64,000 bases of DNA. Source: Polytrichum commune (lineage: Eukaryota > Streptophyta > Polytrichopsida > Polytrichales > Polytrichaceae). The first letter of the stretch is position 1. Each line of letters opens with the position of its first letter. Under the pieces are notes generated by a model. That model was given only the letters and a program-made list of their open reading frames with translations, was not told the DNA's origin and did no database searches. Position numbers and translations under genes: made by a program. The stretch covers positions 24,368,001 through 24,432,000 of the forward strand of contig OX485806.1 of NCBI GenBank assembly GCA_950295325.1, read 5' to 3'. Below, in pieces: positions 1-64,000 of the stretch.

Positions 1-1504
1 ACATAGTTGATCAAACGTTTAATGTCATCCCATGGACCGCCATCACCTCGTGGATCCACTAGGACTTTATTTTGAACATCCTCTTTGAGTCCAGATAGAA
101 ATCGTTCAACCTTATCGCCCTTGGAAATAGGTGATTTCGTAATCTAGGAACACAGATGTTGAAAGTCGTTAACATACTCTTCCGATGTTTTAGAGTACGG
201 AGCTTGTTTCGGGCAACCATTTCTTGGTTAACACTTTCATAAGCACTGATAAGCGCGTCCTGGAAATTTTCCCATAATAACGGATCTTTCTCATCCGTAC
301 GAAGCTTCATTGCCAACACGTCCCAATGTTGAGCGACATTAGTTCTAAATAAGTGGAAGCAATGAGCACCCACTCCATTTTAGGTACCTTGCATGCAGTT
401 AAGTACTTATGCATCTGGGATATCCAGGCAAGGATGGTGACTTTGGATTTGTCCCTGAATTTCTTCGGCTTTGCGGAGGCCGCAGTGGAGCATACTTTGT
501 CTACTTCCTGATACGTTTGTAAAACGTTCAGCTTACAGTCATGAGTGTCTACTCGACCGTCCGTCTGTGTATACATTAAAAGCAAATTGTCACACTCCGC
601 CTCAATCCTTTGAAATTGGTCATGATCGTCAATCAACTATCCTGCACAATACTCCCAAATTTTCCGGCTACCAGATTTCCCATTGCTTCATCCGTGTCTA
701 CTGGAGTAATTACAAAAGGACTGCCTTCATTGGATGGACCAGACATATCCATATCCATGGCCATTGGACAAAACAGTCACAAATACCCAAAAAACTTGAC
801 GTATACCTGCCAAATTTTACTCAACTTTGAATGTAATTGTAAAGAAAACCAAGAGGCAACACTTGAGATTACAAAAAACGCTTCAAAAACACTTGCTAGG
901 AGCAAAAATTTGTGGTAACCGGTTCATCAAGTTATTAGAAAAGATTGTAGAATTTTTACATTAGAAATGACGGGTTCAGCACGTCACCAGTCGTGCAGTG
1001 ACCGGTTCAGCAAAAGTGCCACGTCAACACTGCCAACTCATTAAATTTTAAAATGCTCCCCTCCTTGAAACAACCAAGTTGGACAAGCATCACGCAAGCA
1101 AAAAATTTGACAGTCTGGAGGTATACTTGAGGATTAAAAGGAAATTTAAATTTCAGATTACCCCCCCCCCTCTTCACACGATAAAACTCAAAAATAAATC
1201 TTGAGTGCTTAACAAATGCACGATGAGGTACAACTCGCTGAAAACGGATTTTTGACCCCTCCCCCCCTCTCGCGATAAAACTTTTTGAAAAATAATAATA
1301 ATAAATCATTTAAAACAAATAAGGAATGCTTAATAAACGCGCGACGAGGTTCTCGTTGAAAACAAATTTCTGACCCCTCCCCCCCCCCCCCCCCTCACGC
1401 GATAAAAGCTAAAACACAAATCCTCTTTCAGAAAACAGGATTACGCAGCGGAAAACATAACACCCAAAAAAAACAAGGTTGAAGAGATTATGCTCTAATA
1501 CCAA
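1..1504 (-). pseudogene. Ty3/gypsy gag and 5' leader fragment (left copy)
   Basis: On the minus strand, gag-like reading frames at 636-307 and 373-59 belong to one original frame and are now offset, so the gag is broken. The visible parts include AWISQMHKYL and LLWENFQDALISAY, which resemble the retrotransposon gag region. The 59-373 peptide is identical to one at 59584-59898, next to recognisable gypsy pol, which gives the assignment. Upstream of gag (640-1490) lies a non-coding leader with two to three degenerate units of a poly-C stretch followed by 'gcgataaaa' and a 'gacgaggt' motif. The fragment ends at a primer-binding site. The pol region would lie to the left of the window. Confidence 0.75.
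1492..1503 (-). other. Retrotransposon primer-binding site (tRNA-Met type)
   Basis: The minus strand reads TGGTATTAGAGC, one base from the usual plant TGGTATCAGAGC that pairs with initiator tRNA-Met. It sits one base from a sequence starting TGTAAC that looks like an LTR end. The same site recurs at 10312-10323 and 23765-23776. Confidence 0.75.
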
Positions 1505-2135
1505 TGTAACATATCTCAGAAATAATGAGATTCAAGAGGAATGTTCCACCCAATCTTAGAGCTTATATTCTTGCTCCTACTATGAGTTGAGGCTCCCTTC
1601 AACTAGTAGTGCAAGATATACCACTAGCTCTCCCTCCATGCCTTTAGGAAAACTCTACGTACAGTTAACTCATGATCATTACTTACGAGGTGATAACCTA
1701 GTGTAACACCATAGTCTCAACTAGTAGTAACTCCCTATACCTTGTAGAACTATTAGAGCACCTAGGGTGGAGCCTCTAGTCTTCTAGCAAAGGAGTTTAG
1801 TTGAACTAGAGGTTGTAAATAATTAATGAATAATAAGTAAATACACATTACATACGCTAATGCCTCAAATAATACCCCTTCTTACATTCATGTTAAGTTT
1901 GTACATGGTATAGAGAGTCCAACCGCTGGGTGTCGTAGTACCATGGTATTTTTAATGTTTTATTTTATTATTTCAAGATGTGTGTTATGAACTCGTTATC
2001 ATAATGATACTTAATTTCCATTAAGAATAAGTGAGAATGTAGTTAAATAATTCATTTCTCAAAATGGGATCTTGAAAACAAGGAGATAATTTGAAAATGG
2101 CTTGCCTAAACTACCAAGGTGTATAATATAGATGA
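1505..2135 (-). mobile_element. Probable gypsy LTR (outer end uncertain)
   Basis: The sequence directly beyond the primer-binding site starts TGTAACATATCTC, as expected for the inner end of an LTR read on the opposite strand. The copies at 10325 and 23778 share the first roughly 180 bases and then lack about 440 bases present here. I could not find the outer end or a target duplication, so the right limit is only a point where the copies diverge. Confidence 0.4.
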
Positions 2136-2719
2136 AATTCATCATATCAATTCACAAAAGCAAGAATAGAAACAAAGGACTCAACCGCACGGTATCAAAA
2201 TTGTAAGGCATGTAGGTCTAGAGTGACCAACAACATGAAATGGGTTCTAGCATAGAAATACATACCTACATTTGAAATGTGCATTTTTCAAAGTACATGT
2301 GTATGTATGTAAGAATCTCTATGAGCATCTTTTCAAGAGTTCCAAAGGCATATTTTCAGCTAAAAAGCAGATTTCAACACTCATGTTCCCATTTGGATTA
2401 GCTAATGTAGTCACCGATATTTTTAATTAATATCAAACCGATATACATATGGTAAAATTTTGGAAGCGTCCACTTTAAGTACACATATTAATATGAATGT
2501 CAACTTCTTGGTGAAACAAGCATGAATGAAGTGCCTTTTATTCCACGGGCTACTACCACCTTTTGGTAGGTGATTGATGAATATGCAAGCTTAACCAAAT
2601 TGATTATGCAAAGGTGGAAGAGAAGGGGAAAGGGGGGTTACCGCCTGTAGTGAGGGTAAGTATGGGAGTGTATGTTGGAGGAGGCTTGAGAATTTTTAGT
2701 GAATTTAGTGGGTTTGAGG
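2136..2719. other. Duplicated flank, no gene supported
   Basis: Non-coding sequence repeated at about 10.53-10.95 kb and 23.99-24.4 kb. A plus-strand stretch near 2380-2410 would translate FPFGLANVVTDIF, similar to a reverse-transcriptase signature, but stop codons surround it. At most this is a tiny retroelement remnant. Confidence 0.4.
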
Positions 2720-3130
2720 CACGGGGCGATCACACCCCCTTACATTTCATAGCCACGTGCGATAAAAGTTTGCTACCCTATATTACATGCCATAGATAAT
2801 TTTTAAAATTATGATATTATTTCTATATACACACAACCATTGATAATATCTTTTGTATATTCTTTTGAAATTTTTAGTCATCTTTATTTTCTTTAGTAAT
2901 TGTTTTAGTTCAATGTTGCGTCATTCTAGTTAGAAACGGTATGTTTTATAAAAAAAAGCGAATCATCAAATTTGGTTACCAATTTTTACTATGTAATAGA
3001 TACTATGTATATCTACTCATGAAAAACAAATCATAACCTTTTGAACCATTTTGGTGATGCTTTATGTAAAAAGTAGATTTTGTTTTATCGCACATGGTGT
3101 TCAACTTGACAATGAAGTGCACCCCCCCGG
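2720..3130. mobile_element. MULE-type MITE, family B, copy 1 (411 bp)
   Basis: The ends are inverted: the left has a 'cgatcac' core and the right, reverse-complemented, has a matching 'gtgcact' region plus 'attgtcaagttgaacacca'. It is flanked by 9-bp near-duplicates, GGTTTGAGG at 2711-2719 and GTTTTGAGG at 3131-3139. The duplicated loci at about 10945 and 24398 read 'gggtttgaggtgacctcg' without it, so they are empty sites. The interior is A+T-rich and non-coding. It is homologous to 14262-14670. Confidence 0.75.
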
Positions 3131-3718
3131 GTTTTGAGGTGACCTCGAGTTTATAGTAGAAAATAAAACCAAAACAACTTTGAGGGTGGGAGATTTCATT
3201 TTAAAAGAACAAAAATAAGAACAAAAAAGAACAAAAATAAGCAAGCAATGATTAAAAACAAAGAAAAATCAAAATTCTTGTAACCAAGTTTCTTAAATAG
3301 GTTACAAGAAAGGAATCTTAGTAACCAATGAATTCCTTACACCAAAAGCATGCCCAAAAAGAATTGGAAACCGAGTATTGGTCTCCCAATCTCGGGGGGT
3401 TCACGGGCGAAAATCGTAGAACAACGTGCAATAAAAAATAGGGTCCAATATATTCACTATAGATAAATTTTGTAAGAAATGTACATGTAAAATAGGGGAT
3501 TTTAAAATAGTGAAACATCTTTACATGTAAAATACCATCACCTTATAATCTTTCATGCAAGGTAAATAACCCCCCCAATAAATAGGTCCCGAACGCACGT
3601 GTATGCAAAATATAAGAGGGAGTGAACCCCCCAAGCTCCCAATCCTTTTGGGTTCAAGAAATTTATAGGTACTCACATCCCCATAATTGTTAAGGGGTTG
3701 ACAATTTGCAAACAAAGA
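3131..3718. other. 3' flank of AP2 copy 1, no gene supported
   Basis: Non-coding sequence between the MITE and the AP2-like stop codon, on the 3' side of that minus-strand gene. It is repeated at about 10.95-11.56 kb and 24.4-25.0 kb with small indels. It contains repeated 'tttacatgtaaaataccatca' type segments. Possible 3' UTR or polyadenylation region, but no signal is clear enough to place. Confidence 0.4.
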
Positions 3719-5602
3719 TCACACTCTATCTTTAGGTTCTAGAACTACTTTAAGGCCAAGTTTGTCATAATGTTCTATTACATATGGCATCATAAGCTCC
3801 ACACTCATCGGAAAACGTGGTTTGTCGCAAGCAATCACATCATTTGAAGATGAGGCATTTGTGTTGTCCAATTTGTTAAGATTGTGAAGATTACGATCCG
3901 TATCTACTGTAGATCTTGACGGCTCAAAGTCTAAGATTTCGTCCAAATCTAGCAGAGGTTCCATAGATGTGGAACTAAGTGCCATATTAAACCAAATTGA
4001 ACTTCTACAAGCGTCATTCACATAAGGTAGAATGTCTTGGGTGCTTGGAGGGGCCTTCATGACTTGATGCAGTTGGTGCACATCTATAAGATCTACATTT
4101 ATTGTAGAGCTTTCGTCACTCTGCAACATTCATTCCAAAGAGCAATTTAATTGTTGAGGATTGGTTTGATAGATAATGGTCACACATGCCGTACCCCTAA
4201 TAGCCATAAATAAAAGACTTGCACATCAAGACTCGCCCATTGTCCATTAAGATTAGAAACTCCCAACTTGGGCCACCTTACTTTTAAATACTTAGTTACT
4301 TTTGTGAAGAAATTTTGACAAATAACTGAACCGAAAGCACACAAAGCAAAGAACAACCATAGAATACTACCTAACATATGATAAAGGCCACCTTATGGGT
4401 GGTTTGAATGTGATGATAAGTGAGGTTAACCCAACTAAGGAATATGCTACATTAACATAACTTAACCCCACACATGCAGTTCCATTGGCGACTACTCTCA
4501 TATATCATTCCTCTTCTAGTTTTGAATTTGGTTCTAGTTTAGATTTGGTGTAACATCACTTAAGTTTTTAGCTACTCAATTCACAAATAAATGGCGGGTT
4601 GAGATGTGTCATGTATAGGTAAAACACTCTAAGAATATGCAAGTTTATCAAGATGGCATCTAAAACTATTAGCAACTATTCAACAAGGAGGAATTTTGAA
4701 ATACATAGTTCAACAATGAACCTTGAATCACATACCTTTTGATTTGCATTCCACATATTTTGAATCATTCTTTGCTCTCCAAGATGTTTGTCTTCCACAC
4801 ACCTTGTTGTATGTGATTCCAATGCAAATCTATGAGCATCGCAAACATTGAGATTCAACTGATCATCTCGGTGAATATATGCGATAGCATTATATGCTTC
4901 TATAGCTTCCTCAGCTGTCTTATAATTACCAATCCACATTTTCTTTCTTGATTTTGGAAGTTTGATTTCAGCTACCCAAGGATGTTTTCGCTCAGGTCGC
5001 CATCGCACACCTTTATATCGCTTCTCATGAATGCCTACCCGCATTTGTTGTTCCCTAGCCATCTTGCGTGCAATTGTCCTTTCAATAGCCCATGTTCTCT
5101 TGTTATGCCCTTGTAAGGATTCCGATGGCCTCAAATCAAAGAAATCAAATTGCACAATTATTTGCATACTATCTAATTTGTAAGTGTTCCTCAAAAATGC
5201 GAGTGTCTCTAGGGTACCTAATACAATCCTAGCTCGAATAGATTGAAAAAATCTAGTGCCGATTTGATGAAGATTTGCTTGCCTTCCAAAGGATTCAAAT
5301 GTGGGTCCAATTGAAGCTTGGTTGCAGGTGTCATATAGAAGACGATGTTGTGGCAATTCATATGTATCAAATTTGTAATTTTCTAATGTTAGATAAGTTG
5401 AAATAATACCTTCTGAATGACATATTTTCTTATGTATATGGAGAAGTTGCAATCTATAATCATGTCCAATTGAGACATTTGTGACGAAAGAAAGTTTTCC
5501 TACCACCAAAAAACATCCATCTTGTGATTTCAAATGAATTTCATAGGATCCCTTGTCTTTGTTATGTTGGAAATTTGTTACTCCAAATTCCATTGACGTC
5601 AT
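3719..5602 (-). CDS. AP2/ERF-domain transcription factor-like gene, copy 1 (2 exons, intact)
   Basis: Exon 1 is 5602-4736 and exon 2 is 4120-3719. The 615-bp intron has a good donor (AAAAG/GTATGTG) and acceptor (TTGCAG/AGTGAC), both in phase 0, giving about 422 residues. I start at the ATG at 5602 because the frame upstream has only a TTG before a stop. One AP2 domain lies at about residues 196-253: YKGVRWRPERKHPW, then WVAEIKLPKSRKKMWIGNY, then the amphipathic helix TAEEAIEAYNAIA. This fold binds GCC-box or DRE-like DNA. Exon 2 encodes an acidic stretch, MEPLLDLDEILDFEP, that could activate transcription (inference). The N-terminal 190 residues match no family I know. A basic run (KRTWAIERTIARKMAREQQ) precedes the AP2 domain. 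It is one of five tandem copies, and no lesion is visible. Confidence 0.8.
4121..4735 (-). other. Intron of AP2 copy 1
   Basis: This 615-bp A+T-rich stretch runs between GTATGTG and TTGCAG. Homologous introns lie at 11960-12574, about 15814-16358, 25392-26005 and about 30685-31241. The copy at 15.8-16.3 kb lacks an internal piece. Confidence 0.7.
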
Positions 5603-6367
5603 GGTGTTAGCGACATAAATCAAATTATTACAAACATTCAAGCATGCTACTCACACAAATGCTTGAATGTCCAATTCAATTGCGAAAATTCTTCATGAAT
5701 GCTCTAGATAAAACTTCTCTATATAATTATCACAATAGATTTGGCATAGGTAAACCTTGTAATTGGCAAGACTTAGTTTATCTTAAACTTATTCAAGAAT
5801 GTACTAAGAAAGAACTACAAAGTTGGCGTAGGTAAAAGTGAATTAGATTCAAGAGATTGCAAAGCAATACATATCATGTTTTTGTTGCCTACATTACAAG
5901 AATAACTTTTGTTTGCTCTTTTGAACTTGTTGGTTACATGTGTTCAACACATTTGTGAGTTTCCGTATTACAAAATTGGAATTTGAGCATTCTATCACAT
6001 ATCCTCAAGAGTTCTCACACATTAACCTTGACATCTCTTCTACAACCTTAAAACTTGTTTCATATGTCACAAGAACTAATGAACATGAGAGGAAGCTAGT
6101 AAAACCCACCAAAAAAAGCTAGAAAAAAATCAAAACTTAGTTCAAATGCTACAAATAGCTACTAGCAAGAGTGTGATAAGAGACAATTAATTCACATGTA
6201 TGCATTGTGCATCGATGAGACTACACAAGATAGACTGTTTATGTGCTCAAACAACAACAATTTATGTATAGCAACACTTAAGGTCAAGGTGCTTCTAGAA
6301 CCATGTTGGATGAGTTCAACTCACCACGTGTGTAAGAAGTTCGTGCACAAAGGACCACTGTGCCAAA

Positions 6368-6468
6368 CCATGGACTAAACTACCAAAAGATGACCAAATG
6401 AACTCATTGTCAAACCATGGACTTAAATTGCTAAAAGATGACCAAGTGAACTCATTGTCAAACCATGT
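6368..6468 (+). repeat. 48-bp minisatellite, 2 units (AP2 copy 1 flank)
   Basis: Two units of 47 and 48 bp begin CCATGGACT and end CATTGTCAAA, followed by the start of a third (CCATGTGATG). The corresponding loci have about 3 units (14207-14773, split by a MITE), 1 (18355-18401), 2 (29762-29858) and 1 (33430-33477). Confidence 0.85.
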
Positions 6469-7081
6469 GATGCCTTCGGAAGACATCAAGCAACATGAAT
6501 ACCATACGGTGCTTCTTGGTTCATATTCTTTAATGCCGACCTATAATATTCATGTGGGATTTGGACGGGTCTCACACAATGTACAATTGCCATATGGTAG
6601 CATTTTAGAAACAATCATCTATTAAAAGCCAAAGCACATTTAAGCACTCTACGATAATCCTTTCCACAATCCAACCATCCACTTTTCAACCATACTAGAG
6701 GAAGTGTTGTTCAAAGCAACCCTTGTGGTTGTGGGAACTTGTAGATTGTAAGACAATCAGTAGCTAGAAGATTCTTGTTGACCAAGATGATTTTTGGTTA
6801 TCACCCAAATTACAATAAATAGTCCTATTAGTGTGGACCACAATAATCCTCTAGAACCCACAGACAAAGACGACGACAACAACACAAGGTCGGCGTTCCC
6901 ATTAATCCACATGAATTCTCAGAGTGGATTAAGAGTAGCTAATGATGATGTATCTGCTATATTTAGTCCATTAGAAGAAGTTCAAGGTTGGCCCTATGGA
7001 ATTCTGTAGGTATGTAACATGGTATCGTAAACCTATAAACGCAATTGATAATAATGCCATGGTTTACCCATGGTTGGAGGT

Positions 7082-7102
7082 AGACCTTGACCTTGACCTT
7101 TC
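7082..7102 (+). repeat. GACCTT hexanucleotide microsatellite
   Basis: Three GACCTT units here, five in the copy near 19025-19054, and about four near 30478 and 34100. Unit number differs between duplicated blocks. Confidence 0.8.
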
Positions 7103-7211
7103 AATTTACCACCTAGATCTTCCCAATTGTGTTGACATATTTTGGGCACATCGTGTAATGAAATCGATTTTACAATCCGGGAATTTGAAAGGCTTATAGA
7201 CTAAAGATACA

Positions 7212-7877
7212 TCAGTGCGGTGTCAAACCAACTAATTCCCTAGAGTGACAGAGTGTCGTGGCCTCCGTGAGGTAGAGGCTAGTTTTGACTTGATGGTCTA
7301 AGTGAAAGGAAAACTTGAGTCTCCGTAATATTGCCTTCTCAAATAGTGGTTGAAATTTATCTCTAGTGGGGTTGTAAAGTGTGCCTCGTTTTCTAAGAGT
7401 AAAGTGGCTTGATCTATGATCTTTAGAGATAGTTGACCATCGTCCAGTGTTGATAGCAAGTCTACGATTTGAGGTGCAGTAAGCAATAATGATCTTGCAG
7501 TGTGGTGGTGTAAATGATTGCCTCAAGTACAATTCACATTCGTAATCGAGAAAATCCTTGAGATGTCGGTAATCTAGTTTCTTCCCCGAGATATGGAAAG
7601 TGTTCCACTCTTTAGTCAAAAAGAACCTCTTTGACATTATCAAATATGATTTTTGATATTTTTGGGTTGTCCCCATGATGAGCAAGACCCTAGGATGCTT
7701 TTCACATGGTTGTAGATTTATGCCAAGTGTTAGCCCCTTTTCGGCAAGGTGACGAGAAAATGAGACTGCTTGATTGACTAACCAAGAGGTTGGTAGGTGG
7801 GCAAGCCGTTGTTGAAAACTCACAATTAGCTTTAGAGTGTATAATTCAAGAAGAAGTTCTCCAAATTCAACCAACAA
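7212..7877 (-). pseudogene. Retroelement-like ORF remnant, copy 1
   Basis: An open frame of 221 codons with no recognised start context. It contains LYTLKLIVSFQQRLAHLP, CTSNRRLAINTGRWSTI and YNPTRDKFQPLFEK. The last two resemble the zinc-binding-like tail that follows reverse transcriptase in some plant retroelements, where a small residue-poor helix precedes a Cys/His pair. The Cys/His pair is not complete here, so the assignment is weak. The frame continues upstream (to about 8150) only through stop codons, which suggests a decayed longer coding sequence. Homologues are at about 19170-21346 (split by a solo LTR) and 34253-34897. It could instead be an unknown plant gene. Confidence 0.4.
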
Positions 7878-8930
7878 AACATGATATGGTTGTTGAAGAA
7901 CACACTTTGATATAAGATGTCATATTTATCTTCATGCCCTTCTCAAAAGCCTTCCAATGAGAGTTTTTAAAGTCACCTCCCGATATTTTAGTGTCATATT
8001 TGAAAGTTGGTGCCCTTAACTTCTTGAGAGGCATGTTTTGGGTTTATGAATGACTCTTGAAGGCAAATTCATCCAAAAGGAAGATGCAAGGAAGGTCACA
8101 ATAGGTATCATCATGTTCCTCATGAAGTTTTCTTCTCAATGGCAATGATCCCATTCAGGATACATATTCCAATATGAGAAGAATGAACTAATTTTTTCCT
8201 TTCAACCCTAAATTCATATTATTTTTATTGAAAATCATCAATATTCTTTAGACTATGCTTATCTATTCTTAATATAATCTTGAAAGTTTGGACTACAACT
8301 TTATTGCATATACTTATCACACCTTCTTGAAGTTTGATGACTCTGCATTGATTATAAACAAATATAAAAATTACTAAATTGATGTGACCTTAATATCAAT
8401 TGAACTTTTATTTTAGGTATAATAAAAATTAAGCTATACACAGCTTGCTTTTTAGATAATTTATTGAAATCACAATATGCTCCAGGAAGTTAACATCACG
8501 AAGATCCCATATATGTGTCCAATTAAAAACGATTCTGGATCAACACCTTGAGTTCTTATATCCAAATTCCATGTAGGTCTAAGCCAAAAGGTCCGTTTCT
8601 TCAAGAAAAATATTATTTAAAAGAAAGTAAGGGAGGATATCCTTGCTACAATTGAAATCTAAACCTCATGTACATTGGATGCTTACACAACCTTAACCTT
8701 GTACAGTGCTGCCTTCCCAAATCAAATTAATAATCGTTGCTCCCACCTCACCAATGTGGTCAACGGTGATGAATGTGTGTACAAAGGACATAAAGGAAAG
8801 TATGTGAAAGAGGATGGTCAGAAACAATGTTAACGCGTGAAGTAAGCACATATGAATTGAATGTATCTTGCTGTGGACTATAGGTCTCTTGCAAGAAAGA
8901 ATCTAGTGTAGACCCAGAGAGAGAGGGTCA
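7878..8930. other. Duplicated intergenic DNA, no gene supported
   Basis: A+T-rich sequence repeated almost unchanged at 21347-22399 and, more diverged, at 34898-35998. The minus strand near 7.95-8.15 kb gives scraps of a decayed frame upstream of the retroelement-like ORF. Nothing else is recognisable. Confidence 0.45.
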
Positions 8931-9395
8931 TCACAACCCAAGAATTGTTTTCATCTGCTCGGGGGTATGCCGGAGCATTGATTTGGAATCGGTGTAACCA
9001 TTCGATGAATCCGAAACTGCATTGTACACGACTTCATAAGCATCGGCTAATGCGCGTGCCACTCGTCCACATGATTCACTTCGTAATTGTGGAACCTGAA
9101 TTTGCTCAAACTCCGGAACTGCGCCCTCTGTGCCAGCCAAAAGACCAAATAATAATTTCAGAGATTCTGAAACTGCAGACACAGACATACCTTCTGCTTC
9201 CGCCATAGGCTTCCCATCATCAAATATATCCTCTTCCTTGGGCACAATCTCGCCTCTCTGCATGGATTTACGGAGCCTCTCCTTGATATAACTAACTTTT
9301 TTCTGAAGAGACGTCAAAATGAGTTTGATACCCAATGAACTAATATGGAAGGTTCTTCGTTCAAACCTCCACATTGACTCCAAGCAGGCAACCAC
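8931..9395 (-). pseudogene. COG6: COG6 3'-terminal fragment, copy 1
   Basis: The last 91 codons (8931-9206) match the C-terminus of COG6, a subunit of the conserved oligomeric Golgi tethering complex. Visible landmarks are SESLKLLFGL, PEFEQIQVPQLRSE, VARALADAYEVVYNAV and the ending RHTPEQMKTILGL. The real protein is about 650-700 residues, so this is only its tail. The preceding 63 codons (9207-9395, with KERLRKSMQRGEIVPKEEDIFDD) match nothing I know from COG6 and are probably joined from elsewhere. The same 154-codon frame is identical at 22400-22864. The fuller copy at 35999 diverges exactly at 'ctatggcgg'. Confidence 0.75.
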
Positions 9396-9472
9396 AACTT
9401 ACCGAACATGGAAAGTTATGCATGCGAAACAACCAACTCCTTACTAAAACTCCAGTTGAGTTAAAGGATAAC

Positions 9473-10323
9473 TCTAATACTCCCGAATTTTCTGGCTACC
9501 AGATTTCCCATTGCTTCATCCGTATCTACTAGAGTAATTACAGAAGGATTGCCTTCATTGGATGGACCAGACGTATCCATATCCATGGCCATTGGACAAA
9601 ACAGTCACAAATACCCAAAAAACTTGACGTATACCTACCAAATGTAATCGTAATCGTAAAGAAAAGCAAGAGGCAACACTTGAGATTACAAAAACGCTTC
9701 AAAAACACTTGCTAGGAGCAAAAATTTGTGGTAACCGGTTCAACAAGTTACTAGAAAAGATTGTTGAAATTTTACATTAAAAATGACGGGTTCAGCAGGT
9801 CACGAGTCGTGCCGGTGACCGGTTCAGCAAAAGTGCCACATCAACACTGCCAACTCATTAAATTCTAAAATGCTCCCCTCCTTGAAACAACCAAGTTGGA
9901 CAAGCATCACGCAAGCAAAAAATTTGACAGTCTGGAGGTATACTTGAGGATTAAAAGGAAATTTAAATTTCAGATTACCCCCCCCCTTCACACGATAAAA
10001 CTCAAAAATAAATCCTGAGTGCTTAACAAATGCACGATGAGGTACAACTCGCTGAAAACGGATTTTTGTCCCCCCCCCCCTCGCAATTAAACTTTGTGAA
10101 AAAAATAAAAAATAAAAAATAAAAAATAAAAAAATCATATAAAAAAATCACGAATGCTTAACAAACGCGCGACGAGGTACTCGTTGAAAACAAATTTCTG
10201 AACCCCCCCCCTCTCACGCGATAAAAGGTAAAAACATAAATCCTCTTTCAGAAAACAAGATTACGCAGCGGAAAACATAACACCCAAAAAAAACAAGGTT
10301 GAAGAGCTTCTGCTCTAATACCA
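9473..10323 (-). mobile_element. Gypsy 5' leader fragment with primer-binding site, copy 2
   Basis: This matches the leader at about 650-1503, including the poly-C/'gcgataaaa' units and the PBS at 10312-10323. The gag is absent: homology starts at 'ccgaattttctggctacc', right next to the COG6 fragment. A homologous copy is at 22935-23776. Confidence 0.75.
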
Positions 10324-10324
10324 A

Positions 10325-10530
10325 TGTAACGTATCTCAAAAATAATGAGATTCAAGAGGCATGTTCCACCCAATCTTAGAGCTTATATTCTTGCTCCTAC
10401 TATGAGTTGAGGCTCCCTTCAACTAGTAGTGCAAGATATACCACTAGCTCTCCCTCCATGCCTTTAGGATAACTCTACGTACAATTAACTCATCTATATT
10501 ATACCGATATAGCTCTACCACGGTGTATAA
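10325..10530 (-). mobile_element. Truncated gypsy LTR remnant, copy 2
   Basis: It begins TGTAACGTATCTC after the PBS and follows the left copy for about 180 bp. It then jumps, in a 'tatattataccgatatagctc' stretch, past about 440 bp that the left copy has. The copy at 23778 has the same jump, so the change predates that duplication. Confidence 0.5.
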
Positions 10531-11557
10531 TATAGATGTAAGAATCTCTATGAGCATCATTTCAAGAGTTCCAAAGGCATATTTTCGGCTAAAACGCATA
10601 TATTCAACACTCATGTTCCCATTTGGATTAGCTAATGTAGTCACCGATATTTTTAATTAATATCAAACCGATATACATATGGTAAAATGTTGGAAGCGCC
10701 CACTTTAAGTACACATATTAATATGAATGTCAACTCCTTGGTGAAACAAGCATGAATGAAGTGCCTTTTATTCCACGGGGTACTACCACCTTTTGGTGGG
10801 TGACTAATGAATATACAAGCTTAACCAAATTGACTATGCAAAGGTGGAAGAGAAGGGGAAAGGGGGGTTACCACCTGTAGTGAGGGTAAGTATGGGAGTG
10901 TATGTTGGAGGAGGCTTGAGAAGTTTTAGTGAGTTTAGTGGGTTTGAGGTGACCTCGAGTTTATAGTAAAAAATAAAACCAAAAAAACTTTAAGGGTGGG
11001 AGATTTCATTTTAAAAGAAGAAGAATAAAGAAAAAAAGCAAGCAATGATTAAAAACAAAGAAAAATCAAATTTTTTGTAACCAAGTTTCTAAAATAATAT
11101 ACAAGAAAGGAATCTTACTAAACAAATGAATTCCTTACACCAAAAGCATGGCCAAAAAGAATTGGAAACCGAGTATTGGTCTCCCAATCTCGGGGGGTGC
11201 ACTAGCGAAAATCATAGAACAACGTGCCATAAAAAATAGGGTCCAATATATTCATTGTAGGTAAATTTTGTAACAAATTTACATGTAAAATATGGTATTT
11301 TAAAATAATGAAACATGTCAACATGTAAAATACCATCACATATAATATTTGCAGGTTCTTTACATGTAAAATACCATCACCTTATAATCCTTTATGCAAG
11401 GTAAATAACCCCCCCAATAATTAGGTCCCGAATGTATGTGTATGCAAAATATAAGAGGGAGTGAACCCCCCGAGCTCCCAATCCTTTTGGGTTCAAGAAA
11501 TTTATAGGTACTCACATCCCCATAATTATTAAAGGGTTGACAATTTGCAAACAAAGA
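10531..11557. other. 3' flank of AP2 copy 2, no gene supported
   Basis: Corresponds to 2.3-3.72 kb without the MITE; the empty site is at about 10945. It contains a duplicated 'tttacatgtaaaataccatcac' segment near 11300-11390 that is single in copy 1. No coding signal. Confidence 0.4.
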
Positions 11558-13441
11558 TCACACTCTATCCTTAGGTTCTAGAACTACTTTAAGGCCAAGT
11601 TTGTCATAATGTTCTAATACATATGGCATCATAAGCTCCACACTCATTGGAAAATGTGGTTTGTCGCAAGCAATCACGTCATTTGAAGATGAGGCATTTG
11701 TGTTGTCCAATTTGTTGAGATTGTGAAGATTATGATCCGTATCTACTGTAGATCTTGACGGCTCAAAGTCTAAGATTTCGTCCAAATCTAGCAGAGGTTC
11801 CATAGATGTGGAACTAAGTGCCATATTAAACCAAATTGAACTTCTACAAGCGTCATTCACATAAGGTAGAATGTCTTGGGTGCTTGGAGGGGCCTTCATG
11901 ACTTGATGCAGTTGGTGCACATCTATAAGATCTACATTTATTGTAGAGCTTTCGTCACTCTGCAACATTCATTCCAAAGAGCAATTTAATTGTTGAGGAT
12001 TGGTTTGATAGATAATGGTCACACATGCCGTACCCCTAATAGCCATAAATAAAAGACTTGCACATCAAGACTCGCCCATTGTCCATTAAGATTAGAAACT
12101 CCCAACTTGGGCCACCTTACTTTTAAATACTTAGTTACTTTTGTGAAGAAATTTTGACAAATAAGTAAACCCAAAGCACACAAAGCAAAGAACCACCATG
12201 GAATACTACCTAACATATGATAAAGGCCATCTTATGGGTGGTTTGAATGTGATGATAAGTGAGGTTAACCCAACTAAGGAATATGCTACATGAACGTAAC
12301 TTAACCCCACACATGCAGTTCCATTGGCGACTACTCTCATATATCATTCCTCTTCTAGTTTTGAATTTGGTTCTAGTTTAGTCTTGCTGTAACATCACTT
12401 AAGTTTTTAGCTACTCAATTCACATATAAATGGGAGGTTGAGATGTGTCATGCATAGGTAAAACACTCTAAGAATGTGCAAGTTTATCAAGATGGCATCT
12501 AAGACTATTAGCAACTATTCAACAAGGAGGATTTTTGAAATACATAGTTCAACAATGAACCTTGAATCACATACCTTTTGATTTGCGTTCCATGTATTTT
12601 GAATCATTCTTTGCTCTCCAAGATGTTTGTCTTCCACACACCTTGTTGTATGTGATTCCAACCCAAATCTATAAGCATCGGAAACATTAAGATTCAATTG
12701 ATCATCTCGGTGAACAAATGCGATAGCATTATATGCTTCAACAGCTTCCTCAACTGTCTTATAATTACCAATCCACATTTTCTTTCTTGATTTTGGAAGT
12801 TTGATTTCAGCAACCCAAGGATATTTTCGCTCAGGTCGCCATCGCACACCTTTATATCGCTTCTCATGAATGCCTACCCGCATTTGTTGTTCCCTAGCCA
12901 TCTTGCGTGCAATTGTCCTTTCAATAGCCCATGTTCTCTTGTTATGCCCTTGTAAGGATTCCGATGGCCTCAAATCAAAGAAATCAAATTGCACAATTAT
13001 TTGCATACTATCAGATTTGTAGGTGTTCCTCCAAAATGCAAGTACCTCTAGGGTACCTAATACAATCCTAGCTCCAATATGTTGAAAAAATTCAATGCCG
13101 ATTTGATGTAGATTTGCTTGCTTTCCAAAGGATTCAAGTGTGGGTCCAATTGAAGCTTGGTTGCAAGTGTCATATAGAAGACGATGTTGTGGCAATTCAT
13201 ATGTATCAAATTTGTAATCTTCTGATGTTCGATAAGTTGAAATAATACCTATTGAATCACATGTTTTCTTATGTATTTGGAGAATTTGCAATCTATAATC
13301 ATGTCCAATGGAGACATTTGTGACGAAAGAAAGTTTTCCTACCACCAAAAAACATCCATTTTGTGATTTCAAATGAATTTCATAGGATCCCTTGTCTTTG
13401 TTATGTTGGAAAAATTTTACTCCAAATTCTAGTGACGTCAT
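11558..13441 (-). CDS. AP2/ERF-domain transcription factor-like gene, copy 2 (intact)
   Basis: Exon 1 is 13441-12575 and exon 2 is 11959-11558, with the same splice sites and phases as copy 1 at a constant offset of 7839 bp. The product is again about 422 residues. The AP2 domain is complete (YKGVRWRPERKYPW, then MWIGNYKTVEEAVEAYNAIAF). It differs from copy 1 by a few tens of substitutions, mainly in the N-terminal region (for example VKFFQHNKDK) and after the domain (VSDAYRFGLESH), with no stop or frame change. The acidic segment LDLDEILDFEP in exon 2 is kept. Preserved frames in both exons over this divergence suggest it was under selection, at least until recently (inference). Confidence 0.78.
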
Positions 13442-14206
13442 GGTGTTAGCGACATAAATCAAATTATTACATACATTCAAGCATGCTACTCACACAAATG
13501 CTTGAATGTCCAATTCAATTGCGAAAATACTTCATGAATGCTCTAGATAAAACTTCTCTATATAATTATCACAATAGATTTAGTAAAGGTAAACCTTGTA
13601 AATAGCAAGACTTAGTTTATCTTAAACTTATTCAAGAATGTACTAAGAAAGAACTACAACGTTGGCGTGGGTAAAAGTGAATTAGATTCAAGAGATTGCA
13701 AAGCAATATATATCATGTTTTTGTTGCCTACATTACAAGAATAACTTTTGTTTGCTCTTCTAAACTTGTTGGTTACATGTGTTCAACACATTTGTGAGTT
13801 TCTGTATTGCAAAATTGGAATTTGGGCATTCTATCACATATCCTCAAGAGTTCTCACACATTAACCTTGACATCTCTTCTACAACCTTAAAATTTGTTTC
13901 ATATGTCATAAGAAATAATGAACATGGGAGGAACCTAGTAAAACCCACCAAAAAAAGCTAGAAAAAAATCAAAACTTAGTTGAAATGAGACAAGTAGCTA
14001 CTAGCAAGAGTGTGACAAGAGACAATTAATTCACATGTATGCATTGTGCATCGATGAGACTGCACAAGATAGACTGTTTGTGTGCTCAAACGACAACAAT
14101 TTATGTATAGCAACACTTAAGGTCAAGGTGCTTCTAGAACCATGTTGGATGAGTTCAACTCACCACGTGTGTAAGAAGTTGGTGCACAAAGGACCACAGT
14201 GCCAAA

Positions 14207-14773
14207 CCATGGACTAATTTGCCAAAAGATGACCAAATGAACTCATTGTCAAACCATGGACCATGGGGAGGTCACTTCATTGTCAAGTTGACACCGCGTG
14301 CGGAAAAAGTTTGCTACCCCTATATTACATGCCATATATAATTTTAAAATTTATGATATTTTTTCTACATATACTTAACCATTGATAGTATCTTTTGTAT
14401 ACTCTTTTGAAAATTATAGTCATCTTTATTTCTTTTAGTAATTGTTTTAGTTCAATTATGTGTCATTCTACTTAGATATGGTATGTTTTATGAAAAAAAC
14501 AAATCATCAAATTTAGTTACCACTTTTGACTATGTCATAGGTACTGTGTATATCTACTCATAAAAACAATTTGATAAAATTTTGACCCATTTTGGTGGTG
14601 CAACTTACCAAGAGAAGATTTTTTTTGGTCGCACGTGGTGTTCAACTTGACAATGGAGTGATCTACCCGTGCCATGGACTTAAACTACCAAAAGATGACC
14701 AAGTGAACTCATTGTCAAACCATGGACTTAAACTGCCAAAAGATGACCAAGTGAACTCATTGTCAAACCATGT
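14207..14773 (+). repeat. 48-bp minisatellite, about 3 units, split by a MITE
   Basis: One unit precedes the MITE and two follow it (CCATGGACTTAAACT... twice), then CCATGTGATG. Confidence 0.8.
14262..14670. mobile_element. MULE-type MITE, family B, copy 2 (409 bp)
   Basis: The left end is 'catggggaggtcac' and the right end is 'gtgatctacccgt', inverted, with inner inverted 'attgtcaagttga'. Flanking 9-mers are ACCATGGAC (14253-14261) and GCCATGGAC (14671-14679). It lies inside the 48-bp minisatellite. Its interior matches 2720-3130 ('aaagtttgctaccc', 'attacatgcca'). Confidence 0.75.
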
Positions 14774-15411
14774 GATGCCTTCGGAAGACATCAAGCAACA
14801 TGAATACCATACGGTGCTTCTTGGTCTATATTCTTTGATGCCGACCTATAATATTCATGTGGGATTTGGACGGGTCTCACACAATGTACAATTGCCATAT
14901 GGTAACATTTCAAGAATACCCATCTATTAAAAGCCAAAGCACATTTAAGCACTCTACAATAGTCTTTTCCACAGTGCAACCATCCACTTTTCAACCATAC
15001 TAGAGGAAGTGTTGTCCAAAGCAACCCTTGTGGTTGTCGGTACTTGTAGATTCTAAGACAATCGGGAGGTAGAAGATTCTTGTTGACCAAGATGTTTTTG
15101 GTTATCACCCAAATTACAATAAATAGTCCTATTAGTGTGGACCACAATAATCCTCTAGAACCTATAGACAAAGACGATGACAACAACACAAGGTCGGCGT
15201 TCCCATGAATGCACATGAATTCTCAGAGTGGATTAAGAGTAGCTAATGATGATGTATCTGCTATATTTAGTCCATTAGAAGAAGTTCAAGGTTGGCCTTA
15301 TGGATATTGCTACAGATATACCAAAACAAATTTATTTTGGGTTCAAGAAATTAAGAGGTACGTACTCACATCCCCATAATTGTTAAAGGGTTGACAATTT
15401 GCAAACAAAGA

Positions 15412-17575
15412 TCACACTCTATCTTTAGGTTCTAGAACTACTTTAAGGCCAAGTTTGTCATAATGTTCTATTACATATGGCATTATAAGCTCCACACTCA
15501 TCGGAAAATGTGGTTTGTAGCAAGCAATCACATCATGTAAAGATGAGGCATTTGTGTTGTCCAATTTGTTGAGATTATGAAGATTATGATCCTTATCTAC
15601 TGTAGAACTTGACGGCTCAAAGTCTAAGATTTCGTCCAAATCTAGTAGAGGTTCCATAGATGTGGAACTAAGTGCCATATTAAACCAAATTGGACTTCTA
15701 CAAGCGTCATTCACATAAGGTAGAATGTCTTGGGTGCTTGGAGGGGCCTTCATGACTTGATGCAGATGGTGCACATCTATAAGATCTACATTTATTGTAG
15801 AGCTTTCGTCACTCTTCAACATTCATTCCAGAGAGCAATTTAATTGGTGAGGATTGGTTTGATAGATAATGGTCACACATGCCGTACCCCTAATAGCTAT
15901 AAATAAAAGACATGCACAAAATTGTGAAGAAATTTTGACAAATAAGTAAACCTAAAGCACACAAAGCAAAGAACAACCATAGAATAGTAATACCTAACAT
16001 ATGATAAAGGCCATCTTATGGATGGTTTGAATGTGATGATAAGTGAGGTTAACCCAACTAAGGAATATGCTACATGAACGTAACTTAACCCCACACATGC
16101 AGTTCCATTGGCGACTACTCTCATATATCATTCCTCTTCTAGTTTTGAATTTGGTTCTAGTTTAGTTTTGGTGTAACATCACTTAAGTTTTTAGCTCCTC
16201 AATTCACAAATAAATGGCAGGTTGAGACGTGTCATGCATAGGTAAAACACTCTAAGAATGTGCAAGTTTATCAAGATGGCATCTAAGACTATTAGCAACT
16301 ATTCAACAAGGAGGATTTTTGAAATACATAGTTCAACAATGAACCTTGAATCACATACCTTTTGATTTGCATTCCACATATTTTGAATCATTCTTTGCTC
16401 TCCAAGATGTTTGTCTTCCACACACCTTGTTGTATGTGATTCCAACGCAAATCTATGAGCATCGCAAACATTAAGATTCAATTGATCATCTCGATGATTA
16501 AATGCGATAGCATTATATGCTTCAACAACTTCCTCAACTGTCTTATAATTACCAATCCACATTTTCTTTCTTGATTTTGGAAGTTTGATTTCAGCTACCC
16601 AAGGATCTCGGGGGGGGGGGGGGGCAGTGTGTTAAAAAGTTAAGGATATAGGTGCGAACAACCACTATTTTATAGGGGGGTATTACTTTCAATTCTTTTT
16701 TTTTTTTCATATGCTATCATTATGTAAATTTCTACTTTGGGTTAATAGAAAAATGGCTTGCATTACTTATAATTTCAAATTACCTATTATTCCATACCCT
16801 ATAGTACTTTAAAGATGTCCAGTGCCATTTTTGATACCCTATATTACTCTTAAGCCCAATTATAAATTTTTGCTCCCATGTTTTTAAGATACCCTATCAT
16901 TTGTTCGCATGTATATTGCTACTCCAACCAATGACTACCCCCCCCGAGCCAAGGATGTTTTCGCTCAGGTCGCCATCGCACACCTTTATATCGCTTCTCA
17001 TGAATGCCTACCCGCATTTGTTGTTCCCTAGCCATCTTGCGTGCAATTGTCCTTTCAATAGCCCATGTTCTCTTGTTATGCCCTTGTAAGGATTCCGATG
17101 GCCTCAAATCAAAGAAATCAAATTGCACAATTATTTGCATACCATCTAATTTGTAAGTGTTCCTCAAAAATGCAAGTGCCTCTAGGGTACCTAATACAAT
17201 CCTAGCTCCAATATGTTGAAAAAATTCGATGCCAATTTGATGTAGATTTCCTTGCTTTCCAAAGGATTCAAGTGTGGGTCCAATTGAAGCTTGGTTGCAA
17301 GTGTCATATAGAAGACGATGTTGTGGCAATTCATATGTATCAAATTTGTAATCTTCTGATGTTCGATAAGTTGAAATAATACCTTCTGAATCACATGTTT
17401 TCTTATGTACATGGAGAATTTGCAATCTATAATCATGTCCAATGGAGACATTTGTGACGAAAGAAAGTTTTCCTACCACCAAAAAACATCCATCTTGTGA
17501 TTTCAAATGAATTTCATAGGATCCCTTGTCTTTGTTATGTTGGAAATTTGTTACACCAATTTCCAATGACGTCAT
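15412..17575 (-). pseudogene. AP2/ERF-like gene, copy 3, interrupted
   Basis: Exon 1 is 17575-16957 plus 16606-16359 and exon 2 is 15813-15412. A 342-bp element sits inside the AP2 domain codons, after RPERKHPW on the 5' side. It adds stops, so the protein would end inside the DNA-binding domain. Both halves of exon 1 and exon 2 otherwise remain open. Exon 2 starts after TTGAAG rather than TTGCAG, a weaker but still AG acceptor. The intron lacks part of the sequence seen in the other copies. Probably non-functional. Confidence 0.8.
16607..16948. mobile_element. 342-bp non-autonomous DNA transposon with poly-G ends
   Basis: It begins CTCGGGGGGGG and ends CCCCCCCCGAG, an inverted pair, and is flanked by an exact 8-bp duplication CCAAGGAT (16599-16606 and 16949-16956). 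The other AP2 copies have one CCAAGGAT at this point. An 8-bp duplication suits hAT-type elements; the interior has no ORF of note. Repeated 'taccctat' motifs lie near 16795-16895. Confidence 0.85.
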
Positions 17576-19437
17576 GGTGCTTGCAACATAAATCAGATAA
17601 TTACATACATTCAAGCATGCTACTCACACAAATGCTTGAATGTCCGATTCAATTGCGAAAATTCTTCATGAATGTTGTAGATAAAACTTCTCTATATAAT
17701 TATCACAATAGATTTGGTAAAGGTAAACCTTGTAATTGGCAAGACTTAGTTTATCTTAAACTTATTCAACAATGTCGCAAGAAAGAACTACAAAGTTGGC
17801 GTGGGTAAAAGTTAATTAGATTCAAGAGATTGCAAAGCAATATATATCATGTTTTTGTTGCCTCCATTACAAGAATAACTTTTGTTTGCTCTTCTGAACT
17901 TGTTAGTTACACCTATTCAACACATTTGTGAGTTTCCATATTGCAAAATTGGAATTTGGGCATGCTATTTTCAATTTCTATCACATATCCTCAAGAGTTC
18001 TCACACATTAACTTGACATCTCTTCTACAACCTTAAAACTTGTTTCATATGTCATAAGAACTAATGAACATGGGAGGAACCTAGTAAAACCCACCAAAAA
18101 AAGCTAGAAAAAAAATCAAAACTTAGTTGAAATGAGACAAGTAGCTACTAGCAAGAGTGTGACAAGAGACAATTAATTCACATATATGCATTGTGCATCG
18201 ATGACACTGCACAAGATCAATTGTTTGTGTGCTCACACGACAACAATTTATGTATAGCAACACTTAAGGTCAAGGTGCTTCTAGAACCATGTTGGATGAG
18301 TTCAACTCACCACGTGTGTAAGAAGTTGGTGCACAAAGGACCACAGTGCCAAACCATGGACTACATTGCCAAAAGACGACCAAGTGAACTCATTGTCAAA
18401 CCATGTGATGCCTTCGGAAGACATCAAGCAACATGAATACCATACGGTGCTTCTTGGTTCATATTCTTTGATGCCGACCTATAATATTCATGTGGGATTT
18501 GGACGGGTCTCACACAATGTACAATTGCCATATGGTAGCATTTCAAAAACATTCATCTATTAAAAGCCAAAGCACATTTCAACACTCTACGATAGTCCTT
18601 TCCACAATCCAACCATCCACTTTTCATCCATTCTAGAGAGAGTGTTGTCCAAAGCAACCCTTGTGGTTGTCGGTACTTGTAGATTTTAAGACAATCGGTA
18701 GCTAGAAGATTCTTGTTGACCAAGATGATTTTTGGTTATCACCCAAATTACAATAAATAGTCCTATTAGTGTGGACGACAATAATCCTCTAGAACCCATA
18801 GACAAAGACGACGACAACAACACAAGGTCGGCGTTCCCATTAATCCACATGAATTCTCAGAGTGGATTACGAGTAGCTAATGATGATGTATCCGCTATAT
18901 TTAGTCCATAATTAGAAGAAGTTGAAGATTGACCCTATGGAATTCTGTAGGTATGTAACATGGTATCATAAACCTATAAACGCAATTGATAATGATGCCA
19001 TGGTTTACCCATGGTTGGAGGTAGACCTTGACCTTGACCTTGACCTTGACCTTTCAATTTACCAACTAGATCTTCCCAATTGTGTTGACATATTTTGAGC
19101 ACGTCGTGTAATGAAATCGATTTTACAATCCGGGAATCTGAAAGGCTTATGAGACTGAAGATACATCAGGGCGGTGTCAAACCAACTAATTCCCTAGAGT
19201 GAAAGAGTGTTGTGGCCTCCGTGAGGTAGAGGCTAATATCCACTTGATGGTCTAAGTGGAAGGAAAACTTGAGACTCCCTAATATTGCCTTCTCAAATAG
19301 TGGTTGAAATTTATCTCTAGTGGGGTTGTAAAGTGTGCCTCGTTTTCTAAGAGTAAAGTGGCTTGATCTATGATCTATAGAGATAGTTGACCACCGTCCA
19401 GTGTTGATAGCAAGTCTACGATTCGAGGTGCGGTAAG
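17576..19437. other. 5' flank of AP2 copy 3 and start of retroelement-like ORF
   Basis: Homologous to 5603-7480. It has one 48-bp minisatellite unit (18355-18401) and five GACCTT units (19025-19054). From about 19170 it is the 3' part of the minus-strand retroelement-like ORF, cut at 19437. Confidence 0.5.
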
Positions 19438-20950
19438 TGTGAGGCCAAATCCACCACCCTTAGGCGTCCTAGTCCGGGTGATGGCTTTGAGAATCACTTT
19501 CAATTCCTAATACCATAACATGAATTGCTATATGGCTCTCATGTTCAAGGCACTAACTTCATCTTAACTCCTTTGCTTTATTATTGTGAGCATCGTTGCT
19601 CGTAGTAGAATTCGATTTCTTAAGGGTCCAACTCGCGGCTTTGGCCATGCATGCCCTTAAAGAGATCCCTCTAGACTTCTTGATTTTTACTTCCTTTATC
19701 TTGTCCTTGTTAGGATCCTCCACAGTTCCCATTGATTGTGCACGTATTATATTCCAACCAAAGGTACGAGTGTTTAAAAACACTTGCTTCAATGGGTAAC
19801 CATCCACACATTTGAAAGTCCCACACACTTCTACCTTCCTAGTAGATCCAACTCTACCCAAAACCAAGATGGCATGCAATAATCTATTATGGTCTATCAA
19901 TCCTAGAAGGATTATCCTAACTACGACCCCCCTAGTAGTTTAACTAATTAGAGCTAATTAAATAACTTAGGCCCAAGCCAAATTATCTTCTCGCAACTAA
20001 GCTGGTTAGGCCTAGGACCCAACCGAATCCTCCAGCAGTCGCTCCTCCCTTAGTCCAGCAACTAAGCCGGTTAGGCCTTAGGCTAGCCGAATCCTCCAGC
20101 AGTCAGCTTCTACCTTGGTCCAGCAACTAAGCTAGTTAGGCCTTAGGCCAACCGAATCCTCCAGCAGTCGCTCCTCCCTTAGTCCAGCACTAAGCTGGTT
20201 AGGCCTTAGGCCAGCCGAATCCTCCAGCAGTCAGCTTCTACTTTAGTCTTGGCTACCCTTCATACAACCTCTCCCATCCATCATCAAGGTCCTAACTCTT
20301 CTTTTCTTTTCTTTCTTTTGATGCTAAATAATGCGCTAATCTAACACACTACTTTAATTAACTAACACCTAATCACTACATGCAACCTTAAACTCAAGAG
20401 CTCCCTTACTTTGGGCCTTGAGAGAGAGCTTAACTAATCAACTCTACTAAAAACTAATGTCACCCACACGTGCTCAAGCTCTTAAGAGCTTGCTCCCCTT
20501 GAGAGCGCTTGATGGAGAGAGACGCAAATGAGAGAACGAACACCTTAAGTAGCAAAGAGGGAGAGAGGGAGAGAGGGAGAGAGAAGTGAGGATAGGGTGG
20601 GAGGATTAGCACCTCCAATCACAATCCCTTAACCTTCACCTTCAAAGTAGGGACTAATCCCCTTCCACCAAGCTTCCTTCTTCCTAAACTACCAAGGTGG
20701 ATCCAAAAGTGGGCATTTAACCCGCGGAGCTCACCTTGCCTCACCTTACCCTTTACTCACATAATCAAGGCATCCTCTTATTGAAATCAAACCTTGAAAT
20801 AACTACACAACACATTCTAATGCCTAAACTTAAATCCAAACCACACTTCACTCTTTTTATGTTTTGTGAATAATCATAACACATCCAAGTCAAACTAAAA
20901 TTGGTTTCGAAGAGTTAATCACCACATGTGGGCACCATTTTGGGCTCACA
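19438..20950. mobile_element. Solo LTR (1513 bp)
   Basis: It starts TGTGAGGCC and ends GGGCTCACA, so it has 5'-TG...CA-3' and short inverted ends. It is flanked by an exact 5-bp duplication GTAAG (19433-19437 and 20951-20955). The homologous loci at about 7485 and 34500 read 'ggtaagcaataatg' uninterrupted. No internal retroelement genes are present, which fits a solo LTR left by recombination. It contains a 4-unit tandem repeat and a purine-rich GAGAGG tract (20515-20600). The open frame at 19900-19559 shows no family match. Confidence 0.85.
19994..20245 (+). repeat. About 62-bp tandem repeat, 4 units in dimer order
   Basis: The units share AACTAAGC, GGTTAGGCCT and CCGAATCCTCCAGCAGTC. The tail alternates between 'gctcctcccttagtc' and 'agcttctac', so the array is A-B-A-B. 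Confidence 0.8.
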
Positions 20951-21346
20951 GTAAGCAATAATGATCTTGCACTGTGGTGGTGTAAATGATTGCCTCAAGT
21001 ACAATTCACATTCGTAATCGAGAAAATCCTTGAGATGTCGGTAATCTAGTTTCTTCCCCGAGATATGGAAAGTGTTCCACTCTTTAGTCAAAAAAAACCT
21101 CTTTGATATTATCAAATATGATTTTTGATATTGTTGGGTTGTCCCCATGATGAGCAAGACCCTAGGATGCTTTTCACATGGTTGTAGATTTATGCCAAGT
21201 GTTAGCCCCTTTTCGGCAAGGTGACGAGAAAATGAGACTGCTTGATTGACTAACCAAGAGGTTGATAGGTGGGCAAGCCGTTGTTGAAAACTCACAATTA
21301 GCTTTAGAGTGTATAATTCAAGAAGTTCTCCAAATTCAACCAACAA
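20951..21346 (-). pseudogene. Retroelement-like ORF remnant, copy 2, cut by solo LTR
   Basis: This is the 5' part of the same frame as 7212-7877 (VSFQQRLAHLSTSW to FTPPQCKIIIAYC). The rest continues on the other side of the solo LTR at 19437-19170. Without the LTR the frame would match copy 1. Confidence 0.5.
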
Positions 21347-22399
21347 AACATGATATGGTTGTTGAAGAACACACTTTGATATAAGATGTCATATTTATCT
21401 TCATGCCCTTCTCAAAAGCCTTCCAATGAGAGTTTTTAAAGTCACCTCCCGATATTTTAGTGTCATATTTGAAAGTTGGTGCCCTTAACTTCTTGAGAGG
21501 CATGTTTTGGGTTTATGAATGACTCTTGAAGGCAAATTCATCCAAAAGGAAGATGCAAGGAAGGTCACAATAGGTATCATCATGTTCCTCATGAAGTTTT
21601 CTTCTCAATGGCAATGATCCCATTCAGGATACATATTCCAATATGAGAAGAATGAACTAATTTTTTCCTTTCAACCCTAAATTCATATTATTTTTATTGA
21701 AAATCATCAATATTCTTTAGACTATGCTTATCTATTCTTAATATAATCTTGAAAGTTTGGACTACAACTTTATTGCATATACTTATCACACCTTCTTGAA
21801 GTTTGATGACTCTGCATTGATTATAAACAAATATAAAAATTACTAAATTGATGTGACCTTAATATCAATTGAACTTTTATTTTAGGTATAATAAAAATTA
21901 AGCTATACACAGCTTGCTTTTTAGATAATTTATTGAAATCACAATATGCTCCAGGAAGTTAACATCACGAAGATCCCATATATGTGTCCAATTAAAAACG
22001 ATTCTGGATCAACACCTTGAGTTCTTATATCCAAATTCCATGTAGGTCTAAGCCAAAAGGTCCGTTTCTTCAAGAAAAATATTATTTAAAAGAAAGTAAG
22101 GGAGGATATCCTTGCTACAATTGAAATCTAAACCTCATGTACATTGGATGCTTACACAACCTTAACCTTGTACAGTGCTGCCTTCCCAAATCAAATTAAT
22201 AATCGTTGCTCCCACCTCACCAATGTGGTCAACGGTGATGAATGTGTGTACAAAGGACATAAAGGAAAGTATGTGAAAGAGGATGGTCAGAAACAATGTT
22301 AACGCGTGAAGTAAGCACATATGAATTGAATGTATCTTGCTGTGGACTATAGGTCTCTTGCAAGAAAGAATCTAGTGTAGACCCAGAGAGAGAGGGTCA
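21347..22399. other. Duplicated intergenic DNA, no gene supported
   Basis: Near-identical to 7878-8930 at an offset of 13469 bp. Confidence 0.5.
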
Positions 22400-22864
22400 T
22401 CACAACCCAAGAATTGTTTTCATCTGCTCGGGGGTATGCCGGAGCATTGATTTGGAATCGGTGTAACCATTCGATGAATCCGAAACTGCATTGTACACGA
22501 CTTCATAAGCATCGGCTAATGCGCGTGCCACTCGTCCACATGATTCACTTCGTAATTGTGGAACCTGAATTTGCTCAAACTCCGGAACTGCGCCCTCTGT
22601 GCCAGCCAAAAGACCAAATAATAATTTCAGAGATTCTGAAACTGCAGACACAGACATACCTTCTGCTTCCGCCATAGGCTTCCCATCATCAAATATATCC
22701 TCTTCCTTGGGCACAATCTCGCCTCTCTGCATGGATTTACGGAGCCTCTCCTTGATATAACTAACTTTTTTCTGAAGAGACGTCAAAATGAGTTTGATAC
22801 CCAATGAACTAATATGGAAGGTTCTTCGTTCAAACCTCCACATTGACTCCAAGCAGGCAACCAC
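22400..22864 (-). pseudogene. COG6: COG6 3'-terminal fragment, copy 2
   Basis: Encodes the same 154 residues as 8931-9395. It carries the COG6 C-terminal tail (PEFEQIQVPQLRSE through EQMKTILGL) joined to an unknown 63-codon segment. No change was seen between the two translations, so this duplication is recent or gene conversion has acted. Confidence 0.75.
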
Positions 22865-22934
22865 AACTTACCAAACATGGAAAGTTATGCATGCGAAACA
22901 ACCAACTCCTTACTAAAACTCCAGTTGAGTTAAA

Positions 22935-23776
22935 GGATAACTCTAATACTCCCGAATTTTCTGGCTACCAGATTTCCCATTGCTTCATCTGTATCTACTA
23001 GAGTAATTACAGAAGGATTGCCTTCATTGGATGGACCAGACGTATCCATATCCATGGCCATTGGACAAAACAGTCACAAATACCCAAAAAACTTGACGTA
23101 TACCTACCAAATGTAATCGTAATCGTAAAGAAAAGCAAGAGGCAACACTTGAGATTACAAAAAACGCTTCAAAAACACTTGCTAGGAGCAAAAATTTGTG
23201 GTAACCGGTTCAACAAGTTACTAGAAAAGATTGTAGAAATTTTACATTAAAAATGACGGGTTCAGCAGGTCACGAGTCGTGCCGGTGACCGGTTCAGCAA
23301 AAGTGCCACATCAACACTGCCAACTCATTAAATTCTAAAACGCTCCCCTCCTTGAAACAACCAAGTTGGACAAGCATCACGCAAGCAAAAAATTTGATAG
23401 TCTGGAGGTATAATTGACGATTAAAAGGAAATTTAAATTTCAGATTAACCCCCCCCCCCCCCGTCACACAATAAAACTCAAAAATAAATCCTGAGTGCTT
23501 AACAAATGCACGATGAGGTACAACTCGCTGAAAACTGAATTTTGACCCCCCCCCTCTCCTAATTAAACTTTTTGTAAAAAATAATAATAAATCATTTAAA
23601 AAAATAAGGAATGCTTAACAAACGCGCGACGAGGTACTCGTTGAAAACAAATTTCTGACCCCCCCCCCTCATGCGATAAAAGATGAAACATAAATCCTCT
23701 TTCAGAAAACAAGATTACGCAGCGGAAAACATAACACCCAAAAAAAAAAGGTTGAAGAGCTTCTGCTCTAATACCA
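22935..23776 (-). mobile_element. Gypsy 5' leader fragment with primer-binding site, copy 3
   Basis: Same structure as 9473-10323, with the PBS at 23765-23776 and poly-C runs of different length. The LTR remnant follows from 23778 to about 23985. Confidence 0.75.
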
Positions 23777-23985
23777 ATGTAACGTATCTCAAAAATAATG
23801 AGATTCAAGAGGCATGTTCCACCCAATCTTAGAGCTTATATTCTTGCTCCTACTATGAGTTGAGGCTCCCTTCAACTAGTAGTGCAAGATATACCACTAG
23901 CTCTCCCTCCATGCCTTTAGGATAACTCTACGTACAATTAACTCATCTATATTATACCGATATAGCTCTACCACGGTGTATAATA

Positions 23986-25009
23986 TAGATGTAAGAATCT
24001 CGATGAGAATCATTTCAAGAGTTCCAAAAGCATATTTTCAGCTAAAAAGCATTTTTCAACACTCATGTTCCCATTTGGATTAGCTAATGTAGTCACCGAT
24101 ATTTTTAATTAATATCAAACCGATATACATATGGTAAAATGTTGGAAGCGCCCACTTTAAGTACATATATTATTATGAATGTCAACTCCTTGGTGAAACA
24201 AGCATGAATGAAGTGCCTTTTATTCCACGGGCTACTACCACTTTTTGGTGGGTGACTGATGAATATACAAGCTTAACCAAATTGACTATGCAAAGGTGGA
24301 GGAGAAGGGGAAAGGGGGGTTACCACCTGTAGTGAGGGTAAGTATGGGAGTGTATGTTGGAGAAGGCTTGAGAATTTTTAGCGAGTTTAGTGGGTTTGAG
24401 GTGACCTCGAGTTTATAGTAAAAAATAAAACCAAAAAAACTTTGAGGGTGGGAGATTTCATTTTAAAAGAAGAAGAATAAAGAAAAAAAGCAAGCAATGA
24501 TTAAAAACAAAGAAAAATCAAATTTTTTGTAACCAAGTTTCTAAAATAATATACAAGAAAGGAATCTTACTAAACAAATGAATTCCTTACACCAAAAGCA
24601 TGGCCAAAAAGAATTGGAAACCGAGTATTGGTCTCCCAATCTCGGGGGGTGCACTAGCGAAAATCGTAGAACAACGTGCCATAAAAAATAGGGTCCAATA
24701 TATTCATTGTACATAAATTTTGTAACAAATGTATATGTCAAATAGGGGACTTAAAAATAGTGAAAAATGTTTACATGTAAAATACCATCACATATAATAT
24801 TTGCAGGTTCTTTACATGTAAAATACCATCACCTTATAATCTTTTATGCAAGGTAAATAACCCCCCCAATAAATAGGTCCCGAATGTATGTGTATGCAAA
24901 ATATAAGAGGGAGTGAACCCCCCGAGCTCCCAATCCTTTTGGGTTCAAGAAATTTATAGGTACTCACATCCCCATAATTGTTAAGGGGTTGACAATTTGC
25001 AAACAAAGA
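23986..25009. other. 3' flank of AP2 copy 4, no gene supported
   Basis: Homologous to 10531-11557. The empty site for MITE family B is at about 24398. No coding signal. Confidence 0.4.
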
Positions 25010-26872
25010 TCACACTCTATCTTTAGGTTCTAGAACTACTTTAAGGCCAAGTTTGTCATAATGTTCTATTACATATGGCATCATAAGCTCCACACTCATC
25101 GGAAAACGTGGTTTGTCGCAAGCAATCACATCATTTGAAGATGAGGCATTTGTGTTGTCCAATTTGTTGAGATTGTGAAGATTATGATCCTTATCTACTG
25201 TAGATCTTGACGGCTCAAAGTCTAAGATTTCGTCCAAATCTAGGAGAGGTTCCATAGATGTGGAACTAAGTGCCATATTAAACCAAATTCACATAAGGTA
25301 GAATGTCTTGGGTGCTTGGAGGGGCCTTCATGACTTGATGCAGTTGGTGCACATCTATAAGATCTACATTTATTGTAGAGCTTTCGTCACTCTGCAACAT
25401 TCATTCCAAAGAGCAATTTAATTGGTGAGGATTGGTTTGATAGATAATGGTCACACATGCCGTACCCCTAATAGCTATAAATAAAAGACGTGCACATCAA
25501 AACTACCCATTGTCCATTAAGATTAGAAACTCCCAACTTGGGTCACCTTACTTTTAAATACTTAGTTACTTTTGTGAAGAAATTTTGACAAATAAGTAAA
25601 CCTAAAGCACACAAAGCAAAGAACAACCATGCAATACTACCTAACATATGATAAAGGCCATCTTATGGGTGGTTTGAATGTGATGATAAGTGAGGTTAAC
25701 CCAACTAAGGAATATGCTACATGAACGTAACTTAACCCCACACATGCAGTTCCATTGGCGACTACTCTCATATATCATTCCTCTTCTAGTTTTGAATTTG
25801 GTTCTAGTTTAGTTTTGGTGCAACATCACTTAAGTTTTTAGCTACTCAATTCACAAATAAATGGCAGGTTGAGACGTGTCATGCATAGGTAAAACACTCT
25901 AAGAATGTGCAAGTTTATCACGATGGCATCTAAGACTATTAGCAGCTATTCAACAAGGAGGATTTTTGAAATACATAGTTCAACAATGAACCTTGAATCA
26001 CATACCTTTTGATTTGCGTTCCATGTATTTTGAATCATTCTTTGCTCTCCAAGATGTTTGTCTTCCACACACCTTGTTGTATGTGATTCCAACCCAAATC
26101 TATAAGCATCGGAAACATTAAGATTCAATTGATCATCTCGGTGAACAAATGCGATAGCATTATATGCTTCAACAGCTTCCTCAACTGTCTTATAATTACC
26201 AATCCACATTTTCTTTCTTGATTTTGGAAGTTTGATTTCAGCTACCCAAGGATGTTTTCGCTCAGGTCGCCATCGCACACCTTTATATCGCTTCTCATGA
26301 ATGCCTACCCGCATTTGTTGTTCCCTAGCCATCTTGCGTGCAATTGTCCTTTCAATAGCCCGTGTTCTCTTGTTATGCCCTTGTAAGGATTCCGATGGCC
26401 TCAAATCAAAGAAATCAAATTGCACAATCATTTGCATACTATCTAATTTGTAAGTGTTCCTCAAAAATGCGAGTGTCTCTAGGGTACCTAATACAATCCT
26501 AGCTCCAATATGTTGAAAAAATTCAATGCCGATTTGATGAAGATTTGCTTGCTTTCCAAAGGATTCAAATGTGGGTCCAATTGAAGCTTGGTTGCAAGTG
26601 TCATATAGAAGACGATGTTGTGGCAATTCATATGTATCAAATTTGTAATCTTCTAATGTTCGATAAGTTGAAATAAGACCTTCTGAATCACATGTTTTCT
26701 TATGTATTTGGAGAAGTTGCAATCTATAATCATGTCCAATGGAGACAGTTGTGACGAAAGAAAGTTTTCCTACCACCAAAAAACATCCATTTTGTGATTT
26801 CAAATGAATTTCATAGGATCCCTTGTCTTTGTTATGATGGAAATTTCTTAGTCCAAATTCTAGTGACGTCAT
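25010..26872 (-). pseudogene. AP2/ERF-like gene, copy 4, 20-bp deletion in exon 2
   Basis: Exon 1 (26872-26006) is fully open and encodes a complete AP2 domain (YKGVRWRPERKHPWVAEI through EEAVEAYNAIAF). Exon 2 (25391-25010) lacks 20 bp present in copies 1-3 between 'accaaatt' and 'cacataagg'. This shifts the frame about 34 codons into the exon and removes the acidic LDLDEILDFEP tail from the read-through product. A truncated protein with an intact DNA-binding domain could still be made, possibly acting as a competitor (inference). Confidence 0.75.
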
Positions 26873-27535
26873 GGTGTTAGCGACATAAATCAAATTATTA
26901 CAAACATTCAAGCATGCTACTCACACAAATGCTTGAATGTCCAATTCAATTGCGAAAATTCTTCATGAATGCTCTAGATAAAACTTCTCTATATATTTAT
27001 CACAATAGATTTGGTAAAGGTAAACCTTGTACTTAGCAAGACTTACTTTATGTTGAACTTATTCAACAATGTAGTAAGAATGAACTACAAAGTTGGCGTG
27101 GGTAAAAGTGAATTAGATTCAGGAGATTGCAAAGCAATATATATCATGTTTTTGTTGCCTACATTACAAGAATAACTTTTGTTTGCTCTTCTAAACTTGT
27201 TGGTTACATCTGTTCAACACATTTGTGAGTTTCTGTATTGCAAAATTGGAATTTGGGCGCTCAATCACATATCCTCATGAGTTCTCACACATTAACCTTG
27301 ACATCTCTTCTACAACCTTAAAACTTGTTTCATATGTCATAAGAACTAATGAACATGAGAGGAACCTAGTAAAACCCACCAAAAAAAGCTAGGAAAAAAT
27401 CAAAACTTAGTTGAAATGAGACAAGTAGCTCCTAGCAAGAGTGTGATAAGAGACAATTAATTCACATGTATGCATTGTGCATCGATAGGACTACACAAGA
27501 TAGACTATTTATGTGCTCAAACAATAGCTATTTAT
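26873..27535. other. 5' flank of AP2 copy 4, first part
   Basis: Homologous to 5603-6257, interrupted by a MULE-type element at 27536. It resumes at 29651. Confidence 0.5.
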
Positions 27536-29650
27536 AACGGGTAGGTCACTTAGTGCATTTTAAAAACGACGTGCGGCATAATATAGAGAGGATTAAAATC
27601 ATTTGAAATAAAAATTATAAAGGAATTCCAAATAATGAAGGGGCCATTAAATTGAGACAATCCCATTATAAGTAAGTTAGATGGACATAAAACGTGGGCC
27701 ATTATTTTTTTGTAAAATTAATATAGGGGCTGAAGACAAGGATCCTAGAAGGTATGTTTAGTATGATATGTAAATGGGTTTAGGATTCACGGGGATGGAT
27801 GATAATTGGGATTTCCGTCTGTCCAAAATTGGATGAAAAGGGAACGGGCCGTCGTTGGGGTCATCTTCCCCACACCCATTTGCATATGGCTAGGGTTTCA
27901 ATTTGCTTTGCGTTTTCGTCCATTTTCATCATGAAGTGCTCACACACTCACCGGATAACCATGATAATTGTCTTCAAGCAGGATCTTCATGTGGGTCAAG
28001 TATATTATGCAGAGGATCAGACTCTGGGGTGCATTTTGTCCAACGAAGCACAATAAGGCTATCGTCAACTATGCGGCGTCGCAATGGGAAACAATATGGA
28101 GTATTGAGGTAGGCGGTTGACCTCCTTGCTCGAACAAAGGAATCATGGAGGAGAAATCCCAACAATCCTCATATTGAAGTAATGTTGCAATATTATAGAA
28201 AACATCCTGGCCGTGATCAGTTTAAATATGATCACACATATAGCCAATGGATTGATATAGATTGTGTTATATCTACTGTGACCATTAGCTACAATTCTAC
28301 AAACGAAGTATACACTCTAGACATGAATGATTCAGAGCAGCTATCCAAGTTTGTGACAAACCAAAGTATATAGGATTTAGTACCAAGCTTGGATCATCTT
28401 CGACTGCTTCACACAATGTAAGTATTCAACCTTACAGCATGTTAGAGTTTAAAGATTGTCATTTCTTAAGAAATTTTTTATGATTGATGAAATGTTATAT
28501 AAAATGGGGGTTTAGGTATTTTGAATTCAAGGTTTTTGTATGTTCATTGCAATGCATTAAACCCTAAATGTTGAACATTGGATTAAGGAATTATTGCATT
28601 TTAGTGGTGAATTATTGCATTTCGTCATTGCTTCGCTTCACTGTGAACAACTAGGTTTATTGCAATGTTGGTAGAGCCTCGAAGCAGGATACAGCAAAAA
28701 AAGGAATTTGGGAATTAAGATCAAGAGCAACAAAGATGCGCTTTGTGCTTCAATGATGAATCATTACATTTTAGTGGTGAATTATAACATTTGAGTGAAT
28801 TTATGAATTATTATGTTCATAAGCACTCACCTTCTAGATCATGCGCTTGATGTCTTTGGCAACTGGGTGTTGAGTCGCTGCCACGCCAGCGGGAATGGGA
28901 TCGCGTAGATCCCACATACGAGGACCGCGCTAGTTTTATGAAGCTTCTTCCCCGTTTGACCGTCATCCACAGCTCTGCCAAAGAATTTGTAGGGAGCATA
29001 GTGGAATTTGCAGCTTTCCGACTAAACCACTGCCATTCTTCCCATTTTTTGATGAGTTTGGGTCAGCATTTTGTAAACCACATGTTGTGTTTGTGAACAC
29101 ATGGACATTTTTCCTCTGTTTCCACCCTTCCCTTATTTGCGGTGTACTTGGGGTTATTTTGTATGCGCTGTAACATTGTGACTCCACCCTAAATCATAAA
29201 TTCTAAACCCGCTTTACTATGCTCTGTGTTTTTGGTCACTTGCATTGCAATGACCGCTATGGTATTTGTGTTGCCATCTCCTATGTATTTTCATCATACA
29301 ATGTTTGCAATGGTATTACTTTGCTATGGTCTCCTATGTGTTTTCTTCATAACTTTGTTTGCAATGGTATTATTGTTTGCACCCTTCTTTGTTTTCATGC
29401 TTTCCCTCAACACTCGTCAATTGCGTTAGGAAGTAGATTAGCTTTTATTACTTAAAAGGAATATAGAGTACAAAAAATTGCAGTGACTTGGACAATATAA
29501 GTAATGAAAGGGTGCAAACAAATGGGCCATTTTTGAAATATAAGTAATTATAGGGAGGTTTTAATTCAACCCTTGAAGGTAAATAGCCCCAAAACAAAAA
29601 ACCCCCAGCCGCACGTGGTGCACAAAAATGCCTTAGAGTGACCTACCCGT
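27536..29650. mobile_element. MULE-type element, family A, long form (2115 bp)
   Basis: The ends are 'acgggtaggtcact' and 'agtgacctacccgt', inverted, with an exact 9-bp duplication GCTATTTAT (27527-27535 and 29651-29659), the size typical of Mutator-like elements. Outer parts (about 290 and 200 bp) are shared with the shorter elements at 31344-31869 and 60012-60497. The interior has short open frames (27799-28056, 28182-28373) with 'acag'/'gtaag'-like borders that could be exons of a captured or element gene, but I recognise no MULE transposase domain. A 'gaattattgcattttagtgg' motif is repeated near 28590-28790. Confidence 0.85.
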
Positions 29651-30523
29651 GCTATTTATGTATAGCAACACTTAAGGTCAAGGTGCTTCTAGAACCATGT
29701 TGGATGAGTTCAACTCACCACGTGTGTAAGAAGTTGGTGCACAAAGGACCACAGTGCCAAACCATGGACTAAATTGCCAAAAGATGACCAAATGAACTCA
29801 TTGTCAAACCATAGACTTAAACTACCAAAAGATGACCAAGTGAACTCATTGTCAAACCATGTGATGTCTTCGGAAGACATCAAGCAATATGAATACCATA
29901 CGGTGCTTCTTGGTTCATATTCTTTGATGCCGACCTATAATATTCATGTGGGATTTGGACGGGTCTCACACAATGTACAATTGCCATATGGTAGCATTTC
30001 AACAATACTCATCTATTAAAAGCCAAAGCACATTCAAGCACTCTACGATAGTCTTTTCCACAATCCAACCATCCACTTTTCAACCATACTAGAGGAAGTG
30101 TTGTCCAAAGCAACCCTTGTGGTTGTCGGTACTTGTAGATTCTAAGACAATCGGAAGCTACAAGATTCTTGTTGACCAAGATGATTTTTGGTTATCACCC
30201 AAATTACAATAAATAGTCCTATTAGTGTGGACCACAATAATCCTCTAGAACCCATAGACAAAGACGACGACAACAACACAAGGTCGGCGTTCCCATTAAT
30301 CCACATGAATTCTCAAAGTGGATTAAGAGTAGCTAATGATGATGTATCTGCTATGTTTAGTCAATTAGAAGAAGTTCAAGGTTGACCCTATGGAATTCTG
30401 TAGGTATGTAACATGGTATCGTAAACCTATAAACGCAATTGATAATAATGCCATGGTTTACCCATGCTTGGAGGTAGACCTTGACCTTGACCTTGACCTG
30501 TCAATTTACCACCTAGATCTTGT
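29651..30523. other. 5' flank of AP2 copy 4, second part, ending at a junction
   Basis: Homologous to 6250-7130. It has two minisatellite units (29762-29858) and about four GACCTT units (30478-30500). At about 30523 ('cacctagatctt/gtggaacta') it passes directly into the middle of AP2 exon 2 of the next copy. That is a different junction from the one near 15.3 kb. Confidence 0.55.
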
Positions 30524-32652
30524 GGAACTAAGTGGCATATTAAACCAAATTGAACTTCTACAAGCGTCATTCACATAAGGTAGAATGTCTTGGGTGCTTG
30601 GAGGGGCCTTCATGACTTGATGGAGTTGGTGCACATCTATAAGATCTACATTTATTGTAGAGCTTTCGTCACTCTGCAACATTCATTCTAGAGAGCAATT
30701 TAATTGGTGAGGATTGGTTTGATAGATTATGGTAACACATGCCGTACCCCTAATAGCTATAAATAAAAGACTTGCACATCAAGACTCGCCCATTGTCCAT
30801 TGAGATTAGAAACTCCCAACTTGGGCCACCTTACTTTTAAATACTTAGTTACTTTTGTGAAGAAATTTTGACAAATAAGTAAACCTAAAGCACACAAAGC
30901 AAAGAACAACCATGGAATACTACCTAACATATGATAAAGGCCATCTTATGGGTGGTTTGAATGTGATGATAAGTGAGGTTAACCCAACTAAGGAATATGC
31001 TACATTAACGTAACTTAACCCCACACATGTAGTTCCATTGGCGACTACTCTCATACATCACTTAAGTTTTTAGCTACTCAATTCACAAATAAATGGCAGG
31101 TTGAGACGTGTCATGCATAGGTAAAACACTCTAAGAATACATGTGCAAGTTTATCAGGATGGCATCTAAGACTATTAGCAACTATTCAACAAGGAGGATT
31201 TTTGAAATACATAGTTCAACAATGAACCTTGAATCACATACCTTTTGATTTGCATTCCACATATTTTGAATCATTCGTTGCTCTCCAAGATGTTTGTCTT
31301 CCACACACCTTGTTGTATCTGACTCCAACACAAATTTATGAGCCACGGGTAGATCACTCTAAGACATATTTGTGCACCACGTGCGGCTGGGGGTTATTTG
31401 TTTTGGGGCTATTTACCTTCAAGGGCTGAATTAAAGCCTCCCTATAATTACTTAAATTTCAAAAATGGCCCATTTGTTTGCACCCTTCCATTACTTATAT
31501 TGTCCAAATCACTGCAATTTTTTGTACTCTATATTCCTTTTAAGTAATAAAAGCTAATCTACTTCCTAACGCAATTGACGAGTGTTGAGGGAAAGCATGG
31601 AAACAAAGAATCCCCGTGAGTCCTAAACCCATTTACATACCATACTAAACATACCTTCAAGGATCCTTATCTTCAGCCCTTATATTAATTTTACAAAAAA
31701 ATAATGGCCCACGTTTTATGTCCATCTAACTTACTTATAATGGGATTGTCTACATTTAATGGCCACTTCATTATTTGGAATTCCTTTATAATTTTTATTT
31801 CAAATGATTTTAATCCTCTCTATATTATGCCGCACGTCGTTTTTAAAATGCACTAAGTGATCTACCCGTCCTATGAGCATCGCAAACATTAAGATTCAAC
31901 TGATCATCTCGGTGAATAAATGCGATAGCATTATATGCTTCAATAGCTTCCTCAGCTGTCTTATAATTACCAATCCACATTTTCTTTCTTGATTTTGGAA
32001 GTTTGATTTCAGCTACCCAAGGATGTTTTCGCTCAGGTCGCCATCGCACACCTTTATATCGCTTCTCATGAATGCCTACCCGCATTTGTTGTTCCCTAGC
32101 CATCTTGCGTGCAATTGTCCTTTCAATAGCCCATGTTCTCTTGTTATGCCTTTGTAAGGATTCCGATGGCCTCAAATCAAAGAAATCAAATTGCACAATT
32201 ATTTGCATACTATCTAATTTGTAAGTGTTCCTCAAAAATGCCAGTGTCTCTTGGGTACTTAGTACAACCCTAGCTCCAATAGATTGAAAAAATCTAGTGC
32301 CGATTTGATGAAGATTTTCTTGCCTTCCAAAGGATTCAAATGTGGGTCCAATTGAAGCTTGGTTGCAAGTGTCATATAGAAGACAATGTTGTGGCAATTC
32401 ATATGTATCAAATTTGTAATTTTCTAATGTTTGATAAGTTGGAATAATACCTTCTAAATCACATATTTTCTTATGTATATGGAGAAGTTGCAATCTATAA
32501 TCACGTCCAATGGAGATTATCGCAATATTTGTAACGAAAGAAAGTTTTCCTACCACCAAAAAACATCCATCTTGTGATTTCAAATGAATTTCATAGGATC
32601 CCTTGTCTTTGTTATGTTGGAAATTTTTTACTCCAAATTCCATTGACGTCAT
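30524..32652 (-). pseudogene. AP2/ERF-like gene, copy 5, MITE-interrupted and 3'-truncated
   Basis: Exon 1 is 32652-31870 plus 31343-31242. A 526-bp MITE lies just after the AP2 domain codons (after LNLNVCDAH). Exon 2 keeps only about 160 bp (30684-30524) before the duplication junction removes the acidic region and stop. The AP2 domain itself is complete (RWRPERKHPWVAEI through EEAIEAYNAIAF). There is a 3-residue insertion near the N-terminus (NIAIIS). Confidence 0.8.
31344..31869. mobile_element. MULE-type MITE, family A, reverse orientation (526 bp)
   Basis: The termini are 'cacgggtagatcac' and 'gtgatctacccgt'. The flanks TTTATGAGC and CCTATGAGC are a decayed 9-bp duplication of the AP2 sequence ('ctatgagcatcg' in other copies). 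Reverse-complemented, it joins the left 240 bp and the right 270 bp of the 2115-bp element, so it arose by internal deletion. Confidence 0.8.
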
Positions 32653-34252
32653 GGTGTTAGCGACATAAATTAAATTATTACATACATACAAGCATGCTAC
32701 TCACACAAATGCTTGAATGTCCAATTCAATTGCGAAAATACTTCATGAATGCTCTAGATAGAACTTCTCTATATAATTATCACAATAGATTTGGTAAAGG
32801 TAAACCTTGTAATTGGCAAGACTTAGTTTATCTTAAACTTATTCAAGAATGTAGTAAGAAAGAACTACAAAGTTGGCGTGGGTAAAAGTGAATTAGATTC
32901 AAGAGATTGCAAAGCAATGTTTATCATGTTTTTGTTGCCTACATTACAAGAATAAATTTTGTTTGCTAATCTGAACTTGTTAGTTACACCTATTCAACAC
33001 ATTTGTGAGTTTCTATATTGCAAAATTGGAATTTGGGCATGCTATTTTCAATTTCTATCACATATCCTCAAGAATTCTCACACATTAACTTGACATCTCT
33101 TCTACAACCTTAAAACTTGTTTCATATGTCATAAGAACTAATGAACATGGGAGGAACCTAGTAAAACCCACCAAAAAAAGTTAGGAATAAATCAAAACTT
33201 AGTTGAAATGAGACAAGTAGCTACTAGCAAGAGTGTGACAAGAGACAATTAATTCACATGTATGCATTGTGCATCGATGAGACTGCACAAGATAAATTGT
33301 TTGTGTGCTCAAACGACAACAATTTATGTATACCAACACTTAAGGTCAAGGTGCTTCTAGAACCATGTTAGATGAGTTCAACTCACCACGTGTGTAAGAA
33401 GTTGGTGCACAAAGGACCACAGTGCCAAACCATGGACCAAATTGCCAAAAGATGACCAAATGAACTCATTGTCAAACCATGTGATGCCTTCGGAAGACAT
33501 CAAGCAACATGAATACCATACGGTGCTTCTTGGTCCATATAATTTGATGCCGACCTATAATATTCATGTGGGATTTGGACGGGTCTCACACAATGTACAA
33601 TTGCCATATGGTAGCATTTCAAAAACAATCATCTATTAAAAGCCAAAGCACATTTCAGCACTCTACGATAGTCCTTTCCACAATGCAACCATCCACTTTT
33701 CAACCATACTAGAGGAAGTGTTGTCCAAAGCAACCCTTGTGGTTGTCGGTACTTGTAGATTCTAAGACAATCGGTAGCTAGAAGATTCTTGTTGACCAAG
33801 ATGATTTTTGGTTATCACCCAAATTACAATAAATAGTCCTATTAGTGTGGACCACAATAATCCTCTAGAACCCACAGACAAAGACGACGACAACAACACA
33901 AGGTCGGCGTTCCCATTAATCCACATGAATTCTCAGAGTGGATTAAGAGTAGCTAATGATGATGTATCTGCTATATTTAGTCCATTAGAAGAAGTTCAAG
34001 GTCGACCCTATGGAATTCTGTAGGTATGTAACATGGTATCGTACACCTATAAACGCAATTGATAATAATGCCATGGTTTACCCATGGTTGGAGGTAGACC
34101 TTGACCTTGACCTTGACCTTGACATTTACCACCTCGATCTTCCCAATTGTGTTGACATATTTTGAGCACATCGTGTAATGAAATTGATTTTAATATCCGG
34201 GAATCTGAAAGGCTTATGAGACTGAAGATACATCAGGGCGGTGTCAAACCAA
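32653..34252. other. 5' flank of AP2 copy 5
   Basis: Homologous to 5603-7211. It has one minisatellite unit (33430-33477) and four to five GACCTT units near 34100. No gene supported. Confidence 0.5.
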
Positions 34253-34897
34253 CTAATCCCTAGAGTGACAGAGTGTTGTGGCCTCCGTGAGGTAGAGGCT
34301 AATATCGACTTGATGGTCTAAGTGAAAGGATAACTTGAGACTCCCTAATATTGCCTTCTCAAATAGTGGTTGAAATTTATCTCTAGTGGGGTTGTAAAGT
34401 GTGCCTCGTTTTCTAAGAGTAAAGTGGCTTGATCTATGATCTTTAGAGATAGTTGACCACCGTCCAGTGTTGATAGCAAGTCTACGATTCGAGGTGCGGT
34501 AAGCAATAATGATCTTGCATTGTGGTGGTGTAAATGATTGCCTCAAGTACAATTCACATTCGTAATCGAGAAAATCCTTGAGATGTCGGTAATCTAGTTT
34601 CTTCCGCGAGATATGGAAAGTGTTCCACTCATTAGTCAAAAAAAACCTCTTTGATATTATCAAATATGATTTTTGATATTGTTGGGTTGTCCCCATGATG
34701 AGCAAGACCCTAGGATGCTTTTCACATGATTGTAGATTTATGCCAAGTGTTAGCCCCTTTTTGGCAAGGTGACGAGAAAATGAGACTGCTTGATTGACTA
34801 CCCAAGAGGTTGGTAGGTGGGCAAGCCGTTGTTGAAAACTCACAATTAGCTTTAGAGTGTATAATTCAAGAAGAATTTCTCCAAATTCAACCAACAA
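34253..34897 (-). pseudogene. Retroelement-like ORF remnant, copy 3
   Basis: 214 open codons homologous to 7212-7877 with scattered substitutions (LPTSWVVNQAV, ILGSLKLSFHL). It lacks the C-terminal residues of copy 1. See copy 1 for the uncertain family assignment. Confidence 0.4.
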
Positions 34898-35998
34898 AAC
34901 ATGATATGGTTGTTGAAGAACACACTTTGATATAAGATGTCATATTTATCTTCATGCCCTTCTCAAAAGCCTTCCAATGAGAGTTTTTAAAGTCACCTCC
35001 CGATATTTTAGTGTCATATTTGAAAGTCGGTGCTAATTCCTAACCCTTAACTTCTTGAGAGGCATGTTTTGGGTTTATGAAAGACTCTTGAAGGCAAATT
35101 CATTCAAAAGGAAGATGCAAGGAAGGTCACAATAGGTCTCATCATGTTCCTCATGAAATTTTCTTCTCAATGGCAATGATCCCATTCAGGATACATATTC
35201 CAATATGAGAATAATGAACTAACTTTTTCCTTTTGTTGACAGATTACTATATACAATAAATTCATATTACTTTTATTGAAAATCGTCAATATTCTATAGA
35301 CTATGTTTCTTGCCTCAAAGCGTTTATCTATTCTTAATATAATCTTGAAAGTTTGGAGTACAACTTTATTGCATATACTTATCAAACCTTCTTGTAGTTT
35401 GATGACTCTACATTGATTATAAACAAATTTAAAAATTACTAAATTGATGTGACCTTAATATCAATTGAACTTTTATTTTAGGTATAATAAAAATTGAGCT
35501 ACAAACAACTTGCTTTTTAGATAATTTATTGAAATCACAATATGCTCCAGGAAGTTAACATCACGAGGATGCCATATATGTGTCCAATTAAAAACGATTC
35601 TGGATCAACACCTTGAGTTCTAATATCCAAATTCCATGTAGGTCTAAACCAAAAGGTCTGTTTCTTCAAGAAAAATATTATTTAAAAGAAAGTAAGGGAG
35701 GATATCCTTGCTACAATTGAAATCTAAACCTCATGAACATTGGATGCTTACACAACCTTAACCTTGTACATTTCTGCCTTCCCAAATCAAATTAGTAAAC
35801 GTTGCTCCCACCTCACCAATGTGGTCAACGGTGATGAATGTGTGTACAAAGGACATAAAGGAAAGTACTATGTGAAAGAGGATGGTCAGAAACAATGTTA
35901 ACGCGTGAAGTAAGCACATATGAATTGAATGTATCTTGCTGTAGACTATAGGTCTCTTGCAAGAAAGAATCTAGTGTAGACCCAGAGAGAGAGGGTCA
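34898..35998. other. Duplicated intergenic DNA, no gene supported
   Basis: A more diverged version of 7878-8930, with small insertions such as 'tgctaattcctaac' near 35030 and 'ttgttgacagattac' near 35234. Confidence 0.45.
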
Positions 35999-36669
35999 TC
36001 ACAACCCAAGAATTGTTTTCATCTGCTCGGGGGTATGCCGGAGCATTGATTTGGAATCGGTGTAACCATTCGATGAATCCGAAACTGCATTGTACACGAC
36101 TTCATAAGCATCAGCTAATGCGCGTGCCACTCGTCCACATGATTCACTTCGTAATTGTGGAACCTGAATTTGCTCAAACTCCGGAACTGCGCCCTCTGTG
36201 CCAGCCAAAAGACCAAATAATAATTTCAGAGATTCTGAAACTGCAGACACAGACATACCTTCTGCTTCCGCCATAGTTCCAGTTTCTGCCCACCAGCTCG
36301 ACCCATCATACTCTCGTAGTTGTCTATAAGCTCCATAAGCAGTGACATTGTCTCACCAACGGCAGGATGTGGAGAGAGGTCTACGGCGACAGGGGAAGGA
36401 TACCGGAGCAGTTTCTCACCTCGTGCTTTCACAATGTCCAAGACTGTGCGTTGGGCAGCATCGCGCACATCACGAACTGTAACAGAAAGGGTAGCCCCTT
36501 GCCCTAGTAGTTCTGAGACGGTGTGACCATAAAACTCAAGAAGGTTATTCAACTTGTATGCCAGTAGTAAAGAAGGCTGGGATTGCAACACCTGATCTAC
36601 TTGCAGTTTAAATGGCCTGCATACACCTTCAAACACACGGTCCAGACTATTGACAGCTTCTCGACCAAC
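35999..36669 (-). pseudogene. COG6: COG6 fragment: two regions fused with internal deletion
   Basis: Reading leftward, 36669-36277 encodes REAVNSLDRVFEGVCRPF, YKLNNLLEFYGHTVSELLG, DAAQRTVLDIVKARGEKLLR and AVDLSPHPAVGETM. These are clear mid-to-late COG6 landmarks, and an acceptor (CATAG/GTTGG) starts the exon. At 36276 it joins the terminal COG6 segment (36274-35999, ending EQMKTILGL). The stretch of roughly 100-plus residues normally between these parts is absent, and the join changes frame: the upstream frame ends LCLQFQNL-stop. No donor fits, so this copy cannot make normal COG6. The upstream exons are not in the next kilobase. Confidence 0.8.
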
Positions 36670-37784
36670 CTATGAGGATGTTTTTGTTTTTGATACCACT
36701 CGAGTCTCTATACTTTTTGCCCTCTTTTTGAAGACACATTTGGTCACGCAAGAAAGTTATGTAGTACCTGAATGTCGTATTTTCGTTAATATGATATGTT
36801 CGCCTCCAATGTCGTACTATTGAGGTTTTTCGAGAAAATGGCCTATTTCAATGTAAAATGTCATCTTCTATACATAATGAAGATACATAAGTATGAAAGG
36901 ACATTGTATTGAAAGCGTATCCTCACAACGTTCCCCTACATGTTCCAAAGTACTAATCACATTTGAACCTTGAAATATGTGGATCCCACCACGCATGCAC
37001 ATTATTTACCTCTACTATATGACAAATTGGACCAAAAATGTCGTATTACGAGTGCCATAGTTGTGGTATGAAGGTAAATTAACACTAGAATGCTTTGTCA
37101 ACGAGAAATGCATTGTATAGACGAAGTGCTGCATACTCAAGCGCTAGAAGGTTAGACAGTAGCACTGTTGGTTTAGTATCATCTTGTTTTGATTCCTTTT
37201 GGGTATCTATGGCGAGGGTTTCACATCTTTTGATACCACTAGGGTATGGGTATATGACAGTATTTGTGTTCTTGATACCATTCGGGTCTATATACCATGC
37301 AAGAACCTTGATACCTAGGTGGAATTGCTCTATAATCCATATAATTTAAAATTCTATTGAACCAAATAATGACTTGGGTATACAAAGATTCTCTCACCAA
37401 GTATCAACATTTGAGTGAAATTACAATCTTGATACCCATGGCTAGGTTCTTTGATACCATTGTGGATGTTGATTGCTTATACCCATTCGCTGGTCCAACA
37501 TTGCTATTAATACCATTGAGAAGCCTTAAGATCTAGGTAATATGCCCTAGTATCAATTTGGTACTATGGTGGTATTTGACCCAAATAATGACCTGGATAT
37601 ACAAAGCTTCACTCATCTTGTGATACCCAGCAAGTATCAATTTCTGACTAGCATTACAATTTTGATACCAGTTGGGTAGACTTTTTGATACACATTTTTG
37701 ATATTGTGTATTGATACCATGCATACTGGTAGAACATTGATCTGAACCCTAAAATTCTAAATAGTGTTGTGGAATTTTATACAG
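36670..37784. other. Non-coding region rich in TTGATACC motifs
   Basis: About ten copies of TTGATACCA-type motifs occur on the plus strand (for example near 36698, 37213, 37277, 37301, 37434, 37451, 37662 and 37713), often preceded by C/T-rich bases and followed by TNGGGT. Spacing is irregular. It may be an intron between relocated gene pieces; no gene is supported. Confidence 0.5.
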
Positions 37785-38152
37785 GTGGTAGAGGGAGATG
37801 ATTGGAGCAGTGTGATTGATGGCCAAACCCAGCAAACTTTGGATGCACCAGCTTCCAGCAACGGAACTGCTGTCGAAAAGACACCCTCAAAAACACCAAC
37901 CGAATTACCAGCACAGATTGTGAGCCCTTTTGCAAATAATTCGGGTGCTCAGACAGGCGGAGGAGGGCTTTACTCAGCAGATTCGTATGAGCTCAGTGTT
38001 GCAAATGTGGACATGGTTCTTGAAGAAGTGCGGCCTTATCTCATTGCTGATGGCGGCAATGTTGAGGACCTCCGCCGATCGGCATGGGTATCCAAGCGGC
38101 CATAAAATTGAAGTTCCCAGACATTAAGCAGGTCATTTTATCAGCACCTTAA
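37785..38152 (+). pseudogene. NFU: NFU-type iron-sulfur scaffold fragment lacking its CxxC region
   Basis: After an acceptor (TTTTATACAG/GTGG) the frame reads VEGDDWSSVIDG and a low-complexity linker. It then reads YELSVANVDMVLEEVRPYLIADGGNV, the start of the NifU C-terminal domain used by plastid NFU proteins to assemble iron-sulfur clusters. The next recognisable part, GMGIQAAIKLKFPDIKQV, lies in another frame from about 38078 and matches the last helix of that domain. The roughly 30 residues between them, which include the cluster-ligating CxxC, are missing, so the remnant cannot hold a cluster. The read-through frame ends SAWVSKRP-stop at 38105. An unseen intron could explain part of this, but no donor/acceptor pair is visible. 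Confidence 0.7.
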
Positions 38153-39221
38153 ATTGTTATGATGGGAACTATGTGGCAGCTTGAAAGTTAGATAGGTTAA
38201 ACCTCGGATTGAATGTATACCTACAGGTTAAATCCAAAACACATGGTGGGTGGTCGTTACTTGCTGAAATAACAAGGCTTAAAATGTGCATTTTTTTCTG
38301 CACACGGTGTTGGGTTCACTCTTTTTGCTGTTAACAAACACATGTGCCAAGTATTCAGTTTTGACTAACCAATTTCAATGATTCAGCACAAAGGAGTATT
38401 CAATTTTTAAAATTGGGAGGTCTTTTGATGATTGGATGGTAGGCAATAATATGTAACTTCTTTTCTCTCATATAAGTTTGAAGCACTGTCTTAAGGATCG
38501 GAGGTTAACAAGTTCGTTTTGCCTTGTAGTCTTCCCCCCTTCAATCTGAGCCTCCAATACATACCAGTAGCAACAGAGTGTTAGTCTCTCTTTAATGTCA
38601 ATGGATTTCATTATACCCTAATTGAAATGAAGTTTCAGTATTTTTTATTTTCTGAGAGGCCAGGAGGAACTTGAAATTGCTCAAGCAGCATTCAACTATC
38701 CCTTCTCGTCTGTTCAAACTAACATGCCACCTAAGGGTTCCTGTGAAGGTTCCAGAAGTTGACTCCACTGCACAGTAGAGTTATGGGACTTTATGTTGGG
38801 AGTTGGTCCTGTATGATTTTTCCATCGGTTGTTTTGCACACAATATGAATAATTGGTTTCCACTTGTGGTGCATGCGCGGAGGTGCTGTTTGAATTTAAA
38901 TAAAATGCAACCTATTTTGGTTCATTGAGGGCCAAAACTCATCTTAACACCTCTCTGACATGCCAAAGTGAGTTTAACCCTCAACGAATCAACATAGAAT
39001 GTTGTTCAAATTGTCATACCATCTCCAAGCGCGCACCAAAAACTTGCCGAACATGAAAAGTGTTGTATGCAAAAACAACCAACTCTTGACCGAAAGTCAT
39101 GTTGAGCTATAGAACTATAGTCTTCAAAATCTTTCAAACTTATAGGCTTTTCTAGAGTTATTTTAATTGGGTTTGACTCTTCATTTCATATTATCTACAA
39201 CCCAGTTTTCAGCTCAAATTT
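38153..39221. other. Intergenic DNA between NFU and TMEM254-like remnants
   Basis: No coding signal. About 75 bp at 39050-39125 ('ccgaacatgaaaag', 'caaccaactc') resemble 9398-9470 and 22867-22940, next to the COG6 tails. This is probably a shared small repeat. An acceptor (TTCTAACTCAG/GTGG) ends the stretch at about 39237. Confidence 0.45.
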
Positions 39222-39551
39222 CCAACTTCTAACTCAGGTGGAACTACTTCCTGTGGACAACTTGGCTGTCAGGACAACTGGGCCCGACACTATGAATGCG
39301 AATCTCCCATTAACATATGACCCTCCAGAAAGTGCACCAAGAAAGTCTCTTCAAAGTGGATTTGAGAGTCCCCCTGTAGTTTTGTGGATTGGCTTAACCC
39401 TAGCATTTATTCTTCTATTTATTTTTGCATTTTATCCTAACATATCCCTATTAGGTCCTTTTGAAGTTTTTTGCATAGGCCTTTATCTCATAGGACCTCC
39501 CAAAGTACTGCAAAATGTAGCATATGTTTCAGCATTGCTTCATGTTGTGGA

Positions 39552-39640
39552 CAGGGTTGTCTATTGTGTCGTGACGGAGGCTAATCTCAGCATAATGTCG
39601 TGTCGTCACGACACGTATCCGTCACGACATTATGCCGGAT
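39552..39640 (+). repeat. hAT left terminus: TIR and subterminal repeats
   Basis: The 13-bp TIR is followed by CTATTGTGTCGTGACGGAGG (39561-39580), which also occurs in direct orientation at 54726-54745. An imperfect hairpin comes next: CATAATGTCGTG (from 39591) and CACGACATTATG (to 39632) are inverse. Such repeated motifs often bind hAT transposase. Confidence 0.8.
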
Positions 39641-39780
39641 GCTGTCTTTATCCTGATGGACTTGAATTTTACCGAATTTTGTGTGTAATTACATTACCCC
39701 ATTTCAGACACGTAGGATGTAAGATGTCCACGTGTGATGACATGTCAGCAAAGTAGAGGTAAAGTGGGGAAAAAATTACT

Positions 39781-39917
39781 AGCCCCCGATCCAACCCCCG
39801 TCCGCCCCCGTTCCCCCCCTTCCGCCCCCCCTCCGCCCCCCCCCGTCCGCTCCCGCCCCCCCCCCCCCCAGTCCGCCCCCGTTAGATTCGTAGTCCTCCT
39901 TCATGAATACTATAAAT
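39781..39917 (+). promoter_or_regulatory. Transposase promoter: C-rich minisatellite plus TATA box
   Basis: 39783-39891 is a C-rich array with CCCCCGTCCGCCCCCGTTCC-like units and long C runs. A TATA box (ctataaatt) at 39910-39918 follows after about 20 bp. An acceptor-like TTTGTATTTGCAG ends at 40133, 15 bp before the transposase ATG, so a short 5'-UTR intron is likely. The same layout recurs before the two other main genes of the element. Confidence 0.6.
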
Positions 39918-40147
39918 TGAGGGTTCAAGGTGCCATTTTTGCCTCGACTGCCATAGTGTGTCTCAAGTCTTTTGATTCTCTTCTGAGGAGTGAGGATTGA
40001 ATGCGTGAGACCCGAATGCAGAGGATACTTTGTCCACTCTAGTGACTGTGAATTAGGGTTGCCCTTGTGGCACTACTCAACAGGACCTAGTATGCGATCA
40101 AAGTTACTTGCTCTACCTTGTTTGTATTTGCAGGTTTTGTTGAAGTC

Positions 40148-43100
40148 ATGCCACGCCGAAATGATGCATGGGATCATTGGTACGAGGATAAGGGGATGGT
40201 TCCTGGTAAATCACAAAGGCAGGTTAAATGTAGGTTTTGCCCGTTCGTCATATCTTACCGAGGAAATAGAATGTTGGCCTACCTTGGTTATAGACCTCCT
40301 GTAGGGGGTGCTTGTGATGTTTCCACATGTAGGATGGTACCCCCGCATATTAGGGTCTTGTTTGAAGATTGCGGAGGCATTGTGCCCTTACATCTAGGCA
40401 TTGAAAATGAGGACCCTCCGGTGCGTGATGATGTACCTCTGGAGCCTATTATAGCGGACTCCGTAGATAGTGAAACAGAGCCTTTGCTTATGTCCCAATC
40501 CACTCAGCATTCTGATGTTGTGGTATATGGCACACCTCCTCGTGAACTACGTCAACTCAACATAACGGAGGGGTTCAATGTGTCAACAAAACAACTCCTT
40601 GATAGAGCATGGGCAACGGCTTTTTATGAAGCTAACATTCCTTTCAACATTGTGAGACATCCTGCATTTGTTCATGCTGTGCGTGAAACTACTCGCCATC
40701 GAATGCCAGCCTACACACCACCATCGTACAATGCACTCCGTACGAAGTTGTTAACTGCAAAAAAAGTTGATCTAGATAGGCAAGTGAAGGAGAAGCTGGG
40801 GAATTCCGTTGACAAATACGGCGTTACAATATGTTGTGATGGATGGGACAATGTGCAAAAGCAACCTCTCCTAAACGTTCTTCAATGTGGCACAAAGGGA
40901 GACGTTTTCTTGGGTACCGTTGATACCACGGGAAATCACAAGGATCATGTCTACGTTGTTGCTCAAATTCAACCATTTGTGGAAAAGGTTGGTCGACATA
41001 ATGTGGTCCAAGTTTGCACCGACAATGCCCCAGTTATGGCCTCCGTTGCTCGCGACTTGATCCGAGCAAATCCCGATCTATATTTTCAAGGATGTGCTGC
41101 ACATTGCCTAGATCTCCTCTTAGAAGATTGGGGGAAGGAGGAATGGGTGAAAAAGTTGGTAAAAAAAGCGCGCCATATTTGTGTTTTTGTTAAAACCACC
41201 ATGTTTCTCAAGCTATATTCCGGAGGTTGTCACCAAATCTCTCACTCCGCCTACCTGTAGAGACCCGTTTTGCAACGAACTTCATCATGATAGAACGTCT
41301 TCTCCAAGTACGCAATGCTTTGGAAAGAATGGTGGTTGATGAGGATTGGCCTACTCTAATGCGTGATTTGAGGAGGAGATCTCGCACCTCTTACATGAAG
41401 GGCTTTGCAGTGCGAAGCTTTATACGTTCGGATGGATTTTGGAACACGTGCGAAAATTTCTTATATATGGTGATCCCGGTTGTTAAAGCTCTTCGTGTAT
41501 TTGATGGCAAGGCGCCTGCAATGGGATTGGCTTGGAGGGTCATGCATGATTTACAAACCCATATTCGTGGATTCAGTAAACCTTCATTTCGCTTAAGCCT
41601 TGAGCTTGCTGCAAATGCTATGCTAACATTTCAAAATAGATGGAGGTTGATGTTGAATGATCTTCATTGGGCTAGAGCGATGTTAAATCCGCTTCTATGT
41701 GGTTGGGCCCCACTCCATGAGGATGAGAATTCGAGGACAATCCTAAATCGAGTTCTTCGCAGGCTTGCTCAAGATGAGGACACTTATGTCCAAATCCTCC
41801 ACCAGTACCAAGATTTCCTTGAAAATCGAGGGCCTTTTGCTGATTCTACTGACCCAAACGTGCATGCCGCACCTCTCCATGAATGGTGGGATGCAATGGG
41901 AGGTGGAGCTAAAGCCCTCCAAACAATAACAAGACGTATCCTTACACAAGTATGTTCTGCATCCGCATGTGAACGCAATTGGAGCATGTACTCATATGTC
42001 CACAACAAGAGTCGCAATCGCTTGAAGCATAGTCGTGCTGAGGACCTCGTCTACATATATACCAATAGTAGGCTCATTCGACACCGGAGGGGTCCAAAAC
42101 CTGCGCAATGGTACGAATTGAATGAGGTCCATTTTGACGATGACCTTGACGAAGAAGATGACGTGGATCCAAATGATAGGGCCGGAAATGATGACGACAA
42201 CAATGTTGATGACATCGACTTTGATTTGGATGATCTCGATTCAGAGAATCATGATTCAGAAGATGAGGATGGCAATGGTAGTGATGGAAACCTTGGGGTG
42301 TTTAATTTTGATGAAGCGGATGTCCCCCAGCATAACGACGGAATGCATGACGATCATGAGGGGTCTATTGGAGGACCACCTTTTGAAACCCTCCATACTG
42401 GACAAGGTTTTCGCTCTGACCATAATGTTACTATGGGGGCAATTGAGAATGTAGGAATTGAAGTAGATTCCTTGCAACCTCGGAGCGATTCTCTTTCTTT
42501 TGGTGGAGGTGACAATGTACTACCCGCAAATGAGCCAACGCATGTTCAACATGATCCACTTCCAGCCACAGTACATTCTGAATCTATGGACACCTCCCTC
42601 ATATCCAATCATTGTATGGAAGATCAAAAGCCCAATGTTCTTGAAATGCCTACAACTCGATTTTGTGCTCTTCAAAGAATTACATCCACATCTACGGTGC
42701 AAGTGCATGCACAACGTCAACATCGTCCTCTCACTCGAAGTATTGCCAATACTTCTAGATTGGGTGTTTCACGTGCAACTACAGTGGGTGCTACTTTGGT
42801 TGCTATACACAATGTTTCAGGAAATGTTGCTATAGAGGCGTCACGCCGTCAATCTGTTCGTCGACATGTTGCTGAGAACATACCAATTGCAATTCCACCC
42901 GCATCAGTTTCGTTTCCACACAGTCAATCCAATGGAAGAGGTGGTCTTGGAGTTGGAGGTGGAAGTACAGTGGGGGATGTTTTTATAGATGGAAGTAGAG
43001 ATGAAGTACACTCAAGTCGTGGTACGGGTGGAGGGCGCCAGAGAACTACGAGAGATGTCAAACGTACTAGGAAGAGGTATAAGGGAAGATCGCTTCCATT

Positions 43101-43332
43101 TATTGCTGAAGACTACAATGAAGATGAGGGTAGACCACATCTAGATGAAAATGACATACATGATATTGAGGGCTCCCGGCCCACCAAGAAGATAATTATC
43201 TCACAACATGACCGAGAGTTGCACCTTTGGAGCGCGACTCCCCAAACAGATGATGATTTCAGCACAGACGAATTTGAAGAGGACCCAAGGTGTGTTGAAG
43301 CAAATGATCCCATAGTACGGATTCGAACGTAA
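40148..43332 (+). pseudogene. hAT transposase, one frameshift
   Basis: I start at the ATG at 40148 (MPRRNDAWDHWYED). Domains in order: a degenerate BED-type finger (KCRFCPFVIS; the His part is altered); a DUF659-type RNase H-like core with CCDGWDN and CTDNAPVM holding the two catalytic Asp; AAHCLDLLLEDW; RFATNFIM; and the C-terminal hAT dimerisation region SACERNWSMYSYVHNKSRNRL with the catalytic Glu. A long acidic tail (DDDLDEEDDVDPND onward) and a basic C-terminal part (RTTRDVKRTRKRYKGR) follow; these are longer than usual. At 41192-41195 an AAAA run needs one more A to keep the frame (FVKNHHVSQAIFRRLSP). As written, the first frame ends at 41260 and the second reads from about 41194 on to 43332. 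The full product would be about 1060 residues. The frameshift could be real or a base-call error. Confidence 0.9.
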
Positions 43333-44042
43333 AGGTTTTGCACAAATGTGGTTTTTGGTGCTCCCACTTACTTCCGTAATTTATTATTTACGTCAAAATT
43401 GATACAACCTTAGGGCCTTCAGTAAGACATTTAGACCATAAAGCGAACGTTACCTTCGCGGTTGTATCGTTTTATTATAGTAATAAAGTTATTTATTGCA
43501 TGTTTAAAAAAAATTAAATACCACATGGTTGTCAACTTGTCATTGCAATTAATATCCAACATCATGTTATGCCATTATTAGTTAATATTTTGTATTATTT
43601 TTACAGTGAATGGAGTTTTATGTTAATTTATTGAGTTTCTTAAAGAAAATATTTTTATAAATATTGCAATCTTATTTTGCTCGATTTTACATGCTTCGTT
43701 GGTGACTTCATCTTTTTTAGAACCTTTCTATGTGTTTTATATAATTATATCTTTATGTGGTATTTAATAATGACTATGTAGTTAATAGTTCTCTTTATTA
43801 TACTATCATATGAATTACTAATATTCAAGTAAGTTTTTAAAAGTTTCGAAAAACATTGAAACATGTGGCATCCATATGCTATCTTTTACACAATCTTAGA
43901 AATGATAACTTGCCGGTAAATCCTCTTCATATTACAACTTCTTTGAACATGAAATATGTTCATTGTGTCCAAAGTTTTCTATCTTCCTATACAACTTCCT
44001 AACCATCATACAAAAATTTCTAATCTGAATCTGAATCGAGGT
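43333..44042. other. Non-coding DNA within the hAT element
   Basis: A+T-rich 3' region between the convergent transposase and RING-like genes. No gene or clear repeat. Confidence 0.5.
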
Positions 44043-46322
44043 CTATTGCAACCCGATTAGCTGGATAAAGACCGCCGTGCCATTGAAGTCATCGTCGTGC
44101 TCATGGAAGTCACCTTCCATGCTTCGCGCTACTCCACGGGTGAGATATGGACGACTTCCAGGAGACAATGGAACGACATTACGTGGTCTAGGCCCACCAT
44201 TTAGCCATTTCAAAACCGCATCATCCGTAACTCTATAGAAGAGTGCATCAATTGCATTCAACTCCAGCTTTTGTGGTGGTACCCCTCCTCAAACTACAAT
44301 TCAATTCTCGGATCCCGTTCTATAGGCATGTCATCTGCATCTTGATCCAAATCATGCTCCGATACTGATTCGAGACTTGCTGCATTATACCAAGGAGAAT
44401 GAGCGCCTCTCTTTAATTGTACGTTTGTTGTATCCCAATACCAACCAAGACATTGGTAAAAAAATATTTTCAAGCCATGCTCGGGGGGCTTGTTGAGATA
44501 TATGGCATCTGCTGCATACGTAATTTGACGTGCACTCCGTGTCCATGCTCCATTTCTGTTCTCGTTTCATAGCTCAACCTTGGCAAAATTATATAACCAA
44601 CTTCACTCAACGTTAGGCATGTAATCCACACATTAGGCATGTAACCCACACGTTAGGCATGTAATCCCGAAGACCAAATTGGAGGTATAAACGAGGATGG
44701 AAGGGTGATCTACAATGAGGACACTGGCGTTTCTTGATCAGACTCCCCATTAGACATTGTGGATGAAATTGTGCCCCACATGATCCAACTTGAAAACATC
44801 CCTCTGGGCCAAATGGGCATTGACAAATCGCACATCCGGATCCGTCGAAAACCATTGCATGTGGATTTGGCCATAACTTCTCACCAGCCATACAGAATGG
44901 ATATTCATGCACTTCTTCCACATCCCAATGGTGATCCTCATCGGGCACTTGATGCCAATCAATGCTCCCACTTGGCAATGTCAAGTCCGCATTTTCATCC
45001 CACCTACTAGAGTACATATGCTCATCTTTTGGCCATGACGTGAGCATCATGTTCCGCATTCTTTGATTGCGGTTCCATTCTTTCTGGATGCTCTCAAACT
45101 CAGCTTCAAATTGACGGGCCTTGGCCATAGCAAACAATGTGCATGTCCTCATATTTTTGCGCTCCACAATCGCATTCAACAAGAATTTCTTCAGCCTTGC
45201 ATTTTGGTCCTCCAGTTGACCAATTTTGGCTTTGTGATCAACAACCACTTTATTGACCACTTGAAGTTGTTGTTGCATGTCCACCAACTCTTTTTGCAAA
45301 GCCTCCATCTTTCCTTGCATTATTTGATTCGTCGTACATACTTCCAAAGCTTATGACCTTGCAATCTTGGCTTCTTCTAAAGCTGTGTCCCTCTTTGCTT
45401 GCAAAGCCTGAAGGTTAATGCCTGTTGGTGCAATTGGTGTACTACTAGACCTGCTAGCCTCCTCCATCGTAAGTATTGCAACCTAATTTTCCAAGTTGAA
45501 AATCCTTGCTTGATACTCACGAATTTCCTCAGCATGTTGCTTACACAATACTTCTATTTTTCTCTCCATCATGTCCGCTCTAAATTCACCAAGGTTTACC
45601 TCGTTAACCACCTCGTTGATCAAGTTGTTGACCTCAATATTTGCCATGTTCTCTTGGAGTTCCATAGCCTCTATGACATCATCCATATTCACAAACGCCT
45701 CTTCGATTACCATCTCCACATCATTGGTTGCTCGACGATGAGGACGTGGCCTTTTTGGTTCCCGACCCTCATGAATTGGGGTCCCAGGCTCATCCACTAG
45801 TTTAGGATTCCTCCTGAACCACTCCGGAACGGGAGTGTATGGAATATCTGGAACTGTACACTTAGTGAATGCAATTCCAATACCTCCAAATTTCTTCTCA
45901 TTCAGAGCATCTAGACTTGCCCAATCCACTCTAACGCGCAACACGTGCTCCGCATACATCATACATGCCACAGACTTCGGAATTGCACTCTTGGGCCATC
46001 TTTCCAAACTGGAGATATTTCTAAGTATTGTTAGAAATCTCCATTTTGTTTCCACGCCTACAAGCTGGATATAACTTGCACTAATGGATTTACAATGTCG
46101 TTTGTAACAATATCTTGGCCACAACCGATCAAAGTGAGGGAAACCCACGTACTGCATTGCAGTCTTCGCAGACCACGGCTGTGGTACATTCTCCTAACCT
46201 GGCCTGGCTTTTTGGGTGTCGTCATCATAAACATCCCACTCCAACTCAGCGGCCTTGCGTCCATATTTCTTGTACTCCCCTGATCCTCCACTTGCCATGT
46301 CTCCAGATCTTCCACTTGTCAT
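44043..46322 (-). pseudogene. Cargo gene of hAT: coiled-coil and RING-like zinc-finger protein, decayed
   Basis: A single uninterrupted frame runs from the ATG at 46322 (MTSGRSGDMASGGSG) to 44613, except for three in-frame stops: TAG at 46196-46194, TAG at 45485-45483 and TAA at 45353-45351. All three are one C-to-T change from Gln codons. Recognisable parts are YVGFPHFDRLWPRY, a long coiled coil (about residues 250-400; EALQKELVDMQQQLQ and QLEDQNARLKKFL) and a RING-like finger near residues 494-540: CAIC, then CGAQFHPQC, then CPHC. RING fingers usually act in ubiquitin ligases; that role here is inference. A 20-bp unit repeated three times (about 44617-44676) shifts the frame after RDYMPN. 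Beyond it the former C-terminus continues in other frames, with more stops (WYWDTTNVQLKRG, then LKWLNGGPRPRNVVPLSPG), to 44043. Confidence 0.65.
44617..44676 (-). repeat. 20-bp tandem triplication inside the RING-like gene
   Basis: Three units of TTACATGCCTAACGTGTGGG type (minus strand). The two extra units add 40 bp, which shifts the frame and ends the protein early. Confidence 0.8.
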
Positions 46323-46743
46323 GTCTCTGGATCCTCCATTTGCCACGTATCCACCCAAATCGTAGTTTCTAAGTCTAATCTAGAACTCTAATTTTTAAAT
46401 TACTAATTGCATTTTATAATAGTGCTACAAAACATCCAAGCATACACTTCAAAATAGTGTAGCTGTGAAATGAGTTAAAAAATATTGTTAAAAAATAAAG
46501 TACAAAAATTTAGCACCCTTCGAGCACCCCGCTACCGGCGCTCACGCAGAGGCCAGTTGACTGGGCGCGTCAAAATGAATGTGCCAAAAAAACCGCCACC
46601 GTGATCACACCCACAAAACACGTGAGTATATAAAAATATGTGAAAAAGGATCCCCAAAAGGGACCCTACACTCCCCCGAGTGCCCCGCAACCCCGCACTC
46701 TTTGGTAGAGGAGGGTTGTCCGGGCGCCCACAAGGAGTGGAGT

Positions 46744-46779
46744 GGGGTATATAAGTGGTCCCCTCCACTTATATACCCC
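46744..46779. promoter_or_regulatory. Perfect inverted repeat with two opposed TATA boxes
   Basis: The arms GGGGTATATAAGTGG (46744-46758) and CCACTTATATACCCC (46765-46779) are exact inverses with a 6-bp spacer. Each arm carries TATATAAG, so core promoters could face both ways. The minus-facing one lies about 440 bp upstream of the RING-like ATG, directly downstream of a C/G-rich tract (46780-47060). Confidence 0.6.
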
Positions 46780-47060
46780 CGTCCACCCCTCCATCCGCTC
46801 TCCGTTCCCACCCGGTTCCCGATCCATTCCCCCCCGTCCGCCCCCGCTCCCCTCCGCGTTCCCCTCCCGTACCACCGTGCCCCCGTACCCGTTCCCCCCG
46901 TACCCCGTACCCGCGTTCCCCCCCCCCGTACGCCCTTCCCGTTCCCACCCGCCCTCGCGTTCCCCCCGTCCACCCACCCCGTTCCCACTTGCCCCCGCGT
47001 TTCCATCCGTCTGCCCCCGCGTTCCCCGCGTTCCCCGCGTTCCCGCCCCGTCCGCCTCTT
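46776..47060 (+). repeat. C-rich minisatellite tract in hAT element
   Basis: About 285 bp of degenerate CCCCCGTCCGCCC and CCCGTTCCC units. Long reading frames on both strands here are artefacts of the composition. It sits upstream of the minus-strand RING-like gene. Confidence 0.8.
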
Positions 47061-47808
47061 TTTCTCCCTAACTAACTAACGCCCTGCTTTCCGAATTCAT
47101 CCATCCACCAAAATACATCGTAATAGCCACCCATGTACTCAAATGAATTCAGAATATCTATCACTTGCACACTAAAATGGAAGCATATGACACTTTCATT
47201 AGTATGCTGAATAGTATCCTTGATACTAAAACGCAAGCTACCATCTGAAGTATTCCAATGTGCAATGCTAAATGTTATAATGTAAATATTTTTTCCATTT
47301 TATGAAGTTACTAATGTTCATAAATAATGTCATATTGGCACTTTAAATCCTCTAGGCATCTAACTTAGGCCCTTCGCAAATAATATATGTGACACTAAAT
47401 ACCATAACCGGTTTACTTATCCACACAAAACTAATTAGGAATCCCTCTAGCAACAAAGTAACCTATGTAGAATAATGACCAACAAATTATCACCGCTATG
47501 GAGATTTTTGATCTATACAACAATTTGTCATAAGGACAAATACACTATAATACACATATTTGCTACTCTAAATATAACATTAAAATTTCAAATTTTATAA
47601 GACAACGATGAACATGCATAGAAGTATGCAATAATAAACGGTTGGTTGAATTTTTAAATTTAAAAAAAATCCTAAAAGTCGTACAACATATTGCACAAGT
47701 AATAAATTTATTATTAGGACGACGGTACAAATGTCCTTTATAAATCACATACATGCGTAAACCATGCATAATCTAATATTCCACTTCATTCCGCCAACTT
47801 GACTTCCG
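47061..47808. other. Non-coding DNA within the hAT element
   Basis: A+T-rich; no gene or repeat recognised. Confidence 0.5.
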
Positions 47809-48378
47809 TCATGGCAACCTCGTAGATGCTTGTGGCTTCCGTCGAGGGTCAAATCTTGGCGGAAGAGGATCCGGCCTAAGTAAATCAACATAGCTAATCG
47901 TTCGGTCTTTCATTCATTCCTTCAACGGTAGCCGATGAGGCGATAATCCTCTCCTCTTCTTACGAAAAGGCAAAGTCTTTAAAGATTCACCCGCTGCCTT
48001 GACTTTTTTAATGTCGATTGAATTGTCATCCACATCCACATTCACATCCCCGGGCTTCCGTAAAATATCCGCGCTCAAATCAACTACATCATTTGGATCT
48101 CCACCCATGCTTTTTGTTAGGTCCTTCTCCACCGCATCGATCTCGAATTTGACCGCATATCGTCGTTGGTCCTCCTCCGCCCTTAACTTCCATGCTTGTG
48201 TAGATTGTGAGAAGGGGGTCATAACATAGTCATCACGAAATCGATATCTAGCGCTTCTCTCATCTCTCTCACGCTCGGGTGATGGATTGAATGGAATATG
48301 GGGTTCTCCTAAATTCTCTATCTACTCATCACATCCTAGACCCTCAAACATGTCTCTCTTCTCTCCCATCCTATCCAT
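47809..48378 (-). pseudogene. Small unknown cargo gene in hAT, with two in-frame stops
   Basis: From the ATG at 48378 (MDRMGEKRDMFEGLG) one frame runs 190 codons to the TGA at 47811-47809, broken by TAG at 48324-48322 and TGA at 47916-47914. The protein is charged (RERDERSARYRFRDDY, AWKLRAEEDQRRYAVKFEID) with a basic stretch FRKKRRGLSPHR. The end SYVDLLRPDPLPPRFDPRR is proline-rich. I recognise no family. The consistent frame over both stops argues that it was coding. Confidence 0.5.
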
Positions 48379-48648
48379 GATACTCTACCCTTGTTATATG
48401 TGTGAGTCTAAAGGCTCTACTTATATACTGAGCTCAAAGGACTTCATGAAATATTCAATAATTGATGTAATCCAAGATGTAGAGGATCCAATTCTCGTTG
48501 GTAAGATAAAGACAACACAATAGGAATAAAAAGAAAGTTGGTGAAGTCAAAAAATTAGTTGCACTTTTTGAAAAAGTCCCCCGACACCCGCATTGGAAAC
48601 CTCTTTGATACTTCTTTGAAGCTTCTATATTTGATTAGTTATCCATTC

Positions 48649-49065
48649 ATTCAACAAATCACAAATTTGTGCTTCAACCTTAGTGGTTCATATGGTTTTA
48701 CAACCCATGTCACGCATCCGAATGCCACTCTCATTCAACAAATCACAAATTTTTTCTTCAACCTTAGTGGTTCATATGGTTTCACAATCCATGTCACGCA
48801 TCTGAATGCCACTCTCATTCAACAAATCACAAATTTGTGCTTCAACCTTAGTAGTTCATATGGTTTCACAACCCACACTCATCCGAATGCCACTCTCATT
48901 CAACAAATCACGAATTTGTGCTTCAACCTAAGTGGTTTATATGGTTTCACAACCCATGTCACGCATCCGAATGCCACTCTCATTCAACAAATCACAAATT
49001 TTTTCTTCAACCTTAGTGGTTCATATGGTTTCACAACCCATGTCACGCATCCGAATGCCACTCTC
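48649..49065 (+). repeat. 84-bp tandem repeat, 5 units, in-frame
   Basis: Units at 48649, 48733, 48817 (81 bp), 48898 and 48982 begin ATTCAACAAATCAC and end AATGCCACTCTC. All lengths are multiples of 3, so a plus-strand frame (48559-49083) stays open through the array with a 28-residue repeat (CFNLSGSYGFTTHVTHPN). It directly abuts the piggyBac remnant. It may be expanded element DNA rather than a protein. Confidence 0.85.
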
Positions 49066-49070
49066 ATTAT

Positions 49071-49506
49071 CAAGCTTACATGAGAGGTGTGGATGTGGCG
49101 GATCAATTTCGTGGCTACCACACAGTTCAAAATAAAGACCACAAGTGGTGGCGTCGTCTATTTATGTACAATCTTGACACATCATTGGTAAGCTCATGGG
49201 TCATGTATAGAAGTAATATGCAAGAGGAGGTTGAAAAAAAAAATTTATCCCATATGGGAATTCAATTATGCAATAGCAAAGAAACTAACATTGTTTGCTA
49301 AACGGCTTGCAGCTACATGCACAACGGAGAGTGGAGTTGGAAATGCACACATGCTTCATTATAGCATGATGTGGAGCGGGCATAAAGGAGGGAAAAGAAG
49401 AAAATGTGGAACTTGCAGTAAAACAAAACAACAATATTATTGCCCTACATGTCACTACCAAGTACTTTGCCTATGTCAATGTTTTGTGACATGGCATGCA
49501 AAATAG
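49071..49506 (+). pseudogene. piggyBac-type transposase C-terminal remnant
   Basis: It reads QAYMRGVDVADQFRGYHTV then HKWWRRLFMYNLD, the conserved region around the last catalytic Asp of piggyBac-type DDE transposases (usually GGVDxxDQ ... KWWxRxF). A Cys-rich end follows: CGTCSKTKQQYYCPTCHY, then LCLCQCF, as in the family's C-terminal zinc domain. A run of ten A at 49234-49243 shifts the frame; nine A would give EKKIYPIWEFNYAIAKKL. The N-terminal two thirds are absent, so this is a fragment inside the hAT element. Confidence 0.7.
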
Positions 49507-50860
49507 TCACAAATTACATTTAAATGTTTACTACATAAGGGGGGGGGGGTTAGGGAAGAACTAGTGCTTGTAGGGGGGTTGAAGAGGGTCAATTCCTCTC
49601 ACTAGCAATTTTTTGATATATATTTATTTGTACATGAGATAAAAGAAATTATGCACAATATCATATATACGGGATGTAATATGCAAAGCAATTCGAAGAT
49701 AATTGCACATGAGATGTTATTTAATAGGTATTGTAGGTAGAAAGATGAATTATTTGCAAGAATTTATCCTTTTGTTAAAGATGTAATGTTGGGCAAAGTG
49801 GGCCCTGGTAAGATTTTTCTACAAAGAGGAAGTTCAAGTGATTCCTCTCAAAATGAAGAAGAGCAAGTTTATGGATTTCTAGACTCTAAGAAACTTGATA
49901 ACGTTCAAGTGGATGAAATATTGGTTGGGGGCATACCTAGTCCACAAAGAGATTATGTCTATCAATATATAAATATAAAGGGTGATAACCCTTCTCTTTC
50001 AAATGATTCCACATTGGCTAAATCTTCATCATCATAACCATTTAGTAACTTTCCTATGGTGTCATGAAAAAATAAAGTATCCCTACATTGATGTCTAGTA
50101 ACATATGATCAACATTAGGTGTTGGCCTTCAAAGATCATTCGAAGAAATCGCGACCGTATTCAATTTGGTTAGTAATTCCCCCTCGTTCCCCGTCCCCCG
50201 TCCTATGTTCGGGGAAAACCGACGGCTAGTTCATTATCAACCGATGGATTTCCCCTCATGGCCGGTCCAAATTTCCAATCATCGGATGGCAATCCAACTG
50301 TAATTTCAATCCTCCGGCAATTAGCCGATGGACTAGAAATTGTCCCGGAAATGTAGCCGATTCTTCTTGTGAGTTTCTGGATTTTAGCTGGAAGCATCCA
50401 TAGCGCTATTTGTATGGGGCATCTGATGATGCACTTGAGGAAGTACCCTAAACCTTAAACTTTTTGAATTATGCAACCTTTCCATGACCAAATCCAATTG
50501 CTTCTATGAAGAATTAGGGGACCCTTGGCCTTCAAGCGGTGAAGGCATTGCTAGGTTCAATTCCTGCCAAGGATATTAACTCTTCAAATTTAAAGTTTTG
50601 AACATGCCTTTTCTTTTCACTTATTCAAGATTTTATACTAAGAAATGATTTCTAATAAATTTTCATACATTTTTTAAACAATTAGTGCCGATATGAATTC
50701 CATTTAATCGGATATTGGCCAATGAAAATATGAAAATATAGGCAATTGGCCAATTGATTTTACAAAAGACCGGCTCTTCCCGATGTAAATTGGAAAAAAT
50801 CCGACCCTTCGTAGCAACTACCGGCAATTAGCCACTAAGGCTTCAAAAACTTCCCGAACT
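49507..50860. other. hAT interior; one short unknown ORF
   Basis: Mostly A+T-rich. A plus-strand frame at 49786-50037 (83 codons; GSSSDSSQNEEEQVYGFLD, ending Ser-rich) is acidic and of unknown origin. It might be a displaced part of the piggyBac element's coding DNA, but no family match is visible. Confidence 0.35.
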
Positions 50861-51137
50861 CTGCCCCCGTCCCGGTCGCCCCCCCGTTCCCCCCGTCCGC
50901 CTCCGTTCCCCCCCCCCCCCCCGTCCGCCTCCGTTCCCCCCCCCCCCCCCGTCCGCGCCCCCGTCCGCCCCCCCGTCCGCCCCCTCGTTCCCACCATCCG
51001 CCCCCGCGTTCCCACCGTCCCCGCGTTCCCCCCGTCCGCCCCGCTCCCACGTCCTTTCGTCCTACGTCCTTTCGGTTCCCCATGTCTAATCCGACCGGGA
51101 TCCCATAATCATTGTGCTCCCCTTTACCTATATAAAG
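50861..51137 (+). promoter_or_regulatory. Kinase-like gene promoter: C-rich minisatellite plus TATA box
   Basis: 50861-51055 is a C-rich array of CCCCCGTCCGCC units, with runs of up to about 14 C. TATATAAAG follows at 51129-51137, about 205 bp before the ATG. It has the same layout as the transposase promoter. Confidence 0.6.
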
Positions 51138-51342
51138 CCCCCGGCTTTAGTTCCAATCACTTTCCTCTCCTCCCACCACATCGGGACCCGAGACCTTGTT
51201 GCCGTCCTAAGGGACAGCGGCACCGCGCGGGTCTCAGGGGTTTTGGGAGGGCAGGGCAAATTGTGGGGGAACCCTCGCAATTTTTTTCTTCAGATTCATG
51301 CACTCATTTCTACACTCACTCACTCACACGGTTTTTTTCACG

Positions 51343-53227
51343 ATGGAGGGGAAGGACATTGCTCCTTACCAAGACGAGGATATAAGGCTGCACCGTGCTT
51401 GGCTCCGAAGCAATGCATCAGCGAATACTGGCGAGGGTATGGGAAGCGAGCCCGGAAGTGGAAGTCCTGCACCACGTAGAGAACGTCCAGATCCTTTTGA
51501 ATTTGATCAAGAGTTCTTTGTTGTTGGTCATTCTGGAGGCAGCCAAACACGGGGAAGCCGTGGAACACGTGGGAGTCGGGGAAACAGTGGACATAGAGGG
51601 AGAACAGGAAGGGGACCAAGCTCAGGCAGTTCCACAGGTATAAATGCACCCATTCGTGGGGAGAACGTGCCACCACGATCTCCGACACAGCGGACATCAG
51701 GTTCGGAGCATGATGAAAGACGGGGATTGAAACGCGCAGCAGATTCGGAAGGGATGGAGGATGGGTCCACGGCAACAGGTTCGCAATCAAAGAAAAGGAA
51801 AAATAGAGGCAAACGCGATAAACGGATCGATGAGGCTCGTAACCATTGTAGGACATTGCTGTTGGAATGGTTTAGAAATCACAGCATGGTTTTTTTGGAA
51901 AAAAAAATACCTCAATGATGGTACAAAGGGTTTAGAGTTGGTGAGGAACGATTTGATGGTTCCTCTCACGGAAGCCACGGCTGGAGCGGATTTTGAAGAA
52001 GCTAGGGGCATGAGCGATTGGGACACCGGGATTGAACAACAAGCCAGGGAAGCAATCTACAATCCAACAATGACATATGATGCTATGCATCCTGGAAAGG
52101 GAAGTAGTGGTGGCATGAAGTCTGAGCTGTACGAGAAGCTAGAGAATTGGAAAAGAAGCGTAATAGCAGCAAAAGGAACATCCGCCCGCAACCTTTCCGT
52201 TTTTATTAACAGACAACTGGCAGACAACATTGCCACTCAGGTCCGGCAGGGTGTCATATGGCTGCCTAGAAATGCGGAGATGAAAGCCTTGGATAAGGAA
52301 ATCTTCCAAGGGACCTACGGAGTGATGCAGAGGGTCACAATTCATGGAGCATCATTCATCCCTAGCTGGATAGAGTGGGCAGGGAAGATGATGAAGGCCA
52401 CGAATAGTTTGGAGAACCGAAAGGAGCGTTCAGTTGAAGCATTGGCGTGTCCAGTAGATCATCCTGGGGTAATCAAGCTACAGTACCTCAATATGAAAAC
52501 ATACGAATTCTATTCGATGTGGTGGAATGGAGGCTCTTTGAAGAGCATGAGAGTCTATGACTACCAAGTTCCGGATGTCCACGAGAGAACATTCCTTCAA
52601 ATGCATGGGCCAGACTTTGAATCATGGAAACGCTTGGTTGTATATCGAAGGCATCGAGCTTATTTGGCATGGGCTCTAATGTACATTGTGAATGTAGTGC
52701 ACAAGAATGACGTGTTGCACAATGACCTTAATCCCAACAATGTCATGCTACATTTCCCACAAGACCGTGAGAACACGGTTTTTATTGGTGTGTGTGATTG
52801 GGGCATGGCATCATGGGGAGATGAGGACGCCCCCTCTAACTATGGAAAAGATTCAGTGGATGAAATGAACAAGCACAAAGAAAAATACAACTGTGCTGGT
52901 CCTGAATTATTCCATGTACGAGGGCAGCATGGAACATCCACCTCTCCAATGAGGATGGCTCGGAAACATAGGCACACATTTCTCTCGGAGTCCTTCTCAG
53001 TGGGTACTTTGTCAAAGAAGATTTATCACAGGGATGCGGCTTCCCCCTTGTTTCAGCTAAACGGTGATCCAAATAGCTTGAGGATGCGATTTGAGATAGC
53101 ATTGGATGCATTGACGAAGACCAATCCAGCGGAAAGGTCAACCATCACACACGTAGTGAACATGTTGAAGTCGCCTCCATTCAACATGGTTAACCCGACA
53201 ATGTGCTTCCGTGACACTGTAAAATAG
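51343..53227 (+). pseudogene. Cargo gene of hAT: protein-kinase-like protein, one frameshift
   Basis: I start at the ATG at 51343 (MEGKDIAPYQDEDIRLH). The N-terminal 170 residues are Gly/Arg/Ser-rich (RGSRGTRGSRGNSGHRGR) and end in a basic stretch fit for nuclear import (SKKRKNRGKRDKRID). A kinase-like domain follows: a glycine-loop-like GTYGVMQRV near residue 323, the catalytic-loop equivalent VLHNDLNPNNVML near 458, a DFG equivalent CDWG near 484 and an APE-like GPEL near 518. The Asp and Asn of the catalytic loop are kept, but the usual RD and the following Lys are changed, so activity is uncertain. A run of nine A at 51899-51907 has one base too many; eight A joins FLEKK to YLNDGTKGLEL. 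The whole would be about 626 residues. A kinase is not part of any hAT transposition mechanism I know. Confidence 0.75.
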
Positions 53228-54414
53228 AAATTTTTAGTTTCTATTGCATCAATTTTGAATCATACCAATTTTGTAACCGCTGGATATGTAAATAAAGCCA
53301 TCAATTTTTCATACAAAACTTGTATATTGTATGAGGTTTATATGATTTTTTGAGAGCCAAAAAAAAGACTATGTCTTAAAATTTCAAAAAAAAATGAAAA
53401 AGTGTTGATTCCAGCGAAGAGCGTAGAATTGCGGTCGCACATTCTCTTGCAGTACAAATGTTATTTCATATTTGTATAGAGGACTTCATTCCCTATCCGT
53501 GGACACCAAGAACTCATTTTTTGTATATTGTATATTGTATATTGTATGAGGTTTATGGATCTTAGTGCAATGTTCCTACTCCATGAGGCTTTTGCTCCAT
53601 AATTGTAGGTGAACTTGAATTTCAGCACACCTACACATATTTCTACATGAAGTGAAAAAAAAAATCCAAAACAAAACATTTAGATTAATATGTAATGCTA
53701 TGCAAGAAAAAATATAGAGAGTAACATGCGACACATCAAAATGAAGAAGTCAAGCTTCTTCTTATGTTAGAGAATGGCTACATTCCAGACCTTGGACAAC
53801 TAACCAGCTAATTCAACTATTAGTTAACTCATTGTCTTTAATAACTAGAATTGTTTGTGATTTGACCTTCCCAAAAAAGTAGTTAACTACAGTTGTTTTG
53901 ATTTCGGTTTGCCAAAAATCTAGTTAACTATAGTTATATCTAGTTAACTAAATTTGGGCACAACCTGCAATGTAGTATCATGACATATCATAGCATCTAT
54001 ATCTTTTCCTTTCTCTTTTATTCAAAATTTTAAATTTGGGACTTGATTCCAATTGTAATTTGCACTCAATCAATACCCAATGAGCATGACTTCATTATCT
54101 TTCAATAACTTAGAGTATAATGGGTTCGATTGCTGTAATGGGCAATGGGTTCTATTCCTTCTTGGGATGGGCCGGCATGGGTGACAAGCATTGATTCTAA
54201 CATAAGATCTCTTATAGAAATTATGTAATATACTTTGATTCAAAAATGAAAATCAAATAACTTGTTGGTTGACTCCTTACATATTTTAGAACTCTCAAAA
54301 TGTAGTTGGTTGAATTTTCTAGTTAACTATAGTTGTTCTTCAAATTGGTTTGAAAATTTCCTAGTTAACTATAGTTGTTCTCTAAAATCTCTTGAAAAAA
54401 ATCTAGTTAACTAT
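53228..54414. other. hAT right interior with AGTTAACTATAGTT repeats
   Basis: No gene. CTAGTTAACTATAGTTGTT-type motifs recur at about 53880, 53930, 53950, 54320, 54362 and 54400. A 'gtatattgtatgaggttta' segment near 53320 is repeated near 53538. Confidence 0.55.
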
Positions 54415-54540
54415 AGTCCTTTCCCCGTTCCCTTCCCGTTCCCTTCCCGTTCCCCCCCCATCCGCCTCGCCCCGCCCCCCACCCCCCCCACCCCCGTCCG
54501 CCCCACCCTCGTTCCCCGTCCGCCCCACACCCTCCTTAGT
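54415..54540 (+). repeat. C-rich minisatellite tract near the right hAT end
   Basis: CCCTTCCCGTT and CCCCCGTCCGCCCC units, the fourth such tract in the element and the only one with no gene next to it. All four have the C-rich strand on top. Confidence 0.75.
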
Positions 54541-54719
54541 CGTTTTTTACTACTTTGATTTTAACAAAATGGTAAACAGAATGGCAAAATGGTTTACCGG
54601 GCGCTAGCCATATCCACGTCCACGTCCACGTCGGCGTTTTCTGCCACATAGGACGCCACCTTGGCAAGAAGGTAAGTATTTTACCCACCCTACTCCGTTC
54701 CCCCTATGTTGACCCTACA

Positions 54720-54811
54720 TGGACCCTATTGTGTCGTGACGGAGGGGTCCGTCACAACACGACACGTCATGACGGCACGACACCGTCATAACGGCGGGAT
54801 AGACAACCCTG
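54720..54811 (-). repeat. hAT right terminus: TIR and subterminal repeats
   Basis: It contains the direct copy of the 20-bp left motif (54726-54745), four further GTCGTG/CACGAC/GTCATGACG variants, and the terminal ATAGACAACCCTG. Confidence 0.8.
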
Positions 54812-54955
54812 GTTGTGGAGGCTTCCTACGCTCTTTTTCTAGCTCGGAAATTTGACCCCTCAAATGCATCTTTGTGGTTCTGGCAAACATTCTACATGGG
54901 CTTCTTCTCTTTGTATCTTTTGATGCAAAAGGAAAAATCCAAGGTGGAGCAGTGA

Positions 54956-55929
54956 CTTATTCTTGACTTCAAAAAATCACTCAAAGCAAGGATACAATTT
55001 GAGGTAGGAATTTGATGTAATTGGTATTGTTCGCCACACTTTATCACCTACACACTCATTGTAGCACTGGTCCTCATTTGACCAAGTGTAATTAACTTCC
55101 ACGTTCTGGATTTTCAAAGATATCATGTTATTTGCCACTCATTTTCCAAAGTCAAAATTGTCGAGAGTTTTGTAATAAAATGCGGTCAGATATGGTAGAT
55201 TAATGTTTTCAGCTCCTTCAGGGTGATGCCCAATACATATACCCAATACAAATGGGTTGAGCATAGACACTTTTAGTAGATTTAAAATAATAATAAAAAA
55301 ACCAGGAAACAAAGCGAATGTCACTAGCAATTGGCAGGGAATTCCAACACACCAAAGTATGTCTTCTTTGAATTCCATGTGCAAAAGCTATGAGGGTTCA
55401 AAAGTGTAGTGGTAGATGACTCAAAGCTAATACATGAGCATGAGTTAAGGTGGTGGACATTCTCAAACTCAATATGTGCTTATTGTGCAAGATTAGGATG
55501 TTGGTTTTAGCACCCTCTACCTTAAGGCTAGTGTTTTGAACTAACAACTCTACCCACAAACATAGGGTATGTGGCCCTATTATAGGCACTTCCAACTTCA
55601 CAAACTAAACCTTTGTGGGTGGACTCTTCTTTTGAAAACCTAAATAACTTAGCCACAATATGGAGAAAAACTAAAGGGAGCCCATGAGCTCTCCAAGAGC
55701 ATCCAATTTGTAAACACCTAAAACCCAAAATACAAACCCTAACAAAAATGAACACGGTAGGCATTGAGGGCTATTACTATATGACAATAATGGATGAAAA
55801 CATGAATTGGATGAGCCTAACACGTTTATTATCAATTTTTTCTCTAAACCTTGGGGCCCTCTTTGTACTTGTTTTTCAAATTTCTTAATAGCCTTTTTGG
55901 ATGTACATACTAGAGAAAAATAATACCTC
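54956..55929. other. Intergenic DNA, no gene supported
   Basis: 3' flank of the TMEM254-like gene, then A+T-rich DNA. Short minus-strand frames (55139-55384, 55398-55601, 55528-55764) show no conserved motif. Confidence 0.45.
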
Positions 55930-55934
55930 TAACT

Positions 55935-56495
55935 CATGTATACTATAACGAAGTATTCCACACTGATTCTTGCCAAGAGTTATTATATGCAAATTCAACC
56001 AAAGCAAGGAATTCATCCCAATCATCTTACAATGGGTTAACATAATGCTGCAACATATCCTCTAGGATGCGCTTTACCCGTTCCGTCTGCCCATCGGTTT
56101 GAGGATGGAATGCGGTGGATATGGCCAACATTGTCCCCAAAAAACCACCAAAACCTACTTGTGAATCTAGCGTCCCTATCGCTTAGGATTACTTTGGGTA
56201 CACCATGAATCTTATAAATATGATTATGAAATAATCTTGCCGTTCCTTCAGCAGTAACATGTGTGGTGGTTGGCATAAAGTGGGCCATCTTGGACAATTT
56301 ATCCACACACACAAAGATGGCATCATAACCATTAGCACATGGAGTCAAGCCAAAAATGAAATCTATGCTCACAACTTCCCAATTACTATCAGGAATCTCC
56401 AATGGTTGTAGCAGGCATGTTGGCTTAAGAGTAGGGGCCTTATTCTTTTGGCAAATCTTATAAGGTTTTATATAGCTTTTGATGGACCCTTGCAT
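55935..56495 (-). pseudogene. Gypsy integrase remnant
   Basis: It contains WEVVSIDFIFGLTPCANGYDAIFVCVDKLSKMAHF (first catalytic Asp), ILSDRDARFTSRFW (second Asp) and then a shifted frame. DDWDEFLALVEFAYNNSW follows after a stop near 56030, so the catalytic Glu region is disturbed. The zinc-binding HHCC part upstream is incomplete (only CQKNKA is clear). Confidence 0.8.
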
Positions 56496-56867
56496 CTCAG
56501 GCCACCAAAAGTTTATTCACACCCTCTTATATGTCTTAGTCACTCCTACATGATCACTATACATAGCATCATCGTATTCCCGGAGTAAAAATGACTTGAT
56601 ATTCAATCCTTGGAAGGACATATGGAACCACTACTACCTTATCATACTACCATATCTGATTCTCATAGACAAGATGTTTCAGATTGTGCGGGTTTCAGTA
56701 CCATGGATCAATAGCATACCCAACAATGATAGTTTGATACAACAACTGATCATTGATGAACTCCAAATACCCCTCTACATTGTTGTCTTACTGTCCGGGA
56801 TCACTTCACATAGCGTATGCAACCACCATTTGAAAGATCAAATTACTTGGAGCTACCTTAGGTGCCA

Positions 56868-57431
56868 TCAAGGTTTTTTGGTCACTGCGTCTAGTGGATT
56901 TCGAATCAGGGGATCGGCCATATTAATCCCTCCGGGTCGGTATACCCAACGATAGACAAAATTTTGGTCCAAGAACTCCAACCACCAACCTTGACGCCTT
57001 GATAACGTTTGTTGTGTTTTCAAATACACTAGAGGATTATGATCTATAACAATATTACAATTTGCTCCCTCTAAGTAACACCGCCAAGTTCGCGTGACGT
57101 GCACAATTGTTACTAATTCTTGTTCACCAGTAGTATAGTTCCTCTCAGCCAGAGAAATTTTCTTACTTTCAAAAGCAATAGGCTTACCTCCTTGAAGAAG
57201 TATTGGCCCTGCTTCGAGTAAAGAAGCATCACTGATGACCTCAAATGGCTCCCTTAACTTGGGTAAGGTCAATATTGGTGCATGTGTTAAGGCATATTTA
57301 ACATTCCCAAAAGCGCACTCACAATCGTCAGTCCAAATGAATTTAACCATGCTTCGCGTAAGAGAAGTCAATGGGACAACTAGAGTAGAATATCCATGAA
57401 TGAATCTGCAAAAGTAATTGCAAAGCCCCAA
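56868..57431 (-). pseudogene. Gypsy RT thumb and RNase H remnant
   Basis: Contains LCNYFCRFIHGYSTL, FIWTDDCECAFGNVK, LREPFEVISDASLLEAG (RNase H Asp), ERNYTTGEQELVTIVHVTRTWRCYLEG, and VIDHNPLVYLKTQ. One open frame of 187 codons. Confidence 0.85.
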
Positions 57432-57467
57432 AAAGAACCTAAGTTGTCCGACTTCAAGAGGTCTATG

Positions 57468-58204
57468 TCACTTTGCAATAGTCTCTATTTTCCTAGGATC
57501 CATCTCAATGCCCTCTTTGCCTACAATATGTCCTAGATAGTGGAATACATCCTTTCCAAAATTATATTTAGATATTTTTGCATAAAATTGATTCTCCCAT
57601 AGAATTTGAAGTACTTGTGCCAAATGTCTAACATGTTCCTCTTCATTCTTCGAAATAATTAAGATATCATCCAGATATACCAAAACAATTTTCTTGATGA
57701 ACTTGTAAAAAACTCGATTCATCACTCCCTGGAAAGTTGCTAGAGCATTGGTTAATCCAAAACTTAATACCTTGAATTGATAATGTCCAAACGGTGTTCG
57801 AAACGCCGTCTTTGGTGCATCCTTCTCAGATATTCTAATATGTTGATAGCCTTGTGTCAAATCAAGAGATGAAAATATAGTAGAGCCTGCTAATTGGTCA
57901 AAGAAATTATCAATGCGAGGCGACAAATAACCATTCTTTACCGTTTGTTGAGTGCACGATAATTCACCACCATACGCAATGCTCCATCATTTTTCTTGAC
58001 AAACAAGATGGGAGACCCATAGGGCGATGAACTAGGCTCAATCCATCCCTTTTCCAAATACTCCTTGATATGCTTCTTGGCCTCTTGCAGCTCTAGAGGA
58101 TTCAATTTATAGATCGGCCTAAATGGTGGCTTGCCATCCGGCTCCAAAGGAATAGTATGAGCCATTTTTTGCTCTGGAAGTAACCCTATAGGTGTAGGTT
58201 GCAA
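57468..58204 (-). pseudogene. Gypsy reverse transcriptase remnant
   Basis: Contains FRPIYKLNPLELQEAKKHI, MVVNYRALNK, IFSSLDLTQGYQHI (first catalytic Asp), VLSFGLTNALATFQGVMNRVF and VLVYLDDILI (the YxDD box). A frame break lies near 57930, between ALNK and the SPRIDNFFDQL segment, so two open frames cover it. Confidence 0.9.
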
Positions 58205-58408
58205 AACATCAGCATATTATTCCATCATTGTGGCATAAGGAGGTGCCACTATATCCTCTACCTCATCTCCAATTGCAGTCAACTGAACTAGGAACAAAGT
58301 TGCTCCCTTCCGAATTGATCTTTTGAATTGCATGGCAGTGAGTCTATGAGAATTTGGACTCTGACCTTGCATTGGGTTCACATGCATTGTCATTTTACGA
58401 TGGCCCTT

Positions 58409-58740
58409 TTAAAACATGCAACATTTACATTCAAAATCCAAACGTGCCTTGTGTTGTACTAGCCATTCATTGCCCAATATCAAATCAACACCACCATTTA
58501 ACTTGGTCACAAGACAAGTGATTTGACTATGATATTGTTGTATCTTACCATGGACTTTAATGTGCCTATCTGTAGGGACTACATCTCCATTGCCTAGTAC
58601 TAATGTGTTACTGCCATTTTTCACTCTTAACCCAAAGGTGTTAGCAAAAACAAAACTCACAAAGCAATGTGAAGTTGCACTATCTATTAGTACAGATGCA
58701 TCATGATGAGCTACTTGCCCAAAAAACTCATCATCAGTTG
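58409..58740 (-). pseudogene. Gypsy protease remnant
   Basis: LIDSATSHCFVSFVFANTFGL holds the Asp-Ser-Ala active-site triplet in place of the usual Asp-Ser/Thr-Gly, followed by LILGNEWLVQHKARLDF, typical of gypsy aspartic proteases. Stop codons separate it from gag. Confidence 0.75.
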
Positions 58741-59242
58741 AGAAAGAAAAGTGAGTTGATTCAAAACATGTGGTCTGGCTTCATCTAGATAAACTTGTCA
58801 TAGTTTTGACTATGATTCAAATTGATGAAACAACTTAAATCTAGGCAATGTTCTTTTAAGACATTTTTTTCTATGTTTTTCAACAATAAAACAAGCATTA
58901 GTATCATAGGGTGCTCCCTGTTTACCGTGCACATATGACTTTAAGAAACTTTGCAAATCTTTCACTGATGGAATAATTAATGAAAAAACTCCATGTATTT
59001 TGGACTTCTCATCAAACACATCACTAAGTGGAAGTAACGGAGTTGGCAAGATGATGTCTTTATTTAAAATATCACACACGATTACATCAAATTGTTTATT
59101 GACTTTGTCTTGGATCACTTCCAGTTCACTACTAGACAAATCAAACATACCCTCCGAAACTTGATCAAGTCCTGAAACTAGCCCACTGCCTAAGTGTCGG
59201 ATTTGTAAAAAGACTTCTTGTTTTTTTTAGCAGTTTGCTACT
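58741..59242 (-). other. Gypsy gag-protease spacer
   Basis: An open frame (59148-58810) has no catalytic motif and probably belongs to the linker part of the polyprotein. Confidence 0.4.
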
Positions 59243-60691
59243 CTACACCCTTTTTATTATCAGGAAAATCCCGAGCCAAATGTCCCTCCTTATGACAGAT
59301 GAAACAATGGCCGTCCTTTTTGTCGGTGCTCTTAACTGAGGATTCCTCCTCCTTTGGCTTATGATCTTTTTGTAGAAGGAGGAATTACGAGCCTTAGAGT
59401 AGCGTGACTCCTTGTCCCTTACCGGCCGTGAATTGCCATTACCTTTGGCAACTGCTGCCTCTGAAAGAGATTTTACATCATCCCGTCCCTTTGTAGCTTG
59501 GGTATAAATGGCGTCGATGGTTACAACATAGTTGATCAAACGTTTAATGTCATCCCATGGACCGCCATCACCTCGTGGATCCACTAGGACTTTATTTTGA
59601 ACATCCTCTTTGAGTCCAGATAGAAATCGTTCAACCTTATCGCCCTTGGAAATAGGTGATTTCGTAATCTGGGAACACAGATGTTGAAAGTCGTTAACAT
59701 ACTCTTCCGATGTTTTAGAGTACGGAGCTTGTTTCGGGCAACCATTTCTTGGTTAACACTTTCATAAGCACTGATAAGCGCGTCCTGGAAATTTTCCCAT
59801 AATAACGGATCTTTCTCATCCGTACGAAGCTTCATTGCCAACACGTCCCAATGTTGAGCGACGTTAGTTCTAAATAAGTGGAAGCAATGAGCACCCACTC
59901 CATTTTAGGTACCTTGCATGCAGTTAAGTACTTATGCATCTGGGATATCCAGGCAATGATGGTGACTTTGGATTTGTCCCTGAATTTCTTCGGCTTTGCA
60001 GAGGCCGCAGTCATGGGTAGATCACTTAGTGCATTTTAAAAACGACGTACGGCATAATATAGAGAGGATTAAAATCATTTGAAATAAAAATTATAAAGGA
60101 ATTCCAAATAATGAAGGGGCCATTAAATTTAGATAATCCCATTATAAGTAAGTTAGATGGACATAAAGTGAGGGCCATTGTTTTTTTGTAAAATTAATAT
60201 AGGGGCTGAAGATAAGGATCCTAGAAGGTATGTTTAGTATGGTATGTAAATGGGTTTAGGACTCACCGGAGATGGATGATAATTGGGATTTCCGTCTGTC
60301 CAAAATTACTTAAAAGGAATATAGAGTACAAAAAATTGCAGTGACTTGGACAATATAAGTAATGGAAGGGTGCAAACAAATGGGCCATTTTTTAAATTTA
60401 AGTAATTATAGGGAGGCCCTTGAAGGTAAATAGCCTCAAAACAAAAAAACCCCAGCCGCACGTGGTGCACAAAAATGCCTTAGAATGATCTACCCGTGGC
60501 CGCAGTGAAGCGTACTTTGTCTACTTCCTGATACGTTTGTAAAACGTTCAGCTTACAGTCATGAGTGTCTACTCGACTGTCCATCTGTGTATTCATTGAA
60601 AGCAAACTGTCACACTCCGCCTCAATCCTTTGAAATTGGTCATGATCGTCAATCAACTATCCTGCACAATACTCCCAAATTTTCCGGCTAC
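59243..60691 (-). pseudogene. Gypsy gag remnant (right copy), interrupted by a MITE
   Basis: Pieces at 60691-60498 and 60011-59243 carry AWISQMHKYL, LLWENFQDALISAYESVNQ and, near 59320-59260, the zinc knuckle CFICHKEGHLARDF. Its last Cys is replaced by Phe, so metal binding would fail. The 59584-59898 peptide equals that at 59-373. A frame shift precedes the zinc knuckle. Confidence 0.8.
60012..60497. mobile_element. MULE-type MITE, family A (486 bp)
   Basis: Ends 'catgggtagatcac' and 'atgatctacccgt', with an exact 9-bp duplication GGCCGCAGT (60003-60011 and 60498-60506). The left copy of this gag (about 478-490) reads GGCCGCAGT once with no insert. It is the 2115-bp element with its middle removed (junction near 60306, 'ccaaaatta/cttaaaagg'). 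Confidence 0.88.
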
Positions 60692-62269
60692 CAGATTTCC
60701 CATTGCTTCATCCATATCTACTGGAGTAATTACAGAAGGATTGCCTTCATTGGATGGACCAGACATATCCATATCCATGGCCATTGGACAAAACAGTCAC
60801 AAATCACTATAAGAAACCCGCGTTTTTTGTTACGTCCCTGCTCATGTCCTGGGAGACATTGTGACATCCGGGTTTACATCCTTCGGACGTACTAACGCGT
60901 GTAACACGCTGTAACGCGCGGGGACATCACAAAAAACGTTTGGACATCCGTGTAACACTGATGATTTTTGGAGATTTTGGGGGGATGAGAACTGTGCCCA
61001 CTGGGCGCCACGTCAAGGACACCTAAGCAGTAGAATGGCGGGCAGTGCCACATGGCCGCCAATGTCATCCTATCCAATGGTGACGTGGAATATGACGTGG
61101 CGTCTGACATGGACCCAGGAAAGAGTGACGTGGCAGACCACGTCAGCATTCATTTGAGTGGTTTTTTTCCCACATTGACGTTCGCGAGTACGTCACCAGA
61201 AACATCGTTGTGCTTTCAAAGACGTCCCAAGATGACGTGGAGATGTCACGCTTGATGTCTACGATAACGCGGCCTTGGTTTTGATGCTCATTTCGTTGAA
61301 CATCGCCATGTCCCTGAGGACATGGCGATGGACATGAGGATGTCCTTGATTGCGTTGCCCATCCGTGGTCGTGGGCATTGTGGGTGTCATGACAGACGTC
61401 ACAGAGAACGTTTGCGTGTCTGTAGTGACATCTCAGCGTGCATGTTATTGCTGACGATGTGTATGTGATGGTGTTTTGGCGGATGCGATACATGCTTTGG
61501 GAGACAGGAGTAATGTTTATGGGGACGTCAATGTCACCGCGCGGATGTCCGGCCAGAGACGTTCTAAACTTAAGCAGGGCGTCCAAGAAAACATCTCGCG
61601 GGATTTTAGGGATGTTATGCAAAACACTGCCATTACTCGACAATCGGTCCCTCAAAACATGTTCACGTCACGTCTTACATGTTATAAAAACATTTGCAAA
61701 GACATGCAGTTGTTGTGTAAAACATTTCAACGTAATTTGGCAATTATTATGGAAGACATGCTCATGTTCACAGAGTCATCGACGAAAACATGAACACCTC
61801 ACGTCCAACGCGGGGAACGAATATAATCATCATCACACAGTCGATCCGGGATACATCCCCGTGTCACAAATTGGTAGCTCTAGAAGACGTCATCATAATC
61901 ACGTAGACGCCGCATAAAATATCCCCACATCATGTTAAACATGCGCCATGAACATCATCCTCATCGCAGACTCGTTCAATAGAACACCCCCCTGTTAGTT
62001 AGAAAATGTCATAAGAAACATCATATTAATGATGCAATCCTCCGGGATAACATTCCCACGCCGTGCAGGACGAATTATACAAGACATCCGCCAACATACC
62101 TAAAGTCTTTGTGGCATACTGACGTCAACATTCAGACGTCCTCTGCGACGTCCCCACAGACTCTTGAGACATCCCTACGTCATGCCCTACATGTCCAACG
62201 ACACATCTCTACTCTAATGCACTATTCTCACGAAGCACCAAAATAACCCGTTCCAGAGTTTTTGTTGCA

Positions 62270-62706
62270 GGCCCTTTCGTTCATTTCTTCTTTGCCGCCT
62301 CTGCTCTTGTTGAGGTGCCTACCTGCACTTGCAAAATGAAGGCATGTTATGGATGATGTCTTTGCACAAGATATCATCATTTAGGAATAATGTAGTTTTC
62401 CCCATTTTCACGACACCAAAGGGTTCAGGGTTCAACCTACCCAAACACAAAGATCCAAAATGAAATGTTATGTCAAACAAGTCTGCACATGGAGCGGGTT
62501 CAGAGTTTTCTAACCTTCTCAGGTGGTTTCCCCTGTTTGGACACTCCTGCTGGCTTTGTTGCATCAGGCTTTGTTGCTTTCGATGCAACTGTTGGCTTCT
62601 GTGTGTCGCTCTTCCCCGGTTTAGAAAGTCCTGCAGGCTTAAATGTCCTTGATAGAGACTTCAGCGGGTGTAAGCATCCTTGGGTGGCTCCACTAGGAAC
62701 CACCTA
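62270..62706. other. CACTA interior, no gene recognised
   Basis: A minus-strand frame at 62703-62500 reads a Lys/Pro/Ala-rich low-complexity peptide (KPTVASKATKPDATKPAG), which could be a linker of an element protein. No domain seen. Confidence 0.3.
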
Positions 62707-62824
62707 GGAAAAGTTGCAGGAAATAGAAGGTGGACGACCATTAAAGTTATTTTCATGTAGGAAATAATTAGTATTTTTCCTATTGGCTCTTTTAACTGAC
62801 ACAACCTTATCATCCTTGCTGTCA

Positions 62825-63065
62825 AAAGGGAGTCCCGCCTATATCAATTGGTAAGCTAGTATGTTCGAAAAAAATCCTAAGGACCTCATGGTCCCGCCGA
62901 AACTCGGTGACGAAAATAGCAACTACATGCGGCTCACTAGCGAAGAATGGTGATAGGGTAGGGTTATTGGGCGAGGACTTAGGGGCTCTGCTTGCGCGCG
63001 AGAGTTCGAGCGAGCGGCAACCTTCAGGTTGTACACTGATGTCATTTGATGTTGTTTTTTTTGCG
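62825..63065 (+). mobile_element. Possible tRNA-derived SINE
   Basis: 'tatatcaattggtaagct' followed by 'tgttcgaa' resembles RNA polymerase III A and B boxes at suitable spacing, and a T-rich tail lies near 63048-63062. No target duplication was found, so this is weak. Confidence 0.25.
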
Positions 63066-63107
63066 TTGTTTCCAGAAACTCATTGGGTTTAGAGTTGGCT
63101 ATGGCGA

Positions 63108-64000
63108 AACAGGTTGGTTTTGGCAATTTCAGATTTCAAATGTACATGTCTATCTATTTTGGACCAGACGGTGATTTCTTCATCTCCACTTATGCATCTT
63201 CTGTTATCATTCCAGGATGAATCCATTCTAGATCTCCACTATTTCATCAATGTCCAAGGTTTGAGAGGAGAAGGGAGGGAGGTGAAGTCTTTGCAAGAGG
63301 GTGACGTCTCTAATGAGGAGATTTGTGAGATTTTTGGACCTCGTAAGGATAAGAATGGCTGGAAGGTCAATGAGAAGCCTAGTAGGGAGTTCCAAGAATC
63401 AGTGGTGAATTTGTACTCCAGAGTGACCCTCAGAGATCAAGTCCTCAATGACCAATTGACCTTGGAGTGGGCACGAGCCATTGTAGCAGAGAACAAGGGC
63501 ATCCCTGTGAATTGGGCATCTTTTGCAGTGCACCTACACAAAAAAAGGGTGTCTTTGGAGAATGTCAAAAAGGCCAAGAAATTGGCCAAGGAGGGCACCA
63601 GTTCCGACTCCCTCAATGCGGCAACTAGATCATGGCCAGAGCTACCTCCAGGGAGTTCCATTGCCCAACTCCCTGTTTCTATTGTAGGAGCTGGTTCACA
63701 ACTCCTTTCCCCTGCCCTAAAACCTAAGTCTACTGGTTCTTTGCTTGGACCTGATAGGAAGGGTAGTTTTCGGACACCTGTGAATCGTTCTCTAATGTTG
63801 CGGGCAACTAAAGGGAAGGTCGAATCTGGGGTGTCTATTAAGCGTGGTAGCTTTAGTGTTCTAAATACAAGGGTGAAGGCAAGGATGGCCCCTGATCTAA
63901 CAGTTGGTGGAACAGAGGACCTCATTAGTAGACTACATGAGTTACTTCTTTCTAAGCAAAAATCATTGTTACAGTCAAAGGAACGGCTCCGTGCCAGTAG
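63108..64000 (+). CDS. Partial gene, family not recognised, open at window end
   Basis: From about 63216 an uninterrupted frame reads DESILDLHYFINVQGLRGEG, KNGWKVNEKPSREFQ, LTLEWARAIVAENKGIPVNW and LHKKRVSLENVKKAKKLAKEG, then a Ser/Pro-rich part, to the last base. Upstream in another frame is MAKQVGFGNFRFQMYMSIY...SSVIIPG from the ATG at 63100. Losing one G near 63215-63216 would join the two, so there is either a small frameshift or a splice (TTCCAG/GATG). The sequence is lysine-rich and could be a gag-like or DNA-binding element protein, but I do not recognise it. Confidence 0.45.

Follow-up and report, generated by a model that had tools for sequence, protein, structure and literature searches.

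A 15.26-kb hAT insert in Polytrichum commune belongs to a high-copy family of four-gene transposons

The window, a 64-kb stretch of DNA from Polytrichum commune, contains a hAT element of 15,260 bp (15.26 kb, target duplications not counted), which interrupts a TMEM254-like host gene and carries four genes, referred to here as H, R, S and K (Table 1). An initial annotation had described the 13-bp terminal inverted repeats (TIRs) and the 8-bp target site duplication (TSD) as exact, and had reported that the host frame closes on removal of the insert. All three descriptions were upheld. The TIRs and the TSD are exact at both ends, and when the flanks are joined with a single TSD, the frame stays open and its match to Pfam TMEM254 (E 2.1e-19) spans the junction. 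By chance, a 13-mer with up to two mismatches is expected about 1.7 times in the 64-kb window alone. Genome-wide, the exact 13-mer occurs in 494 + 515 copies (1009), compared with 0 + 1 for the reversed control.

Table 1. Features of the hAT insert (window positions)
Feature	Position	Strand	Remarks
Left 8-bp target duplication, GTTGTGGA	39544-39551		Exact
Left 13-bp TIR, CAGGGTTGTCTAT	39552-39564	+	Exact
Left subterminal GTCGTGACGG motifs	39568-39628		End-motif scan; element offsets 17, 52 and 68
C-rich tract upstream of H	39772-39906
H, hAT transposase gene (DUF659 + Dimer_Tnp_hAT)	40148-43332	+	Frameshift near 41200
R, coiled-coil/RING gene	44060-46360 (limits approximate)	-	Broken here; 777 aa when intact
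C-rich tract between R and S	46762-47066
S, small gene	47815-48382 (limits approximate)	-	Two stops here; 186 aa when intact
84-bp tandem repeat adjoining S	48563-49152		Present too in other copies compared
Window-private stretch with piggyBac-like scrap (49069-49506)	49069 to about 50878		Outside module
C-rich tract upstream of K	50842-51071
K, protein-kinase-like gene	51343-53227	+	Two overlapping frames (frameshift)
C-rich tract inside right end	54412-54546
Right subterminal GTCGTGACGG motifs	54733-54775		End-motif scan
Right 13-bp TIR, CAGGGTTGTCTAT	54799-54811	-	Exact
Right 8-bp target duplication, GTTGTGGA	54812-54819		Exact

In this copy, H and K are frameshifted and R and S contain stops; by its sequence, the window element is a degenerate (dead) member of a large, high-copy hAT family. 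Of the parts listed in the initial annotation, the hAT transposase, RING, small and kinase-like genes recur in other copies, whereas the piggyBac remnant lies outside the module. The remnant matches Pfam DDE_Tnp_1_7 weakly, at E 4e-4 and under the gathering score. The stretch that holds it had no blastn match in three other full copies (A2a, A1a and Ba), and the scrap is therefore not counted as a module component.

Of 151 gene clusters in the 408-Mb genome, 57 contain H, R, S and K together, and these are spread over all seven large contigs; a control with random placement of the K, R and S positions (300 trials) gave no four-gene cluster. The rows clustered were all 86 listed for K, 105 of 126 for H, 108 of 148 for R and 118 of 153 for S; further fragments, distant hAT matches and the roughly 50% S relatives were left out. 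The commonest arrangement is H+R-S-K- (29 of the 57), followed by the window type, H+R-S-K+ (20), and by K+S-H+R- (seven); the remaining cluster is a nest of two copies. Among 104 H-bearing clusters, as judged by gene content, H is the sole module gene in nine and is paired only with R in 11; of 85 K clusters, 78 contain a further module gene. One copy of 18.4 kb (C1:32569099-32587502) has all four frames open and an exact TSD. Stops were present in 15 of 20 R, seven of 17 H, nine of 25 K and five of 25 S copies read, many of which had been picked for their long frames. Not one of 37 adjacent exact-TIR pairs within the first 34.6 Mb of C1 has a length between 1.85 and 10.8 kb. This gap in pair lengths covers the size expected of a transposase-only hAT.

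Exact 8-bp TSDs were found at all five full copies and at 11 of 15 further two-ended loci, that is, at 16 of 20 loci of coding size, as well as at four of four short elements and at the one S-only element read. The TIRs were exact in the ends read, except for one end with a single mismatch; in three of 18 pairs, one end was missing from the fetched stretch. The 8-bp TSD and the 13-bp length of the TIRs both agree with hAT elements, for which TIRs of 5-27 bp are given (PMC12506042). The GTCGTGACGG motif was present at the same element offsets in all six elements scanned, and its clusters are probable transposase-binding sites. Empty sites were also recovered. The joined flanks of the C2:35.93M copy match at 99% over 279 of 280 nt, and those of copy A1b match in 40 of 40 scored places (sister-element sites) at 97-100%. 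Both are traces of insertion, and the observations include no excision event. Read together, the ends and flanks show that the unit, bounded by its 13-bp TIRs, inserts as a whole and duplicates 8 bp of the target.

Three further observations concern two-ended loci with unusual flanks. At C1:2.33M and C1:2.52M, the TSDs are swapped crosswise (8/8 bases each), with unrelated DNA beyond them. This is the pattern that an inversion between two copies in opposite orientation would leave, and the pair seems to have inverted roughly 150 kb of chromosome; inverted duplicates were rejected, as the 50-bp flanks consist of the swapped TSDs with unrelated DNA outside. The locus at C1:24.63M is an inverted duplication and not an element (50/50 flank bases). 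At C6:36.70M, the flanks are unmatched.

The transposase H has a frame of about 1084 aa in intact copies, and the H of the intact copy matches Pfam Dimer_Tnp_hAT (E 3.8e-10) and DUF659 (E 6.5e-35), so that the dimerisation domain of hAT transposases is present. The residues D, D, E and C..H, which we take to be the catalytic residues of hAT transposases, were invariant in all 17 H copies read. No solved structure matched H at E 1. The putative RING domain of R straddles the gathering score: zf-RING_2 scored 28.2 in the window copy against a gathering score of 27.3, and 24.7 (below it) in the intact copy. Three of seven ring-ligand positions are invariant, and four differ in one of 20 copies. 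The matches listed for R (149 of 149 candidates scored) all share at least 53% identity with the query, and no host relative at a greater distance was seen among them.

The frame of K is open in many other copies, at about 708 aa. The K of the intact copy matched Pfam Pkinase at E 2.3e-6, which is below the gathering score, and NCBIfam gave weak partial matches in the kinase region. The kinase residues Gly, Gly, Lys, Glu, Asp and Asn were kept in 25 of 25 K copies, and the DFG-type Asp in 24 of 25. Among solved structures, the window K gave weak matches (best E 0.0051) and the intact K gave no phmmer match at 0.001; a single-sequence fold was uninformative (pLDDT 31.5).

In 16 pairs hand-chosen from different lineages among the copies read, dN/dS was 0.40-0.60 for H, 0.46-0.60 for K and 0.49-0.58 for R, with upper 95% limits below 1 in all 16. 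The shifted-frame control gave 0.68-1.15, and its lowest values (0.68-0.74) overlap some of the true-frame intervals. These comparisons show H, R and K to be under similar purifying selection between lineages, with the putative catalytic or metal-binding residues kept. The constraint on S inside the hAT family is weak (0.57-0.88, three of four intervals including 1). Group medians, which take in all pairs and thus the broken copies, were higher: K reached 0.80 for B-window and 0.85 for window-x, the B-B medians were 0.77 for R and 1.21 for S, and H within A1 gave 1.01. The A1 copies are young, with a median dS of about 0.01 for both H and K. One H pair split by region gave 0.84 for the first 660 codons and 0.49 for the tail, which is the reverse of the pattern expected of a catalytic core.

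A homologue of S recurs regularly in a second high-copy, transposon-like family that is unrelated to the hAT, being present in 56 of its 81 best copies compared with 0.4 expected. A SWIM-like CxC...CxH motif is visible in this family but no Pfam model matched, so an assignment to the MULEs, made by eye, is presumptive and was not adopted. No convincing long inverted ends were found in two of its loci, L117 and L118. In L117, a kinase-like relic adjoins S (E 2e-5 and 4e-6), which was seen at one of seven such loci.

Many of the rearrangement and deletion junctions, although not every one, lie within C-rich tracts that adjoin the genes. The strand of the genes relative to these tracts is inconsistent, and the tracts are thus not called promoters. 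Those next to H, R, K and the right end may be recombination points at which gene cassettes are shuffled, and recombination there could also reduce full elements to short non-autonomous derivatives. This offers a concrete model for both cassette shuffling and the birth of short derivatives.

The window insert is probably a dead member of a family of giant hAT elements that were originally autonomous, with four genes and a unit of about 13.8-18.4 kb, in which R, S and K are propagation helpers. H would bind the GTCGTGACGG motifs clustered at both ends, and would cut and paste the unit. The domains of R, S and K suggest accessory proteins that aid propagation of the element, probably by helping transposition or by evading host control. 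As a best guess, the targets of R, which is ubiquitin ligase-like, and of K, as a kinase, would be the transposase or else host proteins of silencing or repair. S, a small charged protein, may be a general transposon helper, because it is also carried by the unrelated transposon-like family.

The initial annotation had named as its own refutation a one-off nest of insertions, in which other copies of the ends would flank only the transposase and the cargo genes would never recur together. Such a nest, an ordinary hAT into which unrelated genes and transposons had inserted by accident, would account for the private stretch with its piggyBac scrap, and a giant copy nested within another does occur at C1:14.04M. 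However, the search for the gene set between other ends bore out the claim: 57 of 151 clusters, over all seven large contigs, repeat the four-gene set, against none in 300 random placements, and TSDs enclose the whole unit at 16 of 20 two-ended coding-size loci, with empty sites found. Recurrence with independent TSDs refutes the nest, which retains next to no probability; the 15,260-bp insert belongs to a high-copy family. The 'cargo' of the initial annotation stands as a four-gene giant hAT, but the genes look like core accessory genes and not like a random load. It is unlikely, though, as a weightier alternative, that an ancestral hAT once captured three host genes that have since hitch-hiked idly, as in a multi-gene Pack-type element. 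The weak constraint on S, the stops in 15 of 20 R copies read and some group dN/dS medians of at least 0.8 would suit idle genes. Against them stand the constraint on R and K, which is about that on H in the 16 chosen pairs, the persistence of the four genes through changes of gene order, the kept kinase residues of K and the retention of S by a second family. Pack-type elements lack their own transposase and carry host gene fragments; in the intact copy, the transposase is complete and the accessory frames are full-length.

Purifying selection alone cannot separate selection on the element from selection on the host, and the extra genes might serve the plant, with the hAT ends merely spreading a host gene cluster. 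This is very unlikely, since 78 of 85 K clusters hold another module gene, copies decay after insertion, and the R matches listed, all at least 53% identical, include no distant host relative. Still less probable is a multi-gene endogenous virus or virophage-like element with a hAT integrase, similar to Teratorn. The size and the pairing of a kinase with a RING protein recall large viruses, but the genes scanned with Pfam contained no domain of a capsid, polymerase or packaging protein, and IMG/VR viral contigs scanned with K and with S yielded no relative, leaving a viral origin of either gene without support.

hAT elements are textbook one-gene cut-and-paste transposons. A search of openly licensed papers found no report of a multi-gene plant hAT. 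The present family resembles Ac/Ds and ordinary plant hATs, as described in PMC3260210, in its short TIRs, subterminal repeats, 8-bp TSD and swarm of short derivatives. It differs from Ac of maize, which is 4.6 kb long, in having four genes in about 14-18 kb and in keeping the set across many copies. Plant DNA transposons with genes additional to the transposase are described among MULEs, namely MuDR (mudrB) and VANDAL (vanB, vanC), where VANC acts in anti-silencing and its targets often form tandem repeats (PMC6446971, PMC5735166). Compared with these accounts, the superfamily and ends differ, the transposase being hAT by Pfam, and the accessory genes number three, not one or two; Pfam found neither a plant-mobile nor a VANC-type domain in R, S or K. 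The fungal ToxhAT (ToxTA), an element of about 14 kb once called hAT, is similar in size and in carrying non-transposase genes. However, it is described as single copy with a TA TSD and 74-bp TIRs, for which reason its authors consider it a likely non-autonomous Tc1/mariner (PMC12506042), whereas the present family is multi-copy with a hAT TSD and transposase. Starships and Teratorn are likewise giant eukaryotic elements carrying many genes (PMC11623301, PMC10175614). Starships use a tyrosine recombinase (PMC12506042, PMC11623301), and no DUF3435 match was found by Pfam in the genes scanned here; Teratorn is a piggyBac-virus fusion (PMC10175614), and the present element is a hAT with four genes, with no viral gene found in the genes scanned.

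The presence of S in both families permits a more tentative proposal. It is possible, although we would not favour it, that the hAT took S from, or shares S with, the family with the SWIM-like motif, adding the kinase and RING genes, and that unrelated transposons draw on a common kit of accessory genes acting as a mobile counter-defence or transposition-licensing system. The amplified and conserved four-gene unit of up to 18 kb shows that hATs, too, can evolve accessory kits comparable to those of VANDAL elements. With S common to two unrelated transposon families, the trading of helper or anti-silencing genes between transposons becomes directly testable.

The 13-bp ends (TIRs), the 8-bp target duplication (TSD) and a TMEM254-like host frame that closes on removal of the element, all proposed in the initial annotation, were confirmed in the window sequence. 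The rejoined host protein spans the junction in its match to Pfam TMEM254 (E 2.1e-19), and the element is 15,260 bp long. This copy is broken: the hAT transposase gene (H) and the protein-kinase-like gene (K) are each split over two overlapping frames, the coiled-coil/RING gene (R) is in several pieces, and R and the small gene (S) carry five and two in-frame stops, respectively, compared with an intact copy. The piggyBac scrap, which the initial annotation had listed between the ends, sits in a stretch without match in three other full copies (A2a, A1a and Ba) and was removed from the set. H contains DUF659 and a hAT dimerisation domain (Pfam), R a RING-like domain (Pfam) and a coiled coil assigned by eye, while S has no Pfam match. 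K matches Pfam Pkinase below the gathering score (E 2.3e-6); its G-loop, Lys, Glu, H-N-D, Asn, D-W-G and P-E motifs are present, with Gly, Gly, Lys, Glu, Asp, Asn and Pro unchanged in each of the 25 copies and the Asp of DWG kept in 24.

Recurrence of the same genes together elsewhere, which the initial annotation had put forward as a check, was borne out in the 408-Mb assembly, in which seven of the 64 contigs measure 42-78 Mb and the window occupies C4:24368001-24432000. Searches using portions of the four genes, in which all counts are lower bounds, yielded at least 86 matches to K (86 scored of 315 candidates), at least 126 to H, at least 148 pieces of R and at least 153 matches to S (150 scored of 460 candidates), of which 105 for H, 108 for R and 118 for S entered clustering. 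Of the 151 clusters obtained by single linkage at 9 kb, 57 contain the complete set, 20 contain H, R and S, seven contain K, R and S, and the other 67 include nine in which H stands alone and 11 that pair H with R. When K, R and S were placed at random, none of 300 trials produced a cluster with all four genes. Three arrangements account for 56 of the 57 complete clusters; the last is a nest of two copies.

Arrangements, junctions and loci of the hAT family and of the S-bearing second family (C, large contigs; L, individual loci fetched)
Feature	Gene order or position	Remarks
Arrangement A1	H+R-S-K-	29 four-gene clusters
Arrangement A2 (window type)	H+R-S-K+	20 four-gene clusters
Arrangement B	K+S-H+R-	7 four-gene clusters
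Type B junctions	window 39815 -> 50900; H restarts at 39807; 46956 -> 54422	in C-rich tracts
Type A1 inverted K	one boundary at window 50920	in C-rich tract
S-only element junctions	window 39868 -> 46994, re-entry at 54514	in C-rich tracts
526-bp element junction	window ~39834 -> 54491	in C-rich tracts
Far side of K	window ~53341-53603	outside tracts
S segment boundaries	window ~47617, ~49068	outside tracts
84-bp tandem repeat adjoining S	window 48563-49152; L116:1903-2721	also A2a, A1a, Ba; varies among elements
S-only element	L116:150-4611 (C3:42147549-42152011)	4.46 kb; hAT ends on both sides; exact TSD; S frame of 189 aa open
Oppositely oriented giant copies	C1:2330601-2366356; C1:2520064-2532921	TSDs swapped crosswise (8/8 and 8/8)
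Match to joined flanks of C2:35.93M	C2:35977109-35977387	99% over 279/280 nt; single TSD
Further match to these flanks	C4:57826583	89%
Stop-free copy	C1:32569099-32587502	18.4 kb; exact TSD; all four frames
Second high-copy transposon-like family, with SWIM-like motif	L118:1574-5561; L117; L119-L126
Kinase-like fragment	L117:4287-4511 (-)	H-N-D and C-D-W-G motifs; 31% to K, E 4e-6

Genome-wide, 494 + 515 exact TIRs were counted; the reversed control gave 0 + 1. Among 100 places listed from the start of C1, 37 facing adjacent pairs were found, 24 of them at 0.53-1.85 kb, 11 at 10.8-18.4 kb and two at 30-36 kb, with none at intermediate lengths. Three of these 11 pairs appear to be segmental duplicates of each other, given their repeated spacing, and an apparent segmental triplication at C1:21.84-21.97M bears three giant copies. 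The 10.8-kb pair at C1:24.63M was rejected as an element, being an inverted duplication with TIR-bearing ends whose flanks agree outward at 50/50 bases. TSDs were exact in all five full copies read (13.8-18.4 kb) and in 4/4 short elements. From 18 further end pairs, three lacked one end in the fetched stretch; in the remaining 15 two-ended loci the TSD was exact in 11 and mismatched in four, namely C1:2.33M, C1:2.52M, C1:24.63M and C6:36.70M. The swapped TSDs of the two giant copies at C1:2.33M and C1:2.52M adjoin unrelated DNA (8/50 and 18/50 bases), a pattern that fits an inversion of the DNA lying between the copies (about 150 kb). The mismatch at C6:36.70M fits neither an inversion nor a duplication. 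Eight lone S loci besides the S-only element adjoin a right end, with no H, R or K listed within 9 kb; the S match is without stop in 3/9.

Empty sites were also found (table). The joined flanks of the copy at C1:14.04M match 40/40 scored places (364 candidates) at 97-100%, of which 29 lie between listed S and K, nine beside listed S and two close to R or in the R-S interval; therefore, one giant copy jumped into another. In a copy near C7:27.94M, of which only one end was found, the aligned parts of the four genes are free of stops, with one codon each of H and S left unaligned. At the level of sequence, it has been shown that the four-gene unit inserts as one piece.

In 6/6 elements the motif GTCGTGACGG (up to one mismatch) lies at left-end offsets 17, 52 and 68 and again close to the right end (about 80 bp or less), with one internal stray in each of two. 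C-rich tracts, about 5% of the window element, adjoin H, R, K and the right end; they measure 135-305 bp there and up to 670 bp elsewhere. Many junctions distinguishing the other forms from the window copy are located in them, at positions good only to within the tract (blastn, low-complexity masking).

Nei-Gojobori dN/dS for 16 pairs hand-chosen across types was 0.40-0.60 for H, 0.46-0.60 for K and 0.49-0.58 for R, with the upper bootstrap limit below 1 in 16/16; the shifted-frame control on the same DNA gave 0.68-1.15, its lowest values overlapping some true-frame intervals. By region, each from a single pair, values were 0.37 for the kinase part and 0.60 for the N-part of K, 0.84 for the first 660 codons and 0.49 for the tail of H, and 0.43-0.64 for R. 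S gave 0.57-0.88 within the hAT family, with 1 inside the interval in 3/4. All-pair group medians were weaker where broken copies were included (K B-window 0.80, K window-x 0.85, R B-B 0.77, S B-B 1.21, H within A1 1.01), as is commonly seen when inserted copies decay. Median dS varies from gene to gene, both for A1-B (H 0.11, K 0.20, R 0.28, S 0.11) and for A1-window (H 0.10, K 0.14, R 0.28, S 0.16), which suggests that cassettes may have been exchanged between lineages.

The search for S also yielded relatives at about 50% identity; no hAT TIR was found in two such loci read at 10 kb (L117, L118). In 7/7 such loci, including L118, the source of the query, fragments of a gene from a second, high-copy transposon-like family run antisense to S, and the 3' part of that gene is 0.55-0.66 kb from S in five. 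This second-family gene (2206 first-look candidates) bears a SWIM-like CxC...CxH motif and has no Pfam match. S was present in 3/3 loci picked by this gene blind to S, and a listed S was within 6 kb in 56 of its 81 best listed copies, on the opposite strand in 56/56 and at a near-constant offset in 55; by chance, 0.43 would be expected (maximum 4 in 1000 random placements). dN/dS of S between the families was 0.52-0.53 (two pairs). Since S is more diverse in the second family, we infer the direction of a possible transfer, which these data suggest was into hAT. A decayed kinase-like fragment adjoins S in 1/7 second-family loci.

No multi-gene plant hAT was found in the openly licensed literature searched. 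The nearest claim, ToxhAT, was reclassified by its own authors as likely Tc1/mariner (PMC12506042), whereas the family described here has a hAT transposase and an 8-bp TSD. H would mobilise the four-gene unit, and short derivatives in trans, while R, S and K would assist, R as a putative ubiquitin ligase and K as a putative kinase. By analogy with VANC, a protein of VANDAL elements (PMC5735166), the accessory genes may have a counter-silencing role.
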